A stretch of DNA of 64,000 nt, taken from positions 124,001-188,000 of the forward strand of contig NZ_JAENHL010000003.1 in assembly GCF_016595235.1 (NCBI RefSeq). The letters run 5' to 3'. Below are positions 1-64,000 of this stretch, in pieces. This DNA comes from Taklimakanibacter albus (lineage in GTDB: Bacteria > Pseudomonadota > Alphaproteobacteria > Rhizobiales > Aestuariivirgaceae). The notes under the pieces were generated by a model. That model saw nothing but the letters and a program-made list of their open reading frames with translations, did no database searches and was not told where the DNA came from. Position numbers and translations under genes: made by a program. Each line of letters starts with the position of its first letter. Within the stretch, counting starts at the first letter, position 1.

Positions 1-84
1 GGTTCTCGCGGGGATGGTGATGCGCAAGTCCGCCCCCTGATTCTCGATAATCGCCCGGCCCTTGCCTGGCGCAACAATCGCCAT
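1..84 (-). CDS. Hypothetical protein, N-terminal fragment (runs off the window)
   Basis: An open frame starts with ATG at position 84 on the minus strand and runs without a stop to the window edge, giving 28 residues that begin MAIVAPGKGRAIIENQG and continue DLRITIPA. Short N-termini with this IENxGxxLxITIPA pattern occur ahead of a membrane segment in small conserved hypothetical proteins of Hyphomicrobiales; that comparison is from memory. No strong ribosome binding site is visible. Function unknown. Confidence 0.45.
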   Translation of the reverse strand, partial: MAIVAPGKGRAIIENQGADLRITIPART

Positions 85-187
85 GTCTGTAACCCGCTGT
101 CCCCGATGGATCGTACCAAGCCGGATCAATGCTAGCGAACGGGCAGATTATAGTCCAGGCAACGTTTCAGCCACGCACCAATTCCCA

Positions 188-224
188 GATCGATCCTGTA
201 GAGAAACTGCGCCCGGCTGACGCC
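188..224. repeat. 37-bp direct repeat, copy A (cyclase 3'-end duplicate)
   Basis: Positions 188-224 match 891-927 at 35 of 37 bases (differences at 196 and 222), in the same orientation and 703 bp apart. The second copy is the 3' end of the cyclase gene (it encodes SRAQFLYTID on the minus strand). The first copy stands outside any convincing gene and looks like a stranded remnant of a similar cyclase tail. Confidence 0.8.
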
Positions 225-262
225 TGTGGAATTTCTCAATCTGAAAGTCAGCCAAAGGGAGG

Positions 263-751
263 CTATTTCAGCTGGAACGAATCCGCGCTGCACGCGCCGA
301 GTGAATTGGCATCATATTTGTGCCAGTCGGCGATGCTCAGCATGCCGACGCGAATAGCCCCTTCGCCAAGGATATCGCTTGAATCCTTGATCGTCACCCA
401 CTTGACTGGCTTGTCACAAAAGCCATTCTTGCCCTTGTTCAGCGAGAAAAACTCATCGGCGTTCAGCACCTGATAGACGTCGCCGCCGAACTCTGAATCG
501 CTGCCGCTTTTCCACACGTCGGAAAACTTAAGCTTCATTTCTCCTTTCAAGAGGGAAAAATGCGCAGAGGTGCGGCTGAGCTTCATCGTTTCCCCCAGCG
601 TTGCCGAAGTACCGTTCGACACAGCGAGATAGGCGCGTGGGCTGTCGGTCGGCATTCCTTTTCCGCTCGACTGGGCGAGCGCGCCATGTGCCATGAACAC
701 GCTCAGCGAAGCCGCGGCAAATACGCTTACTAAATGTCGGTTGCGTGTCAT
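263..751 (-). CDS. Secreted hypothetical protein (162 aa)
   Basis: Residues 1-27 form a Sec signal peptide: basic MTRNRH, a hydrophobic core and an ALAQ cleavage region, so the mature protein should be periplasmic or secreted. The mature part has no recognisable domain. Two cysteines (Cys112 and Cys154) could form a disulfide. The AAGGATGG sequence just upstream of the ATG is a reasonable ribosome binding site. The gene lies between the two copies of a 37-bp repeat, and its upstream DNA is more AT-rich than the surroundings, which hints that it arrived separately. I do not recognise the family. Confidence 0.7.
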   Translation of the reverse strand: MTRNRHLVSVFAAASLSVFMAHGALAQSSGKGMPTDSPRAYLAVSNGTSATLGETMKLSRTSAHFSLLKGEMKLKFSDVWKSGSDSEFGGDVYQVLNADEFFSLNKGKNGFCDKPVKWVTIKDSSDILGEGAIRVGMLSIADWHKYDANSLGACSADSFQLK

Positions 752-870
752 GGACGTCCATCCTTGATGTTGCAGCTGCGCATTCTTGCATTGCTATGAT
801 GATGGACGAAATGGGGCGGCCGATTCAATGCGTAAGATGCTTTTATGGTATACGAGCGCCCCTTATGTTT

Positions 871-2085
871 TCACGCTCGCGTCAGCTCGGGATCGATCGT
901 GTAGAGAAACTGCGCCCGGCTGACACCCCTGAGCGCGAAGCGGCCGACGGAAACGAGGCGGGAGCGCTCGGGCTCGGGTGTGGCGGCGAAGAAATCGGAT
1001 GAAAAGAGATTGTCGCGGTCGACCGAGCGGCACAAAGCTACGATGCGGCTCACTTCATTCACCGCCGGGCCGACGACAGTGAAATCGAGACGGGTGGCCG
1101 AGCCGATATTGCCGTAGAAGACATCGCCGATATGAAGGCCCAGATTGACGCCCGCCACCGGGCGGCCTTCGCTTTTACGCTTGTCGTTCAGCTCGGCGAT
1201 GCGCTTCCTCATCTTGGCTTCGGCGAGGAGCGCCCGCCGGCAGGTCTCTTCCGGCTCGGCGCCGCCGAAGATCGCCAGCACACCGTCGCCGATCAGCTTC
1301 AGCACATCGCCGCCCTTGTCGTGGATGGCGGAGACGATCGCCTCGGCATAGTCGTTGAGGAGCGGAATCACCTCGTCGGGCGGTGCGGCGTCGGTGATGG
1401 TGGTGAAGTCTTTGAGGTCGGAATACCACAGCACCGCATTGATGCGGTCGGCGACGCCGCGCACGATGCGGCCCTGCAGCACGCGGCGGCCTGGATCGCG
1501 GCCGAGATAGACCTCGGCGATGGTTTCGGCGACGCGGGTAACCGACGTGGTCTTGAGCGCCAGCGCCAGCAACGGCACCAGCCGGCGCAGCGCGGCAAGC
1601 TCGGCGTCGCTGAAGCCATCGGGTCTCGCCGTCGACCAGTGCGTATAGATGCAGTCCATCTCGCCGATGGCGCCCTCGCGGTCGAAACGCTGCAGGAATG
1701 CGATGTAGTCGGTCTGGCCCTGCTCATCGAGCCGGTTGAGAAAGGCGAAATCGCGCGCGCCTTCGTCATCGAGGCGGCGGCGCAACTCGTCGCCGCCATG
1801 ATGCAGCAGATGATAGAAGACGCTCTGGCGCCAGTTCTCCTCCGAATAACTCGTCGGTGTATATTCGGTGATTTCCTTCTCCACCTTGCCGTCGGCGCGC
1901 CAGTGGAAGGCGCGGCCTTCGTGAATCGGATGCAACGTGTCGATGACCGCGGCGGCGATGGTGAGATCGAGACCCGCCGCGGTACAGTCGGCGCAGAAGC
2001 CATGCAGCAGCTCGAGCTCCGACTGGCCGGCGAGGCCCTTGGCGATGATGGCGGCCGAGATGCGTTCGAGATCGGCGTCTTTCAT
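871..2085 (-). CDS. Adenylate/guanylate cyclase domain-containing protein (class III)
   Basis: The 404-residue protein has an N-terminal region without clear motifs (about 1-205) and a C-terminal class III nucleotidyl cyclase domain (about 210-345). Visible motifs are YSDLKDFT, carrying metal-binding Asp223, and KLIGDGVLAIF with Asp267, followed by LHIGDVFYGNIGS and a GPAVNEVSRI segment. The product would be cAMP (or cGMP) from ATP (or GTP); substrate choice cannot be read with certainty. It starts inside the MarR stop (ATGA overlap), so it is the last gene of a hydrolase-MarR-cyclase operon. There is no transmembrane segment, so a soluble enzyme is expected. The last codons lie in a 37-bp sequence repeated at 188-224. 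Confidence 0.9.
   Translation of the reverse strand: MKDADLERISAAIIAKGLAGQSELELLHGFCADCTAAGLDLTIAAAVIDTLHPIHEGRAFHWRADGKVEKEITEYTPTSYSEENWRQSVFYHLLHHGGDELRRRLDDEGARDFAFLNRLDEQGQTDYIAFLQRFDREGAIGEMDCIYTHWSTARPDGFSDAELAALRRLVPLLALALKTTSVTRVAETIAEVYLGRDPGRRVLQGRIVRGVADRINAVLWYSDLKDFTTITDAAPPDEVIPLLNDYAEAIVSAIHDKGGDVLKLIGDGVLAIFGGAEPEETCRRALLAEAKMRKRIAELNDKRKSEGRPVAGVNLGLHIGDVFYGNIGSATRLDFTVVGPAVNEVSRIVALCRSVDRDNLFSSDFFAATPEPERSRLVSVGRFALRGVSRAQFLYTIDPELTRA
891..927. repeat. 37-bp direct repeat, copy B
   Basis: This copy lies in the 3' end of the cyclase gene and partners 188-224 with 35 of 37 identities. The two copies bracket the secreted 162-residue gene. Confidence 0.8.
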
Positions 2086-2540
2086 GCGGGCACATCCGTC
2101 GCTTCGACATGGGTGATGAGGCGGGCCAGCATGTCGCGCGTGGCGGCGAGCTCGGCTGCGTCGATGCCTTGGCTGGCGCGGTTGGCCCAGCCGGTCTGGC
2201 GGTCGGCGAGCCTGGCGATGCGGGCGTAACCTTCCTCTGTCGGCGCCAGCAGCTTTGCCGATTTATGCGCCGGGTTGTCCTCGTAGGCGGCGAGGCCCTC
2301 GCTGACCAGAATGTCGGCTAGGCGTTGCACGCTCTGGCGGGCGAGGCCCATCACGCGGCCGATCTCGGCGACGCTGCGTTTCTCATACAGCACCGCGCCC
2401 AGCACTTTCCAGCGTGCGGCGGTGAGGCCGGCCGGGCCTGAGATCTTGTCGGCGGCGGCGAGGAAGCCGCCTTCGAGACGAAAGGTCAGCAGCACGATCT
2501 CGGTCAAAAGCTTTGCGGCTTCGGTCTTCTCAAGGGGCAC
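2082..2540 (-). CDS. MarR family transcriptional regulator
   Basis: A small winged-helix protein with the MarR pattern: a helical N-terminus (AAKLLTEIVLLTFRLEGGF), then LTAARWKVLGAV, a recognition region VAEIGRVMGLARQSVQRLADIL, and a wing region ending KLLAPTEEGYARI. I prefer the GTG start at 2540, five bases after the hydrolase stop, giving 152 aa; an in-frame ATG at 2576 would overlap the hydrolase and add 12 residues. Its stop overlaps the cyclase start by 4 bp. Two identical palindromes at the operon promoter are the obvious candidate autoregulatory operators. The ligand is unknown. Confidence 0.88.
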   Translation of the reverse strand: MPLEKTEAAKLLTEIVLLTFRLEGGFLAAADKISGPAGLTAARWKVLGAVLYEKRSVAEIGRVMGLARQSVQRLADILVSEGLAAYEDNPAHKSAKLLAPTEEGYARIARLADRQTGWANRASQGIDAAELAATRDMLARLITHVEATDVPA

Positions 2541-2544
2541 TGGC

Positions 2545-3315
2545 TCAGATCCCGGCGATGAAACGGCGAATAGCATCGGCCACGATATCGGGCGCGTCGA
2601 GCTGAAGCCAGTGGCCCGTGCCCTTCACCACCTCATGCGGAATGTCTGGGCGCAGCCGATAGAGCGCCGCCGGGTTGTCGGAAGCCTCGCTGCTCAGGAT
2701 AAAGATCGGACCCGTCCAGGCATCGAGGGCCGGTTCCGGGTTCCAGGCCGCGAAAGCCTTGCCGAAGCCCAGCCGTGCGGCCGGCGCCACCGTTTCGCAA
2801 TCGGCCAGCACGCGGGCTTGCGTCTTCGTATTGCCGCCGGCGATCGTCGCATAGAACTGCTTCTGGAAGTCGAGGCTCTGCGGGCCCTCGAGCCCGCTGA
2901 CGATGCCGTCGCGGACCGCTTGCGGAAAAGCGCGCGGATCGGTGGCGGGATCGAGGAGGAAGAGGCCCGCCACCCGGCCGGGATGGCGGGCGGCATAGAT
3001 CAGCGCCGCGGCGCCGCTGCCGGAATGGGCCACGATGACGAAGCGCTCGAGCTTGCGGGCCTTCGCCACGGCGTCGATATCGGCGGCGCGGCCATCATAG
3101 GAGTAGTCGCCGTCCTTCGCCTCGGCACTGGCGCCGCTGCCGCGTGAATCGAGACCGATCACCGGACGCTCGGCGCCGATCCGCTCCAAAACCTCGTCCC
3201 ATTGCCGGGCGCGGCCGGAATCGGCGTGCAGGAACAATACCGGCAGGCCGGCGCCCTGGCCTTTCTCATAGACGGCAAGGCGGCCCTGCGGGGTGTCAAT
3301 GAAAGTCGGGGTCAT
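2545..3315 (-). CDS. Alpha/beta hydrolase
   Basis: A 256-residue alpha/beta hydrolase fold. The oxyanion region is LPVLFLHADSGRARQWD, the nucleophile elbow is AHSGSG with Ser98, LFLLDPATDP lies in the acid region, and GTGHW carries the catalytic His235. It resembles small esterases and C-C hydrolases; the substrate cannot be assigned. It is the first gene of an operon with MarR and cyclase genes and has a GGAG ribosome binding site before its ATG. A consensus-like promoter with two operators lies directly upstream, so expression is probably derepressed by a MarR ligand, perhaps the enzyme's substrate. Confidence 0.88.
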   Translation of the reverse strand: MTPTFIDTPQGRLAVYEKGQGAGLPVLFLHADSGRARQWDEVLERIGAERPVIGLDSRGSGASAEAKDGDYSYDGRAADIDAVAKARKLERFVIVAHSGSGAAALIYAARHPGRVAGLFLLDPATDPRAFPQAVRDGIVSGLEGPQSLDFQKQFYATIAGGNTKTQARVLADCETVAPAARLGFGKAFAAWNPEPALDAWTGPIFILSSEASDNPAALYRLRPDIPHEVVKGTGHWLQLDAPDIVADAIRRFIAGI

Positions 3316-3330
3316 GGCGATCTCCAGATA

Positions 3331-3374
3331 TGACAGTATGCTGTCAATATAAATAAACGACAGTATGCTGTCAA
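3331..3374 (-). promoter_or_regulatory. Sigma70-type promoter with two palindromic operators (MarR candidate)
   Basis: On the minus strand TTGACA (3374-3369), a 17-base spacer and TATATT (3351-3346) form a near-consensus promoter. Two copies of the palindrome GACAG-TATG-CTGTC lie at 3331-3346 (extended to TGACAG/CTGTCA) and 3359-3372, with centres 27 bp apart. One covers the -35 box and the other lies immediately downstream of the -10 box, so an occupied pair would block RNA polymerase. The only local regulator is the MarR gene in the same operon. Confidence 0.8.
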
Positions 3375-3378
3375 GTAA

Positions 3379-3406
3379 CCCTCGCCCCGCGCGAGCGGGG
3401 AGAGGG
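3379..3406. repeat. Palindromic intergenic element (GC hairpin)
   Basis: The arms CCCTCGCCCCGC and GCGGGGAGAGGG pair with one mismatch around a GCGA loop. A similar CTCTCCCC...GGGGAGAG element occurs at 45894-45917, so this is probably a dispersed palindromic repeat. There is no T-run, so a terminator role is doubtful. Confidence 0.55.
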
Positions 3407-3510
3407 TGTTGCTTTCGTGGGTTGGAGCGTGGTTGGTCGGGCGCAGTGCTGAATTTTGACGGGTGATCAGATGATAAAGCGGAACCCCAAGAACAGCGGA
3501 ATTTCGGAAT

Positions 3511-3577
3511 TCCCTGCAGATCCCTGTAGATCCGCTGCTAATCCCCTGCACATCCGCTGCAGATTTCCCCTGCAGAT
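3511..3577. repeat. Degenerate short tandem repeats downstream of argH
   Basis: About six imperfect copies of a roughly 12-base unit (minus strand TGCAGSGGATNN, with CTGCAG cores) fill the sequence between the argH stop and 3511. No credible coding frame was found in the 268-base gap 3316-3583; it holds only the operon promoter, one palindrome and this array. Confidence 0.55.
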
Positions 3578-3583
3578 GCGCGG

Positions 3584-4975
3584 CTAATTCCCCTGCTTCG
3601 CGAGCGCCTTCAGCCAGCGCGCCGCTTCACGCGCGACATTCTTGGGCGCCGTGCCGCCGAGGCTCACGCGTGAGGCGACCGAGTTTTCGACCGAGAGCAC
3701 CTTGTAGACATCGGTGGTGATCTTGTCGTTGACGCTGTGCATGTCGGTGAGGCTCAAGGAACCGAGCTCGCAATTTTTCTTCTCGGCCAGCGCCACCAGC
3801 GATCCCGTCACATGATGCGCCTCGCGGAAGGGCAGGCCGAGCGCCCGCACCAGCCAGTCGGCAAGGTCGGTGGCGGTGGCGAAGCCCTGCGCCGCCGAGG
3901 CGCGCATCGCCTTGGCATTAGGCTCGAGGTCCTTGATCATGCCGGTCATCGCGGCAATGGCGAGCGAGAGATTGTCGATCGCGTCGAAGGTCGGCTCCTT
4001 GTCCTCCTGCATATCCTTTGAATAAGTGAGCGGCAGGCCCTTCATCACCACCAGCAACGACGAGAAGGCGCCGAGAATGCGGCCCGGCTTGGCGCGGATC
4101 AATTCGGCCGCGTCGGGGTTGCGCTTCTGCGGCATGATCGACGAGCCGGTGGTGAATTTGTCGGACAGCGTCACGAAGCGGAATTGCGCCGAACACCAGA
4201 TGACGATCTCCTCGGCGAGCCGCGAGAGATGCATGGCGGCGATCGTCGACGCGGCCAGCAGCTCCAGCACGAAATCGCGGTCGGCAACCGCATCGAGCGA
4301 ATTGCGCATCGGCCGGTCGAAGCCCAGTTCCTTCGCCGTCATGTTGCGATCGATGGGGAAGGATGTGCCGGCAAGCGCTGCGGCGCCCAAAGGCGACTCG
4401 TTCATGCGTTTGCGGGCGTCGGCGATACGGCTCCTGTCGCGCGCGAGCATCTCGACATAAGCGAGAAGGTGATGACCGAAGGTCACGGGCTGCGCCACCT
4501 GCAGATGGGTGAAGCCCGGCATGATCGTCGCGGCATGCGTTTCGGCCTTTGTGGCGAGCGCCAGCTGCAGATTGTGCAGCTGGCCGTCGAGATGGTCGCA
4601 GACATCGCGGATATAGAGGCGGAAGTCGGTCGCCACCTGGTCATTGCGCGAGCGCGCGGTGTGGAGGCGCCCGGCCGCCGGGCCGATCAGGTCCTTCAGG
4701 CGCTGCTCGACATTCATGTGGATGTCTTCGAGACCACGCGAAAAAGTGAAGGCGCCGCTTTCGATTTCGGCTTGCACCTTCTCCAGTCCCCGCCTTATTT
4801 CAGCCGCGTCCGACTTGGAGATGATGCCTTGTTCGGCAAGCATTTTGGCATGGGCGAGCGACCCTTTGATGTCCTGCGCGAACAGTCTCTGGTCAAAGCC
4901 GATCGAGGCGTTGATCTCTTCCATGATGGCGTCGGGCGCGCTCTCGAACCTGCCGCCCCACATCTTGTTGGTCAT
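3584..4975 (-). CDS. argH: Argininosuccinate lyase
   Basis: This enzyme cleaves argininosuccinate to arginine and fumarate, the last step of arginine synthesis, in the cytoplasm. The N-terminus [10 protein letters not shown] is typical of ArgH. The fumarase/aspartase signature [12 protein letters not shown] lies around residues 275-290, and TARSRNDQ is the conserved second region. I take the ATG at 4975 (463 aa), preceded by GAGGCGG; the frame is open for 20 more residues, but that extension would run into the divergent tlpA start. Only 14 bases separate the two start codons, so promoter elements must lie inside the neighbouring gene. Confidence 0.96.
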
Positions 4976-4989
4976 GACCCGCCTCGCTA

Positions 4990-5637
4990 ATGGATTCCCG
5001 AATGAGTGAAAAAGCCCGCAACCTGAAGCCCGCACTCCTGGTCGTAGCCCTCGCGGCGATCGCCGCAGCCTTCGGGGTTTACTTGAAGGGGGAAGGCGAT
5101 GGCAAGGTCGAGCCGGCCGCGACCCAGGCCAGCACCGCCGCGCCGCAAAACGCCGTCACCAAGGTCCTGTCGACCGGCACCATGACCGCTTTCGTGGTCA
5201 AGGCCGACCGCAAACCGGTGCCGGAGATCGCCTTCCTGCCCGAAAATGGCGGCGAAACCTCGCTCAAGGCCTGGAAGGGCCGCGTCGTGCTGGTCAATCT
5301 GTGGGCCACCTGGTGCGCGCCCTGCCGTGAGGAGATGCCGTCTCTGGCGAAGCTCCAGACCGAAATGGGCTCACCCGAATTTGAAGTCGTCGCCATCGCC
5401 GTCGACCGCAAGGGGCTCGAGGCCTCGGGCAAGTTTCTGAAAGAGGTCGGCGCCACGGCGCTCAAGCTCTATGCCGATCCCTCGACCGAGATGCTCGGCA
5501 AATTCCAGGCGGTCGGCCTGCCGTCGTCGATCCTGATCGATCGCGAAGGCCGCGAGATCGGCCGCCTCGCCGGCCCCGCCGAATGGGATTCACCCGACGC
5601 GAAGGCGCTGATCAAAGCCGCACTGGCGGAGAAGTAA
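4990..5637 (+). CDS. tlpA: TlpA family thiol:disulfide oxidoreductase (thioredoxin fold)
   Basis: An N-terminal membrane anchor (about residues 13-32, [18 protein letters not shown]) precedes a periplasmic thioredoxin-like domain with the active site WATWCAPC (Cys109 and Cys112) and the cis-proline region [13 protein letters not shown]. Proteins of this family reduce periplasmic disulfides, commonly for cytochrome c or oxidase maturation. Start codons at 4990 and 5002 are both possible and neither has a clear ribosome binding site. Pairing with argH in divergent orientation is common in Hyphomicrobiales. Confidence 0.9.
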
Positions 5638-5642
5638 TTCTA

Positions 5643-5746
5643 CCGTCACCCCGGCGAAAGCCGGGGCCCATAAAATTCTTTCCGCGCGATCAGCGCTGCC
5701 CAGGTTGCTCTTATTCATTGGGCCCCGGCTTTCGCCGGGGTGACGG
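5643..5746. repeat. Inverted pair of 28-bp REP-like palindromes
   Basis: Positions 5643-5670 and 5719-5746 are exact reverse complements over 28 bases, separated by 48 bases. Each unit contains its own small palindrome (CCCCGGC-GAAA-GCCGGGG). The pair lies between the convergent ends of tlpA and the 3-hydroxybutyryl-CoA dehydrogenase gene. The unit matches a common alphaproteobacterial intergenic repeat. It may also serve as a two-way transcription barrier, but no T-run is present. Confidence 0.85.
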
Positions 5747-5755
5747 AAGTTTGGA

Positions 5756-6631
5756 TTACCTTGTCGGCACCGGCTTTTCGCCGCGATAGTCGTAGAAGCC
5801 GCGATTGGTCTTGCGGCCGAGCCAGCCGGCTTCGACATATTTTACCAGCAGCGGGCAGGGACGGTATTTCGAGTCGGCGAGGCCTTCATACAGCACCTGC
5901 ATGATCGACAGGCAGGTATCGAGGCCGATGAAGTCGGCGAGCTCGAGCGGACCCATCGGATGATGCGCGCCGAGCTTCATCGACAGGTCGATGGCCTCGA
6001 CATTGCCGACGCCTTCATACAGCGTATAGACCGCCTCGTTGATCATCGGCATCAGGATGCGGTTGACGATGAAGGCCGGGAAATCCTCGGCGACGGCAAT
6101 GGTCTTCTTCAGGTGCAGCGAGAATTCCTTCACCGAATTGAAGGTCTGCTCGTCGGTGGCGATGCCGCGGATGAGCTCGACCAGCTCCATGAGCGGCACC
6201 GGATTCATGAAGTGGATGCCCATGAATTTTTCCGGCCGGTCGGTCGAGGCGGCGAGCCTCGTGATCGAGATCGACGAGGTGTTGGTGCCGAGCACGGCCG
6301 TGTCGGAGAGATGCGGGCAGACGGCGGTGAAGATCTTGCGCTTGACCGCCTCGTCCTCGACGGCGCTTTCGATCACCAGGTCGCAGGCGCCGAAATCCTC
6401 GTAAGAGGGTGCCGCGCCGATATTCTTGAGGGCGCCGTCGCGCTGCGCCTCGGTGATCTTGCCGGACTTGACCTGACGCGAGAGATTGCCGTTGATGGTG
6501 GCGAGCCCGGCCTCGATCTTGTCCTTGCTGACGTCGTTGAGAAGGACCTGGAAGCCGGCAAGGGCGCACACATGGGCGATACCGTTGCCCATCTGACCGG
6601 CGCCGATTACGCCGACTTTGTTGATCTGCAT
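5756..6631 (-). CDS. 3-hydroxybutyryl-CoA dehydrogenase
   Basis: The 291-residue NAD(P)-dependent enzyme interconverts 3-hydroxyacyl-CoA and 3-oxoacyl-CoA. The Rossmann motif GAGQMG is at residues 10-15. The catalytic region GIHFMNPVPLMELVE is present, followed by FIVNRILMPMINEAVY and GADHPMGP-like GAHHPMGPLELADFIGLD, both typical of the HbdA/PaaH family. It normally sits directly after etfBA in Hyphomicrobiales; here a 3.7-kb plus-strand block separates them. Roles in butyrate/PHB or ethylmalonyl-CoA metabolism are plausible. Confidence 0.94.
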   Translation of the reverse strand: MQINKVGVIGAGQMGNGIAHVCALAGFQVLLNDVSKDKIEAGLATINGNLSRQVKSGKITEAQRDGALKNIGAAPSYEDFGACDLVIESAVEDEAVKRKIFTAVCPHLSDTAVLGTNTSSISITRLAASTDRPEKFMGIHFMNPVPLMELVELIRGIATDEQTFNSVKEFSLHLKKTIAVAEDFPAFIVNRILMPMINEAVYTLYEGVGNVEAIDLSMKLGAHHPMGPLELADFIGLDTCLSIMQVLYEGLADSKYRPCPLLVKYVEAGWLGRKTNRGFYDYRGEKPVPTR

Positions 6632-6775
6632 GTTAATCTACTACCCATTTGGTAAAGGCGTGGGAGCCTATATCGTGCCTGTTGCTTGGGCAAGTGCATT
6701 TCGCATGTGCGAGATCGGGGCTGGCATGCTCGGGCGGCGATTTACCGCGCCCCCGTGCCGCGCCGATAGTCCGGA

Positions 6776-7945
6776 ATGACCCAAGATTCGAACCGGCTGG
6801 CTTTGTGGGCCCTTTTTGCCGGGAATTTCATCATCGGCACCGGCGTGATCCTGCCCGCCGGCATGCTGAATGACCTATCGGCAGGCCTGGGCGTCAGCCC
6901 GGCGACCGCCGGCCTCCTGATGATCGTCGGCGGCCTGGTGTGCGGCTTCGGCGCGCCTTTGCTCGCCATGTTCACCAGCCGGATCGACCGGCGCATGCTG
7001 CTGGCGGGCTCGCTCGCCTTCTATGCGGTGGGCCATGGGCTTTCGGCCCTCGCCCCTGATTTCACCAGCCTCGTTGCCTTACGCGCCGCGACCGTGATCT
7101 CGGCGGCGATCTTCACGCCGCAGGCGGCGGCGACCGTCGGCCTCATGCTGCCGCCGGAAAAACGCGCCGCCGCCGTCGCCTTCATCTTCATCGGCTGGTC
7201 GATCGCCTCGGTCGCCGGCATGCCCTGCGGCAGCCTCATCGCCGCTTATGCCGGCTGGCGTACGGCCTATGCGCTGATGGCGGTCCTGGCGCTCGTCTCG
7301 GCGGTTCTGGTCTGGCGCACATTGCCCAGAGGGCTCGCTCTGCCGCCCATGTCGCTGTCGACCTGGCGCGCGGTGTTCTTCGATCCGGTGCTCATCCTCA
7401 TTCTCCTCGTCACGCTCGCCTCGGGCTCCGGACAGTTCACCCTCTCGGGCTATCTGGTGGTGATCTACAAGGAGGTGCTCGGCGCCTCGCCGGGCGTGAT
7501 CGCGCTGCTTCTCGCGGGCTTTGGTCTCGCCGGCGTGACCGGCAATTTCCTCGCGGCACGCTTCGTCGGCAAGCTCGGCGTCGAGAGGCTGATCCTCTGC
7601 GCCCTCGGCACAATTCTTCTGGGCCTCATCGTCTTCTGGTCGAGCTTCGGCATCATCGCCGGCGCCGCCATCAGCGTGGCACTGTGGGGGCTCGGCACCT
7701 TCTCCTCCAACTCGCTGCAGCAGAGCCGGCTCATCGTCCACGCGCCGGCGCTCGCATCGGCCTCGGTGGCGCTCAACACCTCGACCATCTATCTGGGGCA
7801 GGCGATCGGCGCCGCCACCGGCGCGCGCCTCATCGCCAATCACGAGCTGACCCATCTGGCGCCGGTCGCCGCCGTCTTCCTCATCATCGCCATCGCGCTC
7901 ACGCTGCTCGCCGGCCATTACACGGCGCGGATCCGGAAAATCTGA
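6776..7945 (+). CDS. MFS transporter (12-TM, drug/sugar efflux type)
   Basis: The 389-residue protein is hydrophobic throughout, with about 12 predicted membrane segments. It carries a DHA1-like loop after TM2 (FTSRIDRRMLLAGSLAFYAVGHGLSAL) and a TM5 region WSIASVAGMPCGSLIAAYAGWRTAYALMA. It resembles arabinose/chloramphenicol efflux-type permeases of the inner membrane. The substrate is unknown. An AraC-type regulator follows in the same direction and may control it. Confidence 0.88.
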   Translation: MTQDSNRLALWALFAGNFIIGTGVILPAGMLNDLSAGLGVSPATAGLLMIVGGLVCGFGAPLLAMFTSRIDRRMLLAGSLAFYAVGHGLSALAPDFTSLVALRAATVISAAIFTPQAAATVGLMLPPEKRAAAVAFIFIGWSIASVAGMPCGSLIAAYAGWRTAYALMAVLALVSAVLVWRTLPRGLALPPMSLSTWRAVFFDPVLILILLVTLASGSGQFTLSGYLVVIYKEVLGASPGVIALLLAGFGLAGVTGNFLAARFVGKLGVERLILCALGTILLGLIVFWSSFGIIAGAAISVALWGLGTFSSNSLQQSRLIVHAPALASASVALNTSTIYLGQAIGAATGARLIANHELTHLAPVAAVFLIIAIALTLLAGHYTARIRKI

Positions 7946-7995
7946 TCGCGCTTTTGTGATGGGTGATGGGCCGCGAAGCGTGGGAAAATCGCGAC

Positions 7996-8805
7996 ATGGA
8001 CTTCACTCATCGCATGGGCCAGCTCGAACCGGGCGTCAGGACCTGGGCCAATGCGGCGTCGGCGCATCATCGTTTCGCGGCGGGCGAGGGCCGCTTCCGC
8101 TTCGACGAGCTGACCATCGGCCTGGTGCTCCTGGCGCAGCCCGGCCATTGGGGCGCTTATGACAGCGACCGCGCGCGTGAATTGCCGTTGCGGCCAGGCT
8201 CCGGCTGGATCTTTCCAGCGGGCCTCGAGGGACGCTGTAGCTGGAAGGGCCCGCAGGCGATCATCAATGTGAGCCTGCCCAAGACGCTGTTCGCCCATAA
8301 CGAGATGGGTGAGATCACCGATCATTCGGTCGGTGCGCTCGATCCATTGTCCGCCGAGCTCATCTTCGCGCTTCACGCGGCCGGGGCGGAAGTACCGGCG
8401 CTCTATCGCGAAAGCCTCACCGTCACACTGGCCGCGCAACTGGCGCATCGCCGCCTCTTCGCCGATCGTGACAGAGGACAAGATGTCCGCATCGCCCGCG
8501 CGCGGGCTTTCATCGACGCGCATCTGGCGGCGGAAGACCTCTCGCTCGATTTGCTCGCCGGCATCGCCGGCATGAGCCCCTATCATTTCCTGCGCCGCTT
8601 CAAGGCCGTGACAGGTTTGCCGCCGCATGCCTATCTCACGCAGTGCCGCCTTAGCCGTGCCAAGGAGATGATCGAGACGACACGCCGGCCCATCGCCGAT
8701 ATCGCCTGGTCGTTCGGCTATAAAGACGCCTCGCGTTTCGCCGCGTTGTTCAAGCGCCAGTTCGGCGCCCCGCCCGGCGCTTTCAGAAGCGCAAAGATCA
8801 CCTAG
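7996..8805 (+). CDS. AraC family transcriptional regulator
   Basis: The C-terminal 100 residues hold two helix-turn-helix units of the AraC type: LSLDLLAGIAGMSPYHFLRRFK and ADIAWSFGYKDASRFAALFK, ending FGAPPGAFR. The N-terminal half (GRFRFDELTIGLVLLAQPG onward) is probably a ligand-binding cupin-like domain. I prefer the ATG at 7996 (269 aa), with GGGAAAA upstream; an earlier ATG at 7963 would add 11 residues. It probably regulates the preceding MFS gene or the following hydrolase gene. Confidence 0.88.
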   Translation: MDFTHRMGQLEPGVRTWANAASAHHRFAAGEGRFRFDELTIGLVLLAQPGHWGAYDSDRARELPLRPGSGWIFPAGLEGRCSWKGPQAIINVSLPKTLFAHNEMGEITDHSVGALDPLSAELIFALHAAGAEVPALYRESLTVTLAAQLAHRRLFADRDRGQDVRIARARAFIDAHLAAEDLSLDLLAGIAGMSPYHFLRRFKAVTGLPPHAYLTQCRLSRAKEMIETTRRPIADIAWSFGYKDASRFAALFKRQFGAPPGAFRSAKIT

Positions 8806-8879
8806 TCAAAAGCAAGATCCGTACCTCCGCTGGGGTCGCGACCGGACCATCATTCGGACAAGGAATGAAGGAGGTTCGG

Positions 8880-10307
8880 ATGAAGACAGCTTTTCTCAGC
8901 GCGCTGGCGGCCGTCGTCTTTGCCGCGCAGGCCGCGGCGCAGGAGATCGTGACCCGCAAGGTGAGCTTCACGAGCGACGGCGAGATCATGGCCGGCGTGC
9001 TGCATCTGCCGGCCGATCATCAAGGCCGCAAGCTCGCCGGCATTCTGGTCACCGGCTCCTGGACCACGGTAAAGGAACAGATGTCGAAAAACTATGCCGA
9101 GGAATTGGCGCGGCAGGGTTATGCGGCGCTTACTTTCGACTTCCGCAATTTCGGCGAGTCGGGCGGCGAGCCCAGGGCCTTTGAAAATCCGGCCGCGAAG
9201 GTCGCGGATTTCAAGGCGGCGGCGCAGTTCCTTGGGACGCTGCCGGAAGTCGACCAGGCGCGCACCGGCGTGCTCGCGGTCTGCGCGTCGGCCGGTTATG
9301 CGGCGCAGGCGATCAATGAAGGCGCGCCGCTCAAATCCTATGCCGCGGTCGCCGGCTGGTTTCACGACAAATCAAGTGTCGGCGCAATCTATGGCGGCGA
9401 GGAAGGTGTGGCCGCACGGCTCAAAGCGGGAGCGCAAGCCCGCGAGGCTTTCGAGAAGACCGGCGAGGTACAGTATGTGAAGGCCTTCGATTATACCGAT
9501 CAGACCGCCGCGATGGTCGGGCCCTTCGATTATTACGGCTCGCCGAAACGGGGTGGCATCGCGCAATGGGACAATCGTTTCGCATTGATGGGCTGGACCC
9601 CATGGCTCACTTACGATTCGGTCGCCGCCGCCAAGGCGCTCAAGGTGCCGAGCCTCTTCGTTCATTCCGACAATGCCGCGCTCGCTTCGAATGTGAAGGC
9701 GATCCATGCGGCGGTGATGGCGCCGAAAGAGCTCGTCTGGTCGAGCGAAGATCATTTCGCCTTCTATGACGATCCTCAGGTCGTGAAACGCTCGGCCGAA
9801 GCGGCGGCGCGGCATTTCGCCAAGACATTGCCGGGCGCGCTAGGCCCCGTTGGCACGGCGGACGAGGCACGGATCATCTCGGTCGTCTCGTCGATCCCGC
9901 TCGCCGTCGATCTCGCCAGTTATGATCTGGCCGAGCGCGCTTTCGCCGCCGAAATCATCGTCGACTATACGAGCCTGTGGGGCGGCGAGGCGCAGCGCAT
10001 GACGCCGCCCGAGCTGATGACCGCCTGGCGCGGCATTGTGCCGGGCTTCGATGCGACGCGCCATGAGATCGCCGATGTCAGGGTGACGATCACGGGTGAA
10101 GAAGCGCGCGCTTCGGCTTTCGTCGATGGCCGGCATTTCCTCGATGGCGAAGTCTGGCGGCCGGTCGGCATCTATGACTGGCGGCTGCGGAAGATCGATG
10201 GCGCGTGGAAGGTCACACATATGACCTTCACCGTGACGCGGGAAATCGGCGCCCGGGCACTCGCCGAAGAAGCGATGGAGCGGGCGAAAAAGAAAAAGGC
10301 CCGGTGA
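8880..10307 (+). CDS. Secreted alpha/beta hydrolase fused to a SnoaL/NTF2-like domain
   Basis: The start at 8880 has a strong AGGAGG ribosome binding site; an upstream ATG at 8865 overlaps that site. Residues 1-21 are a Sec signal peptide ending AQAAAQ. Residues about 22-320 form a dienelactone-hydrolase-like alpha/beta fold with the nucleophile region [13 protein letters not shown] and a late His in [10 protein letters not shown]. Residues about 345-470 form an NTF2/SnoaL-like cone ([13 protein letters not shown] ... [20 protein letters not shown]). The product is probably periplasmic; the substrate is unknown. Its stop codon lies in the loop of a two-way terminator shared with etfA. Confidence 0.82.
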
Positions 10308-10321
10308 AGACCGGGCCTTTT
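10294..10321. terminator. Bidirectional intrinsic terminator (hydrolase / etfA)
   Basis: A perfect 11-bp stem (AAAAGGCCCGG with CCGGGCCTTTT) closes a 6-base loop, with T-runs on both strands. It lies between the convergent hydrolase and etfA genes and overlaps the hydrolase stop codon. Confidence 0.9.
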
Positions 10322-10340
10322 CTAGATCGAGTAGAGCTCG

Positions 10341-11282
10341 TTACTTGCCGAGCTTGCCGAGCTCGGCTTCGAGCTCCGGCACCGCCTGGAAGAGATCGGC
10401 GACGAGGCCGTAATCGGCGACCTGGAAGATCGGCGCTTCCTCGTCCTTGTTGATGGCGACGATGACCTTCGAGTCCTTCATGCCGGCGAGATGCTGGATG
10501 GCGCCGGAAATGCCGACCGCGATATAGAGATCGGGAGCGACGACCTTGCCGGTCTGGCCGACCTGGTAGTCGTTCGGCACGAAGCCCGCATCGACGGCCG
10601 CGCGTGACGCGCCCACCGCGGCGCCGAGTTTGTCGGCAACCTTGTCGAGCATGTGGAAGTTTTCACCATTCTGCATGCCGCGGCCACCGGAGATGATGAT
10701 CTTGGCCGAGGTGAGCTCGGGGCGGTCGGACTTCGACAGATTCTCGCTCTGATAGGAGGAGAGGCCCGGATCGGCCGGCGCCGCCGTCTTTTCGATGGCG
10801 GCGGAGCCACCTTCACCGGTCGCCTGGAAGGCGGCGGTGCGCACGGTGATGACCTTCTTCTTGTCGGTCGACTGCACCGTCTGCACGGCGTTGCCGGCAT
10901 AGATGAGACGCACGAAAGTGTCGGGCGACTTCACTTCCGAGATGTCGGAGATCTGCATGACATCGAGGAGAGCGGCGGCGCGCGGCGTGTAGTTCTTGCC
11001 GTTGGTCGTCGCGGGCGCCACGATGTGGTCATAGGGACCGGCGAGCGCCACGATGAGAGCCGCCATCGGCTCGGCGAGGGGGCGCTCATATTGCGGCGCA
11101 TCGACATGCAGAACCTTGGCGACGCCCTGCAGCTTGGCGGCTTGGGCAGCGGCGGCGTCGGCATTGTTGCCGGCGACGAGCACATGCACGTCACCACCGA
11201 GCTGGGCGGCGGCGGTCAGGGCCTTGTGGGTCGCGTCCTTGAGATGAGCATTGTCGTGCTCGGCGATGAGAAGAACAGCCAT
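10341..11282 (-). CDS. etfA: Electron transfer flavoprotein alpha subunit
   Basis: The 313-residue subunit binds FAD and, with EtfB, carries electrons from acyl-CoA and related dehydrogenases to ETF-ubiquinone oxidoreductase. N-terminal [22 protein letters not shown] is typical, and the C-terminal FAD-binding half contains [51 protein letters not shown] and ADYGLVADL. It starts one base after the etfB stop, so the two are co-transcribed. Confidence 0.97.
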
Positions 11283-11283
11283 C

Positions 11284-12030
11284 TCAGATCACTCCCGCTT
11301 CTTTGAGCTTCGATACGAGTTCGGGCACCGTCTTGACCTTGACACCGGCCAGACGCTTCGGCGGCTCGGCGGTGTTGACGACCTTGAGGCGCGGCGCGAC
11401 ATCGGCGCCGTAATCGGCCGGGCTCTTCTCCTCGAGCGGCTTCTTCTTCGCCTTCATGATGTTGGGCAGCGACGCATAGCGCGGCTGGTTGAGGCGGAGG
11501 TCGGTGGTCATGATGAGCGGCATCTTGACCTTGATTGTCTGCAGGCCGCCGTCGATCTCGCGGGTCACGGTCGCTTCCGATCCGTTGATCTCGAGCTTCG
11601 AGGCGAAGGTCGCCTGGGCCCAGCCGAGCAGCGCCGAAAGCATCTGGCCGGTCTGGTTGCAGTCGTCGTCGATCGCCTGCTTGCCGAGGATCACGAGATC
11701 GGGCTTCTCGGCCTCGATGACACCTTTCAGGATCTTGGCGATGCCGAGCGGCTCGACATAGTCGTCGCTCTTGACCAGGATGCCGCGGTCGGCGCCCATG
11801 GCGAGGGCGGTGCGGATGGTTTCCTGGGCCTGGGCCGGTCCGACCGAAATGGCGACGACCTCGGTCGCCTTGCCGGCTTCCTTGAGCCGCACGGCTTCCT
11901 CGACGCCAATCTCGTCGAAGGGGTTCATCGACATCTTCACATTGGCAAGCTCGACACCCGAGCCGTCCGCTTTGACGCGAATTTTGACGTTGTAATCAAC
12001 GACGCGCTTGACCGCGACCAGGACCTTCAT
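11284..12030 (-). CDS. etfB: Electron transfer flavoprotein beta subunit
   Basis: The 248-residue partner of EtfA, which binds AMP. It begins [20 protein letters not shown] and contains [19 protein letters not shown] and the ETF-beta signature region [29 protein letters not shown], here cited in parts. The ATG at 12030 follows an AGGAG site at a five-base distance; a GTG two codons earlier overlaps that site and is less likely. Adenosyltransferase, etfB, etfA and a 3-hydroxybutyryl-CoA dehydrogenase gene are usually neighbours in this order. Confidence 0.96.
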
Positions 12031-12084
12031 GGGCACTCCTCATGGGGTTGCCGCCTTTATGTGGCGGCGCACAAATCGGGCGCG

Positions 12085-12113
12085 AAACTAGAGATCACAC
12101 CACCCCGAGTCAA
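12085..12113 (-). promoter_or_regulatory. Candidate etfBA promoter
   Basis: On the minus strand TTGACT (12113-12108), a 17-base spacer and TAGTTT (12090-12085) lie about 55 bases before the etfB ATG. The match is fair and the position is right; a nearby GGCGGC-rich stretch follows in the leader. Confidence 0.5.
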
Positions 12114-12221
12114 CGCCGATACCGGCAAAACCATGCCGTCTGCGACGCTAAAGCCTGCGGATTTGGCGCTTTTGGTCGCCTGCATGACAATTGGTCATAA
12201 GGGCGATGAGCTGGAGGCCGG

Positions 12222-12941
12222 CTATTGCCAGATATTGATGGTGGCCAGCGTCCGCATCAGATGGTCGGAGACGAGCTCCTCGGCGCGCTTGCCGTTGCGC
12301 TCGGCGATGGCATCGACGATCAGCGCCAGGTCCTTGTGGGTTTGCCGGCGTACCGCATCGGGGGCCGGCTTGTCGGTGTCGCGGCCGTCGAACTGCACCG
12401 CGCGGCGGTCGTCTAGGATGTTGTTCATGACCTGGATCATGAATTTGTTCTTGGTCGAGGCGAAGATCTGGCGGTGCAGCGCATAAATGCGCTCCTTGAA
12501 CTCCTTCCAGACCGGCGCCTCCAGAATGTCGACCAGGATGCTGCGCATCTCGGCGATCTCGGCGTCCTCGACGCGGCTCACCACCAGATGCATCATCGCC
12601 GGCTCGAACAGGAGGCGGCCCTCGACGATCTCGGCGAAGGAGGGCACGTCCTCATGCTCGTCGGCCGCCGCGGTCTGGTCCATGCGCTCGAACACGTCGT
12701 CGGCGTCATCGGTGAGATAGGTGCCGCTGCCGACCTGGCGGCGCACCAGGCCCTGGCGCTCCATCATGGCAAGCGCGCTTCTCACCGCGCTGCGGCTGGT
12801 ATTGAGCTGTTCGGCGAGCTCATATTGATTGGGCAGCTTCGCGCCCGGAACCATGTGGCCCGATTTGATGCTGCGCAGCAAAGCGCGATAGACGAGCGAG
12901 GGCGTGGCGCGCTCATTGGTGGCAATGGCGGCGGTCTTCAT
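12222..12941 (-). CDS. GntR family regulator (FadR/FCD subfamily)
   Basis: The N-terminal winged helix is ERATPSLVYRALLRSIKSG with LPNQYELAEQLNTSRSAVRSALAMMERQGLVRRQVGSGTYL cited in parts. The C-terminal FCD ligand domain has ... VEGRLLFEPAMMHLVVSR and late histidines (HRQIFASTKN, SDHLMRTL) that normally bind a metal or a carboxylate ligand. The ATG at 12941 overlaps the creatininase stop (ATGA), giving 239 aa; a start at 12968 would overlap more. It is the probable repressor of the creatininase gene and the divergent ABC importer. Confidence 0.9.
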   Translation of the reverse strand: MKTAAIATNERATPSLVYRALLRSIKSGHMVPGAKLPNQYELAEQLNTSRSAVRSALAMMERQGLVRRQVGSGTYLTDDADDVFERMDQTAAADEHEDVPSFAEIVEGRLLFEPAMMHLVVSRVEDAEIAEMRSILVDILEAPVWKEFKERIYALHRQIFASTKNKFMIQVMNNILDDRRAVQFDGRDTDKPAPDAVRRQTHKDLALIVDAIAERNGKRAEELVSDHLMRTLATINIWQ

Positions 12942-13723
12942 TCTTGGCGCTCCGCCGCTATCGGCCATCTGGCAAAATCCTCCATGAAGCCGACAAGCTC
13001 GGCCACCACCGCGGCGAAGAACTCGGCGCCCTTCTCCGGGCTCGCCAGAGACGGGTCGCCCAATGTTCCATGCGGGGAGAGATCCTTGAAATCAAGATAG
13101 GTCTTCACCGGACCAGCGCGCAGCAGATCGGTGCTGAGATAGGGCGATCCCGGGTCGGGATAGATGGTCCGGGCCTTGTCGGCGGCCACCAGATCGGGGC
13201 GGATATGCATGATCATGGCGGTCTCGAATTCGCAGGCATGGCCCATGCCGCCGGACTCCGAGCGGCGCAGCTTGGCGATGGCCTGGGCGGCGAGGGCGAA
13301 ATAGGTGAGGCCGGCGATGCGCATCTTGCCGTAGTGCTTGTGACCCAGCACGGAGGCCAGCACATCGACCACGCCGCCATTGCCGCCATGGCCGTTGATC
13401 AGGAGCACGCGGGTGAAGCCGTGGACGCCCAGCGAGGCAACGATGTCCTCGACCACCGCCATCAAGGTGGTGTGGCTCAGCGTGATGCTGCCGGGGAACT
13501 TCATATGATGGGCCGAAAAGCCGTACCAAGGCGGCGGCAGGACGACGACTTTGCCGTCCGACCGCTCGGCGGCGGCGAGCGACAGCGCATGCGCCAGCAT
13601 GGTGTCGGTGCCCAACGGCATGTGATGGCCATGCTGCTCGACCGAGCCGAGCGGGATGACGAGGGTGGTCTTGGCCCGGTCGAGGGCATCGACCTGAAGC
13701 TGGCTCAGCTCTTCGTAACGCAT
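12938..13723 (-). CDS. Creatininase family amidohydrolase
   Basis: The 261-residue protein has the metal-site signatures of the creatininase family: LVIPLGSVEQHGHHMPLGTD near residues 22-40, LLINGHGGNGGVVD in the middle, and HACEFETAMIMHIRPDLV. Known members hydrolyse creatinine, other cyclic amides or peptide-derived lactams, or act in mycofactocin maturation. It is co-transcribed with a GntR regulator and faces a sugar-type ABC importer, so it probably opens a cyclic amide or lactam derived from the imported compound. Confidence 0.9.
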   Translation of the reverse strand: MRYEELSQLQVDALDRAKTTLVIPLGSVEQHGHHMPLGTDTMLAHALSLAAAERSDGKVVVLPPPWYGFSAHHMKFPGSITLSHTTLMAVVEDIVASLGVHGFTRVLLINGHGGNGGVVDVLASVLGHKHYGKMRIAGLTYFALAAQAIAKLRRSESGGMGHACEFETAMIMHIRPDLVAADKARTIYPDPGSPYLSTDLLRAGPVKTYLDFKDLSPHGTLGDPSLASPEKGAEFFAAVVAELVGFMEDFARWPIAAERQE

Positions 13724-13785
13724 GAGAGTCAGGACTTTCCTCCGGTCCGGGCCGCCCGTCCAGGGGCCAGGATGGTCAAAAGTGG

Positions 13786-13814
13786 TTGCAAGTGATCACG
13801 ATTGGTAATTATAG
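13786..13814 (+). promoter_or_regulatory. Candidate ABC operon promoter with flanking half-sites
   Basis: TTGCAA (13786-13791), a 17-base spacer and TTATAG (13809-13814) form a promoter-like pair 95 bases before the binding-protein gene. An ATTGGT half-site at 13801-13806 lies in the spacer, and a matching ACCAAT lies at 13839-13844. These TGGT/ACCA pieces resemble half-sites of FadR-type GntR operators, which suits the linked regulator. Confidence 0.45.
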
Positions 13815-13909
13815 TTCCGCAGCAGGCCTCGCTCAATGACCAATTAAAGGCCGCAACCCTCCTGCTTCCCCGGCAGGAAGGCGCAACCAGGAGAGGAAAG
13901 GGATTTGCC

Positions 13910-15193
13910 ATGAACATCACCAGAAGGTTGTTTGCCGGCATGGCCGTCGCCGGCGCCGCGATGATCGCTGGGCCCGCTTGGGCCGAGGACCTGACGCTCG
14001 AATTCGTCGTCTGGAACTATTCGCTGGATACTATCCAGGACAATGTCCGCCAGTTCGAGGCCGCCAATCCCGGCATCAAGGTGAAGGTGACGGACTATAC
14101 CTGGCCCGATTACCAGGACAGCCTGATCCTGCGCTTCCGCGGCAACACCCAGACCGACGTCATCTATGGCGGCCAGGACTGGCTGCCGGCCTGGGCCGCC
14201 GCGGGCTTCGTCGCACCCCTGGAGGACATCGCGCCCAAAGGCGCCGTCGATGATCTCAAGAAGGACATTGCCGGCTTCGCGCTCAGCGACATGACCTACA
14301 AGGGCAAGCTCTACGGGCTGCCCTATTACGCCGACACGATCTCCTTCGTGTACAACAAGAAGATCTTAGGTGATGCCGGCATCGCCGTGCCGCAGACCTG
14401 GGAAGAGGTGACGGCCGCGGCCGAGAAGCTCAAGGCAGGCGGCATGGCACGCCCGATCGTCTACGAATACAATCAGGAGCTGCCGAACTTCTTCGACGCC
14501 TTCGTGGCGCAGTCCTATGGCCGCGGCGCCGAGCTCTTCGATGCCGAGCAGAAAGCGGTCTTCAACGATCCCCAGAACGGGGCATTCCAGCAGCTCGAAT
14601 GGCTGGCCGATGCCTTCAAGAAGGAGCTGGTGCAGCCCGAGACGCATGAGTCGAAGATCATCCCGGCGATGAACACCGGCAAGCACGCCTTCACCATCGT
14701 CTATAATTACGTGTTGGCGGCGCTCAACAACAAGGGCGACCAGCCGCGGGCCGGCGAATTCGCCCTGGCGCCGATGCCGGGCCAGGCGCATGCGACGCTC
14801 GGCTTCTCGAAGTTCTACGCGGTGACCGCCAAGACGGCGGCCGATCCCAAGCGCGCCGAAGCGGCCTGGAAGTTCATCAACTTCATGGCCGGCAAGCCTT
14901 ACACGGTGGCGAAACGCTGGGCGGGGGAGAAAGGCCTCGGCTTCGGCCAGCTGCCGCTCTTCGATGACCCCGCCGTTATCGAGCCGTGGGCCAAGTGGAT
15001 CGACGTGCCGACGCTCAGCAAGCAGGTGGCGACCGCCAAGGCCGGCACCTGGACGGAATGGAGCGCGGTGTGGTCGGCCTATTTCCGCCCGTTGCTCGCC
15101 AAGGCGATGGTCGGAGAGGCGAGTGTCGCCGATACGATGAAAGACGGCGCCGAGCGCTGGAACACGCTGCGCGAGCAATTCGTCAAGCAGTAG
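13910..15193 (+). CDS. ABC transporter substrate-binding protein (sugar family 1)
   Basis: The ATG at 13910 follows AGGAAAGGG. The first 24 residues form a signal peptide with twin arginines (ITRRLFAGM) and an AWA cleavage site. The mature 400-residue protein follows the maltose/sn-glycerol-3-phosphate binding-protein pattern: LEFVVWNYSLDTIQDNVRQF, AANPGIKVKV, LYGLPYYADTISFVYNKKIL, TWEEVTAAAEKLKAGG and a WKFINFMAGKP region. It delivers a sugar or polyol to the two permeases encoded next; the ligand cannot be read. Confidence 0.93.
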   Translation: MNITRRLFAGMAVAGAAMIAGPAWAEDLTLEFVVWNYSLDTIQDNVRQFEAANPGIKVKVTDYTWPDYQDSLILRFRGNTQTDVIYGGQDWLPAWAAAGFVAPLEDIAPKGAVDDLKKDIAGFALSDMTYKGKLYGLPYYADTISFVYNKKILGDAGIAVPQTWEEVTAAAEKLKAGGMARPIVYEYNQELPNFFDAFVAQSYGRGAELFDAEQKAVFNDPQNGAFQQLEWLADAFKKELVQPETHESKIIPAMNTGKHAFTIVYNYVLAALNNKGDQPRAGEFALAPMPGQAHATLGFSKFYAVTAKTAADPKRAEAAWKFINFMAGKPYTVAKRWAGEKGLGFGQLPLFDDPAVIEPWAKWIDVPTLSKQVATAKAGTWTEWSAVWSAYFRPLLAKAMVGEASVADTMKDGAERWNTLREQFVKQ

Positions 15194-15260
15194 CCTAACC
15201 TGACCAGGCGGACGGCTCATCCGAGCCGCCCGCCGGAGTCTCGCGAACGGGCGTTCTCGC

Positions 15261-16148
15261 ATGTGGAGCATCAACCGTTTTCCGATCGCCTGGCTGCTGC
15301 CGGCGCTCCTGCCGGTCGCCTTCATCACGATCTATCCGATCGCGCATGCCCTATGGACCAGCCTGCATCAGGTGATGATCCTGTTCCCGGTCGAGCCCTT
15401 CGTCGGGCTCGACAATTACAAGCGCGTGGTGACGAGCGACTATTTCCTCGACGCGCTGAGGAACTCCTTGCTCTTCACCGCCATCGCTGCGCCTTCCGTC
15501 GTCATTCTCGGCGTCGCCATCGCGCTCTTCCTGCAGCGCCGCTTCTTCGGCTCGCAGGTCATCCGCTCGATCGTGCTCCTGCCCTGGGTGCTGCCGGGCG
15601 CCATCAGCGCGGTGCTGTGGGTCTGGGTGTTTCATCCGAGCTTCGGCGTGCTCAACGGCCTGCTTTTGAATCTCGGCCTCATCGATGAATCCATCCCGTG
15701 GCTCACCTCACCCAAGCTGGCGCTTTATGCGGTGGTTGTCGCCCATGTCTGGACGCAAATCCCCTTCGCGGTGGTGCTGGTCATGGCGGCGTTGGCCTCG
15801 ATCAATTCGGAAGTGCTGGAAGCCGGCGAGATCGACTGCCGCAGTCCCTATAAGCGCTTCCGCCACATCGTGTTTCCGGAGATCAAGGCGATGGTGGTGG
15901 TGCTCCTCGTCTATAACGCCCTCACCGCCTTCACCAGCTACGATCTCGTCTATGCGATGACCGGCGGCGGGCCCGGCACGGCGACGACCTTGCTGTCCTT
16001 CCAGATCTGGCGCGAAAGCTTCTCGATGTATGATTTCGGCGCCGGTTCGGCCGTCGCCTTCATCGTCGTGCTGATCTCGGCTGTGCTCATCATCGCCATC
16101 ACGCGCGCGCTGCCCTCCGATCTCTTCGCCAAGGAGGAGGCTTCGTGA
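15261..16148 (+). CDS. ABC transporter permease (MalF/UgpA-like)
   Basis: A 295-residue inner-membrane permease with six predicted membrane segments. The EAA-type coupling loop is EAGEIDCRSPYKRFRHIVFP near residues 190-210, and TGGGPGTATTLLSFQIWRES follows, typical of carbohydrate-uptake family 1 permeases. It overlaps the next permease gene by 4 bp (GTGA). Confidence 0.93.
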   Translation: MWSINRFPIAWLLPALLPVAFITIYPIAHALWTSLHQVMILFPVEPFVGLDNYKRVVTSDYFLDALRNSLLFTAIAAPSVVILGVAIALFLQRRFFGSQVIRSIVLLPWVLPGAISAVLWVWVFHPSFGVLNGLLLNLGLIDESIPWLTSPKLALYAVVVAHVWTQIPFAVVLVMAALASINSEVLEAGEIDCRSPYKRFRHIVFPEIKAMVVVLLVYNALTAFTSYDLVYAMTGGGPGTATTLLSFQIWRESFSMYDFGAGSAVAFIVVLISAVLIIAITRALPSDLFAKEEAS

Positions 16149-17032
16149 AGCGCCGGCACAATCCGATCCTCACTTTCCTCTTCGCCGGGCTCATCCTCTT
16201 GTTCACCGGCGGCCCGGTCGTTCTATCGCTGATCGGCAGCGTGGTGCCCGACCGCATCCTTCTCAACTCCGATGCCGGTCTCTTCGATGAAGGCATCAAT
16301 TTCGAGACCTATCGTTATGTCTTCACCGGCGAGCTGCCCGCGGCCTATCTCACCGAAGGCGCCAACCGGGCGATGATCTCGGATGCGGCGCGGCAAGTGC
16401 CGAGGAGCCTGTGGAACAGCACGGTCGTCGCCTTCGCGGCGATGGTGCTCAATCTGCTGCTCGGTGCGCCGGCCGCGTTCTTGTTCGCGCGCTACGCTTT
16501 CCCCGGCAAGAAGATCAGCTTCCTGTTTCTCATCCTCAGTCCGCTGGTGCCGACGGTGGCGCTCGTCACGCCGATCTATATGAGCTTGCAGGCAGTGGGG
16601 CTCGTCGGCACGCAGCTCGGCATCATCCTGGTGCACACCGCCAAGGCGCTTCCCTTCACGGTGCTGATCCTCTCGGTGTTCTTCCGCAAGATGCCGGCCG
16701 AGCTCTTCGAGGCGGCGATGCTCGATCATTGCTCGCGTTTTCAGGCCTTCACCCGCATTGCGGTGCCGTTGGCGCTGCCCTCGATCGGCGCCACCGGCCT
16801 CTTCGCCTTCATGCTCTCCTATTCGGAATACATGTTTTCCATGGTGCTCTCGGGCGACGCCGAGACGCGTCCCGTCTCGGTGGTGATGGCGGCGCTGGCG
16901 CGCAACACCGATGTGTCCTGGAGCCTGCTCAATACCGGCATCTTCATCGCCATCGTGCCCACCTTGCTGCTGGTGGCGCTGATCTGGCGCTTCGCGGTCG
17001 AGGACCTGCTCGGCGGGTCGGTCAAGGGATGA
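16145..17032 (+). CDS. ABC transporter permease (MalG/UgpE-like)
   Basis: The second membrane component, 295 residues, starts at a GTG that overlaps the stop of the first permease. The coupling loop is FEAAMLDHCSRFQAFTRIAV with the typical following PLALPSIGATGLF. It carries a larger periplasmic loop after TM1 (about residues 35-85) than most family members. It forms the membrane pore together with the preceding protein. Confidence 0.92.
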   Translation: MKRRHNPILTFLFAGLILLFTGGPVVLSLIGSVVPDRILLNSDAGLFDEGINFETYRYVFTGELPAAYLTEGANRAMISDAARQVPRSLWNSTVVAFAAMVLNLLLGAPAAFLFARYAFPGKKISFLFLILSPLVPTVALVTPIYMSLQAVGLVGTQLGIILVHTAKALPFTVLILSVFFRKMPAELFEAAMLDHCSRFQAFTRIAVPLALPSIGATGLFAFMLSYSEYMFSMVLSGDAETRPVSVVMAALARNTDVSWSLLNTGIFIAIVPTLLLVALIWRFAVEDLLGGSVKG

Positions 17033-17044
17033 AAGGGGTGAAGA

Positions 17045-17458
17045 ATGCCTAATGACGTTCCAGTCCAACCGTTGAAGCGCCGCCCCGACGGGGCGCGTCA
17101 GCACCGCACCGCCGGTCCCTATTCGCCGGTGCTGGTGGTCGAGCCGCACCGCCTGGTCGTCATCTCCGGACAAGTCGCCGTCGATCTCGAAGGCGAGGTG
17201 ATCGGCGACACGGTCGAGGCACAGGCCGAGGCGACGCTCGCCAATTGCGCCCGCCAGCTCGCCAGCGCCCGCTGCGGCTTCGCCGATGTCTTCAAGGTGA
17301 ATATCTATCTCGCCGATCTCAAGGACTGGGCGCGCTTCAACAAGATCTATGAAAGCAAGTTCAAGGAGCCGCGGCCGGTGCGCACCGCGGTCGCGGCCGG
17401 CCTGATGCCGGGCATCCTGGTCGAGATCGAAATGTGGGCCGTCAAAGCGAAGGAATGA
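17045..17458 (+). CDS. RidA/YjgF family protein (enamine/imine deaminase)
   Basis: The 137-residue protein has the Rid fold pattern: AGPYSPVLVVEPHRLVVISGQ, EAQAEATLANCARQL, FADVFKVNIYLADLKDW and a C-terminal RTAVAAGLMPGILVEIEMWA. The arginine expected to bind the substrate carboxylate is present in the PVRTAVAAG segment. RidA hydrolyses reactive enamines and imines made by PLP enzymes. Its place between the permeases and the ATPase in one operon is unusual and suggests that catabolism of the imported compound yields an imine. Confidence 0.9.
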   Translation: MPNDVPVQPLKRRPDGARQHRTAGPYSPVLVVEPHRLVVISGQVAVDLEGEVIGDTVEAQAEATLANCARQLASARCGFADVFKVNIYLADLKDWARFNKIYESKFKEPRPVRTAVAAGLMPGILVEIEMWAVKAKE

Positions 17459-17464
17459 TCCCTC

Positions 17465-18493
17465 TTGGCATCGGTTGAACTCGAACAGGTGAGCAAGTCC
17501 TTCGGCAAGACCGAAGTGATCAAGGACATGTCGCTCGCCATCAAGGAGCGTGAGCTCGTCGTCTTTGTCGGCCCTTCCGGCTGCGGCAAGTCGACCTTGC
17601 TGCGCCTCATCGCCGGGCTCGAAGAGATGAGCGCCGGCACCTTGCGCATCGGCGGCAAGGTGATGAACCAGACGCCGGCGGCCGATCGCGGCGTCGCCAT
17701 GGTGTTCCAGTCCTATGCGCTTTATCCGCATATGACGGTGGCCGAGAATATGGGCTTCGCGCTCAAGATGATCGGCACGCCCAAGGCTGAGATCGACCGC
17801 AAGGTCGCAGAGGCGGCCGAGATCCTCGATCTTGGCGACCTGCTCCAGCGCAAGCCACGGCAATTATCGGGCGGACAGCGCCAGCGCGTCGCCATCGGCC
17901 GCGCCATCGTGCGCAAGCCGGACGTGTTCCTGTTCGACGAGCCTCTGTCCAATCTCGATGCCGAATTGCGCGCCCGCATGCGCGTCGAGATCGCGCGCCT
18001 GCATAAGGAGCTCAAGACGACGATGATCTATGTGACGCATGACCAGGTCGAGGCGATGACGCTCGCCGACCGCATCGTGCTGCTCAACAAGGGCCGCATC
18101 GAGCAGCAGGGCGCGCCGCTCGATCTCTATGAGGCGCCGGCGAACAGATTCGTCGCCGGCTTCCTCGGCCAGCCCAGGATGAACTTCATCGCGGTCGCCG
18201 CGGTTCCGGACATGAGCGGTGTCACGCGAGAGGCTTTCACCTTGGGACTCCGGCCCGACGCGATCGAGATTCTCGACGGCCCACGGCCGGGCGCCGTCCC
18301 CGGCCGCATCATCGTGGTCGAGCAGCTGGGCACCAGCACGCTGCTGCATGTCCAGCTTGCCGGCGTGGCGGATCTCGTCACCGTCGAATGGCGCGGCAAG
18401 GCGGCGCACAAAGCGGGCGGCGATGTCTGGCTCGGCCTCGATCCGGCGAAAGGCCATCTCTTCGCCGCCGACGGCCGGCGCCTCGCGCTATGA
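17465..18493 (+). CDS. ABC transporter ATP-binding protein (UgpC/MalK family)
   Basis: The 342-residue ATPase has Walker A GPSGCGKST, Q-loop MVFQSYALYP, signature LSGGQRQRVAIGRA, Walker B VFLFDEPLSNLDA and switch VTHD, followed by a TOBE domain (about 240-335; LGLRPDAIEIL). The start is a TTG seven bases after the RidA stop; no ATG lies close by. It powers the importer. Its last bases overlap the convergent rhomboid gene by 6 bp. Confidence 0.94.
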   Translation: MASVELEQVSKSFGKTEVIKDMSLAIKERELVVFVGPSGCGKSTLLRLIAGLEEMSAGTLRIGGKVMNQTPAADRGVAMVFQSYALYPHMTVAENMGFALKMIGTPKAEIDRKVAEAAEILDLGDLLQRKPRQLSGGQRQRVAIGRAIVRKPDVFLFDEPLSNLDAELRARMRVEIARLHKELKTTMIYVTHDQVEAMTLADRIVLLNKGRIEQQGAPLDLYEAPANRFVAGFLGQPRMNFIAVAAVPDMSGVTREAFTLGLRPDAIEILDGPRPGAVPGRIIVVEQLGTSTLLHVQLAGVADLVTVEWRGKAAHKAGGDVWLGLDPAKGHLFAADGRRLAL

Positions 18494-19177
18494 AGACGTT
18501 CTGACGAGAAGCCTGGAGCGCAGCACGAAGGTCAGGATGAGGCCGGCAAGGAAGCCGCCGATATGGGCCCACCAGGCGACCTGGACCTCATTGTCGCTCG
18601 AGAGAAAGATGCTCAGCAGCTGCAGCGCGAACCAGCCGCTCAGGGCCCAGAAGGCCGAGATCGGCAAGGGAATGCGCATGAAGAGCAGGATCCAGACGCG
18701 CGCTTTCGGATAGAGCAGCAGATAGGCGGCGAGCACGCCCGACACCGCACCTGAGGCGCCGATGAGAGGGGCGCCCGAGTCCGGCTGCATGAAAGTATGC
18801 AGCAAGCCGGCGGCGATGCCGCAGAGGAGATAAAAAAGCAGGAAGCCGAAATGGCCGAACGCGTCCTCGATATTGTCGGCGAAGACCCATAGGAAGGCCA
18901 TGTTGGAGATCAGGTGCATCCAGCCGCCATGCAGGAACTGATAGGTGATGAGGGTGAGCGGCTCCGGCACCGGATTATTGAACTGGCCGGCATCGACGAC
19001 ATGCAGCAATTCCACCGGCACGATGCCGTAGCCGGTCGCCACCGCCCACAGAGTCTGCTCGCTGGTGAAGGCGCCGGTCATCAGGAAGGCGACGACATTG
19101 ATGATGATGAGGGCGCCGGTCACATATTGGAAGCGGATGACCTTGAGCGGCGTGTTGTCGTGAAGAGGTACAAACAT
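18488..19177 (-). CDS. Rhomboid family intramembrane serine protease
   Basis: The ATG at 19177 gives 229 residues beginning MFVPLHDNTPLKVIRFQYVTG. Six or more membrane segments contain the catalytic dyad: Ser142 in LIGASGAVSG and His205 in WWAHIGGFLAG, plus GGWMHLISNMAFLWVFADN. It cleaves membrane proteins within the bilayer; its substrate is unknown. The frame is open upstream, but that part has the composition of a shadow of the adenosyltransferase gene. Start and stop overlap by one base (TGATG) with that gene, so the two are coupled. Confidence 0.92.
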   Translation of the reverse strand: MFVPLHDNTPLKVIRFQYVTGALIIINVVAFLMTGAFTSEQTLWAVATGYGIVPVELLHVVDAGQFNNPVPEPLTLITYQFLHGGWMHLISNMAFLWVFADNIEDAFGHFGFLLFYLLCGIAAGLLHTFMQPDSGAPLIGASGAVSGVLAAYLLLYPKARVWILLFMRIPLPISAFWALSGWFALQLLSIFLSSDNEVQVAWWAHIGGFLAGLILTFVLRSRLLVRTSS

Positions 19178-19755
19178 CAGCGATTGGCGCCTTTCACCCA
19201 CAGCACGTCGCCGTCGCCTTGCGCATTCACCCAACGGCTGGCGACGAAGAAGAAATCCGACAGGCGGTTGACGAAGGTCAGCACGCCGTCGCTCACATCC
19301 TCTTGAGGATCCGCCGCGAGCTCGACGATGAGCCGCTCGGCGCGCCGGCACACGGTGCGGCAGAGATGCAGTTGCGCCGCGGCGGCATGTCCGCCCGGCA
19401 GCACGAAGGAGCGCAAGGGTTTCAGGCTGGCATTCAATTCGTCGATCTCGGCCTCGAGCCGCTCGGTCTGGTGCGCCGTCATGCGCAAGGGCTCGTAACC
19501 CAGATCCTTGCCGGTGTCGGGCACGCAGAGATCGGCGCCCAGATCGAAGAGATCGTTCTGGATGCGGGCCAGCATGAGATCGAGGCGGGCGAATTCCCTG
19601 GTGTCAAGCCTCGCGATGCCCAGCACCGCATTGGTCTCGTCGACCGTGCCATAGGCCTGGATGCGCAAATGTGTCTTCGGCACACGCTCGCCGGAGCCGA
19701 GCGCGGTGTCACCTTTGTCGCCGGTGCGCGTATAGATGCGGTTGAGTACGACCAT
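19177..19755 (-). CDS. Cob(I)alamin adenosyltransferase, PduO type
   Basis: The 192-residue enzyme transfers the adenosyl group of ATP to cob(I)alamin, producing adenosylcobalamin. The N-terminal ATP-binding motif TRTGDKGDTALGSGERV and AYGTVDETNAVLG are present, and CRRAERLIVEL is the conserved C-terminal helix. Its product is the cofactor for methylmalonyl- and ethylmalonyl-CoA mutases, which fits the mch operon further along the window. Confidence 0.95.
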   Translation of the reverse strand: MVVLNRIYTRTGDKGDTALGSGERVPKTHLRIQAYGTVDETNAVLGIARLDTREFARLDLMLARIQNDLFDLGADLCVPDTGKDLGYEPLRMTAHQTERLEAEIDELNASLKPLRSFVLPGGHAAAAQLHLCRTVCRRAERLIVELAADPQEDVSDGVLTFVNRLSDFFFVASRWVNAQGDGDVLWVKGANR

Positions 19756-19775
19756 GCTTTTCCCTTGTCAGACCC

Positions 19776-20636
19776 TCATACTACCCGATGTTCGCGAAAG
19801 GCGGTGGCCAGAATCTTGAGGGCGGCACGCGACCGCGCATCGGTCAGGGTCGAATGAAGCACGATCTCCGAGGAGGGCAGAGGCGGCAAGCCCAGCTCTT
19901 TGCCCACTTCGACGACACCCGCCGGGGCTACCCGGAAGGTCAAAGGCGCCACCGCGAGGCCGGCCGACACGGCGGCGACGATCGCCGGAATGCCGCCGCC
20001 CACGAAAGTTTCGGTCCAGGCGATGCCGGCCGCATCGAGGGTGCGCGTCGCCATGATCCGTTCCAGGCAGGTCGGCGCGAAGGACGCGAGACGCAAGGGC
20101 GTGCCTTCCGGCCAGGTGAAACCCGGCGCCGCGAACCAGCCAAAATGCTCCTGCGTCAGCACTTCGCCGTCGCGCCGGTCATCCTCGCGGCGCACGATCA
20201 CCGCATCGAGGACGCCCTTGTCGAAAGCATCGATCAGATTGCGCGACACGTCGATCCTGACCTCGATCACCAGCGCCGGATCATGGGCATGGAGCCTGGC
20301 CAGCAGGGTTGGGAATTCGGCGCCCGCCACATGATCGACGAAACCGACCGCCAGGCGCCGTGGGCTCGCCGACAGGCCGGCGATGGCGCGCTCATGGGCG
20401 GCGATGAAGTCGCGCGCGGCGCACAGGAAAGCGGCCCCCCGGACCGAGGGGCGCACCAGGCGCGGCGTCCGTTCGATGAGCCGGAAACCGAGCCGGTCTT
20501 CCAGCCGCTTCAGCTTCACGCTGATTGCCGCCTGGGTGGTGCCCAAGGTCTCGGCCGCTCTTGTAAAGCTGCGCAGATCGGCCACCATTACGAAGGCCTG
20601 CACCGATTCCACGTCCAGCGTGACCATGCCATTCAT
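19776..20636 (-). CDS. LysR family transcriptional regulator
   Basis: The N-terminal helix-turn-helix is ESVQAFVMVADLRSFTRAAE followed by LGTTQAAISVKLKRLEDRLGFRL, and an effector domain covers about residues 90-286. The gene is divergent from an MFS transporter gene, with a perfect 21-base palindrome between them. The usual arrangement is that the LysR protein activates the divergent transporter and represses itself. An alternative start three codons later (MVTLDVES) is possible. Confidence 0.92.
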   Translation of the reverse strand: MNGMVTLDVESVQAFVMVADLRSFTRAAETLGTTQAAISVKLKRLEDRLGFRLIERTPRLVRPSVRGAAFLCAARDFIAAHERAIAGLSASPRRLAVGFVDHVAGAEFPTLLARLHAHDPALVIEVRIDVSRNLIDAFDKGVLDAVIVRREDDRRDGEVLTQEHFGWFAAPGFTWPEGTPLRLASFAPTCLERIMATRTLDAAGIAWTETFVGGGIPAIVAAVSAGLAVAPLTFRVAPAGVVEVGKELGLPPLPSSEIVLHSTLTDARSRAALKILATAFREHRVV

Positions 20637-20654
20637 TCTGATTTGTTATCTCTG

Positions 20655-20675
20655 AAATAGGTAATCATCCTATTT
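20655..20675. promoter_or_regulatory. Candidate LysR operator between lysR and MFS genes
   Basis: AAATAGG (20655-20661), a 7-base spacer and CCTATTT (20669-20675) make a perfect interrupted palindrome in the 101-base divergent intergenic region. It is AT-rich and close to both starts, as expected for a LysR recognition site. Confidence 0.6.
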
Positions 20676-20737
20676 TTATATAGTCAAGGCCCGCCTATCT
20701 CTCCCGAACCGCAGCTTTCGAACCGGGGGACGACCGT

Positions 20738-22270
20738 ATGAGCCTTGATCAATCCCGAAACAACATGATCGCTCTGGCCGCCACCTGCCTGGCGGCCCTG
20801 ATGTTCGGCCTGGAGATATCCAGCGTGCCGGTGATCCTGCCGACGCTCGAGCGGGTGCTCGGCGCCGACTTCCAGGACATGCAGTGGATAATGAACGCCT
20901 ATACGATCGCCTGCACGACTGTGCTGATGGCGACCGGCACGCTGGCCGACCGGTTCGGGCGGCGCCGCGTCTTTGCCGCCAGCACGGTCGCCTTCGCCGT
21001 CACGTCGCTGTTCTGCGGCGTGGCGCCCAACGCCTTCCTCCTGATCGTTGCACGCTTCGCGCAAGGCATGGCCGGCGGGGCAATGTTCATCTGCACCATC
21101 GCCGTCCTGTCGCATCAGTTCCAGGAAGGCCGGGAACGCGGCCGGGCCTTTGCGATCTGGGGCGTCATCGCCGGCATCGGCCTGGGCTTCGGGCCGGTCA
21201 TCGGCGGAGCGATCATCGCGCTGTCGACCTGGCAATGGGTGTTCCTCGTGCATGTGCCGCTGGCCGCCGTGACGTTGATCCTGACCCAGGCCGGTGTCAG
21301 GGAATCGCGCGATCCCGACGCCAAGCATCTCGATCTGCTCGGCATCGCCACGCTAACCGCATCGGTCTTCTGCCTGACCTTCTACATCACGCAAGGCGCC
21401 GATCTCGGCTTCAGCAGTCTCGCGGGGCTTGCCATTCTCGCGGCAGCGGCGGCGAGCTTCGTCGCCTTCATCTTCGCCGAGAACCTCAATCCCCATCCGA
21501 TGTTCGACTTCTCCGTGTTCAAAGTGCGCAATTTCTCCGGCGCGATCATCGGCTGCATCGGCATGAATTTCAGCTACTGGCCGTTCATGATCTATCTGCC
21601 GATCTATTTCACCATCGGTCTCGGCTATGACAGCACCGTCACCGGGCTGGTGCTGCTCGCTTACACCGTGCCGTTCCTGGTCATGACACCGGTGGCGCAA
21701 TATCTGCTCCATCGTTATGGCGCGCGGACCGTCATTCCGCTCGGCCTGTTCACCATCGGACTTGGCTTCCTGCTGATGCGCTTCGGCAGCGCCCTTCTCG
21801 ATGCGAGCTGGCTGACGATGCTGCCGGGAGCCTTGCTGGCCGGCATCGGCATCGGCCTGACCAGCACGCCCGTCACCGACACGACCACCGGATCGGTCTC
21901 GGCCGACCGCGCCGGCATGGCGTCCGGCATCGATACGAGCGCCAGGCTGATCGCGCTCGCCATCAATATCGCGGTGATGGGGTTTGTGCTGGTGGAGGGC
22001 GTTCTCGCTTATTTGAAGAGCGCGCTGCCGCCCGCGCTCGATGCCATCGAACTGCGCTCGCTCGCGCAAGGCATCGCCGCCGGCAGTGTGACGTCACTGG
22101 ACCAGAAACTCCCGGGAGCGCTCGACACTTCGGGTGCGATCCTGCATGCGGCGCTGACCCATGGCTTCGGCTGGGTCATGCTTTATGGCGGCATCGGCGT
22201 CTGGATCCTGGCGGCGCTCAGCTTCGTGATCTTCAGTCCGGCGAAGAAGCGCAGTCCGATTGCGGGCTGA
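20738..22270 (+). CDS. MFS transporter, DHA2 family (EmrB/QacA-like, 14 TM)
   Basis: The 510-residue length and roughly 14 membrane segments fit the drug:H+ antiporter-2 family. Visible motifs are MFGLEISSVPVILPTLERVLG, WIMNAYTIACTTVLMATGTLADRFGRRR (motif A region) and GVIAGIGLGFGPVIGGAI (motif C region), cited in parts. It probably exports a toxic or signalling compound, controlled by the divergent LysR protein. Confidence 0.92.
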   Translation: MSLDQSRNNMIALAATCLAALMFGLEISSVPVILPTLERVLGADFQDMQWIMNAYTIACTTVLMATGTLADRFGRRRVFAASTVAFAVTSLFCGVAPNAFLLIVARFAQGMAGGAMFICTIAVLSHQFQEGRERGRAFAIWGVIAGIGLGFGPVIGGAIIALSTWQWVFLVHVPLAAVTLILTQAGVRESRDPDAKHLDLLGIATLTASVFCLTFYITQGADLGFSSLAGLAILAAAAASFVAFIFAENLNPHPMFDFSVFKVRNFSGAIIGCIGMNFSYWPFMIYLPIYFTIGLGYDSTVTGLVLLAYTVPFLVMTPVAQYLLHRYGARTVIPLGLFTIGLGFLLMRFGSALLDASWLTMLPGALLAGIGIGLTSTPVTDTTTGSVSADRAGMASGIDTSARLIALAINIAVMGFVLVEGVLAYLKSALPPALDAIELRSLAQGIAAGSVTSLDQKLPGALDTSGAILHAALTHGFGWVMLYGGIGVWILAALSFVIFSPAKKRSPIAG

Positions 22271-22575
22271 TGATGCCGTGCAGGGATTGCCGACAGGATG
22301 CTATTCCGTCAGGATATTGCGAGGCAACAATCGCACAGCGCACCATGTCCATTCCAGGCAGAGCATCCCGGATCATGTCGAGTTCTCCAAGATCCACCTG
22401 GGCGCGGGCGATTTGTGCGATGCTGGGCAGTGGGCTCGGACTTTTGATTGGCGGCCTTATCGTCGAAGCCACGAGTTCTCACTGGATCGTCAAGTGCTTG
22501 TTCGCCGGTCTCGGCGCCTATGCGGTCATGCGTGCCCAGCGCTTCTGGCTCGAACGGCGAGTCACTCGTCCCTGA
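22270..22575 (+). CDS. Small hypothetical membrane protein (uncertain)
   Basis: An open frame starts on the last base of the MFS stop (TGATG). Its first half has poor composition. The last 50 residues, from an in-frame ATG at 22420, look protein-like: GSGLGLLIGGLIVEATSSHW is one membrane segment, followed by a basic tail AQRFWLERR. The true gene may be only 22420-22575 (51 aa). It overlaps the convergent ABC permease gene by 14 bases. On the other strand 22233-22472 is also open, and neither reading is secure. Confidence 0.35.
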   Translation: MMPCRDCRQDAIPSGYCEATIAQRTMSIPGRASRIMSSSPRSTWARAICAMLGSGLGLLIGGLIVEATSSHWIVKCLFAGLGAYAVMRAQRFWLERRVTRP

Positions 22576-25072
22576 GGATCGCCGCCGGCTTGGCCGTCAG
22601 GGCCCGCCAGGTGACGGCGAGGCCGGCGGCGATTGCCAGCACCATCGCCAGTAGCGCCGTCGAGAGCGCGGTCACCCAGGAGAAGCTCCATGGCATCTCC
22701 AAGATCCAGAAGCTCAGGAACCACGAACCTGCCGCGCCGACGGTGACGCCGAAGATCGCCGAGGCAAGGCCCAGAATGCCATATTCGATGATGAAGGCCT
22801 GGATGAGCTCGAGCCTGGTCGCACCATAAGTCTTGAGTACCACGGCGTCATAGAGCCGGCCGGAAAGCCCGGCGCTCAAGGCACCGGCCAGCACCAGGAT
22901 GCCGGTGACGAGTGTCAGCGCATTGGCGCCACGGATGGCGGCGAGCATCTGGGTCAGAAGATCGGTGACGGTCGCCACCACGTCCTTGACCCGGATCGCG
23001 GTCACGGTCGGAAAGGCGCCGGAGACTTTGTTGAGCAGCTGGCCTTCATCGCCGCCCGACATCTCGATGGTGACGATGTTCTGATGCGGCGCCTTGGACA
23101 AGGTGTCGGGCGTGAAGATCATCAGGAAGTTGATGTCGAGCGAGCGCCAGTTCACCTTTCTGAGGCTCGCGATCTTCGCGGTGATGTCGCGGCCCAGCAC
23201 ATTGACGGTGATGTCATCGCCGATCTTGAGGCCCAAGCCGTCGGCCACTTCGCCGACGAAGGAGACGAGCGGCGGTCCCTTGTAATCGGCCGGCCACCAG
23301 TCACCGGCGATGAGCGTCGAGCCTTGCGGCAGATCGCTCGCATAGGTCAGTCCGCGGTCGCCGCGCAAGGCCCAGGCCGTGTCGGGCGAAGCCTGCACTT
23401 TGTCGGCGCTCGTGCCCTTCACATGCGTGATCCGCCCACGGAGCATCGGCGCCGTCTCGACCTTGGTGACGCCCGGCTCCTTAGCCACGAGATCGAGGAA
23501 AGCCTGCTTCTCGTCATTGCGCACGTCGAGAAAGAAGAAGGACGGCGCCCGGTCGGGAATACCGGAGGTGAGCTCGGTCGAAATGGTGCGGTCGGTGAGC
23601 GCCAGGGTCACGAACAGCGTGAGACCGAGACCCAGAGCGAGAATGACGGAGATCGCCGCCGAGCCGGGGCGGTGCACATTGGAAAGCGCATAACGCCAGA
23701 TGGCGCTTTTCGGCCGTGGCAATTTCGCGGTCAGACGGACGATCGCCGCGGCGAGACCCAGCAGCACGATGAAGCTGCCGGCCAAACCGCCGAGATAGAT
23801 GCTGGTGATGCGGGCATCCGAGAAGCTTGCATAGACAAGCCCGGCGAGCGCCGCCAGGGCGATGACGATGGTGAGAAGCGCGCCCCAGCCGGGCCAGCCG
23901 CCGGAGGCTACGACATGATGGCGGAACAAGGCGGAGGCCGGCACATAGCGGGTGCGGGCGAGCGGCCACATGGTGAAGGCGATGGTGACGAGGAAGCCGA
24001 AGAGGGCGGCGAGCGCCAGAGGACGCGGTTCGACCCGTGCGGTCAAAGGCAAGGGGATCAAATCGCCGATCGTCGCCTTGGCGATGGCGGGCGCCACGGC
24101 GCCGAGCGCCAGGCCGATGATGATGGCGAGCAGCGCCACCGCCAGAATTTCGGTCAGATAGATGCCGGTGATCAAACGCTGGCTGGCGCCCAGGCATTTG
24201 AGCGTCGCGATCGATTCAGTGCGGCGGCTGATGAAGGCGCTTGCGGCATTGGCGATGCCGGCGCCGCCGATGATGAGGGCGGTGAGGCCGACCAGCGTCA
24301 TGAAATAGGAAAGCCGCTCGATATATTGATCGGCGCCGGGCGCGGCGCTGCCGCGGTTGCGTACCCGCCAGCCGGCATCGCGATGATCCTCCTGGGCCTG
24401 GCGCACCACTTCGCGCACCTGAGCGAGACTGGTACCCTCCGGCATCTTCACCCGATATTTCCAGGTGATGAGGCTGCCCGGCTGGACGAGGCCGGTCGCC
24501 TGCAGAGAAGCCTCGCTCATCATCACGCGCGGTCCCAGAGCGAGACCATCGGAGATGCGGTCGGGCTCATGCGAGATGGCGGCGCGGATGATAAATTCCT
24601 TGTCGCCGATCTTGAAGCGGTCGCCGGTCTTGAGACCCAAACGTTCGAGCAGGATCGGATCGACGGCGACGCCGTCGCCTTCGACCGCTGTCTTGATATC
24701 GCCGGCGGGCGCGAGGGCGAGCGCGCCATAGAGCGGATAGAGACCGTCGATGGATTTGATCTCGACCAGTGCCGTCCGATCATTGCCGCGCGCCATCGCG
24801 CGCAGCGATCCGACTTTCGAGACGGTGCCTTTGCTTTGCAGGAACGCCATCTCGTTGGGCGTCACCTCGCGGTGGATGAGCGCCACCTCGACATCGCCGC
24901 CCAGCAGAGGCTGGCCCTGCTCGACGAGGCCGCGATCGATGGCGGCGCCGAGCGAGCCGACAATGGCGATGGCCGCGGTGCCAAGCGCCAGGCAGATGAG
25001 AAAGATCCAGAAACCCTGCAGTCCCGAACGCAGATCGCGCCAGGCATAGATGAGCCAGAGCTTCGGCATCAT
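22562..25072 (-). CDS. ABC transporter permease, FtsX-like (YbbP family)
   Basis: The 836-residue protein has an N-terminal membrane segment (WIFLICLALGTAAIAIVGSL), a large periplasmic MacB-type region, and two FtsX-like four-helix blocks (about 260-480 and 715-830). FtsX features such as SFISRRTESIATLKCLGAS and DAVVLKTYGATRLELIQAF are visible. It overlaps the ATPase gene by 4 bp and lies opposite a tesA-like gene, which is the classic ybbP-ybbA-tesA neighbourhood. Its role is thought to be envelope-related lipid or lipoprotein handling; the substrate is not settled. Confidence 0.92.
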   Translation of the reverse strand: MMPKLWLIYAWRDLRSGLQGFWIFLICLALGTAAIAIVGSLGAAIDRGLVEQGQPLLGGDVEVALIHREVTPNEMAFLQSKGTVSKVGSLRAMARGNDRTALVEIKSIDGLYPLYGALALAPAGDIKTAVEGDGVAVDPILLERLGLKTGDRFKIGDKEFIIRAAISHEPDRISDGLALGPRVMMSEASLQATGLVQPGSLITWKYRVKMPEGTSLAQVREVVRQAQEDHRDAGWRVRNRGSAAPGADQYIERLSYFMTLVGLTALIIGGAGIANAASAFISRRTESIATLKCLGASQRLITGIYLTEILAVALLAIIIGLALGAVAPAIAKATIGDLIPLPLTARVEPRPLALAALFGFLVTIAFTMWPLARTRYVPASALFRHHVVASGGWPGWGALLTIVIALAALAGLVYASFSDARITSIYLGGLAGSFIVLLGLAAAIVRLTAKLPRPKSAIWRYALSNVHRPGSAAISVILALGLGLTLFVTLALTDRTISTELTSGIPDRAPSFFFLDVRNDEKQAFLDLVAKEPGVTKVETAPMLRGRITHVKGTSADKVQASPDTAWALRGDRGLTYASDLPQGSTLIAGDWWPADYKGPPLVSFVGEVADGLGLKIGDDITVNVLGRDITAKIASLRKVNWRSLDINFLMIFTPDTLSKAPHQNIVTIEMSGGDEGQLLNKVSGAFPTVTAIRVKDVVATVTDLLTQMLAAIRGANALTLVTGILVLAGALSAGLSGRLYDAVVLKTYGATRLELIQAFIIEYGILGLASAIFGVTVGAAGSWFLSFWILEMPWSFSWVTALSTALLAMVLAIAAGLAVTWRALTAKPAAILRDE

Positions 25073-25752
25073 GGATGGGCGCCCGAGACGATGCGGCCGT
25101 CGCGCACCGAGGCGATCCGGTCGCAGCGTTTGGCGAGGGCCGGGTCATGGGTGATGAGCAGCAGGGTGGTGCCGTCCTCGCGCTTCAGGCTGAAGAGCAG
25201 GTCCATGATGGCGGCCCCCGTATCGAGGTCGAGATTGCCGGTCGGCTCGTCGGCCAGGATGATCTTGGCGCCCGAGGCGATGGCGCGGGCGATGGCGACG
25301 CGCTGCTGCTCGCCGCCTGAGAGCTGGCTCGGATAATGGCTGAGCCGGTGGCCGAGGCCCACCCTTTCGAGATGTGTCTTCGCCCGGGTGAGGGCGTCGG
25401 CGACGCCCTTGAATTCGAGCGGCACGGCGACATTTTCGAGCGCCGTCATGGTCGGGATCAGATGGAAGGACTGGAAGATGATGCCGATGGCATCACGCCG
25501 GAAGCGCGCCAGCGCATCCTCGTTCTTGCCGCCGAGCGGGGTGCCGTTAACGGTGATGGTGCCGGCGCTCACCCGCTCCAGGCCGGCGATCACCATCAGC
25601 AAGGTGGTCTTGCCGGAGCCCGAGGGGCCGACGATGCCAAGCGCCTCGCCCGGAAGCGCGGACAGGTCTATGCCGCGCAGGATTTCGACCGGGCCGGCGC
25701 GGCTTGAAAGGGTGAGGCGGACATTTTCAAGGGAAACGATCGGGGAAGGCAT
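25069..25752 (-). CDS. ABC transporter ATP-binding protein (YbbA/LolD-like)
   Basis: The 227-residue ATPase has Walker A VGPSGSGKTT, signature QLSGGEQQRVAIARAIASG, Walker B IILADEPTGNLD and switch LITHDPALA. It belongs to the MacB/LolD/FtsE group and partners the FtsX-like permease whose gene starts within its stop codon. Confidence 0.94.
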   Translation of the reverse strand: MPSPIVSLENVRLTLSSRAGPVEILRGIDLSALPGEALGIVGPSGSGKTTLLMVIAGLERVSAGTITVNGTPLGGKNEDALARFRRDAIGIIFQSFHLIPTMTALENVAVPLEFKGVADALTRAKTHLERVGLGHRLSHYPSQLSGGEQQRVAIARAIASGAKIILADEPTGNLDLDTGAAIMDLLFSLKREDGTTLLLITHDPALAKRCDRIASVRDGRIVSGAHP

Positions 25753-25837
25753 CCGGCCTAGATGGGAGAGGGGCGGTCAAAAGTCCATATCAGCTCATGA
25801 CTTGCTGTTGTCACAAGGAGTTCCTACCTAATTGGGC

Positions 25838-26464
25838 ATGCGATTCGGCTTCCTCGCCTTCTGCCTCGGCCTGCTCCTCGCCTTCTCGCCTCTCCAGGCG
25901 CAAAGCCTCCGTATCCTGGCTTTGGGCGACAGCCTCACCGCCGGGCTTGGCGTCGACCCGGCCGATGCCTTTCCAGCCAAGCTCGAAGCCGCCCTCAAAG
26001 CCCGTGGTCACGATATTGTGATCACCAATGCCGGGGTGTCCGGCGACACCAGCACGGCCGGCGCCGAACGTCTCGACTGGGCATTGGGTGATCCCGTCGA
26101 TGCCGTCATCCTCGAGCTCGGCGCCAATGACGCGCTCCGCGGGATCGATCCGGACCAGACCGAAAAGGCGCTCGACCGCATCCTCACCGAGATCAAAAAG
26201 AGGAACCTGCCGGTGCTCTTCGCCGGCATGCTCGCGCCGCGCAATCTCGGTCCCGACTATGGGAAGAAATTCGACGCGCTGTTCCCGCGCCTCGCCCAGA
26301 AACACGGCGTGCTGTTCTACCCCTTCTTCCTCGACGGCGTCGCCGCCGACCCGGCGCTCAATCAGCCGGACGGGCTCCATCCCAACAGCAAAGGAGTGGA
26401 TATGATCGTCTCGCGAATCCTTCCGATCACGGAAGACCTGCTCAAGCAGGCCTCCTCCAAATAG
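25838..26464 (+). CDS. tesA: Arylesterase / acyl-CoA thioesterase I-like (TesA, SGNH family)
   Basis: An N-terminal signal peptide (about 1-21, FCLGLLLAFSPLQAQ) precedes an SGNH hydrolase. Block I is ALGDSLTAG with Ser32, the Gly block is ITNAGVSGDT, the Asn block is LELGANDALRG and block V is PDGLHPNSKG with the Asp-His pair. It is a periplasmic esterase/thioesterase. AAGGAG at 25815-25820 is 17 bases before the ATG but 11 bases before an in-frame TTG at 25832, so initiation at TTG is possible. It is divergent from ybbA, as in many Proteobacteria. Confidence 0.92.
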   Translation: MRFGFLAFCLGLLLAFSPLQAQSLRILALGDSLTAGLGVDPADAFPAKLEAALKARGHDIVITNAGVSGDTSTAGAERLDWALGDPVDAVILELGANDALRGIDPDQTEKALDRILTEIKKRNLPVLFAGMLAPRNLGPDYGKKFDALFPRLAQKHGVLFYPFFLDGVAADPALNQPDGLHPNSKGVDMIVSRILPITEDLLKQASSK

Positions 26465-26544
26465 CCCCTTTTTTTCTCCACGAATCGCGTTAGCGTAGGA
26501 CTGCTCACGCGACTAAACGAGCTCCGCTTGAAAGGAGGCCCGCC

Positions 26545-27087
26545 ATGCCGCGACTGTTTACCGGTGTCGAAATCCCGACCGACGTTGCCTTTGAGCTTGA
26601 ACTCATGAAAGGCGGCATCTGGGGCGCTCGCTGGATTGACCGGGACTCCTACCACATCACCCTCAGGTTTATCGGCGATATAGACGACGGATTAGCCCGA
26701 GAAATCGCGGCTGAACTCGATGCCGTGTCGGCCAAGCCGTTCACGCTGAGGCTCAAGGGCATCGATGCTTTCGGTGGCAACAAACCACATTCGCTTTATG
26801 CGGGCGTGGCGGAGTCACCGGAGCTCAGACGACTGCAGAGCACGCATGAGCGCATCTGCCAGATGCTCGGCATGCCGCCCGAGCAGCGTAAGTTCACGCC
26901 GCATGTGACGCTGGCGCGTTTACGCGACACGACGCTCGACCATGTGCATCGCTTCATCGCGGCGCACAGCCTGTTCGCGAGCCGCTTCTTCGAGGTCGAT
27001 CGCTTCGTGCTGTTCTCATCCAGGCCGTCGCGCGGCGGCGGACCTTACGCAGTCGAGGAAGCCTACGCGCTGGGCGCGGCTTTCTAG
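26545..27087 (+). CDS. thpR: RNA 2',3'-cyclic phosphodiesterase
   Basis: The 180-residue 2H-phosphoesterase has its two HxTx motifs: HITL at residue 37 and HVTL at residue 120. It begins [11 protein letters not shown], the usual ThpR start, and GAGGCCCGCC-like GAGG lies upstream. The enzyme opens 2',3'-cyclic phosphates to 2'-phosphates and belonged formerly to the 2'-5' RNA ligase family. The next gene, phhB, follows two bases later. Confidence 0.95.
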
Positions 27088-27089
27088 CC

Positions 27090-27383
<294 letters not shown>

Positions 27384-27397
27384 GAGAGTTCAATGTC

Positions 27398-27426
27398 TTG
27401 ACGGTGGGGTGGGGAGACCCCATATG
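27398..27426 (+). promoter_or_regulatory. Candidate promoter of the BI-1 family gene
   Basis: TTGACG (27398-27403), a 17-base spacer and CATATG (27421-27426) lie 38 bases before the ATG at 27464. A GGAGGG ribosome binding site follows. Confidence 0.5.
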
Positions 27427-27463
27427 CGATCGGTGTTTCGAATTCCTGGAGGGAGCAACCTAA

Positions 27464-28201
27464 ATGGCTGATGTGAGATATCAAAACCAGGCGCCGACCC
27501 GCGCCGGTACGCAGGCCGAGATCGACCAGGGCCTCAGGTCCTACATGCTCGGCGTCTACAATTACATGGCATCCGGCCTCGCGGTTACGGGCGCGGTGGC
27601 GGCCGGCACTTATATGCTGGCGGTACAGAATGGCCAGCTGACCCCCTTCGGGCAGACGCTCTTCGCCTCGCCCCTGATGTGGGTGTTCGTGCTGGCGCCG
27701 GTCGCGCTGGTGTTTTTCCTGTCCTTCCGCATCCATGCGATGAAGGCGGCCACGGCTCAGATCACTTTCTGGATCTACGCGGCGCTCAACGGCGTGGCCT
27801 TCTCGACGCTCGGCCTCGTCTATTCGGGCAGCAGCATCACCCGGGTGTTCTTCATCTCGGCGGCGACCTTCGGCGCCTTGAGCCTGTGGGGCTATACGAC
27901 CAAGCGCGACCTCACCGGCTGGGGTTCGTTCCTGTTCATGGGCCTTATCGGCATCATCATCGCCAGCATCGTCAACCTGTTCTGGCCGAACGGGGCTCTG
28001 CAATATGCGATCTCGGTGATCGGCGTTCTGGTCTTCGCGGGCCTCACCGCCTACGACACCCAGAAAATCAAGGAGATGTATCTCGAGGCCGATGACGGCG
28101 AGACCATGAGCAAGAAGATCCTCATGGGCGCGCTCAATCTCTATCTCGACTTCATCAACCTGTTCCTCATGCTGCTCCGGCTGTTCGGCAACCGCGAATA
28201 G
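27464..28201 (+). CDS. Bax inhibitor-1/YccA family membrane protein
   Basis: The 245-residue protein has a soluble N-terminus ending DQGLRSYMLGVYNYMASGL and about seven membrane segments. It carries the UPF0005/BI-1 signature regions GLVYSGSSITRVFFISAATFG and GLTAYDTQKIKEMY, with the C-terminal aspartate-containing NLYLDFINLFLMLLRLFG. Family members are inner-membrane proteins, some of them calcium-leak channels. It is a single-gene unit between its own promoter and terminator. Confidence 0.94.
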   Translation: MADVRYQNQAPTRAGTQAEIDQGLRSYMLGVYNYMASGLAVTGAVAAGTYMLAVQNGQLTPFGQTLFASPLMWVFVLAPVALVFFLSFRIHAMKAATAQITFWIYAALNGVAFSTLGLVYSGSSITRVFFISAATFGALSLWGYTTKRDLTGWGSFLFMGLIGIIIASIVNLFWPNGALQYAISVIGVLVFAGLTAYDTQKIKEMYLEADDGETMSKKILMGALNLYLDFINLFLMLLRLFGNRE

Positions 28202-28223
28202 ACCTCGGCGCAAAGAACGACTG

Positions 28224-28255
28224 AAACCCCGGATGGCGACATCCGGGGTTTTTTT
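28224..28255 (+). terminator. Intrinsic terminator after the BI-1 family gene
   Basis: A perfect 11-bp stem (AAACCCCGGAT with ATCCGGGGTTT), a 6-base loop and a run of seven Ts lie 22 bases after the stop codon. The complementary A-run on the other strand means it may also stop the convergent DUF2794 transcript. Confidence 0.92.
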
Positions 28256-28264
28256 GTTGAGGGA

Positions 28265-28666
28265 TCAGACCGTGACCAGCCTTGGCTTGCCGAGGAGGAC
28301 GCGCAGCACCTGGGCCAGGTCGTGGCCGCGCCTAAGGATCATGCCGCTCTGGGCGACGACCGCATAGGCGCCCTGGCGGCGCGCCAAAGTTATGTCCTTG
28401 ACGATACGGTAAAGCGGCATCTCGCTGGCGCGGCGGTAGATCGAGAAGGTGGCGGTATGGATATCGAAATCGAGCGCGTAATCGCGCCATTCGCCTTCGG
28501 CGACCTTCGAGCCGTACAGATTGAGAATAATATTGAGTTCTTTCCGGTCGAAGGCGGTCTTCTTCACCGGCGGGCTGGTATCCCGATTTTCCGAACGAGG
28601 ACCAGCCGCCCGCGCCCGGAAGGAAACTATAGGCTCGAAATCGCTCACCTTGGTCCGCGACTCCAT
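28265..28666 (-). CDS. DUF2794 domain-containing protein
   Basis: The 133-residue protein has the DUF2794 pattern: FDRKELNIILNLYGSKVAEG, EWRDYALDF, FSIYRRASEMPLYRIVK and LRRGHDLAQVLRVL. It is an alphaproteobacterial conserved protein of unknown function, without a signal peptide or membrane segment. It converges on the BI-1 family gene with a shared terminator. Confidence 0.92.
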   Translation of the reverse strand: MESRTKVSDFEPIVSFRARAAGPRSENRDTSPPVKKTAFDRKELNIILNLYGSKVAEGEWRDYALDFDIHTATFSIYRRASEMPLYRIVKDITLARRQGAYAVVAQSGMILRRGHDLAQVLRVLLGKPRLVTV

Positions 28667-28982
28667 TCTTCTTGAGCCAAAGAATGGACCCTCCTCGCCG
28701 CCTTGGCAAGCAGGCCGTGCGGCAGGCCCATCAACTTATTGGAATCGAAGCGATTCAAGCAATTTGACGCTCCAGGTGACCTTACTGGCATGCAATGAAA
28801 GTTTCACATTGCCGCCGCATTCCGGCCCTTTGACAGCCAAACTGGATGGGCACACTCCAATCGTTGCCTCAATGGCCCGGCTGGCACGAAGCATCGGAAA
28901 TCTCAGCCCCCCAGCCCCCCGTAGCCAAGTGCCGCCGGGCCGATACCATCTCCCCTTCTGTGAGTAGAGGCGTATTGAGTTC
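28667..28982. other. Intergenic stretch with no recognised gene
   Basis: This 316-base stretch between DUF2794 and a terminator hairpin has no frame with coding character. A TTGACA occurs at 28829-28834, but no matching -10 box lies at the right distance. Because a terminator stands at its right end with no gene before it, a small RNA could be encoded here. Confidence 0.3.
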
Positions 28983-29014
28983 GCGGCCGGTGGAAACACT
29001 GGCCGCTTTTCTTT
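28983..29014 (+). terminator. Orphan intrinsic terminator upstream of htpG
   Basis: GCGGCCGGTG and CACTGGCCGC form a 10-bp stem with one G-T pair, closed by a GAAA tetraloop and followed by TTTTCTTTT. No coding gene in the plus direction precedes it before the DUF2794/BI-1 terminator at 28224, so it either ends a small RNA or insulates htpG. Confidence 0.75.
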
Positions 29015-29047
29015 TGTAGCCTCCCCATCGTTCCTCGATCGAACACG

Positions 29048-29076
29048 CTTGACGGATCGCCGGCTCTTCCCCAAAT
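29048..29076 (+). promoter_or_regulatory. RpoH (sigma32)-like promoter of htpG
   Basis: CTTGACG (29048-29054), a 14-base spacer and CCCCAAAT (29069-29076) closely match the heat-shock consensus CTTGAAA-N11-16-CCCCATNT and lie 30 bases before the htpG ATG. A heat-shock promoter is expected for this chaperone. Confidence 0.72.
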
Positions 29077-29106
29077 GCCAGCCGGAATTCGGCAGAAGGG
29101 TTGGAT

Positions 29107-31002
29107 ATGGCTGAGAAGAAGAAGGCGAAGACCGGCGAGACGTATTCGCACAATTTCCAGGCGGAGGTCGCGAAGCTCCTGCATCTGATGGTGCATTCGG
29201 TCTATTCCGACCGCGACGTCTTCCTGCGCGAGCTCATCTCCAATGCCGCCGACGCCCTCGACAAATTGCGCTACGAGGCGATCGCCAAGCCCGAGCTGCT
29301 CGCCGGCGCCCCCGATCTCGCCATCACCATCACGCCCGACAAGGCCGCCAAGACCCTCACCGTCGCCGATAACGGCATCGGCATGAGCGAGCAGGAGCTC
29401 ATCGACAATCTCGGCACCATCGCGAAATCCGGTACCCAGGCCTTCATGGAGCAGGCCAAGGACGACAAGGACAAGGGCGGCATCCATCTCATCGGCCAGT
29501 TCGGCGTCGGCTTCTATTCGTCCTTCATGGTCGCGCATAAGGTCGAGGTGACCTCACGCAAGGCCGGAACCGATGAGGCCTTCGCCTGGTCGTCGGACGG
29601 CACCGGCACCTTCACGGTCGCGTCAGTCAAGCCGGAAGCGGCGCCCCTGCGCGGCACCAGCATCGTCCTTCACCTCAAGGAAGACGCGCTCGAATTCCTC
29701 GAGGACTGGAAGATCGAGGAGGTGGTGCGCGCCTATTCAGATCATATCGCGCATCCGATCAGGCTCGCGGCAGGAACCGAAACGACGCGCCAGATCAATG
29801 CGGCCTCCGCTATCTGGACGCGCGCCAAGACCGACATCACGCCCGACCAGTACAAGGAATTCTTCGGTCATATCACCGGCGCCTATTCCGATCCGGCGCT
29901 GACGCTTCACTACAAGGCGGAGGGCCGCAACGAATATACGGTGCTGCTCTTCGTGCCGGGTGAAAAGCCCTTCGATCTCTATGATCCGGAACGGCGCGGC
30001 CGCCAGAAGCTTTATGTCCGCCGCGTCTTCATCACCAGCGATGCCGAGTTGCTGCCGCCTTATCTGCGTTTCGTGCGCGGCGTCATCGACAGCGAGGACA
30101 TGCCGCTCAACATCTCGCGCGAGATGCTGCAGCACAATCCGCAAGTGGCGGCAATCCGCAAGGCGGTCACCAACAAGGTGCTGGCTGAGCTCAAGAAGTG
30201 CTTCGAGACCGAGCCCGAAAAAGCGGCCAAGATCTGGGACGCTTTCGGTCCCGTCATCAAGGAAGGCCTCTATGAGGATATGGAGCGGCGCGACCAGCTG
30301 TTCGAGATCGCGCGTTTCAACACCACCAAACGTGAGGGCGTGACGCTCAAGGACTATATCGCCGATCTGAAGGCCAATCAGACGGCGATCTATTATCTGA
30401 CGGCCGAAGACGCGGCGAAGGCCAAGGCCAGCCCGCAGCTCGAAGGTTTCCGCGCCCGCGGCATCGAGGTTCTTCTCCTCACCGACGCGGTCGACAGCTT
30501 CTGGGTGCGCATGGCGCTGGGCTTCGACGGCAAGCCGTTCAAGTCGGTGACGCAAGGCGCCGCCGATCTCGATCTCATTCCGCTCGTTGAGGAGGCGCCG
30601 AAATCCGACGCCGATGAAGGCGCCACCGCGACACTCATCGCGCTCATCAAGCAGACGCTCGGCGATCAGGTCGGCGACGTGCGCAAATCGGCGCGCCTCA
30701 CCGACAGCCCGGTCTGCCTCGTCGCCAGCGACCAGGGCCTCGACCGCACGCTGGAGAAGCTGCTGGCGCGCCAGGGCACGACCGATGTGAAGGTGACGGC
30801 GCCCATTCTCGAGATCAATGCCGGGCATGCGCTCATCAAGGCTCTGGCCGAGACCGCCAAGAAGTCAGGCGCCTCGGCGGAACTCGGCGATGCCTCGGGC
30901 CTGCTGCTCGATCTCGCCCGCGTGATGGATGGTGAGCGCGTCGCCGATCCGGCGAAATTCGCCGGCTCGGTCAGTGCGCTGATGCAGAAAGCCTACAGCT
31001 AG
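29107..31002 (+). CDS. htpG: Molecular chaperone HtpG (Hsp90)
   Basis: The 631-residue Hsp90 has the N-terminal GHKL ATPase (about 10-220) with HSVYSDRDVFLRELISNAADALDKLRY cited in parts, VADNGIGMSEQELIDNLGTIA and GQFGVGFYSSFMV, a middle domain, and a C-terminal dimerisation domain. It acts as a cytoplasmic ATP-dependent chaperone. The ATG at 29107 is preferred over a TTG at 29101. Family length and motifs are normal. Confidence 0.97.
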   Translation: MAEKKKAKTGETYSHNFQAEVAKLLHLMVHSVYSDRDVFLRELISNAADALDKLRYEAIAKPELLAGAPDLAITITPDKAAKTLTVADNGIGMSEQELIDNLGTIAKSGTQAFMEQAKDDKDKGGIHLIGQFGVGFYSSFMVAHKVEVTSRKAGTDEAFAWSSDGTGTFTVASVKPEAAPLRGTSIVLHLKEDALEFLEDWKIEEVVRAYSDHIAHPIRLAAGTETTRQINAASAIWTRAKTDITPDQYKEFFGHITGAYSDPALTLHYKAEGRNEYTVLLFVPGEKPFDLYDPERRGRQKLYVRRVFITSDAELLPPYLRFVRGVIDSEDMPLNISREMLQHNPQVAAIRKAVTNKVLAELKKCFETEPEKAAKIWDAFGPVIKEGLYEDMERRDQLFEIARFNTTKREGVTLKDYIADLKANQTAIYYLTAEDAAKAKASPQLEGFRARGIEVLLLTDAVDSFWVRMALGFDGKPFKSVTQGAADLDLIPLVEEAPKSDADEGATATLIALIKQTLGDQVGDVRKSARLTDSPVCLVASDQGLDRTLEKLLARQGTTDVKVTAPILEINAGHALIKALAETAKKSGASAELGDASGLLLDLARVMDGERVADPAKFAGSVSALMQKAYS

Positions 31003-31007
31003 CTGAT

Positions 31008-31700
31008 CTATAATTTGAACCGGTAATGGCCGGTGACCGGGTAGGTGAAGAGGATATCCTCGAGCCTGGCGCCGGCGCCGATATTGTGGATGCAGAGCGG
31101 CCGCTTGCCATCGGCGGAGGCGAAGTGGCTGACCAGCGCGATATGCGCAAGATTGCCGGGCAGCATCTGCGAGACGACGTCGCCGGGGCGATAGTCGCGC
31201 GCCGTTTCGGTGACCGGCAGTTCAGCACCCTGTCGGGCGAAGAAGGTCCGCAGATTGGGGACACGCCGGTGATCGATATTGCGGTCCGGCAGCTTGAGGC
31301 CCCAGATGCGCGGATAAGCGGTGAAGTTGTTGCGCATGTCCTCGTGGACGAGTTTCTGGAGATCGACGCTGAAGGCTGAGCGATAGGCTCTCACGATCAC
31401 GTCAGTGCATACGCCGCGCTCCGGCGCGACATCGCCGCCTGGATATTTCAAGGTCACATAGGCCGGATCATAGATCGTGGTGACGCCGATCTGATGCAGT
31501 CCGGCACTGACAAGACGTTCGGCATCGCCTTGGACCTGAGCGAAGACCGGCATATCGCGCGGCGGCTGGCTCGCGGGACCCATGACGGATTGCGCCACGA
31601 CAGTCAGATGGCGGGCGGGGACGAAGCCGGCAATCGCGGCCGTGGCGGCGAGGCCGGCGAGCGGCAGGATGAGCAGTCGACGGGAAACCATGGCCTGCAA
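31008..31700 (-). CDS. DUF1287 domain-containing protein (NlpC-like cysteine fold)
   Basis: The 230-residue protein starts with a membrane or signal segment (LLILPLAGLAATAAIAGFV). The DUF1287 pattern follows: GVTTIYDPAYVTLKYPGGDV, GVCTDVIVRAYR with a conserved Cys, and HIALVSHFASADGKR and CIHNIGAGARLEDILF with conserved His residues. Related proteins have a papain-like fold, so a periplasmic hydrolase or peptidase is plausible but unproven. The start may be two codons later at MVSRRL. It converges on htpG with a five-base gap. Confidence 0.88.
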   Translation of the reverse strand: MQAMVSRRLLILPLAGLAATAAIAGFVPARHLTVVAQSVMGPASQPPRDMPVFAQVQGDAERLVSAGLHQIGVTTIYDPAYVTLKYPGGDVAPERGVCTDVIVRAYRSAFSVDLQKLVHEDMRNNFTAYPRIWGLKLPDRNIDHRRVPNLRTFFARQGAELPVTETARDYRPGDVVSQMLPGNLAHIALVSHFASADGKRPLCIHNIGAGARLEDILFTYPVTGHYRFKL

Positions 31701-31767
31701 TCAGGCCATGGCATTGTGGCAGACTTGCGTCACGATTACCGACCGGCACTTCGTGCCGGACGGAGGA

Positions 31768-32958
31768 TCAGCTCGCGGCCGGCGCCGGAGCGGCTTTGGC
31801 GCGTGCCGAACCGCGATACCAGAGGATGCCGGCAATGAGGACGCCGACGGCCAGGATCGCGATGCCCCAGAGCGGGCGGTAATAGAACCAGCCCAGCGCA
31901 ATGGCGAGCGAACCCATCAGCGCCGTCAGCAGGAACGCGACGAGGCCGGTGCCGAAGCGCACCACATCACCGAAGAACGGCACCACGTCGCCCAGGACAC
32001 CGAAGATGCGCAGGATCAAGGTGAAGCCGATCAGCAGCAGCACAAGGCCCACGGCGCGCAGCACCCAGGTCACGATGGTGTTACCGGTCTGCGCGTCGGC
32101 GAACATCTGCGCGGCGCTGACGATGCCGGTTTGCGTCAGAAAGATCGTCTGGCCGTTCGACGTCACATAGTCGGCAAGGCCGTTGCCTTTCTGGGCGCCG
32201 GCGGCGCTGACCTCAGCAAGGCTCGCCGCCTCATAGGAGATGCGCAGGTCGCCGATCCAGGGCTGCTCGAGATTGTAGCCGATGAAAACACGGCCCTGGT
32301 CGATGCGGGCCGAACGGGTCGGCGCCACGCGGTCCTTGATGCGCACCGCATCGGAGTCGGCCAAGGCAATCGATTTGCGCTCACCGAGGCCGCCGATCTG
32401 TTCGCCGGTCAGGCTGAAGGCGCCGAGATCGCCGGACGCGACGGCGAAGTCACTCGACTTGATCGGCATCGCTGGATTGCCATGGCCGTCCGGCACTTTG
32501 AACTTCGCCGACTCGATCGGCTCGCTCGACCACTCCTTGGCGTATTCATAGGTGGTGACGGTCTCCTCACCACCGCCGAGCTTGGTTTTGGTCTCCGAGC
32601 GCGACGTCTCTTTCCACTGATACATCTCGACCGTGCGGATGAGGCGCACCGCGCCTTCGGCCGCAACACCGAGATCCGCGTCAGCGGGCGTGCCCTTGGG
32701 CGCGAAGGCGCCGGCAATATGGACGAGCTTGCCTTCATTGGCAGGGTCGACCTTGGCCGCATCGACCGAGACGATCGAACCGGCGCCTTCGGTGAGCGCC
32801 CGGTAGGTCTTGATCGCCCGGCCTTCGTTCCAGAACAGCAGGACGAGAGAGGCGGCGACGAGGATGAGTCCGATCACTATGCCGGTCAAAGCCTGCTTCA
32901 GCCGGCTGAACCAGGAGGTCGTGGTGGTCTCGCGATAGGTATTATTGGCTTGCGCCAT
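31768..32958 (-). CDS. TMEM43 family membrane protein
   Basis: The ATG at 32958, behind GGGAGA, gives 396 residues. One N-terminal membrane segment (IVIGLILVAASLVLLFW) is followed by the TMEM43 pattern NEGRAIKTYRALTEGAG, a long extracytoplasmic region and three or more C-terminal membrane segments (about 310-385). TMEM43/LUMA-type proteins occur in eukaryotes and bacteria; the bacterial role is unknown. It is divergent from leuC. Confidence 0.88.
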   Translation of the reverse strand: MAQANNTYRETTTTSWFSRLKQALTGIVIGLILVAASLVLLFWNEGRAIKTYRALTEGAGSIVSVDAAKVDPANEGKLVHIAGAFAPKGTPADADLGVAAEGAVRLIRTVEMYQWKETSRSETKTKLGGGEETVTTYEYAKEWSSEPIESAKFKVPDGHGNPAMPIKSSDFAVASGDLGAFSLTGEQIGGLGERKSIALADSDAVRIKDRVAPTRSARIDQGRVFIGYNLEQPWIGDLRISYEAASLAEVSAAGAQKGNGLADYVTSNGQTIFLTQTGIVSAAQMFADAQTGNTIVTWVLRAVGLVLLLIGFTLILRIFGVLGDVVPFFGDVVRFGTGLVAFLLTALMGSLAIALGWFYYRPLWGIAILAVGVLIAGILWYRGSARAKAAPAPAAS

Positions 32959-33084
32959 GATTTCTCCCTGGGAATCACTGCCGCCCCAGCGGGCGGGGCG
33001 CTGTCTTTGCCCCAGAATCTGGCGTAAGGGAAGCGGGAGGAAGGCCATGCGGCGGCGGCAGGCTTGCCTCCAGGCTTTGGGGGT

Positions 33085-33112
33085 TTGACTCCCTGAGTCC
33101 AGGCGCTAAATA
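33085..33112 (+). promoter_or_regulatory. Candidate leuC promoter
   Basis: TTGACT (33085-33090), a 16-base spacer and TAAATA (33107-33112) lie 35 bases before the leuC ATG. No leader peptide was seen between this promoter and leuC. Confidence 0.5.
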
Positions 33113-33146
33113 GCCGAAACACCTAACCTCCGGACAGGCAAGGCCA

Positions 33147-34550
33147 ATGGCACCGCGTACGCTCTATGATAAGATTTGGGACGATCATCTGGTGGATGAG
33201 CAGCCGGACGGCACCTGCCTGCTCTATATCGATCGCCATCTCATCCATGAGGTGACGAGTCCGCAGGCCTTCGAGGGCCTGCGCATGACCGGCCGCAAGG
33301 TCCGCCATCCCGAGAAGACGCTGGCCGTGGTCGACCACAATGTGCCGACCACCGACCGCAGCCACGGCATCGCCGAGCCGGAAAGCCGCATCCAGGTCGA
33401 GACGCTGGCGCAGAATGCCAAGGATTTCGGCATCGAATATTACAATGAGCGCGACAGCCGCCAGGGCATCGTCCATGTGGTCGGCCCCGAGCAGGGCTTC
33501 ACGCTGCCCGGCACGACCATCGTGTGCGGCGACAGCCATACCTCGACCCACGGCGCTTTCGGCGCGCTCGCCCATGGCATCGGCACGTCGGAGGTCGAGC
33601 ATGTGCTCGCCACCCAGACGCTGATCCAGAAGAAGGCCAAGAACATGCTGGTCCAGGTGGACGGGAAGCTCGCTTCCGGCGCCACCGCCAAAGACATCAT
33701 CCTCGCCATCATCGGCGAGATCGGCACCGCCGGCGGCACCGGCTCGGTCATCGAATATGCCGGCGAAGCTTTGCGCGACCTGTCGATGGAAGGCCGCATG
33801 ACGGTCTGCAACATGTCGATCGAGGGCGGCGCGCGCGCCGGCATGATCGCGCCGGACGAGAAGGCCTATGCCTATCTGAAAGACCGCCCGAAATCGCCCA
33901 AAGGGGCCAACTGGGATGCGGCGCGCCGCTACTGGGACACGCTCCATACCGATGACGGCGCTCATTTCGACCGGGTGGTGAAGCTCGATGCGGCATCGCT
34001 GCCGCCGATCGTCTCCTGGGGCACGAGCCCCGAGGATGTCGTTTCGATCGCCGGCAGCGTGCCCAATCCGGACGACATCCAGGACGAAGGCAAGCGCCAG
34101 TCGAAGTGGCGGGCGCTCGATTATATGGGCCTGAAACCCGGCACCAAAATCACCGACATCCCGCTCGACATGATCTGGATCGGCTCCTGCACCAATGGCC
34201 GTATCGAGGATCTGCGCGCCGTCGCCAAGATCGTCGAAGGCCGCAAGATCCATGAGCGGCTCAAGGGCATGATCGTTCCGGGCTCCGGTCTGGTCAAGGT
34301 CCAGGCCGAGCAGGAAGGCCTCGACAAGATCTTCCGTGCCGCCGGCTTCGAATGGCGTGAGCCCGGCTGCTCGATGTGCCTCGGCATGAATCCCGACCAG
34401 CTCAAGCCCGAGGAGCGCTGCGCCTCGACGTCAAACCGCAACTTCGAGGGCCGCCAAGGCTATAAGGGCCGCACCCATCTGGTGTCGCCGCAAATGGCGG
34501 CGGCGGCGGCCATTGCCGGTCATTTCGTCGACATACGGAACTGGAACTAA
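33147..34550 (+). CDS. leuC: 3-isopropylmalate dehydratase large subunit
   Basis: The 467-residue aconitase-family subunit isomerises 2- and 3-isopropylmalate in leucine synthesis together with LeuD. The start [16 protein letters not shown] is typical. Fe-S cluster ligands are Cys in [13 protein letters not shown] and the two in [11 protein letters not shown]. The active-site region [20 protein letters not shown] is intact. leuD lies 7.3 kb away instead of adjacent. Confidence 0.97.
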
Positions 34551-34656
34551 GTTCCCGTACAAGTGGAATAATCGCCGGCGTAGCAGGTTGGTAACTGTCC
34601 CGGCGATTAACGGTTGATGAACGTCCCATTAAGGGTTATGTCATCAGCGAGGCGCT

Positions 34657-34683
34657 AAGGTTGATTCCAAGTTCAACCTTTTT
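34657..34683 (+). terminator. Probable leuC terminator
   Basis: AAGGTTGA and TCAACCTT form an 8-bp stem with an 8-base loop, followed by a short T-run. A larger inverted repeat of about 10 bp (AATCGCCGG with CCGGCGATT) lies between it and the leuC stop. Confidence 0.65.
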
Positions 34684-34710
34684 ACTTCTGGGTGGCGGGG
34701 AGTTTCTCAG

Positions 34711-34878
34711 GTGATTACTACAGAGTCGGCGGACGCGCGGTTCCTGCGCAAGGTCCTGATTGGTCTTGTCATGCTTACGCTGGCGACCGGTCTCGTGGCG
34801 GCCTATACAACCGTTAACGCCATGACCGCCGAAGGACTGGACCTCTGCGAAGCCACCGGCTTTCTCTGCATGATCTGA
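34711..34878 (+). CDS. Small single-pass membrane protein (55 aa)
   Basis: A GTG at 34711, seven or eight bases after a GGGGAG site, opens a 55-codon frame. The product has a charged N-terminus (ITTESADARFLRK), one clear membrane helix (VLIGLVMLTLATGLVAAYT) and a short tail with two cysteines ending CEATGFLCMI. It ends inside the upstream part of the metallopeptidase frame, suggesting translational coupling. Family unknown. Confidence 0.55.
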   Translation: MITTESADARFLRKVLIGLVMLTLATGLVAAYTTVNAMTAEGLDLCEATGFLCMI

Positions 34879-35270
34879 CGGGTCTCGAAGCCCCGTCGCT
34901 CGAGGATTTTGATGCGCTGGCCCAAGAGGCCTATGCGCGTCTGCCGCGGACCTTCCATGAACTGACCGGCAATATCATCATCCGGATCGAGGATTTTCCG
35001 GAAGACGATGTGCTGCGCGAAATGAAGGCCAACGAGTTCGACCTGCTTGGCCTCTTCCAAGGCACCGGCCTCGCCCATGGCGAAGAGCTGGCGCATACTG
35101 GCATGCTGCCCAATATGGTCTTCCTCTATCGCCGCCCCATTCTCGATTATTGGGCCGAGCACAAGGAAACGCTGGGTGCCGTCATCAGCCATGTCCTGAT
35201 CCACGAGATCGGCCATCATTTCGGCCTGTCGGATGACGACATGGAGCGTCTCGAGCGCCAGGTGCCGTGA
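34866..35270 (+). CDS. Zincin-like metallopeptidase family protein (abnormal start)
   Basis: The family usually has about 130 residues. Here the conserved body begins at LTGLEAPSLEDFDALAQEAY (from 34875) and ends with the zinc motif HVLIHEIGHHFGLSDDD (HExxH plus a third ligand). No ATG, GTG or TTG occurs in frame between the upstream stop at 34815 and the GTG at 35010, which would remove about 45 conserved residues. A CTG at 34866 or 34875, coupled to the preceding small ORF, or a frameshift joining the two frames, would restore the N-terminus. A sequencing error is also possible. Confidence 0.75.
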   Translation: MHDLTGLEAPSLEDFDALAQEAYARLPRTFHELTGNIIIRIEDFPEDDVLREMKANEFDLLGLFQGTGLAHGEELAHTGMLPNMVFLYRRPILDYWAEHKETLGAVISHVLIHEIGHHFGLSDDDMERLERQVP

Positions 35271-35479
35271 TGAGCAAGAACGATCGCGAAGCGGAAGCCA
35301 AGGCGGCGCTGGAGCGCCTCCATCAGCAGTCGGAGAGACTCCTCGGCGCCGAGCCGCCGCCGCGCGATGAGCCCGACGACAAGATCGAGATTCTCGGCAA
35401 ACGCATCGCGCGCGTCCTGTCGATGATCATCATGGCCGGACTCATTTTCTATCTCTGGCGGACTTATTTCAGCGGGTGA
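35270..35479 (+). CDS. Small hypothetical protein with C-terminal membrane anchor (69 aa)
   Basis: The ATG overlaps the metallopeptidase stop by one base (TGATG). The protein is a charged helical region (EAEAKAALERLHQQSERLL) and an acidic linker, then one C-terminal membrane helix (VLSMIIMAGLIFYLW), so it is a tail-anchored type. It is probably co-translated with the metallopeptidase. No family recognised. It overlaps the convergent reductase gene by 11 bases. Confidence 0.72.
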   Translation: MSKNDREAEAKAALERLHQQSERLLGAEPPPRDEPDDKIEILGKRIARVLSMIIMAGLIFYLWRTYFSG

Positions 35480-36476
35480 CTTTCTCACTGTCGAGATGCG
35501 CCAGTTGCGCCTCGGCATAACGGCCACCGGCTGCTGCGCCCTTCGGCACCGCCTTCTCGATCGCCGTCAGATCGGCATCGGACAGCTTCACGTCGAGGGC
35601 GCCGAGAGATTCAGTGAGCTGATCGCGCTTGCGGGCGCCGATCAAAGGGAAGATGTCCGCCCCGCGTGACGCCACCCAGGCGATGGCGACCTGCGCCACG
35701 CTCACGCCCAGCCGGTCCGCCACCTGGCGCAGCGCCTCGACGAGCGCCAGATTGCGGTCGATATTGCCGGCCTGGAAGCGTGGGCTCATGCCCCGAAAGT
35801 CGCCTTTGCCGGTACGCGTCTCTTTCGTCCAATGGCCGCTGATCAGGCCGCGCGACAGCACGCCATAGGCGGTGACGGCGATGCCGAGTTCGCGGCAGGT
35901 CGAGAGGATGTCGTCCTCGATGCCGCGCGAGATCAGCGAATATTCGATCTGCAGATCGCAAATGGGATGGACTTTCGCCGCCCGGCGGATCGTCTCGCTG
36001 CCGACCTCGGAGAGGCCGATATGGCGGACATAACCCGCCTTCACCAGCTCGGCGATGGCGCCGACCGTTTCCTCGATCGGCACATTTGGATCGAGGCGTG
36101 CCGGCCGGTAGATGTCGATGTGATCGGTGTTGAGCCGCACCAGCGAGTAAGCGAGCGTCGTCTTGACCGCGGCGGGCCGCCCGTCGAAGCCGATCCAGCC
36201 CCCGGCCGGATCGCGCTGGGCGCCGAATTTTACGCTTAAAGTGACGTCCGCGCGGCGACGCTCCTTCAATGCCTCGGCGATGAGCAGCTCATTGTGGCCC
36301 ATGCCGTAGAAATCGCCGGTGTCGAGAAGTGTGATTCCGGCGTCGAGTGCCTGATGGAGGGTGGCAATGCTCTCAGCGCGGTCGGTGGGGCCATAAAAGG
36401 CGGACATGCCCATCGTGCCGAGCCCGAAGGCCGAAATTTTGGGGCCGGTGGATCCTAAGGAACGCTGCTCGATCAT
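35469..36476 (-). CDS. Aldo/keto reductase
   Basis: The 335-residue TIM-barrel oxidoreductase starts at an ATG behind a perfect AGGAGG. Catalytic Asp and Tyr are in LLDTGDFYGMGHNE, the Lys is in LSVKFG and the NADP site is GARKRDQLTESL. In the fourth catalytic position, where most family members read YxHRxD, this protein has IYRPARLDPN, so the usual histidine is missing. A subset of AKRs shares that change. Divergent from a LysR gene that may control it. Confidence 0.92.
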   Translation of the reverse strand: MIEQRSLGSTGPKISAFGLGTMGMSAFYGPTDRAESIATLHQALDAGITLLDTGDFYGMGHNELLIAEALKERRRADVTLSVKFGAQRDPAGGWIGFDGRPAAVKTTLAYSLVRLNTDHIDIYRPARLDPNVPIEETVGAIAELVKAGYVRHIGLSEVGSETIRRAAKVHPICDLQIEYSLISRGIEDDILSTCRELGIAVTAYGVLSRGLISGHWTKETRTGKGDFRGMSPRFQAGNIDRNLALVEALRQVADRLGVSVAQVAIAWVASRGADIFPLIGARKRDQLTESLGALDVKLSDADLTAIEKAVPKGAAAGGRYAEAQLAHLDSEKVTR

Positions 36477-36580
36477 GGGAAACCTCCTGGGCAGGAAAAG
36501 TGGTCGGGAGGGGTGATGCCACATTCCCGTTCGTGCGATAATTCGTTCAATCTTAAATGGGCTGTACGGGAAATCGAACA

Positions 36581-37477
36581 ATGAGACGCCCTGAATTCTC
36601 CGATCTCGACGCTTTTGTCGCCATCGTGCGGCATCGCAATTTCCGGCGCGCCGCCCGCGAGCGTGGTGTCTCGGCCTCGACCTTGAGCCAGTCGGTGCGT
36701 GATCTCGAGGAGCGGCTGGGGGTGAGGCTGCTCAACCGGACCACGCGCTCGGTCACGCCGACCGAGGCGGGTGAGCGGCTGGCGGCCCGGCTGCAGCCGA
36801 TCTTCTCTGAAATGAACGAGGCGCTCGACGAGGTGAATGGCTTCCGCGATACGCCGACCGGGACCTTGCGCCTCAATGTGCCGGGCGCCGCCCAGCCGAT
36901 CCTCGCCCCGCTGGCCGCGCGCTTCCTCGAACACCATCCCGGCATCCGCCTCGAAATCACCGTCGACAATAATTTCGTCGATGTCTTCGCCGAAGGCTTC
37001 GATGCCGGCATCCGGTATGACGAAAGCCTGGCGCTCGACATGATCGCGCTGCCGATCGGACCGGCGCAGCGTTATGCAATTGTCGCCTCACCCGACCATG
37101 TCCGCCGCCATGGGGCGCCCGAACGGCCGGAAGATCTGCTGACCAGGCCCTGCATCCGCCACCGGTTCCTGAGCGGCGCGATGCTGCCTTGGGAATTCGA
37201 GAAGGAAGGCCAAATGGTGAAGATCGATGCGGAGGCGGTGCTCGTCACGAACAGTCCCGACATCGCCATCCGTGCCGCCGAGGATGGGCTCGGCTGGTAT
37301 GCCACATTCGAGACCTTCGTCAGCCCTTCCATCGCGGCGGGCCGCCTGGTCGAGACGCTGCAATCCTGGTGTCCGTATTTTCCCGGCCCGTCGCTCTATT
37401 ATCCGAGCCGCCGGCACATGCCGGCACCCTTGCGCGCCTTCATCGACTTCATCCGCGCTGGGAGCGGCGCGGATTGA
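36581..37477 (+). CDS. LysR family transcriptional regulator
   Basis: The HTH region is FSDLDAFVAIVRHRNFRRAA with VSASTLSQSVRDLEERLGVRLLNRTTRSVTPTEAGE cited in parts, typical of the LysR subgroup beside oxidoreductases. The effector domain is intact to residue 298. I prefer the ATG at 36581 with GGGAA upstream; an ATG at 36557 adds eight residues. It is divergent from the aldo/keto reductase gene over a 104-base gap and is its likely regulator. Confidence 0.92.
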   Translation: MRRPEFSDLDAFVAIVRHRNFRRAARERGVSASTLSQSVRDLEERLGVRLLNRTTRSVTPTEAGERLAARLQPIFSEMNEALDEVNGFRDTPTGTLRLNVPGAAQPILAPLAARFLEHHPGIRLEITVDNNFVDVFAEGFDAGIRYDESLALDMIALPIGPAQRYAIVASPDHVRRHGAPERPEDLLTRPCIRHRFLSGAMLPWEFEKEGQMVKIDAEAVLVTNSPDIAIRAAEDGLGWYATFETFVSPSIAAGRLVETLQSWCPYFPGPSLYYPSRRHMPAPLRAFIDFIRAGSGAD

Positions 37478-37545
37478 CACCGGCCATATGACTCGAAAAA
37501 CTCCGGACGGGGTACAAGTTAAGTCACAATGAGGCGGCGGCAACC

Positions 37546-38925
37546 ATGAGCAGCTTGAACATCTCCGATACAGAACTGTCACGCCTTTCAGAAAAGGCGG
37601 TGGCCCTGGTCTTGGAATATTGGGCTTCGCTCGAAAAACGTCCTGCTTATCCGGCGACGAGCGGCATGCAAACACTCGAGCAGTTCTCGCAGCCCTGGGC
37701 GGAAGACGGCATGGGTGGCGCCGTGCTCGACGGCTTCCCGGCCATTGCCGCGCATGCGCGGCCGTCGACAGGCAGGTTCTTTGGTTACGTCGTTGGTTCC
37801 GGCGAGCCGGTCGGTGCGCTCGGTGAATTCCTCGCCGCGGCTCTCAACCAGAATGTCGGTGCGTGGCGTTCGGCACCGTCGGCGGCGACGATCGAGCAGA
37901 CCGTCGTCGGGTGGCTCGCCGAAGCGGTTGGCTGCGCGGGGTTCAGCGGCAGCCTGTGCGGCGGTGGTTCGACAGCCAATCTGATGGCGCTTGCCCAAGC
38001 GCGCGAAGCCAAGCGCCCGGCCAATGAAACGGGCGCGAGCCCGTGCATCGTCTACACATCAGAGCAGGCGCATATGTCGATCGCGAAGGCGGTGGCGCTG
38101 CTCGGAATCGGTCGCGCCAATCTACGCTTCATTCCCACCGATGATGGTCTCAGGATGCGAAGCGACGCGCTCGAAGCCACCATCGCCGCAGACCGAAAGG
38201 CAGGACGCTCGCCCATCGCGATCGTGGCGACCGCCGGCACGGTGAATAACGGCGCGATCGACCCGCTGCCGGACATTGCGGATATCGCCCGTGCGCATGA
38301 TCTGTGGCTTCATGTGGACGGCGCCTATGGCGGACTTGCCGCCCTGGCGGCGCCGGAGCGGTTCCGCGGCCTCGATCGGGCCGACTCGCTCTCCCTCGAT
38401 GCGCATAAATGGCTGTATCAGCCGATCGAATGCGGCTGCCTGCTCTACCGCGACCGCCAAGTCGCGCGCCGGACCTTCTCGCATGCCGGCGACTATGTGA
38501 AAGTGCTGGCGGAGGATCCCTCCGAGACATTCGCCTTCTTCGATGAGTCACTCGAACTCACGCGGCGCTTTCGGGCGCTGAAACTGTGGATGTCGCTCCA
38601 GTATCACGGGCGCCGCGCCTTCCGGGAAACCATCGCTCAGGATCTCCACCATGCCCGTCTGTTGGCGCAACTTATTGAAGCTGAGCCCGAGCTCGAGCTT
38701 CTGGCGCCGGTCTCTCTTAGCGCTGTCTGCTTCCGTCACCGTGGCAAGGACAACACCGCCGTTCTGAAACGGGTGAATGCGCGGGGCCGGGTCTATCTTT
38801 CGAATGCCACGATCGATGGCCAGTTCGCGTTGCGCGCATGCTTCGTCAATCATCGCACGACAGAGGACGATGTGCGGACGATCGTGTCCGAGGTGATCGC
38901 GGCGGCGGGAGAGGTGAACCGGTGA
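37546..38925 (+). CDS. PLP-dependent group II amino acid decarboxylase
   Basis: The 459-residue protein follows the aromatic-L-amino-acid/glutamate decarboxylase fold. The PLP lysine is Lys288 in DAHKWLYQPIECG, a pattern close to the DAHKW of tyrosine/tryptophan decarboxylases. LWLHVDGAYGGLAAL carries the cofactor Asp, and GGSTANLMALAQARE binds phosphate. The product would be an amine from an aromatic or related amino acid; the substrate cannot be set by eye. The next genes encode a nitronate monooxygenase and an amine oxidase on the opposite strand. Confidence 0.92.
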   Translation: MSSLNISDTELSRLSEKAVALVLEYWASLEKRPAYPATSGMQTLEQFSQPWAEDGMGGAVLDGFPAIAAHARPSTGRFFGYVVGSGEPVGALGEFLAAALNQNVGAWRSAPSAATIEQTVVGWLAEAVGCAGFSGSLCGGGSTANLMALAQAREAKRPANETGASPCIVYTSEQAHMSIAKAVALLGIGRANLRFIPTDDGLRMRSDALEATIAADRKAGRSPIAIVATAGTVNNGAIDPLPDIADIARAHDLWLHVDGAYGGLAALAAPERFRGLDRADSLSLDAHKWLYQPIECGCLLYRDRQVARRTFSHAGDYVKVLAEDPSETFAFFDESLELTRRFRALKLWMSLQYHGRRAFRETIAQDLHHARLLAQLIEAEPELELLAPVSLSAVCFRHRGKDNTAVLKRVNARGRVYLSNATIDGQFALRACFVNHRTTEDDVRTIVSEVIAAAGEVNR

Positions 38926-38934
38926 TGGCTCGAA

Positions 38935-40005
38935 TCAGGTCTTGAGCCTCGCGAAAACGGCAGCGGCTTCTTCCACGTAACACGCGACAAGCTCAGGAGC
39001 AGGCAGCTCGCGGTTGAAGCGGGCGGCTTGCCCGTAGAGCAGGAACGATGCCGCACGCGAATCCACCGCGCCGAGAAGCGGCTCGCTCAGATCATACATC
39101 GACGGGAAGTCGGGCAGGTCGAGCCCCGCGCGCTCCATCTCGCGCGCATAGTCGCTGCGCATCGCGCGGGCGGCGCGGCCGGAAAAGGCGTCGGTCATCA
39201 TCGTGTCGGTCTCAGCCGCGTTGCGCAGCATCGCGCGGCGCGTCGCATCGGTGCCGGCTTCCGGACAGGAGAGAAAACCGGTGCCGATCTGGACGCCGCA
39301 GGCGCCCAGAGCGAATGCGGCGGCGATGCCTCTTCCGTTACCAATGCCGCCGGCCGCCACCACCGGCAGGCGCACCGCATCGGCGATCTGCGGCACAAGG
39401 GCGAACGTGCCGACGCCATCGGAGGGTACCCGTGGTTCATGCGAGCCGCGATGGCCGCCTGCCTCCCAGCCTTGTGCGATGATCACGTCGATCTCCGCCG
39501 CGGCCAGAGCTTTGGCCTCGGCGACGGTCGTCGCGGTGCTCATCAATGCGATGCCCGCCGTCTTCAGCGCCGCGAGCGATGCTCTGTCCGGAACACCGAA
39601 ATGGAAGCTGACCACTTTAGGCTTGAGCTCGAGCAAAAGCTTCAGCCGTGTGGCGTCGAAACCGGGCCCGTGCGGTGAGGCGGCGCTCGCGGGCTCGGCA
39701 AGGCCGAAGCGGCGATACCAGGGCAGTACTGCCTCGCGTGTCCGCGCAAACCGCACCGGATCCGGACGCGGCGCCGGATGGGCGAAGAAGTTGAGATTGA
39801 AGGGACGGTTGGTCAGCGCACGCAGTTCTCCGACATGCGTGAGGAGCGCGTCCGCCGCCATCTCGGCGCAGCCCAGCGAGCCGAGCCCGCCGGCATTGCT
39901 CACCGCGGCGGCGAGCGTCGGTGTGGCCGATCCCGCCATCGGCGCCTGGATGATCGGATGCTCTATGCCGAGCACATCGCAGAGACGGCGATCGGGCCAC
40001 ATCAT
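38935..40005 (-). CDS. Nitronate monooxygenase (NMO / 2-nitropropane dioxygenase family)
   Basis: The 356-residue FMN-dependent TIM barrel shows IIQAPMAGSATPTLAAAVSNAGGLGSLG at its N-terminus, cited in parts, QGWEAGGHRGSH with the catalytic His, and PVVAAGGIGNGRGIAAAFALGA for FMN phosphate. Class I NMOs oxidise propionate-3-nitronate or alkyl nitronates. It follows the amine oxidase gene after three bases in the same direction and is certainly part of that transcript. Confidence 0.92.
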   Translation of the reverse strand: MMWPDRRLCDVLGIEHPIIQAPMAGSATPTLAAAVSNAGGLGSLGCAEMAADALLTHVGELRALTNRPFNLNFFAHPAPRPDPVRFARTREAVLPWYRRFGLAEPASAASPHGPGFDATRLKLLLELKPKVVSFHFGVPDRASLAALKTAGIALMSTATTVAEAKALAAAEIDVIIAQGWEAGGHRGSHEPRVPSDGVGTFALVPQIADAVRLPVVAAGGIGNGRGIAAAFALGACGVQIGTGFLSCPEAGTDATRRAMLRNAAETDTMMTDAFSGRAARAMRSDYAREMERAGLDLPDFPSMYDLSEPLLGAVDSRAASFLLYGQAARFNRELPAPELVACYVEEAAAVFARLKT

Positions 40006-40008
40006 CGG

Positions 40009-41700
40009 TCAGTCCGGCAATTCGATCGGCTTCAATTCGTCATAGCGGTCGCCGGGACCGGGATTGTCCTTCGGCGTCTCGCCGCCCAGATGTTTGACGA
40101 TACCCCAGACCGCATTGAGACCGGTCTGCACCGCGCCCTCGACCCAGCCGGGCGTCCAGGACACGCCGTCGCCCGCCATGAAGATGCCCTTCTCGTCGGG
40201 CGGCATGTCGTCCTGCATGAAATGGCAATACATGCGGTGATTGTAGCGATAATGGCCGGGCAGCGCGCCTTTGAAGGCGCCGAGAAAATTCGGATCCGAT
40301 TCCCACGACACGGTGATCGGGTCGCCGATGATGTGCTTCTCGATATCGAGGGTGGGATAGACACGCTTCAACGCATCGAGCGCCAGCTTCACCCGCTTGT
40401 CGATGGGCAGCGGCAGCATCTTCATCGCGTCGCTCATCCATGAATAGGACAGGCAGATGACGCCGGGCTTGTCGTCGCCATTGTCGAAGAGATAAGTGCC
40501 GCGGGTGAGGCGGTCGGTGAGCGTCATGCTCATCAGATCGCGTCCGGTGCGCGGATCCTTGTCTTTCCAGAAGGGGCGGTCGACCATCACGAAAGTCTTG
40601 GCCGACTGCATGAAGCGGGTGCGGTCGAGCGCCATCCAGAGCTTTGGCGAGAAGATGCGCTCCTCGACCTGCATGTAGGTGGTGAGCAGCCAACTGTGGC
40701 AGGTGACGAGGCAGGCGTCGAAAAACTTCGTGGCGCCCCAGCGGTCGGTGATGGCGAGATGGCCGGACGGCGAGCGGGCGATCTTGACCACCGCCGGACG
40801 CGGTGCGCCGGCATGGAGCTTTTCCAGCGAGGTGCCTTTCGGCCAATGCACCATCTTGTCGGGCCGGCACTTCCAAAGCCCGCGCGGCACCTGCTCCACG
40901 CCGCCCTGGATCCAGCGCTGATTGTCGTCGCAATTGGTGACGACGACGCGCAGGATCTCGAGCATCGAATTGGGATAGTCCGAATCCCAGCCGCCGGTGC
41001 CGAAGCCCACCTGGCCGAAGATCTCGCGATGATGGAAGGAACGCTTGGCGAAAGCCGGCGAAGTGGCGACGAAATCATAGAAGCTGCGGTCGTCCCACAG
41101 CGGCACGAGCTTGTCCCAGACCGCCTTCAAGGCCTTGGTGTCGCGGGCGCGGATCGCCTTCTGCATGGTGCTGAAGCTCGAGCCCTCTTCGAGCGCCTCG
41201 TACCAGGCAGCCGCCACTTCCTGGAAGATCGGCGGCAGGTCGGCCTGCTTTTCGGCGTAATAGGTCTCGCCCTCGAGGTCGATCACGGTCGAGGGGGAGG
41301 CCTCGACGAGCGGGTTGGGGAAGGGCTTCGATTTGAGGCCGAGCATGTCGGCATAATGGTAGAAGCCGGTGCCGGAGACCGGGAACCGCATGCCGCCCAA
41401 TTCGGCGATGATGCCTTCCGCTCCCTCGAAGCTCTGCGAGCGCAGGCGTCCACCGATGCGGCCCGCCTCGTAAATGACCGGCTTGAGGCCCATTTTCATG
41501 AGCTCATAGGCGGCCAGCATGCCCGACATGCCGGCGCCGATAATGGCCACTTCCTCGCCGTGACGGGCGGCCGGGATGCGGCCGAGGCCGGAAGGGTGCT
41601 TGATCCAGTCGTCGAAGGGGAAGGGAAAATCCGGGCCGAATACGGTGATCGGGCGCTTATCGGCCGTTTCGGCCATCTGGGGGGCGTGCGGAGCCGTCAT
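40009..41700 (-). CDS. Flavin amine oxidase (tryptophan 2-monooxygenase / L-amino acid oxidase-like)
   Basis: The 563-residue FAD enzyme has the dinucleotide motif VAIIGAGMSGMLAAYELMK (GxGxxG at 55-60), an early acidic end YEAGRIGGRLRS, and ELGGMRFPVSGTGFYHYADM. This last motif, with PNPLVEASPS, resembles the IaaM tryptophan 2-monooxygenase group rather than plain monoamine oxidases. The C-terminal FAD site is FMAGDGVSWTPGWVEGAVQTG, cited in part. Products could be an amide (monooxygenase) or an oxo acid (oxidase). No IaaH-type amidase lies in the window. Confidence 0.88.
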   Translation of the reverse strand: MTAPHAPQMAETADKRPITVFGPDFPFPFDDWIKHPSGLGRIPAARHGEEVAIIGAGMSGMLAAYELMKMGLKPVIYEAGRIGGRLRSQSFEGAEGIIAELGGMRFPVSGTGFYHYADMLGLKSKPFPNPLVEASPSTVIDLEGETYYAEKQADLPPIFQEVAAAWYEALEEGSSFSTMQKAIRARDTKALKAVWDKLVPLWDDRSFYDFVATSPAFAKRSFHHREIFGQVGFGTGGWDSDYPNSMLEILRVVVTNCDDNQRWIQGGVEQVPRGLWKCRPDKMVHWPKGTSLEKLHAGAPRPAVVKIARSPSGHLAITDRWGATKFFDACLVTCHSWLLTTYMQVEERIFSPKLWMALDRTRFMQSAKTFVMVDRPFWKDKDPRTGRDLMSMTLTDRLTRGTYLFDNGDDKPGVICLSYSWMSDAMKMLPLPIDKRVKLALDALKRVYPTLDIEKHIIGDPITVSWESDPNFLGAFKGALPGHYRYNHRMYCHFMQDDMPPDEKGIFMAGDGVSWTPGWVEGAVQTGLNAVWGIVKHLGGETPKDNPGPGDRYDELKPIELPD

Positions 41701-41832
41701 GCATGTACCTCAATGGGCCCATGCTAGGGGGGCGTTTCTGGAAACACAAGGAACCGCAGGGGCTTGACGCGCCGGGGCTTCCCCCGCAGAAAGCCCCTTT
41801 CATCCGGCCCTTGGCAAGCGGAGCCACATTCG

Positions 41833-42438
41833 ATGCAGAAATTTGACACGCTGACGGGCGTCGCCGCCCCGCTCAATATCGTCAATGTCGACACCGACAT
41901 GATCATCCCCAAGCAGTTCCTGAAGACGATCAAGCGCACCGGGCTTGGCAAGTCGCTGTTTTTCGAGATGCGCTACACCCAGGAAGGCAAGGAGCTCCCG
42001 GATTTCGTGCTCAACAAGCCGGCCTACCGCAAGGCGCAGATTCTGGTCGCCGGCGACAATTTCGGCTGCGGCTCGTCGCGCGAGCATGCCCCCTGGGCGC
42101 TGCTCGATTTCGGCATCCGCTGCGTCATCTCCACGAGCTTCGCCGACATCTTCTACAATAACTGCTTCAAGAACGGCATCCTGCCGATCCAGGTGTCGCC
42201 CGAGGATCTGAAGAAGCTGATGGACGATGCCGAGCGCGGCGCCAACGCCACTCTGTCGATCGACCTTCCGTCCCAGGAGATCCGCGGTCCCGATGGCGGC
42301 TGCATCAAGTTCGAGATCGATCCCTTCCGCAAGCATTGCCTCCTGAACGGCCTCGACGATATCGGCCTCACAATGGAGAAGAAGACCTCGATCGATACTT
42401 TCGAAAGCAAGACCTCGGCCGCACGGCCCTGGCTCTGA
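41833..42438 (+). CDS. leuD: 3-isopropylmalate dehydratase small subunit
   Basis: The 201-residue swivel-domain partner of LeuC begins [20 protein letters not shown] and has the signature [16 protein letters not shown]. The ATG at 41833 is the usual family start; the frame is open upstream but without family similarity. It is followed after 31 bases by leuB. Confidence 0.96.
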
Positions 42439-42469
42439 CCTCGTTCTGAAAACAAACGGAAAGTCCCGC

Positions 42470-43579
42470 ATGTCCTCCTTCAATGTTCTGCTGCTGCCGG
42501 GCGACGGCATCGGCGCCGAAGTCGCCGGCGAAGTCGAGAAGATCATCACCTGGTTCTCGGCACAGGGCATCGCCAAATTCGAGCTCGACCGCGGCCTCGT
42601 CGGCGGTTCGGCCTATGATGCCCATGGCAAGGCGATCTCGGAAGGAGACATGGCCAAGGCGCAGGCCGCCGATGCCGTCATCTTTGGCGCGGTCGGCGGA
42701 CCCAAATGGGACAAGGTGCCTTACGATGTGCGCCCCGAGGCCGGGCTCCTGCGCCTGCGCAAGGATCTGGGCCTGTTCGCCAATCTGCGCCCGGCGATCT
42801 GCTATCCGGCGCTCGCCGATGCGTCCTCGCTCAAGCGTGATGTCGTCGAAGGCCTCGATCTCCTGATCGTGCGCGAACTCACCGGCGGCGTCTATTTCGG
42901 CGAACCGAAGATGATCACCGATCTCGGCAACGGCCAGAAGCGCGGCGTCGACACGCAGGTCTATGACACGTTCGAGATCGACCGCATCGCGCGCGTCGCC
43001 TTCGAGCTCGCCCGCACGCGGCGCAACAAGGTCTCGTCGGCCGAGAAGCGCAATGTGATGAAGACCGGCGTGTTGTGGAACGAGGTCGTCACCCGCCTGC
43101 ATCAGGAAAGCTACAAGGATGTCGAGCTCGAGCATGTGCTCGCCGACAATTGCGCCATGCAGCTGGTGCGCTGGCCCAAGCAATATGATGTGATCGTCAC
43201 CGACAATCTGTTCGGCGATGTCCTGTCGGACGTGGCGGCGATGCTCACCGGCTCGCTCGGCATGCTGCCGTCGGCCTCGCTCGGCGCCACCGACGTCAAG
43301 ACCAAGCGGCGCAAGGCACTCTATGAGCCGGTGCACGGCTCGGCGCCCGACATCGCCGGCAAGGGCCTCGCCAATCCGATCGCCATGATCGCGTCCTTCG
43401 GCATGGCGCTGCGTTATTCCTTCGGCCTCGGCGACTGGGCCGACAAGGTCGACCAGGCGATCGCCCGCGTGCTGGCCAAGGGCCTGCGCACCAAGGATAT
43501 CGCGCAAGGCTCGGAGAAGACGATCGGCACCACCGAAATGGGCGCCGCGATCCTGGCCGAGCTCAAGGCGGCGGCGTAA
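42470..43579 (+). CDS. leuB: 3-isopropylmalate dehydrogenase
   Basis: The 369-residue NAD-dependent decarboxylating dehydrogenase oxidises 3-isopropylmalate. [11 protein letters not shown] opens the protein, [17 protein letters not shown] and [12 protein letters not shown] line the substrate site, the metal aspartates are in [12 protein letters not shown], and [18 protein letters not shown] binds NAD. Length is normal. It is the last gene of a leuD-leuB unit. Confidence 0.97.
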
Positions 43580-43608
43580 AGCCGGCTCTTCTTACTTCCC
43601 TGAAAAAG

Positions 43609-43643
43609 AAACGAGCAGCGCGGTCCGCGCTGCTCGTTTTATT
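43609..43643. terminator. Bidirectional intrinsic terminator (leuB / terC)
   Basis: AAACGAGCAGCGCGG is followed almost immediately by its reverse complement, giving a long GC-rich hairpin with A- and T-runs on either side. It stops leuB on the plus strand and terC on the minus strand. Confidence 0.9.
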
Positions 43644-43660
43644 TTGCGTGTTGCAGCTTC

Positions 43661-44410
43661 TTACGGCTGCTCGACATCCGTCTTTTCGATCTTGCTCAAA
43701 CGCTGGCGCTTCGACTTGACCAGGATGTTGAGCGTCTCGACGCTGAGCGAGAAGGCGATGGCGAAGTAGATGTATTCGCGCGGGATGTGCATGCCGAGGC
43801 CGTCGGCGACGAGCGCCACGCCGATCAGCAGGATGAAGGCGAGGGCCAGCATCTTGACGGTCGGGTGCTTGGCGATGAAGTCGCTGACGCCACGCGCCGA
43901 CATGAGCATGACGACGATGGCGATGACATTCGCCGCGATCATCACGGGGAGGAAGGTGGTCATGCCGACCGCGGTGATGATGGAATCGAGCGCGAAGACG
44001 AAGTCGATCACCATGATGAGGGCGATCACGCCGAAGAAGCTCGACGCATAACCCTGCTTGGGACCTTCCTCGCCGCCTTCCATCTCCTCATGGATTTCGG
44101 CCGTGCCCTTATAGAGCAGGAACAGGCCGCCCAGGATCAGGATGATGTCGCGCCAGGAAAGTTCGAAACTGCCAATCGAGAAGACCGGATAAGTGAGCTT
44201 GGTGATCCAGACCAGCAGCGCCAGCATGGCGATGCGCAGACCGAGCGCGCCCAGGAGGCCGATCTTCTGGGCGATCGGGCGCTGATGCGGGGGCAGCCTC
44301 TGAGAGGCAATGGAGAGAAAGACCAGATTGTCGATGCCGAGCACGATCTCAAGGATGGTTAGCGTCAAAAGGCTCATCCAGCCTTCGACCGTGAACAGCC
44401 ACTCAAACAT
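43661..44410 (-). CDS. TerC family integral membrane protein
   Basis: The 249-residue protein has about seven to eight membrane segments and the TerC signatures EIVLGIDNLVFLSIASQRLP and VIDFVFALDSIITAVGM, each with a membrane aspartate. Family members relate to tellurite resistance and, in several bacteria, manganese export or metalation of exported enzymes. No manganese (yybP-ykoY) riboswitch was recognised upstream. Confidence 0.93.
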   Translation of the reverse strand: MFEWLFTVEGWMSLLTLTILEIVLGIDNLVFLSIASQRLPPHQRPIAQKIGLLGALGLRIAMLALLVWITKLTYPVFSIGSFELSWRDIILILGGLFLLYKGTAEIHEEMEGGEEGPKQGYASSFFGVIALIMVIDFVFALDSIITAVGMTTFLPVMIAANVIAIVVMLMSARGVSDFIAKHPTVKMLALAFILLIGVALVADGLGMHIPREYIYFAIAFSLSVETLNILVKSKRQRLSKIEKTDVEQP

Positions 44411-44569
44411 TGGGTCCCCTTTGCCCGTTGATAGAACATAATTCGCGCGTGACTGAAGGTAAGGATTTTACCCAATCGTCCCGCGCGTGCAATGTGAAGG
44501 GACCGGATCAACCGCTTCCGGCCCCATAAGAGGCCACATAGGAAGCCCCCCGCCGGCCTTCAAGGCGGA

Positions 44570-44597
44570 TTGACTTAAAGTCCCGATTTGTTAGAAC
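44570..44597 (+). promoter_or_regulatory. Candidate promoter of the asd leader
   Basis: TTGACT (44570-44575), a 16-base spacer and TAGAAC (44592-44597) would start transcription near 44604, about 24 bases before the leader ORF and 240 bases before asd. The rest of 44411-44569 holds only terC upstream sequence. Confidence 0.5.
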
Positions 44598-44627
44598 CCG
44601 CTCCGAAACCTCGAACCACGGTCCCCG

Positions 44628-44732
44628 ATGTCCTATATCGTTGACAGCATCGCTTGCCGCCCGCTTCCCGCGGGTGCGCTTTGCCGTGGCCTGGGTAAGC
44701 TCAAAACGACGAAAACGACGAAAACCGTTTGA
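44628..44732 (+). CDS. Candidate Lys/Thr-rich leader peptide of asd (34 aa)
   Basis: ATG at 44628 opens a 34-codon frame ending with TGA at 44730-44732. The product starts MSYIVDSIACRPLPAG and its last eleven residues are KLKTTKTTKTV, with four Lys and five Thr codons. Lysine and threonine are the end products of the pathway that runs through Asd, so this looks like an attenuation leader. A 9-bp stem begins five bases after the stop. The run comes from a 9-base tandem repeat (AAAACGACG), so chance expansion cannot be excluded. No strong ribosome binding site was seen. Confidence 0.5.
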   Translation: MSYIVDSIACRPLPAGALCRGLGKLKTTKTTKTV

Positions 44733-44736
44733 GCCT

Positions 44737-44767
44737 TCTCCCCCGGTCTCGTCTCCCGCGGGGGAGA
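44737..44767 (+). promoter_or_regulatory. Hairpin(s) after the leader ORF, possible attenuator
   Basis: TCTCCCCCG (44737-44745) can pair with CGGGGGAGA (44759-44767). An alternative TCTCCC at 44752-44757 can pair with GGGAGA at 44762-44767, so two mutually exclusive stems share one arm. No T-run follows, so this is not a plain intrinsic terminator. Confidence 0.4.
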
Positions 44768-44842
44768 TGGCCGGAAAGCAGCACGCCCAGGCAGAACCGC
44801 CGAGGTTCACGGGAGAGGGCGAGGGATAGAGGATAAAATTCA

Positions 44843-45880
44843 ATGGGTTACAAGGTTGCAGTGGTCGGCGCGACAGGCAATGTCGGCCGCGAAATGCTCA
44901 ACATACTGGAAGAGCGCCAGTTTCCGGTGGACGAGATCTTTGCCATCGCGTCCCGCCGCTCGCTCGGCACCGAGGTCTCCTATGGCGACCGGACGCTCAA
45001 ATGCGTGGACCTCGAGACCTTCGATTTCCGCGGTATCGACTTCGTGCTGATGTCGGCGGGTTCGGCCGTCTCCAAGGAATGGTCGCCCAGGATCGGCGCT
45101 TTGGGGCCGATGGTGATCGATAATTCCTCCTGCTGGCGTTATGACGCGGAAGTCCCGCTCGTGGTGCCGGAGGTGAACGCCCATGTGCTCGAGGAATATA
45201 TGCGTCGCAAGACGCGGCAGAACATCATCGCCAATCCGAACTGCTCGACCGCTCAGCTCGTCGTGGTGCTGAAGCCCTTGCACGACCTCGCCAAGATCAA
45301 GCGCGTGGTGGTCTCGACCTACCAATCCGTGTCGGGTGCCGGCAAGGAAGGGATGGACGAATTGTGGACCCAGACCAAGGGCATCTTCGTCACCGATGCG
45401 CCGGACGCCAAGAAGTTCACCAAGCAGATCGCCTTCAACGTCATCCCCCATATCGACGTCTTCATGGAAGACGGCTTCACCAAGGAAGAATGGAAGATGG
45501 TGGTCGAGACCAAGAAGATTCTCGACCCTAAGATCAAGCTCACCGCAACTTGCGTGCGTGTGCCGGTCTTTGTCGGCCATTCGGAAGCGGTCAATATCGA
45601 GTTCGAGCGCCCGATAACGGCGGAGGAAGCCCGCGAGACTTTGCGTGAGGCGCCGGGCGTGCTGGTCGTCGACAAGCGCGAGGACGGCGGCTACGTGACC
45701 CCGGTCGAATGCGTCGGCGATTTCGCCACCTTCGTGTCGCGCATCCGCGAGGATGGCACGATCGAAAACGGCCTCAGCCTGTGGGTGGTTTCCGACAATC
45801 TGCGCAAGGGTGCCGCGCTCAACACGGTGCAGATCGCCGAAGCGCTGATCAATCGCGGCCTTCTGCAAAGGGCCGCGTAA
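44843..45880 (+). CDS. asd: Aspartate-semialdehyde dehydrogenase
   Basis: The 345-residue enzyme reduces aspartyl phosphate to aspartate semialdehyde, the branch metabolite for lysine, threonine, methionine and diaminopimelate. It begins MGYKVAVVGATGNVGREML (NADP site). The catalytic Cys134 is in ANPNCSTAQLV, and ATCVRVPVFVGHSEAVNIEF carries the conserved Arg and His. AGAGGA precedes the ATG. Transcription probably starts more than 200 bases upstream and crosses a leader ORF. Confidence 0.97.
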   Translation: MGYKVAVVGATGNVGREMLNILEERQFPVDEIFAIASRRSLGTEVSYGDRTLKCVDLETFDFRGIDFVLMSAGSAVSKEWSPRIGALGPMVIDNSSCWRYDAEVPLVVPEVNAHVLEEYMRRKTRQNIIANPNCSTAQLVVVLKPLHDLAKIKRVVVSTYQSVSGAGKEGMDELWTQTKGIFVTDAPDAKKFTKQIAFNVIPHIDVFMEDGFTKEEWKMVVETKKILDPKIKLTATCVRVPVFVGHSEAVNIEFERPITAEEARETLREAPGVLVVDKREDGGYVTPVECVGDFATFVSRIREDGTIENGLSLWVVSDNLRKGAALNTVQIAEALINRGLLQRAA

Positions 45881-45893
45881 CTTACGCATTATC

Positions 45894-45917
45894 CCCTCTC
45901 CCCTCAGGGGGAGAGGG
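45894..45917. repeat. Palindromic element after asd
   Basis: CCCTCTCCCC and GGGGAGAGGG pair perfectly around a short TCA(G) loop, 13 bases after the asd stop. It resembles the element at 3379-3406. It may end asd transcription, but no T-run follows. Confidence 0.6.
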
Positions 45918-46042
45918 TAAAGCCTGTGGCAGGATTGTCACATTCTGTCAGTATAAAGAGCGAATGCGCAAAAATCCCCCTGTCGGATGCGCTCGACTCA
46001 TGCTATCTAGCCCGTCCCTGAACACAACACATGGAGACCGTC

Positions 46043-46078
46043 ATGATGACAGCACGTAAGGAGCGTCGTTTACCGTGA
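46043..46078 (+). CDS. Mini-ORF 1 (11 aa, basic)
   Basis: GGAG at 46033-46036 stands six bases before an ATG that opens MMTARKERRLP and stops at 46076-46078. The TGA overlaps the GTG of the next mini-ORF (GTGA). Four of its eleven codons are Arg or Lys. It may be a regulatory leader peptide for the 66-residue gene 205 bases downstream. The 403-base gap 45881-46283 holds no other coding frame that I trust. Confidence 0.3.
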   Translation: MMTARKERRLP

Positions 46079-46146
46079 TCTCCGGGCCCCCGGGCTCGGT
46101 CCCGGTCTGGCCTTTCCGCTTGTGTTTGCGACATCCCAAAGCCTGA
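46075..46146 (+). CDS. Mini-ORF 2 (23 aa), overlapping mini-ORF 1
   Basis: GTG at 46075, with AAGGAG eleven bases upstream inside mini-ORF 1, opens a 23-codon frame (ISGPPGSVPVWPFRLCLRH and two more residues before the end). The 4-base stop/start overlap is the arrangement seen in translationally coupled genes. Composition alone does not prove coding. Confidence 0.25.
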   Translation: MISGPPGSVPVWPFRLCLRHPKA

Positions 46147-46283
46147 AGACCATTTGACCGGGACGTGACTCTCGTCTCATGCGCGTGACGCGCATGCGCG
46201 GGACGATCACGGATCACGCATTTTCTCATTTTTGTTCATTTTTCAAACGCGCACGCACTTCTGTGCTCCGCGAAAGGAAAATC

Positions 46284-46484
46284 ATGTCTGCTTATCAGAA
46301 ATCGCTGCCGTGGTTCAGACGCCCGGCACGCAGCCTCATCGCCGCTCCGGCGGCCCGGCTCCTCGCCGGCCATAAGAGGGAACGGCGCATCCCCCATGAT
46401 CCGCGCGAGATCGAAAGATTCCGCGTCGAACTGGAGCTGAAACGCGCCAGCCTCGATCTGACCTACCGCTTCAAGGTCATGTAA
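46284..46484 (+). CDS. Small hypothetical basic protein (66 aa)
   Basis: AAAGGAAA six bases before the ATG supports this start. The product, MSAYQKSLPWFRRPARSLIA onward, is strongly basic, with a helical C-terminal part (EIERFRVELELKRASLDL). No signal peptide or family is recognised. Its 3' end overlaps the convergent dehydratase gene by 8 bases, and the shared ends form a short inverted repeat (AAGGTCATG...CATGACCTT). Confidence 0.6.
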   Translation: MSAYQKSLPWFRRPARSLIAAPAARLLAGHKRERRIPHDPREIERFRVELELKRASLDLTYRFKVM

Positions 46485-47421
46485 TCATGACCTTGGAGAA
46501 GGTCAGGGGATCGGTATTGGACCCGCACAGGACGACGCAGACGCGTTCATCCTTGTGCGGCCGGTATGCACCAGACAGAAGCGCAGCGAAGGCTGTGGCG
46601 CCGCCCGGTTCGGTTACGATCCGCGCATGGTCCCACAGCCAACGCTGCGCCATCCTGATTTCCTCGTCCATCACCAGCGCCACGCGCTCGATATATTTCT
46701 GCGCCAGCGGAAACATCAACTCGCCGGCAAAGGACGCGCCGAGCGAATCGGCCGCGATTCCCGACGGCGTCACCGTCACGCGCTCGCCCTTCGCCAGAGA
46801 GGCGTGAAGCGCGTTGCAGGTGTCGGGCTCGACACCGACGATCCGCACATCGCCCCGATACCAGCCGGCAATGCCGCCGATCAGGCCGCCGCCGCCCACC
46901 GCCACCAGAAGCGTATCGATGTCGGGCAACTGCTCCTGAATTTCCTTAGCCAAAGTGCCCTGGCCGAGAAGCGTCGGCTCGGCGTCATAAGCATGCACCG
47001 ACAGGGCGCCGGTTTCGGCGATGAAGCGATTGCACTTTTCCAGCGCGTCATAATAAGTGGCGCCATCCTGAGCGATGACCGCGCCATAACTTTTGATCTT
47101 CGCCACCTTGGCGGGAGACGCGATGGCGGGAACGAAAATATGCGCCGGCACGCCGGCCATATAGGCGGCGTAGGCCGCTGCCGCGCCATGATTGCCGCCC
47201 GACGCCGCGGCGATGCCGGCATTCGGAATGTCGCGGCCAAGCACCGTCGAGAAAGCGCCGCGCGCCTTGAAGGAGCCGGTATGCTGGAAGAGCTCGAGCT
47301 TCAACGCCACCGGCCGCGCGATCTTGGACAGCGTCACCTCCATCACCGGCGTGCGCCGGATATAGGATGCAATCTTCGTGGCGGTCGCTTCGATGGCGGA
47401 ACGGGTGATCGGGTCAGGCAT
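46477..47421 (-). CDS. Threonine/serine dehydratase-type PLP enzyme
   Basis: The 314-residue fold-type II PLP enzyme has the cofactor lysine Lys52 in GSFKARGAFS, the substrate loop SGGNHGAAAAYAA and the phosphate loop VAVGGGGLIGGIAGW. It lacks the C-terminal ACT-type regulatory domain of biosynthetic IlvA, so a catabolic threonine dehydratase, serine racemase or a related hydroxy-amino-acid lyase is likely. It overlaps the DUF429 gene by 8 bases and is co-transcribed with it. Confidence 0.9.
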   Translation of the reverse strand: MPDPITRSAIEATATKIASYIRRTPVMEVTLSKIARPVALKLELFQHTGSFKARGAFSTVLGRDIPNAGIAAASGGNHGAAAAYAAYMAGVPAHIFVPAIASPAKVAKIKSYGAVIAQDGATYYDALEKCNRFIAETGALSVHAYDAEPTLLGQGTLAKEIQEQLPDIDTLLVAVGGGGLIGGIAGWYRGDVRIVGVEPDTCNALHASLAKGERVTVTPSGIAADSLGASFAGELMFPLAQKYIERVALVMDEEIRMAQRWLWDHARIVTEPGGATAFAALLSGAYRPHKDERVCVVLCGSNTDPLTFSKVMIT

Positions 47422-48136
47422 TGATTTCCATCCTCAGGCCACGCGGGTTGCGGGGCGGATCTTGCGGGAAACGCATAGACCGGCCGTTCAGGATGCGCCA
47501 TGCCACGAAAGCACAAGCGCAGGCATCGAGCAGATCATCGGCGCCGACATCGCGGCGGCGGTAATCCGATTTGAGATCATCGATCGGCAGGCCGGCACGG
47601 CGCAGCAGCGCGCGTCTGAGATCGAGGCCCGGCCCGTAGGGGGAGCTTTTCACCTTCTTCGGCAGAGGCAAAGGCGTCTCGCCATTCATCACCCAGAAAG
47701 CAAGCTCGGGATGCGATTCGAAGATGCGCGCCTGCAGCTCGGGTGTGACGAGCGCGTCGATCTCGCGCATCTTGGGGAAGAGGTGGAAACATTGCTTGGA
47801 GACTTTCCTGGGCGGATCGGAGTGCAGCAGATTGACCCGGCAGGCTTCGGCATAGTCGTCGCAATAGATGGCCGTCTGCGAAGGCACCGCGAAGACGCTC
47901 GACTGGCGCTCGCCGAGGCGCTGCCGCACCGCGCGTTCGGGCGGGCGGCCGGAGCTTTCCGGCAGACCGATCGGCATGTCGACCGCGATGATCGTGGCGG
48001 TGAGCGCCATGACCTCGGCGAAATTTCTGCATAAATGCGAGGCGAGGGCCGGGCCGCCATCCCAGGTCACCGCGATCCAGCCGGCCGGACAGCCATCGAC
48101 GCCGGCGACTAGCGCGTGATCAGGAAAAGTGGACAC
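47414..48136 (-). CDS. DUF429 domain-containing protein
   Basis: The 240-residue protein carries VAGVDGCPAGWIAVTWDG at its start, IAVDMPIGLPESSGRPPERAVRQRLG in the middle (cited in parts) and a late DDLLDACACAFVAWRI, the conserved acidic pattern of DUF429, a putative RNase H-like nuclease family. The GTG start at 48136 and first eight or nine codons lie inside a palindromic repeat (48111-48160), so the N-terminus MSTFPDHAL is repeat-derived. Function unknown. Confidence 0.9.
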   Translation of the reverse strand: MSTFPDHALVAGVDGCPAGWIAVTWDGGPALASHLCRNFAEVMALTATIIAVDMPIGLPESSGRPPERAVRQRLGERQSSVFAVPSQTAIYCDDYAEACRVNLLHSDPPRKVSKQCFHLFPKMREIDALVTPELQARIFESHPELAFWVMNGETPLPLPKKVKSSPYGPGLDLRRALLRRAGLPIDDLKSDYRRRDVGADDLLDACACAFVAWRILNGRSMRFPQDPPRNPRGLRMEINA

Positions 48137-48160
48137 CGGTTTTCCGTCCGATCACGCGCT
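48111..48160. repeat. Dispersed palindromic repeat overlapping the DUF429 start
   Basis: AGCGCGTGATC and GATCACGCGCT form perfect 11-bp outer arms, with inner GGAAAA/TTTTCC arms around GTGGACACCGG. It is of the same type as the elements at 60589-60636 and 63672-63716, a family widespread between genes of Hyphomicrobiales. Confidence 0.75.
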
Positions 48161-48174
48161 AAATTTAAGATTTC

Positions 48175-48222
48175 GATCACGTTTATGAGTTTGGGTTGTT
48201 TCAACCCAAACTCATCGTGATC
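48175..48222. repeat. Long perfect hairpin between DUF429 and pyridoxal kinase genes
   Basis: GATCACG (48175-48181) pairs with CGTGATC (48216-48222), and ATGAGTTTGGGTTG (48185-48198) pairs perfectly with CAACCCAAACTCAT (48202-48215), with a TTT bulge and TTT loop. This 21-bp stem adjoins the palindrome at 48111. It may help end kinase transcription. Confidence 0.8.
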
Positions 48223-48232
48223 TGGCAGGGCC

Positions 48233-49048
48233 TCAGCCACGGTGGGCGGGATGGGCTTTTATGGCGGCGATATCTTTCAGGCCGGTGACGAGATCAAGGC
48301 TGGTCTTGCCGGCGCTTGCCGTGATGACCTGCTCGATGATGGCGACGGCGAAGCCGATGCTGTCCTCGAGCGTGTGCCGCAGAGCGAGACGGGCGGCGAG
48401 AATGCCGGCCAGGAGATCGCCGGTGCCATGCGGGATATCGGCCAGCCTGGGCCGGGTGACCGCCGTCATCTGGCCGTGCTCGACCAGGGCGGTGGTCAGT
48501 TGCCCGTCCTCGGGAAGCGAGGTCACGACGATCGATTTGCCGTTCAAGGACCGGCAGGCGGCGCGTGCCGTCTCCCGGTCGTGGACAGGGAGGCCGGTGA
48601 GCCAGCCGAGCTCGAAGGCGTTGGGGGTCAGGAGATGGGCCATGGGCAGAAGCCTGTCCCTTATGGCGCCGGCGACGACTTCAGGGATGTACAGGCCTTC
48701 GGGCATGTCGCCGAGCACCGGGTCGCACAGATAGAGTGCCTTGGGCATACGGCCGATGATCCCGGCAACCGCCTCGATCTGCTCGGCATTGGCGAAATAG
48801 CCGGTCACGATGATGGCGTCCGGCTCGATATAACCGAGCCCGATGAGGCGCTCCAGCATGGCGGCGAGCTTGTCGGGCGGCGTGGCGAGGCCGGCCGGCC
48901 GCGCCAGACCCGGATGGTTGGACAGCATGATGGTCGACAACGCGATGGGCGAAATACCCAGCGCCAGCATGGTCGGAAAGATTACCGAATTGCCGACCAG
49001 TCCGACAGCCACTTGCGATGAAATCGTGATGACCTGGCGAGGCGCCAT
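48233..49048 (-). CDS. pdxY: Pyridoxal kinase (PdxY-like, ribokinase family)
   Basis: The ATG at 49048, nine bases after GGAG, gives 271 residues that begin MAPRQVITISSQVAVGLVGN, typical of PdxY/PdxK. The substrate region VGNSVIFPTMLALGISP and the anion-hole and base motif DIPHGTGDLLAGILAARLA are present. It phosphorylates pyridoxal to PLP in salvage. An upstream open stretch to 49171 lacks family similarity. Confidence 0.9.
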   Translation of the reverse strand: MAPRQVITISSQVAVGLVGNSVIFPTMLALGISPIALSTIMLSNHPGLARPAGLATPPDKLAAMLERLIGLGYIEPDAIIVTGYFANAEQIEAVAGIIGRMPKALYLCDPVLGDMPEGLYIPEVVAGAIRDRLLPMAHLLTPNAFELGWLTGLPVHDRETARAACRSLNGKSIVVTSLPEDGQLTTALVEHGQMTAVTRPRLADIPHGTGDLLAGILAARLALRHTLEDSIGFAVAIIEQVITASAGKTSLDLVTGLKDIAAIKAHPAHRG

Positions 49049-49227
49049 GAAACTTAAGCTCCGAAAGCTGCGGGAGAGAGGGAGCAGGTGAGGACTTGCA
49101 TATCGCTTCCAGGGTGTTGCATCGCCAAATCCTCCTCTAACATTCCCCCCAAAAGGACGAAAGAAGACCACTCAAATTATTCGCAAATCCCCCGCGCGGT
49201 CCCATTGTGGCTTAAGCGCGGCGGGTT

Positions 49228-49288
49228 CGCGCAAATAAATTATTTGCGCGCCCCTTCCCTTACGAACATTTGCCAGAATCTTCTGGCA
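49228..49288. promoter_or_regulatory. Two palindromes in the pdxY / alpha-2-macroglobulin intergenic region
   Basis: CGCGCAAATA-AAT-TATTTGCGCG (49228-49250) has perfect 10-bp arms, and TGCCAGAA-TC-TTCTGGCA (49271-49288) has perfect 8-bp arms. Both are candidate operators for one of the divergent genes. The remainder of the 399-base gap 49049-49447 shows a short GGCCC...GGGCC hairpin and no coding frame I trust. Confidence 0.55.
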
Positions 49289-49447
49289 CCCCGATTGCCG
49301 GACTACGGAAAGGCACCTACCATGCCGGCCCTGAATTACGGGCCGGGACAGATGTCAGCGCCGCGCGGTTGTCATGCGCCCACTTTATGTGGCGCAGCGA
49401 TGTCACGCGGCCAACCGTCAGCCGTGGCAAGACAAGGGATGATCCGG

Positions 49448-52400
49448 ATGAGCGCGCGCACCAACACCATCGGCCACTTCATATATATCTATCGACTGTT
49501 GATCGCTCTCGCTTTGGTCGGGCTCATGGCAGCGCCGGTCCGCGCCGCGGCCCCCTTCGTCATCGACAACTACTCTTATGCCGCGGACAACTACCGCGAA
49601 ACGATCGCCAAGATCGCCAAAACCCTCAAAAAGACCGAGCCCGAGCTGCAGCAGGAGCTCGACGCCGCGGTCGAGCAAGGCAACAACCGCACCGCCGCGC
49701 AGGTGATGGAGCAGTTGCTGGCACTCAACCCTGACGATCAGGCGAACTGGCAGAAGCTCGCCGATTTCCTGCTCGTCGCCGAACCGTTCAACTCGCAGGA
49801 CGGCTATGAATTGCCGACGCTGGCCATCGGGGCCGCGATCCGCGCCTATCAGCTCTCCAACAGCAATGAGCAGAAGGCGGCGGCGCTCAACGATATCGCC
49901 CAGGCGCTGGTCAAGCGCCAGGACTGGCGTCCGGCGCTCAACGCCTATCGCGCCAGCCTCGAGCTCGTCGAGAATGCCGACATCCGCAAGACCTATGAGG
50001 AATTGCGCAAGATCCACGGCTTCCGCATCACCGACTATACGGTCGAAAGCGATGCGCCGCAGCCACGTTTGTGCTTCCAGTTCTCCGATCCGCTCGCCAA
50101 TTCGGTCAGCGATTTCGCGCCCTACTTCACGCAGGATCCAGGCCCGATCTCGGCCGTCACGGTCGATGGCAGCAAATTGTGCCTCGAAGGCCTGAAGCAT
50201 GGCGAACGCTACAAGGTCACGGTGCGCCAGGGCCTGCCCTCCTCGGTCGATGAGAGCCTGCTCGACAATGCCGATTACGAAATCTATGTGCGCGACCGCT
50301 CGCCGTCGGTGCAGTTCGTCGGCAAATCCTATGTGCTGCCGCGCACGGGGCAGAGCGGCATCCCGCTGGTTTCGGTGAACACCGGCAAAGCGAAGCTCCA
50401 GCTCTATCGCATCGGTGACCGCAGCCTGCTCTCGGCGGTGGGCGGCAACTTCCTCGAGCAGCTCTATGGCTACCAGGCCTCCGACATCGCCCGCAGCAAG
50501 GGCGAGAAGGTCTGGGAAGGCAATATGGATCTGGTCAGCAAGGCCAATGAGGACGTCACCACCGCGTTTCCGGTGGACGAAGCCCTCGGCAAGATCACGC
50601 CCGGCCTCTATGTGATGACGGCGCAGCCGGGCGATCTCGTGGCGGCGGACGACTATAATCAGATCGCCACGCAGTGGTTTATCGTCTCCGATCTCGGCCT
50701 CACGACGCTCAAGGGCAAGGACGGGCTGCACGTCTCCTTGCGCTCGATCGCTTCGGCCGACCCACTCGCCAATGTCACGGTCAGGCTCCTCGCCCGCAAC
50801 AACGAGATCCTCGGCAGTGTGAAGACGGATGCGACCGGCGTCGCCTTCTTCGATGCCGGCCTCACCAAGGGCGAGGACGGGCTCGAGCCGGCGCTGGTCG
50901 TCGCCTCCGACGACAAGGACGACTATGCCTTCATCGACATTTCGCGGCAGGCTTTCGATCTCTCCGACCGCGGCGTCACCGGGCGTGACCCGCCGGGTGC
51001 GGCGGATGCCTTCGTCTATGTCGAGCGCGGCGTCTATCGCCGCGGCGAAACCGTCCATGCCGCGCTCCTGTTGCGTGATGGCAACGCCAATCAGCTGGCC
51101 GATGTGCCGGTCACGCTGGTGGTCGAGCGCCCGGATGGCGTCGAATATTCGCGCGCCGTTCTGAACGATCAGGGCGCCGGCGGGCGCACCCTCGATATTC
51201 CGCTCATCGCTTCGGCGGCGGGCGGCACCTGGCGTGTCCTCGCTTATACCGACCCCAAGGCGCCGGCGATCGGCGAGACCAGCTTCCTCGTCGAAGATTA
51301 TGTGCCCGACCGCATCGAATTCGATCTCAAGGCCAATGGCACACGCATCGACCGCAATGTCGGTGCGAGCCTGACGGTCGACGGGCGCTATCTGTTCGGC
51401 GCGCCGGCCGCCAATCTCGATATCGAGGGCGATGTGTCGGTCTCGGCCGACTACCAGCCTTTCGAGCAGTGGAAGGATTATGCCTTCGGCCTGTCGGATG
51501 AAGGCGTCGACACGGTGCAGAACAGCATCGGCGATCTGGCCCAGACCGACGACAAGGGCCATGCCGAAATCACCATGCCACTGCCGCAGCTGCCGACGAC
51601 GACCCGTCCGCTGAAAGCCAGCTTCACCATCCGCATGAAGGAAGCCGGTGGCCGCGGTGTGGTGCGCACCGCCGCGCTGCCGATCCTGTCGACCGGCAAT
51701 ATGCTCGGGCTGAAGCAGGAAGGCGAAGCCGGCGAAGGCGGCCAGGCCGTCTTCAACGCCATCGCCGTCGATCCGGAGGGCAAGCCGGTCGCGGTCAAAG
51801 GCGCCAGCTGGGTGCTGAAGCGCCTGACCACGACCTATCAGTGGTACAAGACCGACAATCGCTGGAGCTACGAAGCCGTCACCACCGCTCGCAAAGTGAC
51901 CGGCGGCACGGTCGATATCGCGGCCGACAAGCCGGCGCAGATCAGCGCGCCGGTGCAGTGGGGCCAGTACCGGCTCGAAATTGCCGGTGACAATCTGGCG
52001 CCGTCCTCGACCAGCTTCTATGCCGGCTATTACGTCTCCGAAAAAGCCAACACGCCGGACATGCTGCCGGTGGCGCTCGACCGCACATCGGTGAAGACCG
52101 GCGACACGCTGCAGGTGAAGATCGATGCCCGCTTCAGCGGCAAGGCCTCGGTGCAGGTGGTGGGCGAAAAGCTCTATTCATCGCAGCTCATCGACGTGCC
52201 GGACAATGGCACCACGGTGCCGGTCACCGTCGGCAAGGACTGGGGCACCGGCGCCTATGTCATCGTCACCCATTTCCGGCCGATGGATGTCGCCGCCAAG
52301 CGCATGCCGACACGTTCGATCGGCCTCGCCTGGTTCGGCATCGATCGCGATGAGCGCACGCTCAAGATCGCGCTGACGCCGGCCCCGGTAATGAAGCCGC

Positions 52401-54658
52401 GCCAGACGCTGAAAGTGCCGGTGAAGATCTCCGGCCTCGAAGGCGAGAAGGCCTATGTCACGGTGGCTGCCGTCGATGTCGGCATTCTCAATCTCACCGG
52501 CTACAAGCCGCCTGAGCCTGAAACCTATTATTATGGCCAGAAGCGTCTGTCGGCCGAGCTCTATGATATTTATGGCCAGCTGATCGACGGCATGGGCGCC
52601 AATCGCGGCGCGATCCGTTCGGGCGGTGACGGCGGCGCCGGCAATTTCCAGAGCCCGCCGCCGACACAGGCGCCGCTCGCTCTGTTCTCCGGCATCGTCG
52701 AGGTGGCGGCGGACGGGACGGCGGAAGTGCCCTTCGACATCCCGGCCTTCAACGGCTCCATCCGTGTGATGGCGGTGGCCTGGACGCCGACCAAGGTCGG
52801 CCACGCGTCGGTCGACGTGATCGCGCGCGATCCGGTGGTGATCGCCGGCACGCTGCCGCGGTTCTTAGGGTCAGGCGATCAGTCGCGCCTGCGCCTCGAT
52901 CTCCTCAATGCCGAAGCCGCACCTGGCGACTATGCGCTGGCGGTGACGGTCGATGGTCCGCTCGGCACCGATGCCGCGACGCTCAATCAGACGGTGAAGA
53001 TCGGCGCGGTCGGCTCACGCACGCCAGTGAATATTCCGATCACCGCGACGGCGATCGGCACGGCGCGCGTGACCGCGACCTTGTCGGGTCCGGGCGATGT
53101 GCAGATCGACCAGAGCTTCACGCTCGGCATCGTGCCGGCCAATCCGCCGGTGACGCGCCGCATGGTGCACACGCTCGACCCCAAGGGTGGCATCACGGTC
53201 AGCAAGGACCTGATCGCCGAAATGGTGTCCGGCACCGGCGCCGTGTCGCTGTCGGTCGGTCCGTTGAGCGCGCTCGACGTTCCGGGCCTCTTGCGTGAGC
53301 TCGACCGTTATCCCTATGGCTGCTCGGAGCAATTGGTCAGCCGCGCCATGCCGCTGCTCTATCTCTCCGAGCTCGGCGGCAACGACCTCGATCTCGACGG
53401 GTCGGTGAAGGACCGGCTCGCCGATACGGTGCAGCGTCTCTTGGCGCGCCAGGACAGTAATGGCGCCTTCGGCCTGTGGAACTCCTATAGCGGCGATCTG
53501 TGGCTCTCGGCCTATGTGACCGACTTCCTGCTCAGGGCCCGCGAGAAGGGTTATGCGGTGCCGGAAGGCGCGCTCAACCAGGCGGTCGATTACCTGCGCA
53601 ACCAGGTCGGCAACTCGCCTTATGTGGAGCAGGGCCGCGGCGAGGACATCGCCTATGCCCTCTACACGCTGGCGCGCGCCGGACGCGCTCCGGCCGGCGA
53701 CCTGAAGTACTTCGCCGACACCAAGATCGGCCAGTTCGGCACCGCCATGGCACGGGCGCAGATCGCCGCCGCTCTCGGCATGCTCGGTGACAAGCCGCGC
53801 GCCGGCGAGGCGTTCCAGTCGGCGGCCGACGCCCTCAAGGCCGAGGTTGACGGGACCAGTACCGTGGCCTGGAATTATTATGGCTCGCCGTTGCGCAATG
53901 CCGCGGCCATCGTGGCTCTGGCGGAGAACGGCAATGCCAGCCCGCCGGTGATCCAGGCGGCCCTCAAGGTGATCAGCGACGAGCGCGCCAAGTATCGCTA
54001 TGCCTCCACCCAGGAAATGACCTGGATGGTGCTGGCGGCGCGCAACATCGTCGATCAGGCCCGCTCGGTGAAACTCAATGTCGACGGCTCCGCGCATCAG
54101 GGTGCCCTCTACAAGGTGTATCGCGGCGGCAATCTCGACGAGGCGCACAAGGTCAGCAATGAAGGCGACACGCCGCTCCAGGCCGTGGTCGCGGTCTCGG
54201 GCGCGCCGATCGTGGCCGAGCCGCCGTCGTCGAACGGCATGACACTGCTGCGCATCTACTACACGCTCGACGGCACGCCGGTGGATCCGGCGCAAGTCAA
54301 GCAGAATACCCGCCTCGTCGTGGTGCTCAGCGCCAGCCGTGACGGCAATGATCAGAGTGGCAACTTCCTGATGGTCGATCGTCTGCCGGCCGGCCTCGAG
54401 ATCGAGAATCCGACTCTCGTCGCCACCGGCAGCACCGCGAGCCTGTCGTGGCTCAGCGATCTCACCGGCGTGACCTATACCGAGTTCCGCGACGATCGCT
54501 TTGTCGCCGCCTTCTCGGATCAGAGCGCCAAGGTCGCCTATATCGTCCGCGCCGTGGCGCCGGGGCAGTATGCGCTGCCGGGCGCCACCGTCGAGGACAT
54601 GTATCGGCCCGACCGCAATGCCGTGCTCGCCACCACGAAGATGACGGTTACGGAATAG
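49448..54658 (+). CDS. Alpha-2-macroglobulin family protein with thioester
   Basis: The ATG at 49448, nine bases after AAGGG, gives 1736 residues. Residues 1-33 form a signal peptide (LLIALALVGLMAAPVRA) without a lipobox cysteine, unlike E. coli YfhM. MG-type beta domains and a bait-like stretch follow. The thioester motif is PYGCSEQ with Cys1292, and alpha/alpha barrel repeats follow (ARQDSNGAFGLWNSY). Such proteins trap attacking proteases in the periplasm. The next gene encodes penicillin-binding protein 1C, the usual partner that repairs peptidoglycan. Confidence 0.93.
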   Translation: MSARTNTIGHFIYIYRLLIALALVGLMAAPVRAAAPFVIDNYSYAADNYRETIAKIAKTLKKTEPELQQELDAAVEQGNNRTAAQVMEQLLALNPDDQANWQKLADFLLVAEPFNSQDGYELPTLAIGAAIRAYQLSNSNEQKAAALNDIAQALVKRQDWRPALNAYRASLELVENADIRKTYEELRKIHGFRITDYTVESDAPQPRLCFQFSDPLANSVSDFAPYFTQDPGPISAVTVDGSKLCLEGLKHGERYKVTVRQGLPSSVDESLLDNADYEIYVRDRSPSVQFVGKSYVLPRTGQSGIPLVSVNTGKAKLQLYRIGDRSLLSAVGGNFLEQLYGYQASDIARSKGEKVWEGNMDLVSKANEDVTTAFPVDEALGKITPGLYVMTAQPGDLVAADDYNQIATQWFIVSDLGLTTLKGKDGLHVSLRSIASADPLANVTVRLLARNNEILGSVKTDATGVAFFDAGLTKGEDGLEPALVVASDDKDDYAFIDISRQAFDLSDRGVTGRDPPGAADAFVYVERGVYRRGETVHAALLLRDGNANQLADVPVTLVVERPDGVEYSRAVLNDQGAGGRTLDIPLIASAAGGTWRVLAYTDPKAPAIGETSFLVEDYVPDRIEFDLKANGTRIDRNVGASLTVDGRYLFGAPAANLDIEGDVSVSADYQPFEQWKDYAFGLSDEGVDTVQNSIGDLAQTDDKGHAEITMPLPQLPTTTRPLKASFTIRMKEAGGRGVVRTAALPILSTGNMLGLKQEGEAGEGGQAVFNAIAVDPEGKPVAVKGASWVLKRLTTTYQWYKTDNRWSYEAVTTARKVTGGTVDIAADKPAQISAPVQWGQYRLEIAGDNLAPSSTSFYAGYYVSEKANTPDMLPVALDRTSVKTGDTLQVKIDARFSGKASVQVVGEKLYSSQLIDVPDNGTTVPVTVGKDWGTGAYVIVTHFRPMDVAAKRMPTRSIGLAWFGIDRDERTLKIALTPAPVMKPRQTLKVPVKISGLEGEKAYVTVAAVDVGILNLTGYKPPEPETYYYGQKRLSAELYDIYGQLIDGMGANRGAIRSGGDGGAGNFQSPPPTQAPLALFSGIVEVAADGTAEVPFDIPAFNGSIRVMAVAWTPTKVGHASVDVIARDPVVIAGTLPRFLGSGDQSRLRLDLLNAEAAPGDYALAVTVDGPLGTDAATLNQTVKIGAVGSRTPVNIPITATAIGTARVTATLSGPGDVQIDQSFTLGIVPANPPVTRRMVHTLDPKGGITVSKDLIAEMVSGTGAVSLSVGPLSALDVPGLLRELDRYPYGCSEQLVSRAMPLLYLSELGGNDLDLDGSVKDRLADTVQRLLARQDSNGAFGLWNSYSGDLWLSAYVTDFLLRAREKGYAVPEGALNQAVDYLRNQVGNSPYVEQGRGEDIAYALYTLARAGRAPAGDLKYFADTKIGQFGTAMARAQIAAALGMLGDKPRAGEAFQSAADALKAEVDGTSTVAWNYYGSPLRNAAAIVALAENGNASPPVIQAALKVISDERAKYRYASTQEMTWMVLAARNIVDQARSVKLNVDGSAHQGALYKVYRGGNLDEAHKVSNEGDTPLQAVVAVSGAPIVAEPPSSNGMTLLRIYYTLDGTPVDPAQVKQNTRLVVVLSASRDGNDQSGNFLMVDRLPAGLEIENPTLVATGSTASLSWLSDLTGVTYTEFRDDRFVAAFSDQSAKVAYIVRAVAPGQYALPGATVEDMYRPDRNAVLATTKMTVTE

Positions 54659-54668
54659 GACGTCGCTC

Positions 54669-56816
54669 ATGCGCAAGACCGCGCGGAACGATGCGGACAC
54701 GAAGGAGCGCCGGCGCGGCCGGCGCTTCCAATTCCTCTACGCTGCCGTGTTCACGACGATCCTCGTGGTGAATGCCGGCGGCTTTGCCATTTCGGAAGCG
54801 ATGCGGCGGATGGGTCCGCTGCCGCTCGGCGAGAACTTAAGCTATTCGCCGCTGGTGCTCGACCGCGACGGCCGGTTGCTGCGCCCCTTTACCACCGAAG
54901 AGGGTTATTGGCGGCTGCCGGCTAAGCCGGAGGAGGTCGACCGGCGGTTCCTGGCGATGCTCATCGCTTATGAGGACAGGCGCTTCTATGCGCATTACGG
55001 CGTCGATCCGGTGGCGATGTTCCGGGCCGCGTGGCAATTCGCCTGGCATGGCCGCATCGTCTCGGGCGGTTCGACCATCACCATGCAGGTCGCGCGCCTG
55101 CTTGAGCCGCGCCCCGAACGCACGCTCGGCGCCAAATTCGCCGAGATGATCCGCGCCGTGCAGCTCGAAAGCCGGCTGAGCAAGGACGAGATCCTCTCGC
55201 TCTATCTGGCGCTCGCGCCCTATGGCGGCAATCTCGAAGGCACGCGCGCGGCGGCGCTCGCCTATTTCGGCAAGGAGCCGCGGCATCTGTCGGCGGCCGA
55301 GGCCGCATTGCTGGTGGCTTTGCCGCAAGCCCCCGAAACGCGCCGGCCCGACCGTTTCCCCAAGACGGCCCGCGCCGCGCGCGACCGCGTGCTGAGACTT
55401 CTGATGGGCAAGGGCCTCATCAATGAGGACCAGGTGCTGGCCGCCGAAGCGGAGCCCGCGCCCGACGGACGCCAGCTGTTTCCGCTCCATGCCGCACATC
55501 TCGCCGAGCGCCTGGTGAAGCAGGACCGCGTGGCGAAGAAGAGAATCAACATCGTCGAGACGACGACGATCTCGCGTCCCCTGCAGGAGCAGCTCGAAAC
55601 CCTGGCGCGCGAGCGGGCGGTGGCGCTCGGCGGCAAGATCTCGGTCGCCATTATCGCGCTCGACAACGCCACCGGCGAAGTCCGCGCCCATGTCGGCGGT
55701 GTCGGTTATTTCGACAAGGGCCGCGCCGGCCAGATCGATCTCGCGCTGGCGCTGCGCTCGCCCGGCTCGACCTTGAAGCCTTTCATCTATGGTCTCGCTT
55801 TCGAGGATGGTCTCGCTCATCCCGAGACGCTGGTCGATGACCGGCCGATGCGCTTCGGCATCTACCGGCCGGAGAATTTCGACGAGGCCTTCCAGGGCAC
55901 GGTGACCATGCGCCGCGCGCTGCAGCAGTCGCTCAACATGCCGGCGGTGCTGCTGCTCAATGCGCTTGGTCCCAACCGGCTGATCGCGCGCATGACGAAT
56001 GCCGGTGCGGCGCCGAAACTGCCGGCCGATGCGGCGCCGGGCCTCGCCGTCGGTCTTGGCGGCGCCGGCGTGAAGCTCACCGATCTGGCGACACTCTATC
56101 TCGCCCTGGCGCGCGAGGGCGAGGCCTTGCCGATCATCTGGCGCAAGCAGGACCGGGCCACCGCTGCCGCACCACGCCGGCTCTTCGACAAGGCGGCCGC
56201 CTGGCAGGTCGGCGATGTGCTGATCGACGCGCCGCCGCCGCTCAATGCGCTGCCGGGCCAGATCGCCTATAAGACCGGCACGTCCTATGGCTATCGCGAT
56301 GCCTGGGCCGTCGGTTATGACGGCGCGAATACCGTCGCCGTCTGGGTCGGCCGGCCGGACAACGAGCCGGTCTCCAATCTCATCGGCCGCACCGCCGCGG
56401 CACCGATCCTCTTCGACGCCTTCTCGCGCATCGCCGAGAAGCGCACGCCCTTGCCGCCGGCGCCGGAAGGTGTGCTGTTTGCCCGCACCTCGGACCTGCC
56501 GCCGGCGCTGCAGCGCTTCCGTCCCAACAGCCTGCCGGAGATCGCTTCCTCAGGGCCAGGTGATGCACCGCTGGTGATCTCCTTCCCGCCCAATGGCGCC
56601 CGTGTCGATGTTTCAGACGATACGAGCGATGTCGGCCTGGCGCTCAAGGCCATGGGCGGTGCGCCGCCTTTCACCTGGTTCGCCGACGGCCTGCCGATCG
56701 TGATCGGCGAAGCGCGCCGCGAGACCTGGTGGGAAAGCCCGGGCAAGGGCTTCGCGCGCCTGTCGGTCATCGACGCGCAGGGGCACACCGCAAGCGTGCA
56801 GGTGAGGCTGGATTAG
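54669..56816 (+). CDS. pbpC: Penicillin-binding protein 1C
   Basis: The 715-residue inner-membrane enzyme has one N-terminal membrane anchor (about 22-42). A GT51 glycosyltransferase domain follows with catalytic Glu102 in AYEDRRFYAHYGVD and GGSTITMQVARLLEPR. The transpeptidase domain has Ser367 in SPGSTLKPFIYG and YKTGTSYGYRDAW. A C-terminal BiPBP domain follows (about 625-710). It begins 10 bases after the alpha-2-macroglobulin stop. Confidence 0.96.
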   Translation: MRKTARNDADTKERRRGRRFQFLYAAVFTTILVVNAGGFAISEAMRRMGPLPLGENLSYSPLVLDRDGRLLRPFTTEEGYWRLPAKPEEVDRRFLAMLIAYEDRRFYAHYGVDPVAMFRAAWQFAWHGRIVSGGSTITMQVARLLEPRPERTLGAKFAEMIRAVQLESRLSKDEILSLYLALAPYGGNLEGTRAAALAYFGKEPRHLSAAEAALLVALPQAPETRRPDRFPKTARAARDRVLRLLMGKGLINEDQVLAAEAEPAPDGRQLFPLHAAHLAERLVKQDRVAKKRINIVETTTISRPLQEQLETLARERAVALGGKISVAIIALDNATGEVRAHVGGVGYFDKGRAGQIDLALALRSPGSTLKPFIYGLAFEDGLAHPETLVDDRPMRFGIYRPENFDEAFQGTVTMRRALQQSLNMPAVLLLNALGPNRLIARMTNAGAAPKLPADAAPGLAVGLGGAGVKLTDLATLYLALAREGEALPIIWRKQDRATAAAPRRLFDKAAAWQVGDVLIDAPPPLNALPGQIAYKTGTSYGYRDAWAVGYDGANTVAVWVGRPDNEPVSNLIGRTAAAPILFDAFSRIAEKRTPLPPAPEGVLFARTSDLPPALQRFRPNSLPEIASSGPGDAPLVISFPPNGARVDVSDDTSDVGLALKAMGGAPPFTWFADGLPIVIGEARRETWWESPGKGFARLSVIDAQGHTASVQVRLD

Positions 56817-56837
56817 TACTGAGTCTATCCTGATGGA

Positions 56838-56880
56838 TGCTTCGAGGCCCGGCTGCGCCGGGCACCTCAGCATGAGGGAT
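56838..56880. repeat. Dispersed intergenic repeat after pbpC
   Basis: TTCGAGGCCCGGCTGCGCCG and the following CACCTCAGCATGAGGG contain two small palindromes (GCCCGGC/GCCGGGC and CCTCAGCATGAGG). The sequence matches a repeat commonly seen between genes in Hyphomicrobiales. It lies in the convergent gap between pbpC and the oxidase gene. Confidence 0.6.
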
Positions 56881-56897
56881 GCCAGAAGGGATCTCGC

Positions 56898-58070
56898 CTA
56901 GATCACATTGCGCTCGAAGAGCGGCGCCTTGCGGGCGATGCGCGCGAAGCCGAAGCGGGCGAGATCGATGCTGCGATAGCCGCCATGGATGACGAGCTCG
57001 GCAATGGCGTTGCCGGCGCCTGGGCCCTGCTGCAGGCCATGGCCGGAGAAGCCGTTGGCGAAGAGGAAGTTGGCCAGCTCCGGATGCGGGCCGATCACCG
57101 CATTCTGGTCGAGCGCGTTGTAGTCGTAATGGCCGACCCAGGCATTGACGACCTTGATCGCCTCGAAGGCCGGCACGCGGCCCGCAAGCCTTTCCCAGAT
57201 ATGTTCCTCGAACCAGGAGTAATCGACATCCCAGCTGAGATCGCCGGGCTCGTCGGCTTCATCGGGCGACAGGCCGCAGATGAATTGCTGGCCTTCGGGG
57301 CGGAAATAGATGCCGGAAATATCGACGGTGAGCGGCGCCTTGTGGAGCGCTTCGCTGGCGCCCGGGCAATCGAGCACATAGACGTACCGCTTGCGCGGAC
57401 CGACCGGCAGGTCGATGCCGGCCATGCGGGCGAGCGCGCCGGCGCCGGTGCCGCCGGCATTGACGAGGGTGCCGCAGCCGATCTCGGCGCCATCGGCGAG
57501 CGTCACCGAAACGGCCCTGCCGGCGACCGTCTTCACGGCCGCGACCTCGCCTGAAATGATCTCGACGCCTTTTGTGGCCGCCGCCTTGCGGAACAGGCTC
57601 ATCAGCGAATAGGGGTCGAGCCAGCCTTCGCCGCTGCGGCCGAAGCAGCCGAGCTCCAGACCGTCGGTCACGAGCCAGGGGAACTCTCTGCCGAGGCCCT
57701 CGGCGTCGAGGAGGACATTGTCGGCGCCATTGGCGATCTGGACACTGTGATTTTCCTCGAGGATGGCGCGGCCTGCCTCCGAGGCCAAGATCAGGTAGCC
57801 CTGCTCGCGGAAGCCGACATCGGCTTCCGCGCCGAATTCAGCCTTCAGGTTCCGGAGTACGTTGAGCCCGAATTTCGACAGCTGGATGTTCTCCGGCGTC
57901 GAGAATTGCTGGCGGATGCCGCCGCAGGAGCGCGCCGTGCAGCATTGGGCATAGGTCGTGTCGCGCTCGATCAGCGCGATCGAGCCGGTGAAACCGTGCT
58001 TTTTCAGGAAATAAGCCGCGCTGCTGCCGACAATGCCGCCGCCGACGATCACTACATCATAAGTCTTCAT
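56898..58070 (-). CDS. FAD-dependent oxidoreductase, DAO family
   Basis: The 390-residue enzyme has the FAD motif YDVVIVGGGIVGSSAAYFLK at its N-terminus and the C-terminal FANGFSGHGLQQGPGAGNAIAELV typical of sarcosine/glycine oxidase-like proteins, cited in part. It oxidises a secondary or primary amine to an imine. The substrate cannot be deduced. It is a single gene, divergent from the malyl-CoA thioesterase-like gene. Confidence 0.92.
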   Translation of the reverse strand: MKTYDVVIVGGGIVGSSAAYFLKKHGFTGSIALIERDTTYAQCCTARSCGGIRQQFSTPENIQLSKFGLNVLRNLKAEFGAEADVGFREQGYLILASEAGRAILEENHSVQIANGADNVLLDAEGLGREFPWLVTDGLELGCFGRSGEGWLDPYSLMSLFRKAAATKGVEIISGEVAAVKTVAGRAVSVTLADGAEIGCGTLVNAGGTGAGALARMAGIDLPVGPRKRYVYVLDCPGASEALHKAPLTVDISGIYFRPEGQQFICGLSPDEADEPGDLSWDVDYSWFEEHIWERLAGRVPAFEAIKVVNAWVGHYDYNALDQNAVIGPHPELANFLFANGFSGHGLQQGPGAGNAIAELVIHGGYRSIDLARFGFARIARKAPLFERNVI

Positions 58071-58186
58071 GGTGGCGGCACTCTGCCCAAAGCTCAGCCT
58101 TGGCTCAAGCCCCTCGTCCGTCGGTTAGGCTTGGCAGATATGAAGAGAATGAATAGGGTCACCCCGCAAATTCAGCAAAGGTGACC

Positions 58187-59059
58187 ATGACGATCAGACC
58201 TCGCCGCAGTGTTCTCTATATGCCGGGCGCCAATGACCGGGCGCTGGAGAAGGCCCGCACGCTCCCCGCCGACGCGCTCATCCTCGATCTGGAGGATTCG
58301 GTCGCCCCCGAGGCCAAATCCCAGGCCCGCGACAAGGTGGCCCAGGCCGTCAAAAGCGGCGGTTATGGAAAACGCGAGCTTGTCATCCGCGTCAACGCGC
58401 TGGACACGCCCTGGGGGGCCGACGACCTCAAGGCCGCGGCCGCGGTCGGTCCCGATGCGATCCTGGTGCCGAAAGTGTCGCGGCCCGGCGACATCGTCAG
58501 CGCCGCCAAGGTGCTGAAGGCCTGTGGCGCGCCCGCCCATACGCGGCTGTGGGCGATGATGGAGACGCCGCTCGCCATCCTCAATGCCCGTGACATCGCC
58601 GGCGTCGCCGCCGATGCCGATCAGCGTTTCGCCTGCCTGGTGCTCGGTACCAATGATCTCCTCAAGGAATCGCGCGCCCGGGCGCTCGGCAACCGCTTCG
58701 CCATCGTGCCCTGGCTCGCCATGAGCGTGCTCGCCGCCCGCGCCTTCGGTCTCGATGTGATCGACGGCGTCTATAACGACTTCAAGGACGAGCAAGGCTT
58801 CCGCGCCGAATGCGAGCAGGGCCGCACGCTCGGCATGGACGGCAAGACACTCATCCATCCCTCGCAGGTCGAGCCCTGCAATGAGATCTTCTCGCCGAGC
58901 GGTGAAGAGGTGCAACGGTCGCGCAAGGTTATCGCCGCCTTCGCTCTGCCGGAACATGCGGGCAAGGGCGTCATCACCGTCGATGGCCGCATGGTCGAAA
59001 GGCTGCATCTGGTGATGGCCGAGCGTGTCGTCGCCATCGCGGAAGCGATCGCCTCGTGA
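58187..59059 (+). CDS. HpcH/HpaI family CoA enzyme, (3S)-malyl-CoA thioesterase-like
   Basis: The 290-residue protein has the citrate-lyase-beta family pattern: RRSVLYMPGANDRALEKA, ILDLEDSVAPEAK with metal acids, LWAMMETPLAILNA, LGTNDLLKE and GMDGKTLIHPSQVEP. The ETPLAILNA and TNDL features are closest in my memory to Mcl2, the malyl-CoA thioesterase of the ethylmalonyl-CoA pathway; a lyase role is possible. AAAGG precedes the ATG at 58187. The operon with mesaconyl-CoA hydratase supports this pathway. Confidence 0.9.
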   Translation: MTIRPRRSVLYMPGANDRALEKARTLPADALILDLEDSVAPEAKSQARDKVAQAVKSGGYGKRELVIRVNALDTPWGADDLKAAAAVGPDAILVPKVSRPGDIVSAAKVLKACGAPAHTRLWAMMETPLAILNARDIAGVAADADQRFACLVLGTNDLLKESRARALGNRFAIVPWLAMSVLAARAFGLDVIDGVYNDFKDEQGFRAECEQGRTLGMDGKTLIHPSQVEPCNEIFSPSGEEVQRSRKVIAAFALPEHAGKGVITVDGRMVERLHLVMAERVVAIAEAIAS

Positions 59060-59529
59060 GCACACCGACGGCAATCGATCCGCTCGAGACCGCCTATCTG
59101 CTCGCGGCGGAGATTTCCGGTGCCGACCGGACGCCGGCAGACATAACGCGACTCATTCGTGGCCTCGATGCGCTGGCCTATGCGGTGCATTTCGTCGAGG
59201 CGGACGGAGGCTCCAGCGAATTGGAGCCGCCGCGTCTCGATTATGCCCAGACCTATGATGCCATCCGGCAGCGCTTTCCGTTTCTCGGCAAATATTGGCT
59301 CGCCCTTCATCCCGTGCTGCAGGAAGGAATAGAAGGCGAGCTCGCGGTCGGCGATGCGATCGACGACCTGGCGGACATTCTGATCGAGCTCAAGGATGTG
59401 CGCTGGCTGCATGAGCGGGCCGGTCGAAAAGAAGCGCTTGGCGCATTGCGGGAGAGATACGATATGCATCTGTGGATGCATGTTCATTCCCTCCGCCAGT
59501 ATCTCGAAGAGGTGAAGCGTGATGACTGA
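59056..59529 (+). CDS. DUF5063 domain-containing protein
   Basis: The 157-residue acidic protein starts at a GTG that overlaps the previous stop (GTGA). Features include YDAIRQRFPFLGKYW, GDAIDDLADILIELKDVRWL and HLWMHVHSLRQYLEE, the DUF5063 pattern. The function is unknown. Its stop overlaps the start of mch, so three genes are translated as a coupled set, and it may be an accessory or regulatory factor of that pathway. Confidence 0.85.
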   Translation: MSTPTAIDPLETAYLLAAEISGADRTPADITRLIRGLDALAYAVHFVEADGGSSELEPPRLDYAQTYDAIRQRFPFLGKYWLALHPVLQEGIEGELAVGDAIDDLADILIELKDVRWLHERAGRKEALGALRERYDMHLWMHVHSLRQYLEEVKRDD

Positions 59530-60577
59530 CAGCAAGACCAATCAGGGCAATTTCTTCGAGGATTTCCGTATCGGGCAGGTCATCCGGCATTCGACGCCGC
59601 GCACCGTGACGGCGGGCGACCAGGCGCTCTACACCGCCCTTTACGGCTCGCGCTTCGCCGTCCAGTCGTCGGACGAATTCGCCCGCGCCGTCGGCTATGC
59701 ACGGGCACCGCTCGATGATCTCCTCGTCTTCCATGTCGTCTTCGGCAAGACCGTGCCCGACATCTCGCTCAATGCGGTGGCCAATCTGGGTTACGCCGAA
59801 GGCCAGTTCCTCAAACCCGTCTATCCGGGCGATACGCTCAGCGCCACGTCGGAAGTGATCGGGCTCAAGGAGAATTCGAATAAGAAGACCGGTACCGTCT
59901 ATGTGCGCTCGACCGGCTTCAACCAGGCGGGCGAGCCGGTCCTGAGCTATGTGCGCTGGGTGATGGTGCGGAAACGCGACGAGGCCGCACCCGCGCCCAA
60001 GGCGCAGGTGCCGGAGCTGGCGCCGGCGGTATCGCCTGATGTGCTGGGCGCCGGCTGTCCCAAGATCGCCGGCAAATTGTGGGACGACGCGCTGGCGGGC
60101 TCGGCGCATCGCTTCAAGGATTACGAGGTCGGCGAGCGTATCGACCATGTCGACGGCATGACGGTGGAAGAAGCCGAGCACATGCTGGCGACGCGGCTCT
60201 ATCAGAACACCGCCAAGGTGCATTTCAACCAGTTCAGCGAAGCGAAAGGACGCTTCGGGCGAAGGCTCATTTATGGCGGCCATGTCATTTCGCTCGCCCG
60301 CGCGCTCTCCTTCAACGGCCTGGGAAATGTCTTCCATGTCGCCGGCATCAATGGCGGACGGCATGTGGCGCCGCTTTTCGCCGGCGGCACCGTTTTCGCC
60401 TGGTCGGAGATCATTGCTGCGGCGGATGTGCCGGCGCAGTCCGATGTCGGCGCGCTGCGCATCCGCACCCGCGCCACGCGCGATCTGCCTTGTGGTGATT
60501 TCCCGGAGAAGGATGCAACCGCCGAGGAGCCGGGCGTGATCCTCGACTTCGACTACTGGGCCCTCATCCCGAGATAG
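59522..60577 (+). CDS. mch: Mesaconyl-CoA hydratase (MaoC-type)
   Basis: The 351-residue double hot-dog hydratase interconverts mesaconyl-CoA and beta-methylmalyl-CoA in the ethylmalonyl-CoA pathway. It shows GNFFEDFRIGQVIRHSTPRT, PDISLNAVANLGYAEGQF and YEVGERIDHVDGMTVEEAEH, then ATRLYQNTAKVHFNQ and LIYGGHVISLARALSFNGLG, a near match to Rhodobacter Mch as I remember it. The ATG at 59522 is used; a GTG one codon earlier is possible. Confidence 0.92.
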   Translation: MTDSKTNQGNFFEDFRIGQVIRHSTPRTVTAGDQALYTALYGSRFAVQSSDEFARAVGYARAPLDDLLVFHVVFGKTVPDISLNAVANLGYAEGQFLKPVYPGDTLSATSEVIGLKENSNKKTGTVYVRSTGFNQAGEPVLSYVRWVMVRKRDEAAPAPKAQVPELAPAVSPDVLGAGCPKIAGKLWDDALAGSAHRFKDYEVGERIDHVDGMTVEEAEHMLATRLYQNTAKVHFNQFSEAKGRFGRRLIYGGHVISLARALSFNGLGNVFHVAGINGGRHVAPLFAGGTVFAWSEIIAAADVPAQSDVGALRIRTRATRDLPCGDFPEKDATAEEPGVILDFDYWALIPR

Positions 60578-60588
60578 CGCTCTCTTTG

Positions 60589-60636
60589 GCGCATCGGCTC
60601 ATCCGAAAACCGCGGACACTTTTCGGGCCGATGCGC
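60589..60636. repeat. Dispersed palindromic repeat after mch
   Basis: GCGCATCGGC (60589-60598) pairs with GCCGATGCGC (60627-60636), with inner CCGAAAA/TTTTCGG arms. The same element in opposite orientation lies at 63672-63716. It marks the end of two convergent transcripts. Confidence 0.8.
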
Positions 60637-61814
60637 TATAAGAGCAGCAGCTTCTTCACGATCGCGAAGATCTCCTTGTAGGGCAGCTTCGTCGCGCCCG
60701 CCGCGGCGAGCGGCAGGAGGGCCGCGGCGCCGAGCGGCACCAGCGCTGCGCGGTTGAAGAGGAAGACCGACAATTTGTGTGCCAGCTCGTACTGCTTGCT
60801 GGGATCGGCGATGTCCGGCGTTTCCTGTCCATCCTCCGCCTCGGGCGCCGCGACATTGGCGCCGAGAAGTTTGTACTCGGCCTGACGCAGCGCCGTCGTC
60901 GCCCGGGCGCCGCTGATGGCGAGTGTCCTTGCCTTCAGCTTCGACAACGGGGCGGTGAAGACCAGGAGCGGAATGACGAAGAGGCCGAGCACGATGATGA
61001 GCCAGATCGCCATGACGGCGCCATAGGCCGAGAGCGTCAGTGCATCCTTCTGCAGGAAGTGGGCGAGGGCGGCGCCGACGACGCAGCTCATGCCGAACAT
61101 GAAGGTCGCATAGGCATTGGGATAACGGCCGACGAAAGCGAGGCCGGCCTTGCCGTCCGGATGGGTCGCCACCAGTCGCAAATCCTGGCGCGACAGGCCG
61201 TGCAGCAGCAGGGCCCAGACGAGATGACGCCACAGGCCGCGCGCCAGCAGGAACCAGAAGATCGGACCGCTGACGAGAAGCGTCCACCAGCCGGCCAGCG
61301 TCAGGCCACTGCCGCCCGACAGGTCGCGCAGCGCCCAGGATGCGGTGTCGGCGCTCTTCAGATTATAGAGAGAGATGAGCGAGATCAGGCCGGCGAAAGC
61401 GAGGCAGAGGGCCTCCGCGACGCCTGAATTGCGCCGCCGCAAGGCGCGCGCCACGAGGCGGGCCGCGTCGGGACGCGATGCCGGGGCGATGAGTGGAGAT
61501 TCGGCGAATTGCGCGAGAGTCTGGCGCAGCTGCGGCTCGACCTGGCGCTCGGCGATGATGAAGATGCCGACCGCGACGAAGAAGCGGGCCCAGACATTGA
61601 GGTCATAGAGAAACGGCGTTGCCGCGCCCGAGATCAGATGGCCTTCGGCAAGGCTCAAGAGAGCCGGCACGGCCCAGGCCAGGCCGATGAAGATCAAAGC
61701 GCGCCGGCCGGCCTTGAGCGCGTGGTCATGCAGCAGGCCGAGGCGGCGCTGTATTTCATAAAAGGGGCCGCCATGTGCCGCGAGGAACTCGCCGATTTCA
61801 GCCTTGTCCGGCAT
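60636..61814 (-). CDS. Hypothetical integral membrane protein (392 aa)
   Basis: From the ATG at 61814 the protein begins MPDKAEIGEFLAAHGGPFYE. It has five or six membrane segments, including ALIFIGLAWAVPALLSLAEG, FFVAVGIFIIAE, LVSGPIFWFLLARGLW and IWLIIVLGLFVIPLLVF, with a cytoplasmic helical region near EAEDGQETPDIA. No family with known function is recognised. Its stop codon sits at the edge of the palindromic repeat. Confidence 0.82.
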   Translation of the reverse strand: MPDKAEIGEFLAAHGGPFYEIQRRLGLLHDHALKAGRRALIFIGLAWAVPALLSLAEGHLISGAATPFLYDLNVWARFFVAVGIFIIAERQVEPQLRQTLAQFAESPLIAPASRPDAARLVARALRRRNSGVAEALCLAFAGLISLISLYNLKSADTASWALRDLSGGSGLTLAGWWTLLVSGPIFWFLLARGLWRHLVWALLLHGLSRQDLRLVATHPDGKAGLAFVGRYPNAYATFMFGMSCVVGAALAHFLQKDALTLSAYGAVMAIWLIIVLGLFVIPLLVFTAPLSKLKARTLAISGARATTALRQAEYKLLGANVAAPEAEDGQETPDIADPSKQYELAHKLSVFLFNRAALVPLGAAALLPLAAAGATKLPYKEIFAIVKKLLLL

Positions 61815-61947
61815 CAGCCTGCTCCGTAGGATATCTGGGGTTGGCTGGCAGACTATCCATATCGAGACCGCGGGGCGCGATGGACCAAAGTCCAACTGGA
61901 GAGCAGCCGGCCAAAGTTGGAGATTTGCGGGGCAGAGGGAGGTTGTC

Positions 61948-62712
61948 ATGAAATCTCTGCGTTATCTGCTGATCACCGGAGCAGCCCTTCTCCCCGCTTC
62001 CGGTTTTGCGGCCGATCTCACGCCGCCGCCGGAGCCGGCCAGCGAATGGACCTTCAGGTTGGCGCCCTATTTATGGATGGCGACGCTCGAGGGCGATATC
62101 GGCCAGTTCGGCCTGCCCGATATCGAAATCGATGCGCCCTTCAAGGACATTCTCAAGAACCTCGATTTCGGCGCCATGGCGGTGGCGGAAGCGCACAACG
62201 GCACGTTCGGCGTGCTCAGCGACATCATGTATGTGAAGCTCGGCGCCGATGACGGGGCGAGCATCCGCAATCTCGATGTCGACATCGACGTGACAAGCGA
62301 GACCTTCACCGGTCTCCTCGCCGGCGAGTTTCGTCTCATCGATGCGGAAGGCGGCAGCCTCGATGTGCTGGCGGGCGCCCGTCTGTGGTCGGTCAGTACC
62401 GATGTCGACATCACCGGCGACCTCGACAGGTCGGCGAGCGATTCGGCGACCTGGGTCGATCCGACGATCGGTCTCAAGAGCCGCGTTGATCTCAGCCCGG
62501 ATTTCTTCTTCAATGCCTGGGGCATGATCGGCGGCTTCGGCATATCGTCGGATTTCGCCTGGGATGCCTATGGCGGGATCGGCTATCAGATCAGCGAGTC
62601 CACCGCGCTCGTCGCCGGCTACCGCGCGATCAGCGTCGACTATGAAAAGGACGATTTCAAGTTCGATGTGATCGAGCACGGCCCCGTCCTCGGCGCCGTA
62701 TTCACTTTCTAG
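61948..62712 (+). CDS. Outer-membrane beta-barrel protein, hypothetical
   Basis: GAGGGAGG precedes the ATG at 61948. Residues 1-22 form a signal peptide (LLITGAALLPASGFA), and the mature chain alternates hydrophobic and polar residues in strand-like runs (WTFRLAPYLWMATLEGDIG), ending in LGAVFTF with a C-terminal Phe, typical of outer-membrane barrels. Specific function unknown. Its stop overlaps that of the convergent AEC gene by 4 bases. Confidence 0.8.
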   Translation: MKSLRYLLITGAALLPASGFAADLTPPPEPASEWTFRLAPYLWMATLEGDIGQFGLPDIEIDAPFKDILKNLDFGAMAVAEAHNGTFGVLSDIMYVKLGADDGASIRNLDVDIDVTSETFTGLLAGEFRLIDAEGGSLDVLAGARLWSVSTDVDITGDLDRSASDSATWVDPTIGLKSRVDLSPDFFFNAWGMIGGFGISSDFAWDAYGGIGYQISESTALVAGYRAISVDYEKDDFKFDVIEHGPVLGAVFTF

Positions 62713-63653
62713 ATAAGTCCCGCGTCCATGAGCAGGAACAGGCCGCTCAAGGTGAAAAGCGACACGGCGGTGCCGAGCGCGATGGCGCCCGAGACGGGAG
62801 CGGCGCCGGTCTCGTAGCGCTGCGCGAAGAGATAGGCATTGGCCCCCGTCGGCATGGCGGCGAGCATCAGCGCGATATGGGTCCAGAAGGTATCGAGCCC
62901 GACCACGTAATGCGCGATCAGCCAGACGACGACCGGCAGGCAGAGGAGCTTGAGCGTCATAAGTGTGAAGATGGCGCGCCACTGGCCCTTGAGGCTGTAG
63001 CCGGCGAGAGACAGGCCCAGAGCGACAAGCGCCGTCGGCACGCCCGCCTCGCCCAGCATTTCGAGAAAGCGGTCGGGCACCGGATGCAGGCCGAGCCCGG
63101 TGACACGCCAGAGCGTGCCGAGCAGCAAGGCGAGCACGATGGGGTTGCGAATGAGCTGGTTCACCAGCTGGCGCAGCACCGACAGGACCGACGGCAGCTT
63201 GCCTTGCCCCGAGGCCTCGATATGGATCACGGCGGCGAGCCACAGAATGGGGGCGTGGATCGACAGGATCAAGCCCACCGGCAGAGCGGCGCGGTCGCCA
63301 AAATGGGCGAGCGCCAGCGGCAGGCCGAGCATCGCCAGATTGCCGAAGCTGGCCCCCATGGCGGCGGAAGCAGGCGCCGCCTCGATGAGGTTCGTTGCGC
63401 GGGCGATGATCGTGGTGGCGATCCAGACCACCGCGATGCCACCAAAGAGTGCCGCCCAGAGTGGCCAGGGCGACAGGCTCTCCTGGTCGATCACCGCGAC
63501 GGTGCGGAACAAAAGCGCCGGCATGGCGAGGTTGAATACCACCTGGCTGAGGCCCTGGCCGGCGGCCGGGCCAATGAAATTGGTGCGCGCGCAGATGAAA
63601 CCGAGCGCGATCAGGCCGAAGACGGGGAGGATGGTGGTGAGGATCGAAGACAT
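62709..63653 (-). CDS. AEC family transporter (auxin efflux carrier/malonate type)
   Basis: The 314-residue protein has about ten membrane segments. It opens LTTILPVFGLIALGFICART and has the family regions NPIVLALLLGTLWRVTGLGL and AMPTGANAYLFAQRYETG, typical of bacterial AEC carriers of dicarboxylates. The substrate is unknown. A palindromic repeat lies directly upstream. Confidence 0.92.
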   Translation of the reverse strand: MSSILTTILPVFGLIALGFICARTNFIGPAAGQGLSQVVFNLAMPALLFRTVAVIDQESLSPWPLWAALFGGIAVVWIATTIIARATNLIEAAPASAAMGASFGNLAMLGLPLALAHFGDRAALPVGLILSIHAPILWLAAVIHIEASGQGKLPSVLSVLRQLVNQLIRNPIVLALLLGTLWRVTGLGLHPVPDRFLEMLGEAGVPTALVALGLSLAGYSLKGQWRAIFTLMTLKLLCLPVVVWLIAHYVVGLDTFWTHIALMLAAMPTGANAYLFAQRYETGAAPVSGAIALGTAVSLFTLSGLFLLMDAGLI

Positions 63654-63671
63654 GAAGCGCGCGACAATAAA

Positions 63672-63716
63672 GCATCGGCCCGAAAAGTGCGAAGCGGTTT
63701 TCGGATAAGCCGATGC
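63672..63716. repeat. Dispersed palindromic repeat upstream of the AEC gene
   Basis: GCATCGGC (63672-63679) pairs with GCCGATGC (63709-63716), with inner CCGAAAA/TTTTCGG arms. It is the inverted counterpart of 60589-60636; the two flank a 3.0-kb segment with three genes. Confidence 0.8.
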
Positions 63717-63729
63717 GCTCTATCGTGCC

Positions 63730-64000
63730 TCACGGCACGATGCGATAGTTCCTGCCGTACCAGCGCATTTTTTCCTCCTGCAGGCGAATGGATGTGCCGG
63801 GCTCCGGCGGGCGCCAGTTGGCCCAAGCCACCGCTGCGACGGTGCGGCCGTCAGGCAAGTCGACGAAGACCCGGGGCAGGCTCTGTCCCTTGTCGGCCTG
63901 ATGCACGGTCCAGCGGACGAAGCGAACATCGAGGATCTCGCGGGACACCGGAACATTCGTCGCCCAGAAAATCAACCATAGGGCCACGGGCAGTCCGACC
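63730..64000 (-). CDS. Hypothetical protein, C-terminal part (runs off the window)
   Basis: The frame is open from the window edge to a TGA at 63730-63732, so the true start may lie outside; a GTG at 63987 would give 85 residues. A membrane segment (VALWLIFWATNVPV) precedes a soluble part with VFVDLPDGRTVAAVAWANWRPP and a C-terminal RWYGRNYRIVP. No family recognised. Confidence 0.6.
   Translation of the reverse strand, partial: VGLPVALWLIFWATNVPVSREILDVRFVRWTVHQADKGQSLPRVFVDLPDGRTVAAVAWANWRPPEPGTSIRLQEEKMRWYGRNYRIVP

Follow-up and report, generated by a model that had tools for sequence, protein, structure and literature searches.

The window analysed here is a 64,000-nucleotide stretch of the Taklimakanibacter albus genome, and the region of interest lies directly upstream of a gene that we take to be asd, as named in the preliminary description of this DNA (Table 1). 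The gene is preceded by a short leader ORF (44628-44732), and 110 nt separate this ORF from the asd start. Its translation confirmed the 34 codons and the nine Lys or Thr codons in the final eleven that the preliminary description had reported, and the caveat raised there also held, as the run contains a 9-base tandem repeat at 44703-44725. When ORF tails in all six frames of the whole window were compared, more than five Lys or Thr residues in the last 12 codons occurred in 1 of 1093 tails, and this was the asd leader. Elsewhere in the genome, AARACNACNAARAC was matched six times, with two of these matches inside the asd leader itself, and no similar leader was found in front of hom, lysC and two dapA-type genes, where at most 4 of 14 codons were for Lys or Thr. 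Another short ORF, ending in AKTTKTKKD, is present at about 1420-1530 of locus L325 (G000:C7:1025991); it is not located before asd, and its end may be due to chance.

Table 1. Location of the features of the asd leader region in the window.
Feature	Coordinates	Strand	Basis
Probable promoter: TTGACT at 44570-44575 and a weak -10 element at about 44591-44597	44570..44597	+	By eye; TTGAC conserved in relatives
Leader ORF, 34 codons, MSYIVDSIACRPLPAGALCRGLGKLKTTKTTKTV*, C-terminus KLKTTKTTKTV	44628..44732	+	ORF list and translation; counterparts in relatives
Control region, Lys or Thr in 9 of 11 codons, AAA for 3 of 4 Lys codons	44697..44729	+	
Arm A, directly after the leader stop, expected to be covered by a ribosome located there	44734..44745	+	A:C covariation
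Arm B, inside the A:C loop, partner of D	44752..44758	+	B:D covariation
Arm C, partner of A	44759..44770	+	A:C covariation
Small hairpin GAACC/GGTTC, between C and D	44794..44808	+	Minimum free energy (MFE) fold of the window sequence
Arm D, pairs with B, ends 26 nt ahead of the asd start codon	44810..44816	+	B:D covariation
Likely asd Shine-Dalgarno sequence AGGA	44830..44833	+	By eye
asd, aspartate-semialdehyde dehydrogenase, 345 aa	44843..45880	+	Homologous genes found throughout relatives

With z -0.67, the folding energy of the segment 44600-44870 does not stand out, and it is uninformative by itself. A strict scan of 44300-45000 detected no terminator-like site, in agreement with the earlier remark that a T-run is lacking. 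Rfam 15 gave no match to the leader at gathering score, and the two sub-threshold matches in 44300-46200 are both located outside of it. The window sequence alone makes a weak case, and the decision rests on the relatives. Downstream of asd, two other elements were observed. Directly past the gene, at 45889-45935, there is an inverted repeat, CCCCTCTCCCCTCAGGGGGAGAGGG, which is perhaps a terminator or a dispersed palindrome, and for which Rfam returned a sub-threshold whalefall-1 match only (17 bits versus 37). Further on, at 46030-46170, three genus mates show strong conservation of a block containing a short ORF (ATGATGACAGCACG...) and a GC-rich inverted repeat; this block had no match in Rfam, which was searched up to position 46200.

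A DNA search of 60 genomes revealed, beyond the genus, six loci from other genera with a match directly before asd, ending in Lys/Thr codons. For a systematic comparison, up to 700 nt upstream of asd were taken from two sets of genomes. The family set goes back to 69 searched genomes, of which 60 matched Asd and 56 included the gene start, and 53 of these were used. For the other families of the order, 150 genomes were searched; 146 gave a match, 141 of these lay outside the family, and 112 were used, the remainder including partial matches. Under a strict rule, requiring at least 6 Lys or Thr in 12 codons and a stop 60-135 nt before asd, a leader was found in 44 of the 53 family genomes and in 49 of the 112 other-family genomes. 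In the same place, the antisense strand gave 0 and shuffled sequences gave 0/265 and 0/560, and windows farther upstream yielded 0 to 4 hits in the sense and 0 to 1 in the antisense direction. A wider rule, with at least 6 Lys or Thr in 14 codons and a stop 60-210 nt before asd, identified a leader in 105 of 165 genomes, representing 27 of the 47 families of the order. The preliminary description had named relatives without the ORF or without Lys/Thr codons as the observation that would speak against its proposal; with the wider rule the leader was present in 46/53 family genomes and 59/112 genomes of the order's other families, as well as in 26/46 loci of two sister orders discussed below, and it was absent from 20/47 families. 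Relatives are not independent of each other, and the tests on 26 families reported below are based on one genome per family.

Among the named loci, which are the best 80 of the scan, 53 carry the leader, and the leader-bearing genera include Sinorhizobium, Rhizobium, Neorhizobium, Mesorhizobium, Aminobacter, Devosia, Microvirga, Chelatococcus and Roseibium. Named loci without a leader belong to Bradyrhizobium, Hyphomicrobium, Methyloligella, Rhodoblastus and Ancylobacter. In some groups, Bradyrhizobium among them, the leader is absent from every sampled member (named loci L279, L288, L290, L300 and L307), and the same is true of families f2, f7, f18, f30, f31, f33, f34 and f50.

Within the family, the runner-up amino acid pair, Thr/Val, was found in 19 of 53 genomes. 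In the other families Ala/Thr was found in 50 of 112 genomes, equalling Lys/Thr, because Thr dominates there. Compared with the base composition, Thr and Lys were each enriched 7-fold in 27 family representatives, which had been preselected for Lys/Thr, and the values for Ala, Met and Ile were 1.2, 1.3 and 0.8, respectively. The relatives encode the Lys/Thr run with different DNA, and the order of Lys and Thr changes from one to the other while the composition stays. Since composition rather than sequence is kept, protein conservation misses the leader. There is also a marked choice between synonymous codons. In the last 14 codons of the 53 named leader loci, Lys is encoded by AAA in 134 of 150 cases, whereas asd of the same loci uses AAG for 1145 of 1213 Lys codons (19 AAG and 1 AAA in the window), and the share of AAA was higher in the leader than in asd at 52 of the 53 loci. 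This AAA preference, together with the variable order of Lys and Thr, fits sensing based on decoding and not a peptide motif.

The sequence upstream of the ORF had been called promoter-like. TTGACT at 44570-44575 was not among the matches of a strict sigma-70 scan, but a TTGAC box is conserved upstream of the leaders of relatives. Among genomes with a leader, 42 of 45 in the family and 54 of 58 in other families have this box 60-210 nt ahead of the leader stop (shuffle expectation 4.2 and 4.9, respectively), mostly at a distance of 150-200 nt.

For the RNA between the leader and asd, covariation was examined in a family alignment (A3) of 50 of the 51 candidate sequences, with G007, which has Thr only, dropped. 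RNAalifold found the A:C helix unaided in these 50 sequences, and 5 of its 8 pairs show double-sided changes. When B:D is counted along with A:C, such changes affect 14 of 18 pairs, amounting to 85 double-sided cells versus 27.4 in shuffled and 13-44 in slid alignments. The covarying stems that the preliminary description suggested looking for are thus present, and so are the alternative partners implied by the competing second stem it mentioned. The hairpin it placed five bases past the stop exists as well; its position needs adjustment, as the stem can begin 1 base past the stop, with A pairing to C. Own partners were compared with the partners of other families in 26 families, using one genome each, 2000 permutations and 19 pairings. 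Own partners were better for B:D, with 0/2000 permutations as good, and for A:C, with 14/2000; weaker results were obtained for A:B (58/2000), C:D (92/2000) and B:C (128/2000), and no advantage was seen for A:D (606/2000). On its own, A:C would fail correction for the 19 tested pairings, so that most of its support comes from covariation within the family. Taken one at a time, the sequences give a weak signal, and the best B:D helix reached p <=0.05 in 23 of 114. The distance from D to the asd start, which is 26 nt in the window, is mostly 15-35 nt elsewhere, with the search confined to the last 50 nt. The A:C and B:D helices cross, so that they either exclude each other or form a pseudoknot.

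Other pairings were considered too. The MFE structure of the window sequence is a nested alternative, A:D + B:C, which was rejected since its covariation is mostly at control level (39 double-sided cells versus 22.5 shuffled, with 2/500 shuffles reaching 39, and 18-32 slid) and its own-partner values were the above-mentioned 606 (A:D) and 128 (B:C) of 2000. Pairing of B with the Shine-Dalgarno segment was rejected as well, as 1970/2000 permutations were as good, which is not above chance. At 29 Rhizobiaceae-type loci, a conserved hairpin pairs the end of B with C. An arm inside the leader scored 0/2000 for pairing with A, yet it is scattered in place and weak in the window, and we regard it as a lead only. 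When the first 11 nt after the stop were masked in equilibrium folding, Shine-Dalgarno accessibility went from 0.53 to 0.55 and the expected B:D pairs from 3.2 to 3.5 in 26 representatives; in all 102 sequences the latter changed from 2.6 to 3.6 (43 up, 34 down). Masking A in equilibrium folding thus gave no clear sign of the switch.

To return to termination, terminator-like sites were present after 7 of the 105 leaders in the order to which the window belongs (0.8 in shuffles), and an intrinsic terminator was therefore rejected as the general output in this order. A slightly different scan gave 5/105 leaders, and 6/53 at the named loci; five of the latter six sites and two of the former five are one Mesorhizobium-type hairpin located outside arms A-D. 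T-runs of at least 4 between the stop and asd were found in 23/105 cases versus 5.4 in shuffles, and are thus commoner than chance. At two loci of family f28, L192 and L194 (G202 and G095), a 10-bp hairpin with a T-rich stretch is situated at most 13 nt past the leader and 69 nt before asd; inside this order, the arrangement may be a return to the terminator type or a remnant of it.

Outside the order, 40 of 104 matched genomes in the class were taken, mostly the best matches, and 4 of these 40 had a Lys/Thr leader before asd; in the two that were inspected, stems with T-runs were present. Two sister orders were then covered by 16 loci from 16 matched genomes (the order of G250), with a second, weak match set aside, and by the best 30 of 59 matched genomes (the order of G256). 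A leader was found at 11/16 and 15/30 of these loci, respectively, and it was followed by an intrinsic terminator in 11/11 and 12/15 cases (0.2 and 0.1 in shuffles). An example is L341, with AAAGGCCGCA-CCAGA-TGCGGCCTTT and then TTGTTTTTG. The segment directly past the stop can pair with the 5' arm of the terminator over at least 5 bp in 20 of 23 cases (shuffled A: mean 13.8, maximum 19, in 200 sets). In 17 of the 23 the pairing extends to 6 bp or more, compared with a mean of 5.5 and a maximum of 11 for shuffled A. Judged by sequence, the leaders of the sister orders have the textbook attenuator layout, that is, a predicted terminator and mostly an arm A capable of antitermination. At L361 and L366, in the order of G256, a GGCCCGC/GCGGGCC hairpin follows the leader and no T-run follows the hairpin; these loci are possibly intermediates between terminator and terminator-free forms.

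The arrangement can be compared with several known systems. The thrL leader of E. coli contains Thr and Ile codons and regulates thrABC. The asd leader resembles leaders of the thrL/trpL type in having an ORF whose control codons specify pathway products, and stems that would exclude each other; the intrinsic terminator and antiterminator arm are shared in the sister orders only. Unlike E. coli thrL, it has Lys and Thr codons, with Ile not enriched (0.8), and unlike thrL/trpL, it mostly lacks a terminator in the order of the window, where its two helices cross. The asd RNA motif precedes asd genes in Streptococcus and relatives; this is another phylum, and the asd leader has no Rfam match.

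In the open-licence literature, to which the search was confined, we found no work joining leader peptide, aspartate-semialdehyde dehydrogenase and attenuation. The available passages of one article list other alphaproteobacterial leaders, with asd not among them (PMC1273637), and those of another mention Caulobacter leader peptides and use "asd" for anti-Shine-Dalgarno (PMC4117421). The preliminary description knew of no asd leader peptide in Hyphomicrobiales, and in this respect it needs correction, as SEP5 of Sinorhizobium has already been suggested as a leader (PMC10117765). In S. meliloti, SEP5 is a translated small ORF in the 5'-UTR of a gene termed aspartate dehydrogenase, with six Thr and three Lys codons towards its end; it is described as a possible leader peptide, and as conserved only in Sinorhizobium, in the passages available (PMC10117765). 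At the level of this description, SEP5 is matched by the leaders before asd in S. americanum (L281) and S. psoraleae (L298). The passages give neither structure nor mechanism for SEP5 (PMC10117765). What is new beyond the SEP5 suggestion is the breadth of the leader, the codon choice, the crossing helices and the terminator-bearing relatives. A further parallel is the LEU element of actinobacterial leuA, which, according to the available passages, combines a leader ORF containing a run of product codons with a predicted pseudoknot, involves the Shine-Dalgarno region and has no obvious terminator (PMC1262725). In the LEU element it is the run of codons that pairs with the Shine-Dalgarno box, and its authors are sceptical that translation of the leader exerts control (PMC1262725). 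The asd leader also differs from it in phylum, gene and amino acid.

Two features expected of attenuators in general are found here: a conserved upstream ORF with product codons, and two crossing, covarying helices, one arm of which adjoins the stop. Based on these comparisons, we consider it likely that the leader acts as a ribosome-mediated attenuator of asd that would sense how much charged tRNA-Lys and tRNA-Thr is available. If one or the other of these tRNAs is short, the ribosome would stall in the Lys/Thr run, leaving A free to pair with C, and this would be the ON state, a direction suggested by the likeness of the layout. When both are plentiful, a ribosome at the stop would cover A, so that C is released and the opposing structure could form, giving the OFF state. 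The OFF structure would be the intrinsic terminator in the two sister orders; in the order of the window it would be the B:D helix, which lies a short way before the ribosome-binding site of asd. A pairing between the leader ORF and A, for which the candidate is the scattered arm mentioned above, would supply the basal OFF state of a classical attenuator. The thrL-type Lys/Thr attenuation originally proposed is thus supported by the relatives, but not as a strict thrL-type transcription attenuator in this order, because the intrinsic terminator is mostly absent (7/105). For the same reason, asd in this order is probably controlled through translation or through Rho, and since B:D would be the opposing state and D lies near the asd start, control of translation initiation is favoured, with Rho as the main rival. 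This last step found no support in equilibrium folding.

According to this rival, the leader is an attenuator that ends transcription early, through Rho or in some other way; the C-rich arms A and B would be candidate Rho sites, hidden or exposed by the ribosome and the stems. The C-richness of both arms is consistent with this, as are the scarcity of terminators (7/105) while leader and stems remain, the control at transcription that the layout of the sister orders points to, and the equilibrium folding, which did not show the Shine-Dalgarno region to be masked. However, the arms sit in stems, the stretch upstream of asd is G-rich, and the proximity of B:D to the asd start suggests control of initiation, which makes a Rho-dependent output rather unlikely, though a serious competitor to translational control. 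Far less probable is that the peptide itself acts, either as a nascent chain that arrests its ribosome or in trans, with Lys and Thr as part of a sequence signal. Tagged SEP5 accumulates in S. meliloti, according to the available passages (PMC10117765), which could agree with such an action, but here only the composition is kept and the order of Lys and Thr varies, the choice of AAA over AAG would be invisible to a peptide, and the sister orders carry terminator and antiterminator arms. That the leader is a functionless product of chance, a low-complexity repeat next to a chance hairpin, as the tandem repeat and the ordinary folding energy might suggest, can practically be dismissed, given that relatives encode their Lys/Thr codons in other DNA, that the same-place controls were empty, that the stems covary, and that terminators occupy the same place in other orders.

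Lysine, threonine, methionine, isoleucine and diaminopimelate, a precursor of the cell wall, are all made via Asd, and it would be unusual for one leader to respond to two products of such a branch point. In proteobacteria, no leader peptide that senses lysine is known to be established, apart from the suggestion made for Sinorhizobium. Tentatively, and with slightly less than even confidence, we propose that one Lys and Thr leader sensor controls Asd across alphaproteobacterial orders, and that Hyphomicrobiales swapped the terminator for a crossing-helix, pseudoknot-type switch by the asd ribosome-binding site, by which the output would have moved from transcription to translation while the control codons and the antiterminator arm were kept. 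That this leader carries a terminator in two orders and largely lacks it in a third is a natural experiment on how the output of an attenuator changes, and a small ORF described as specific to Sinorhizobium becomes a widely conserved, probable regulator.
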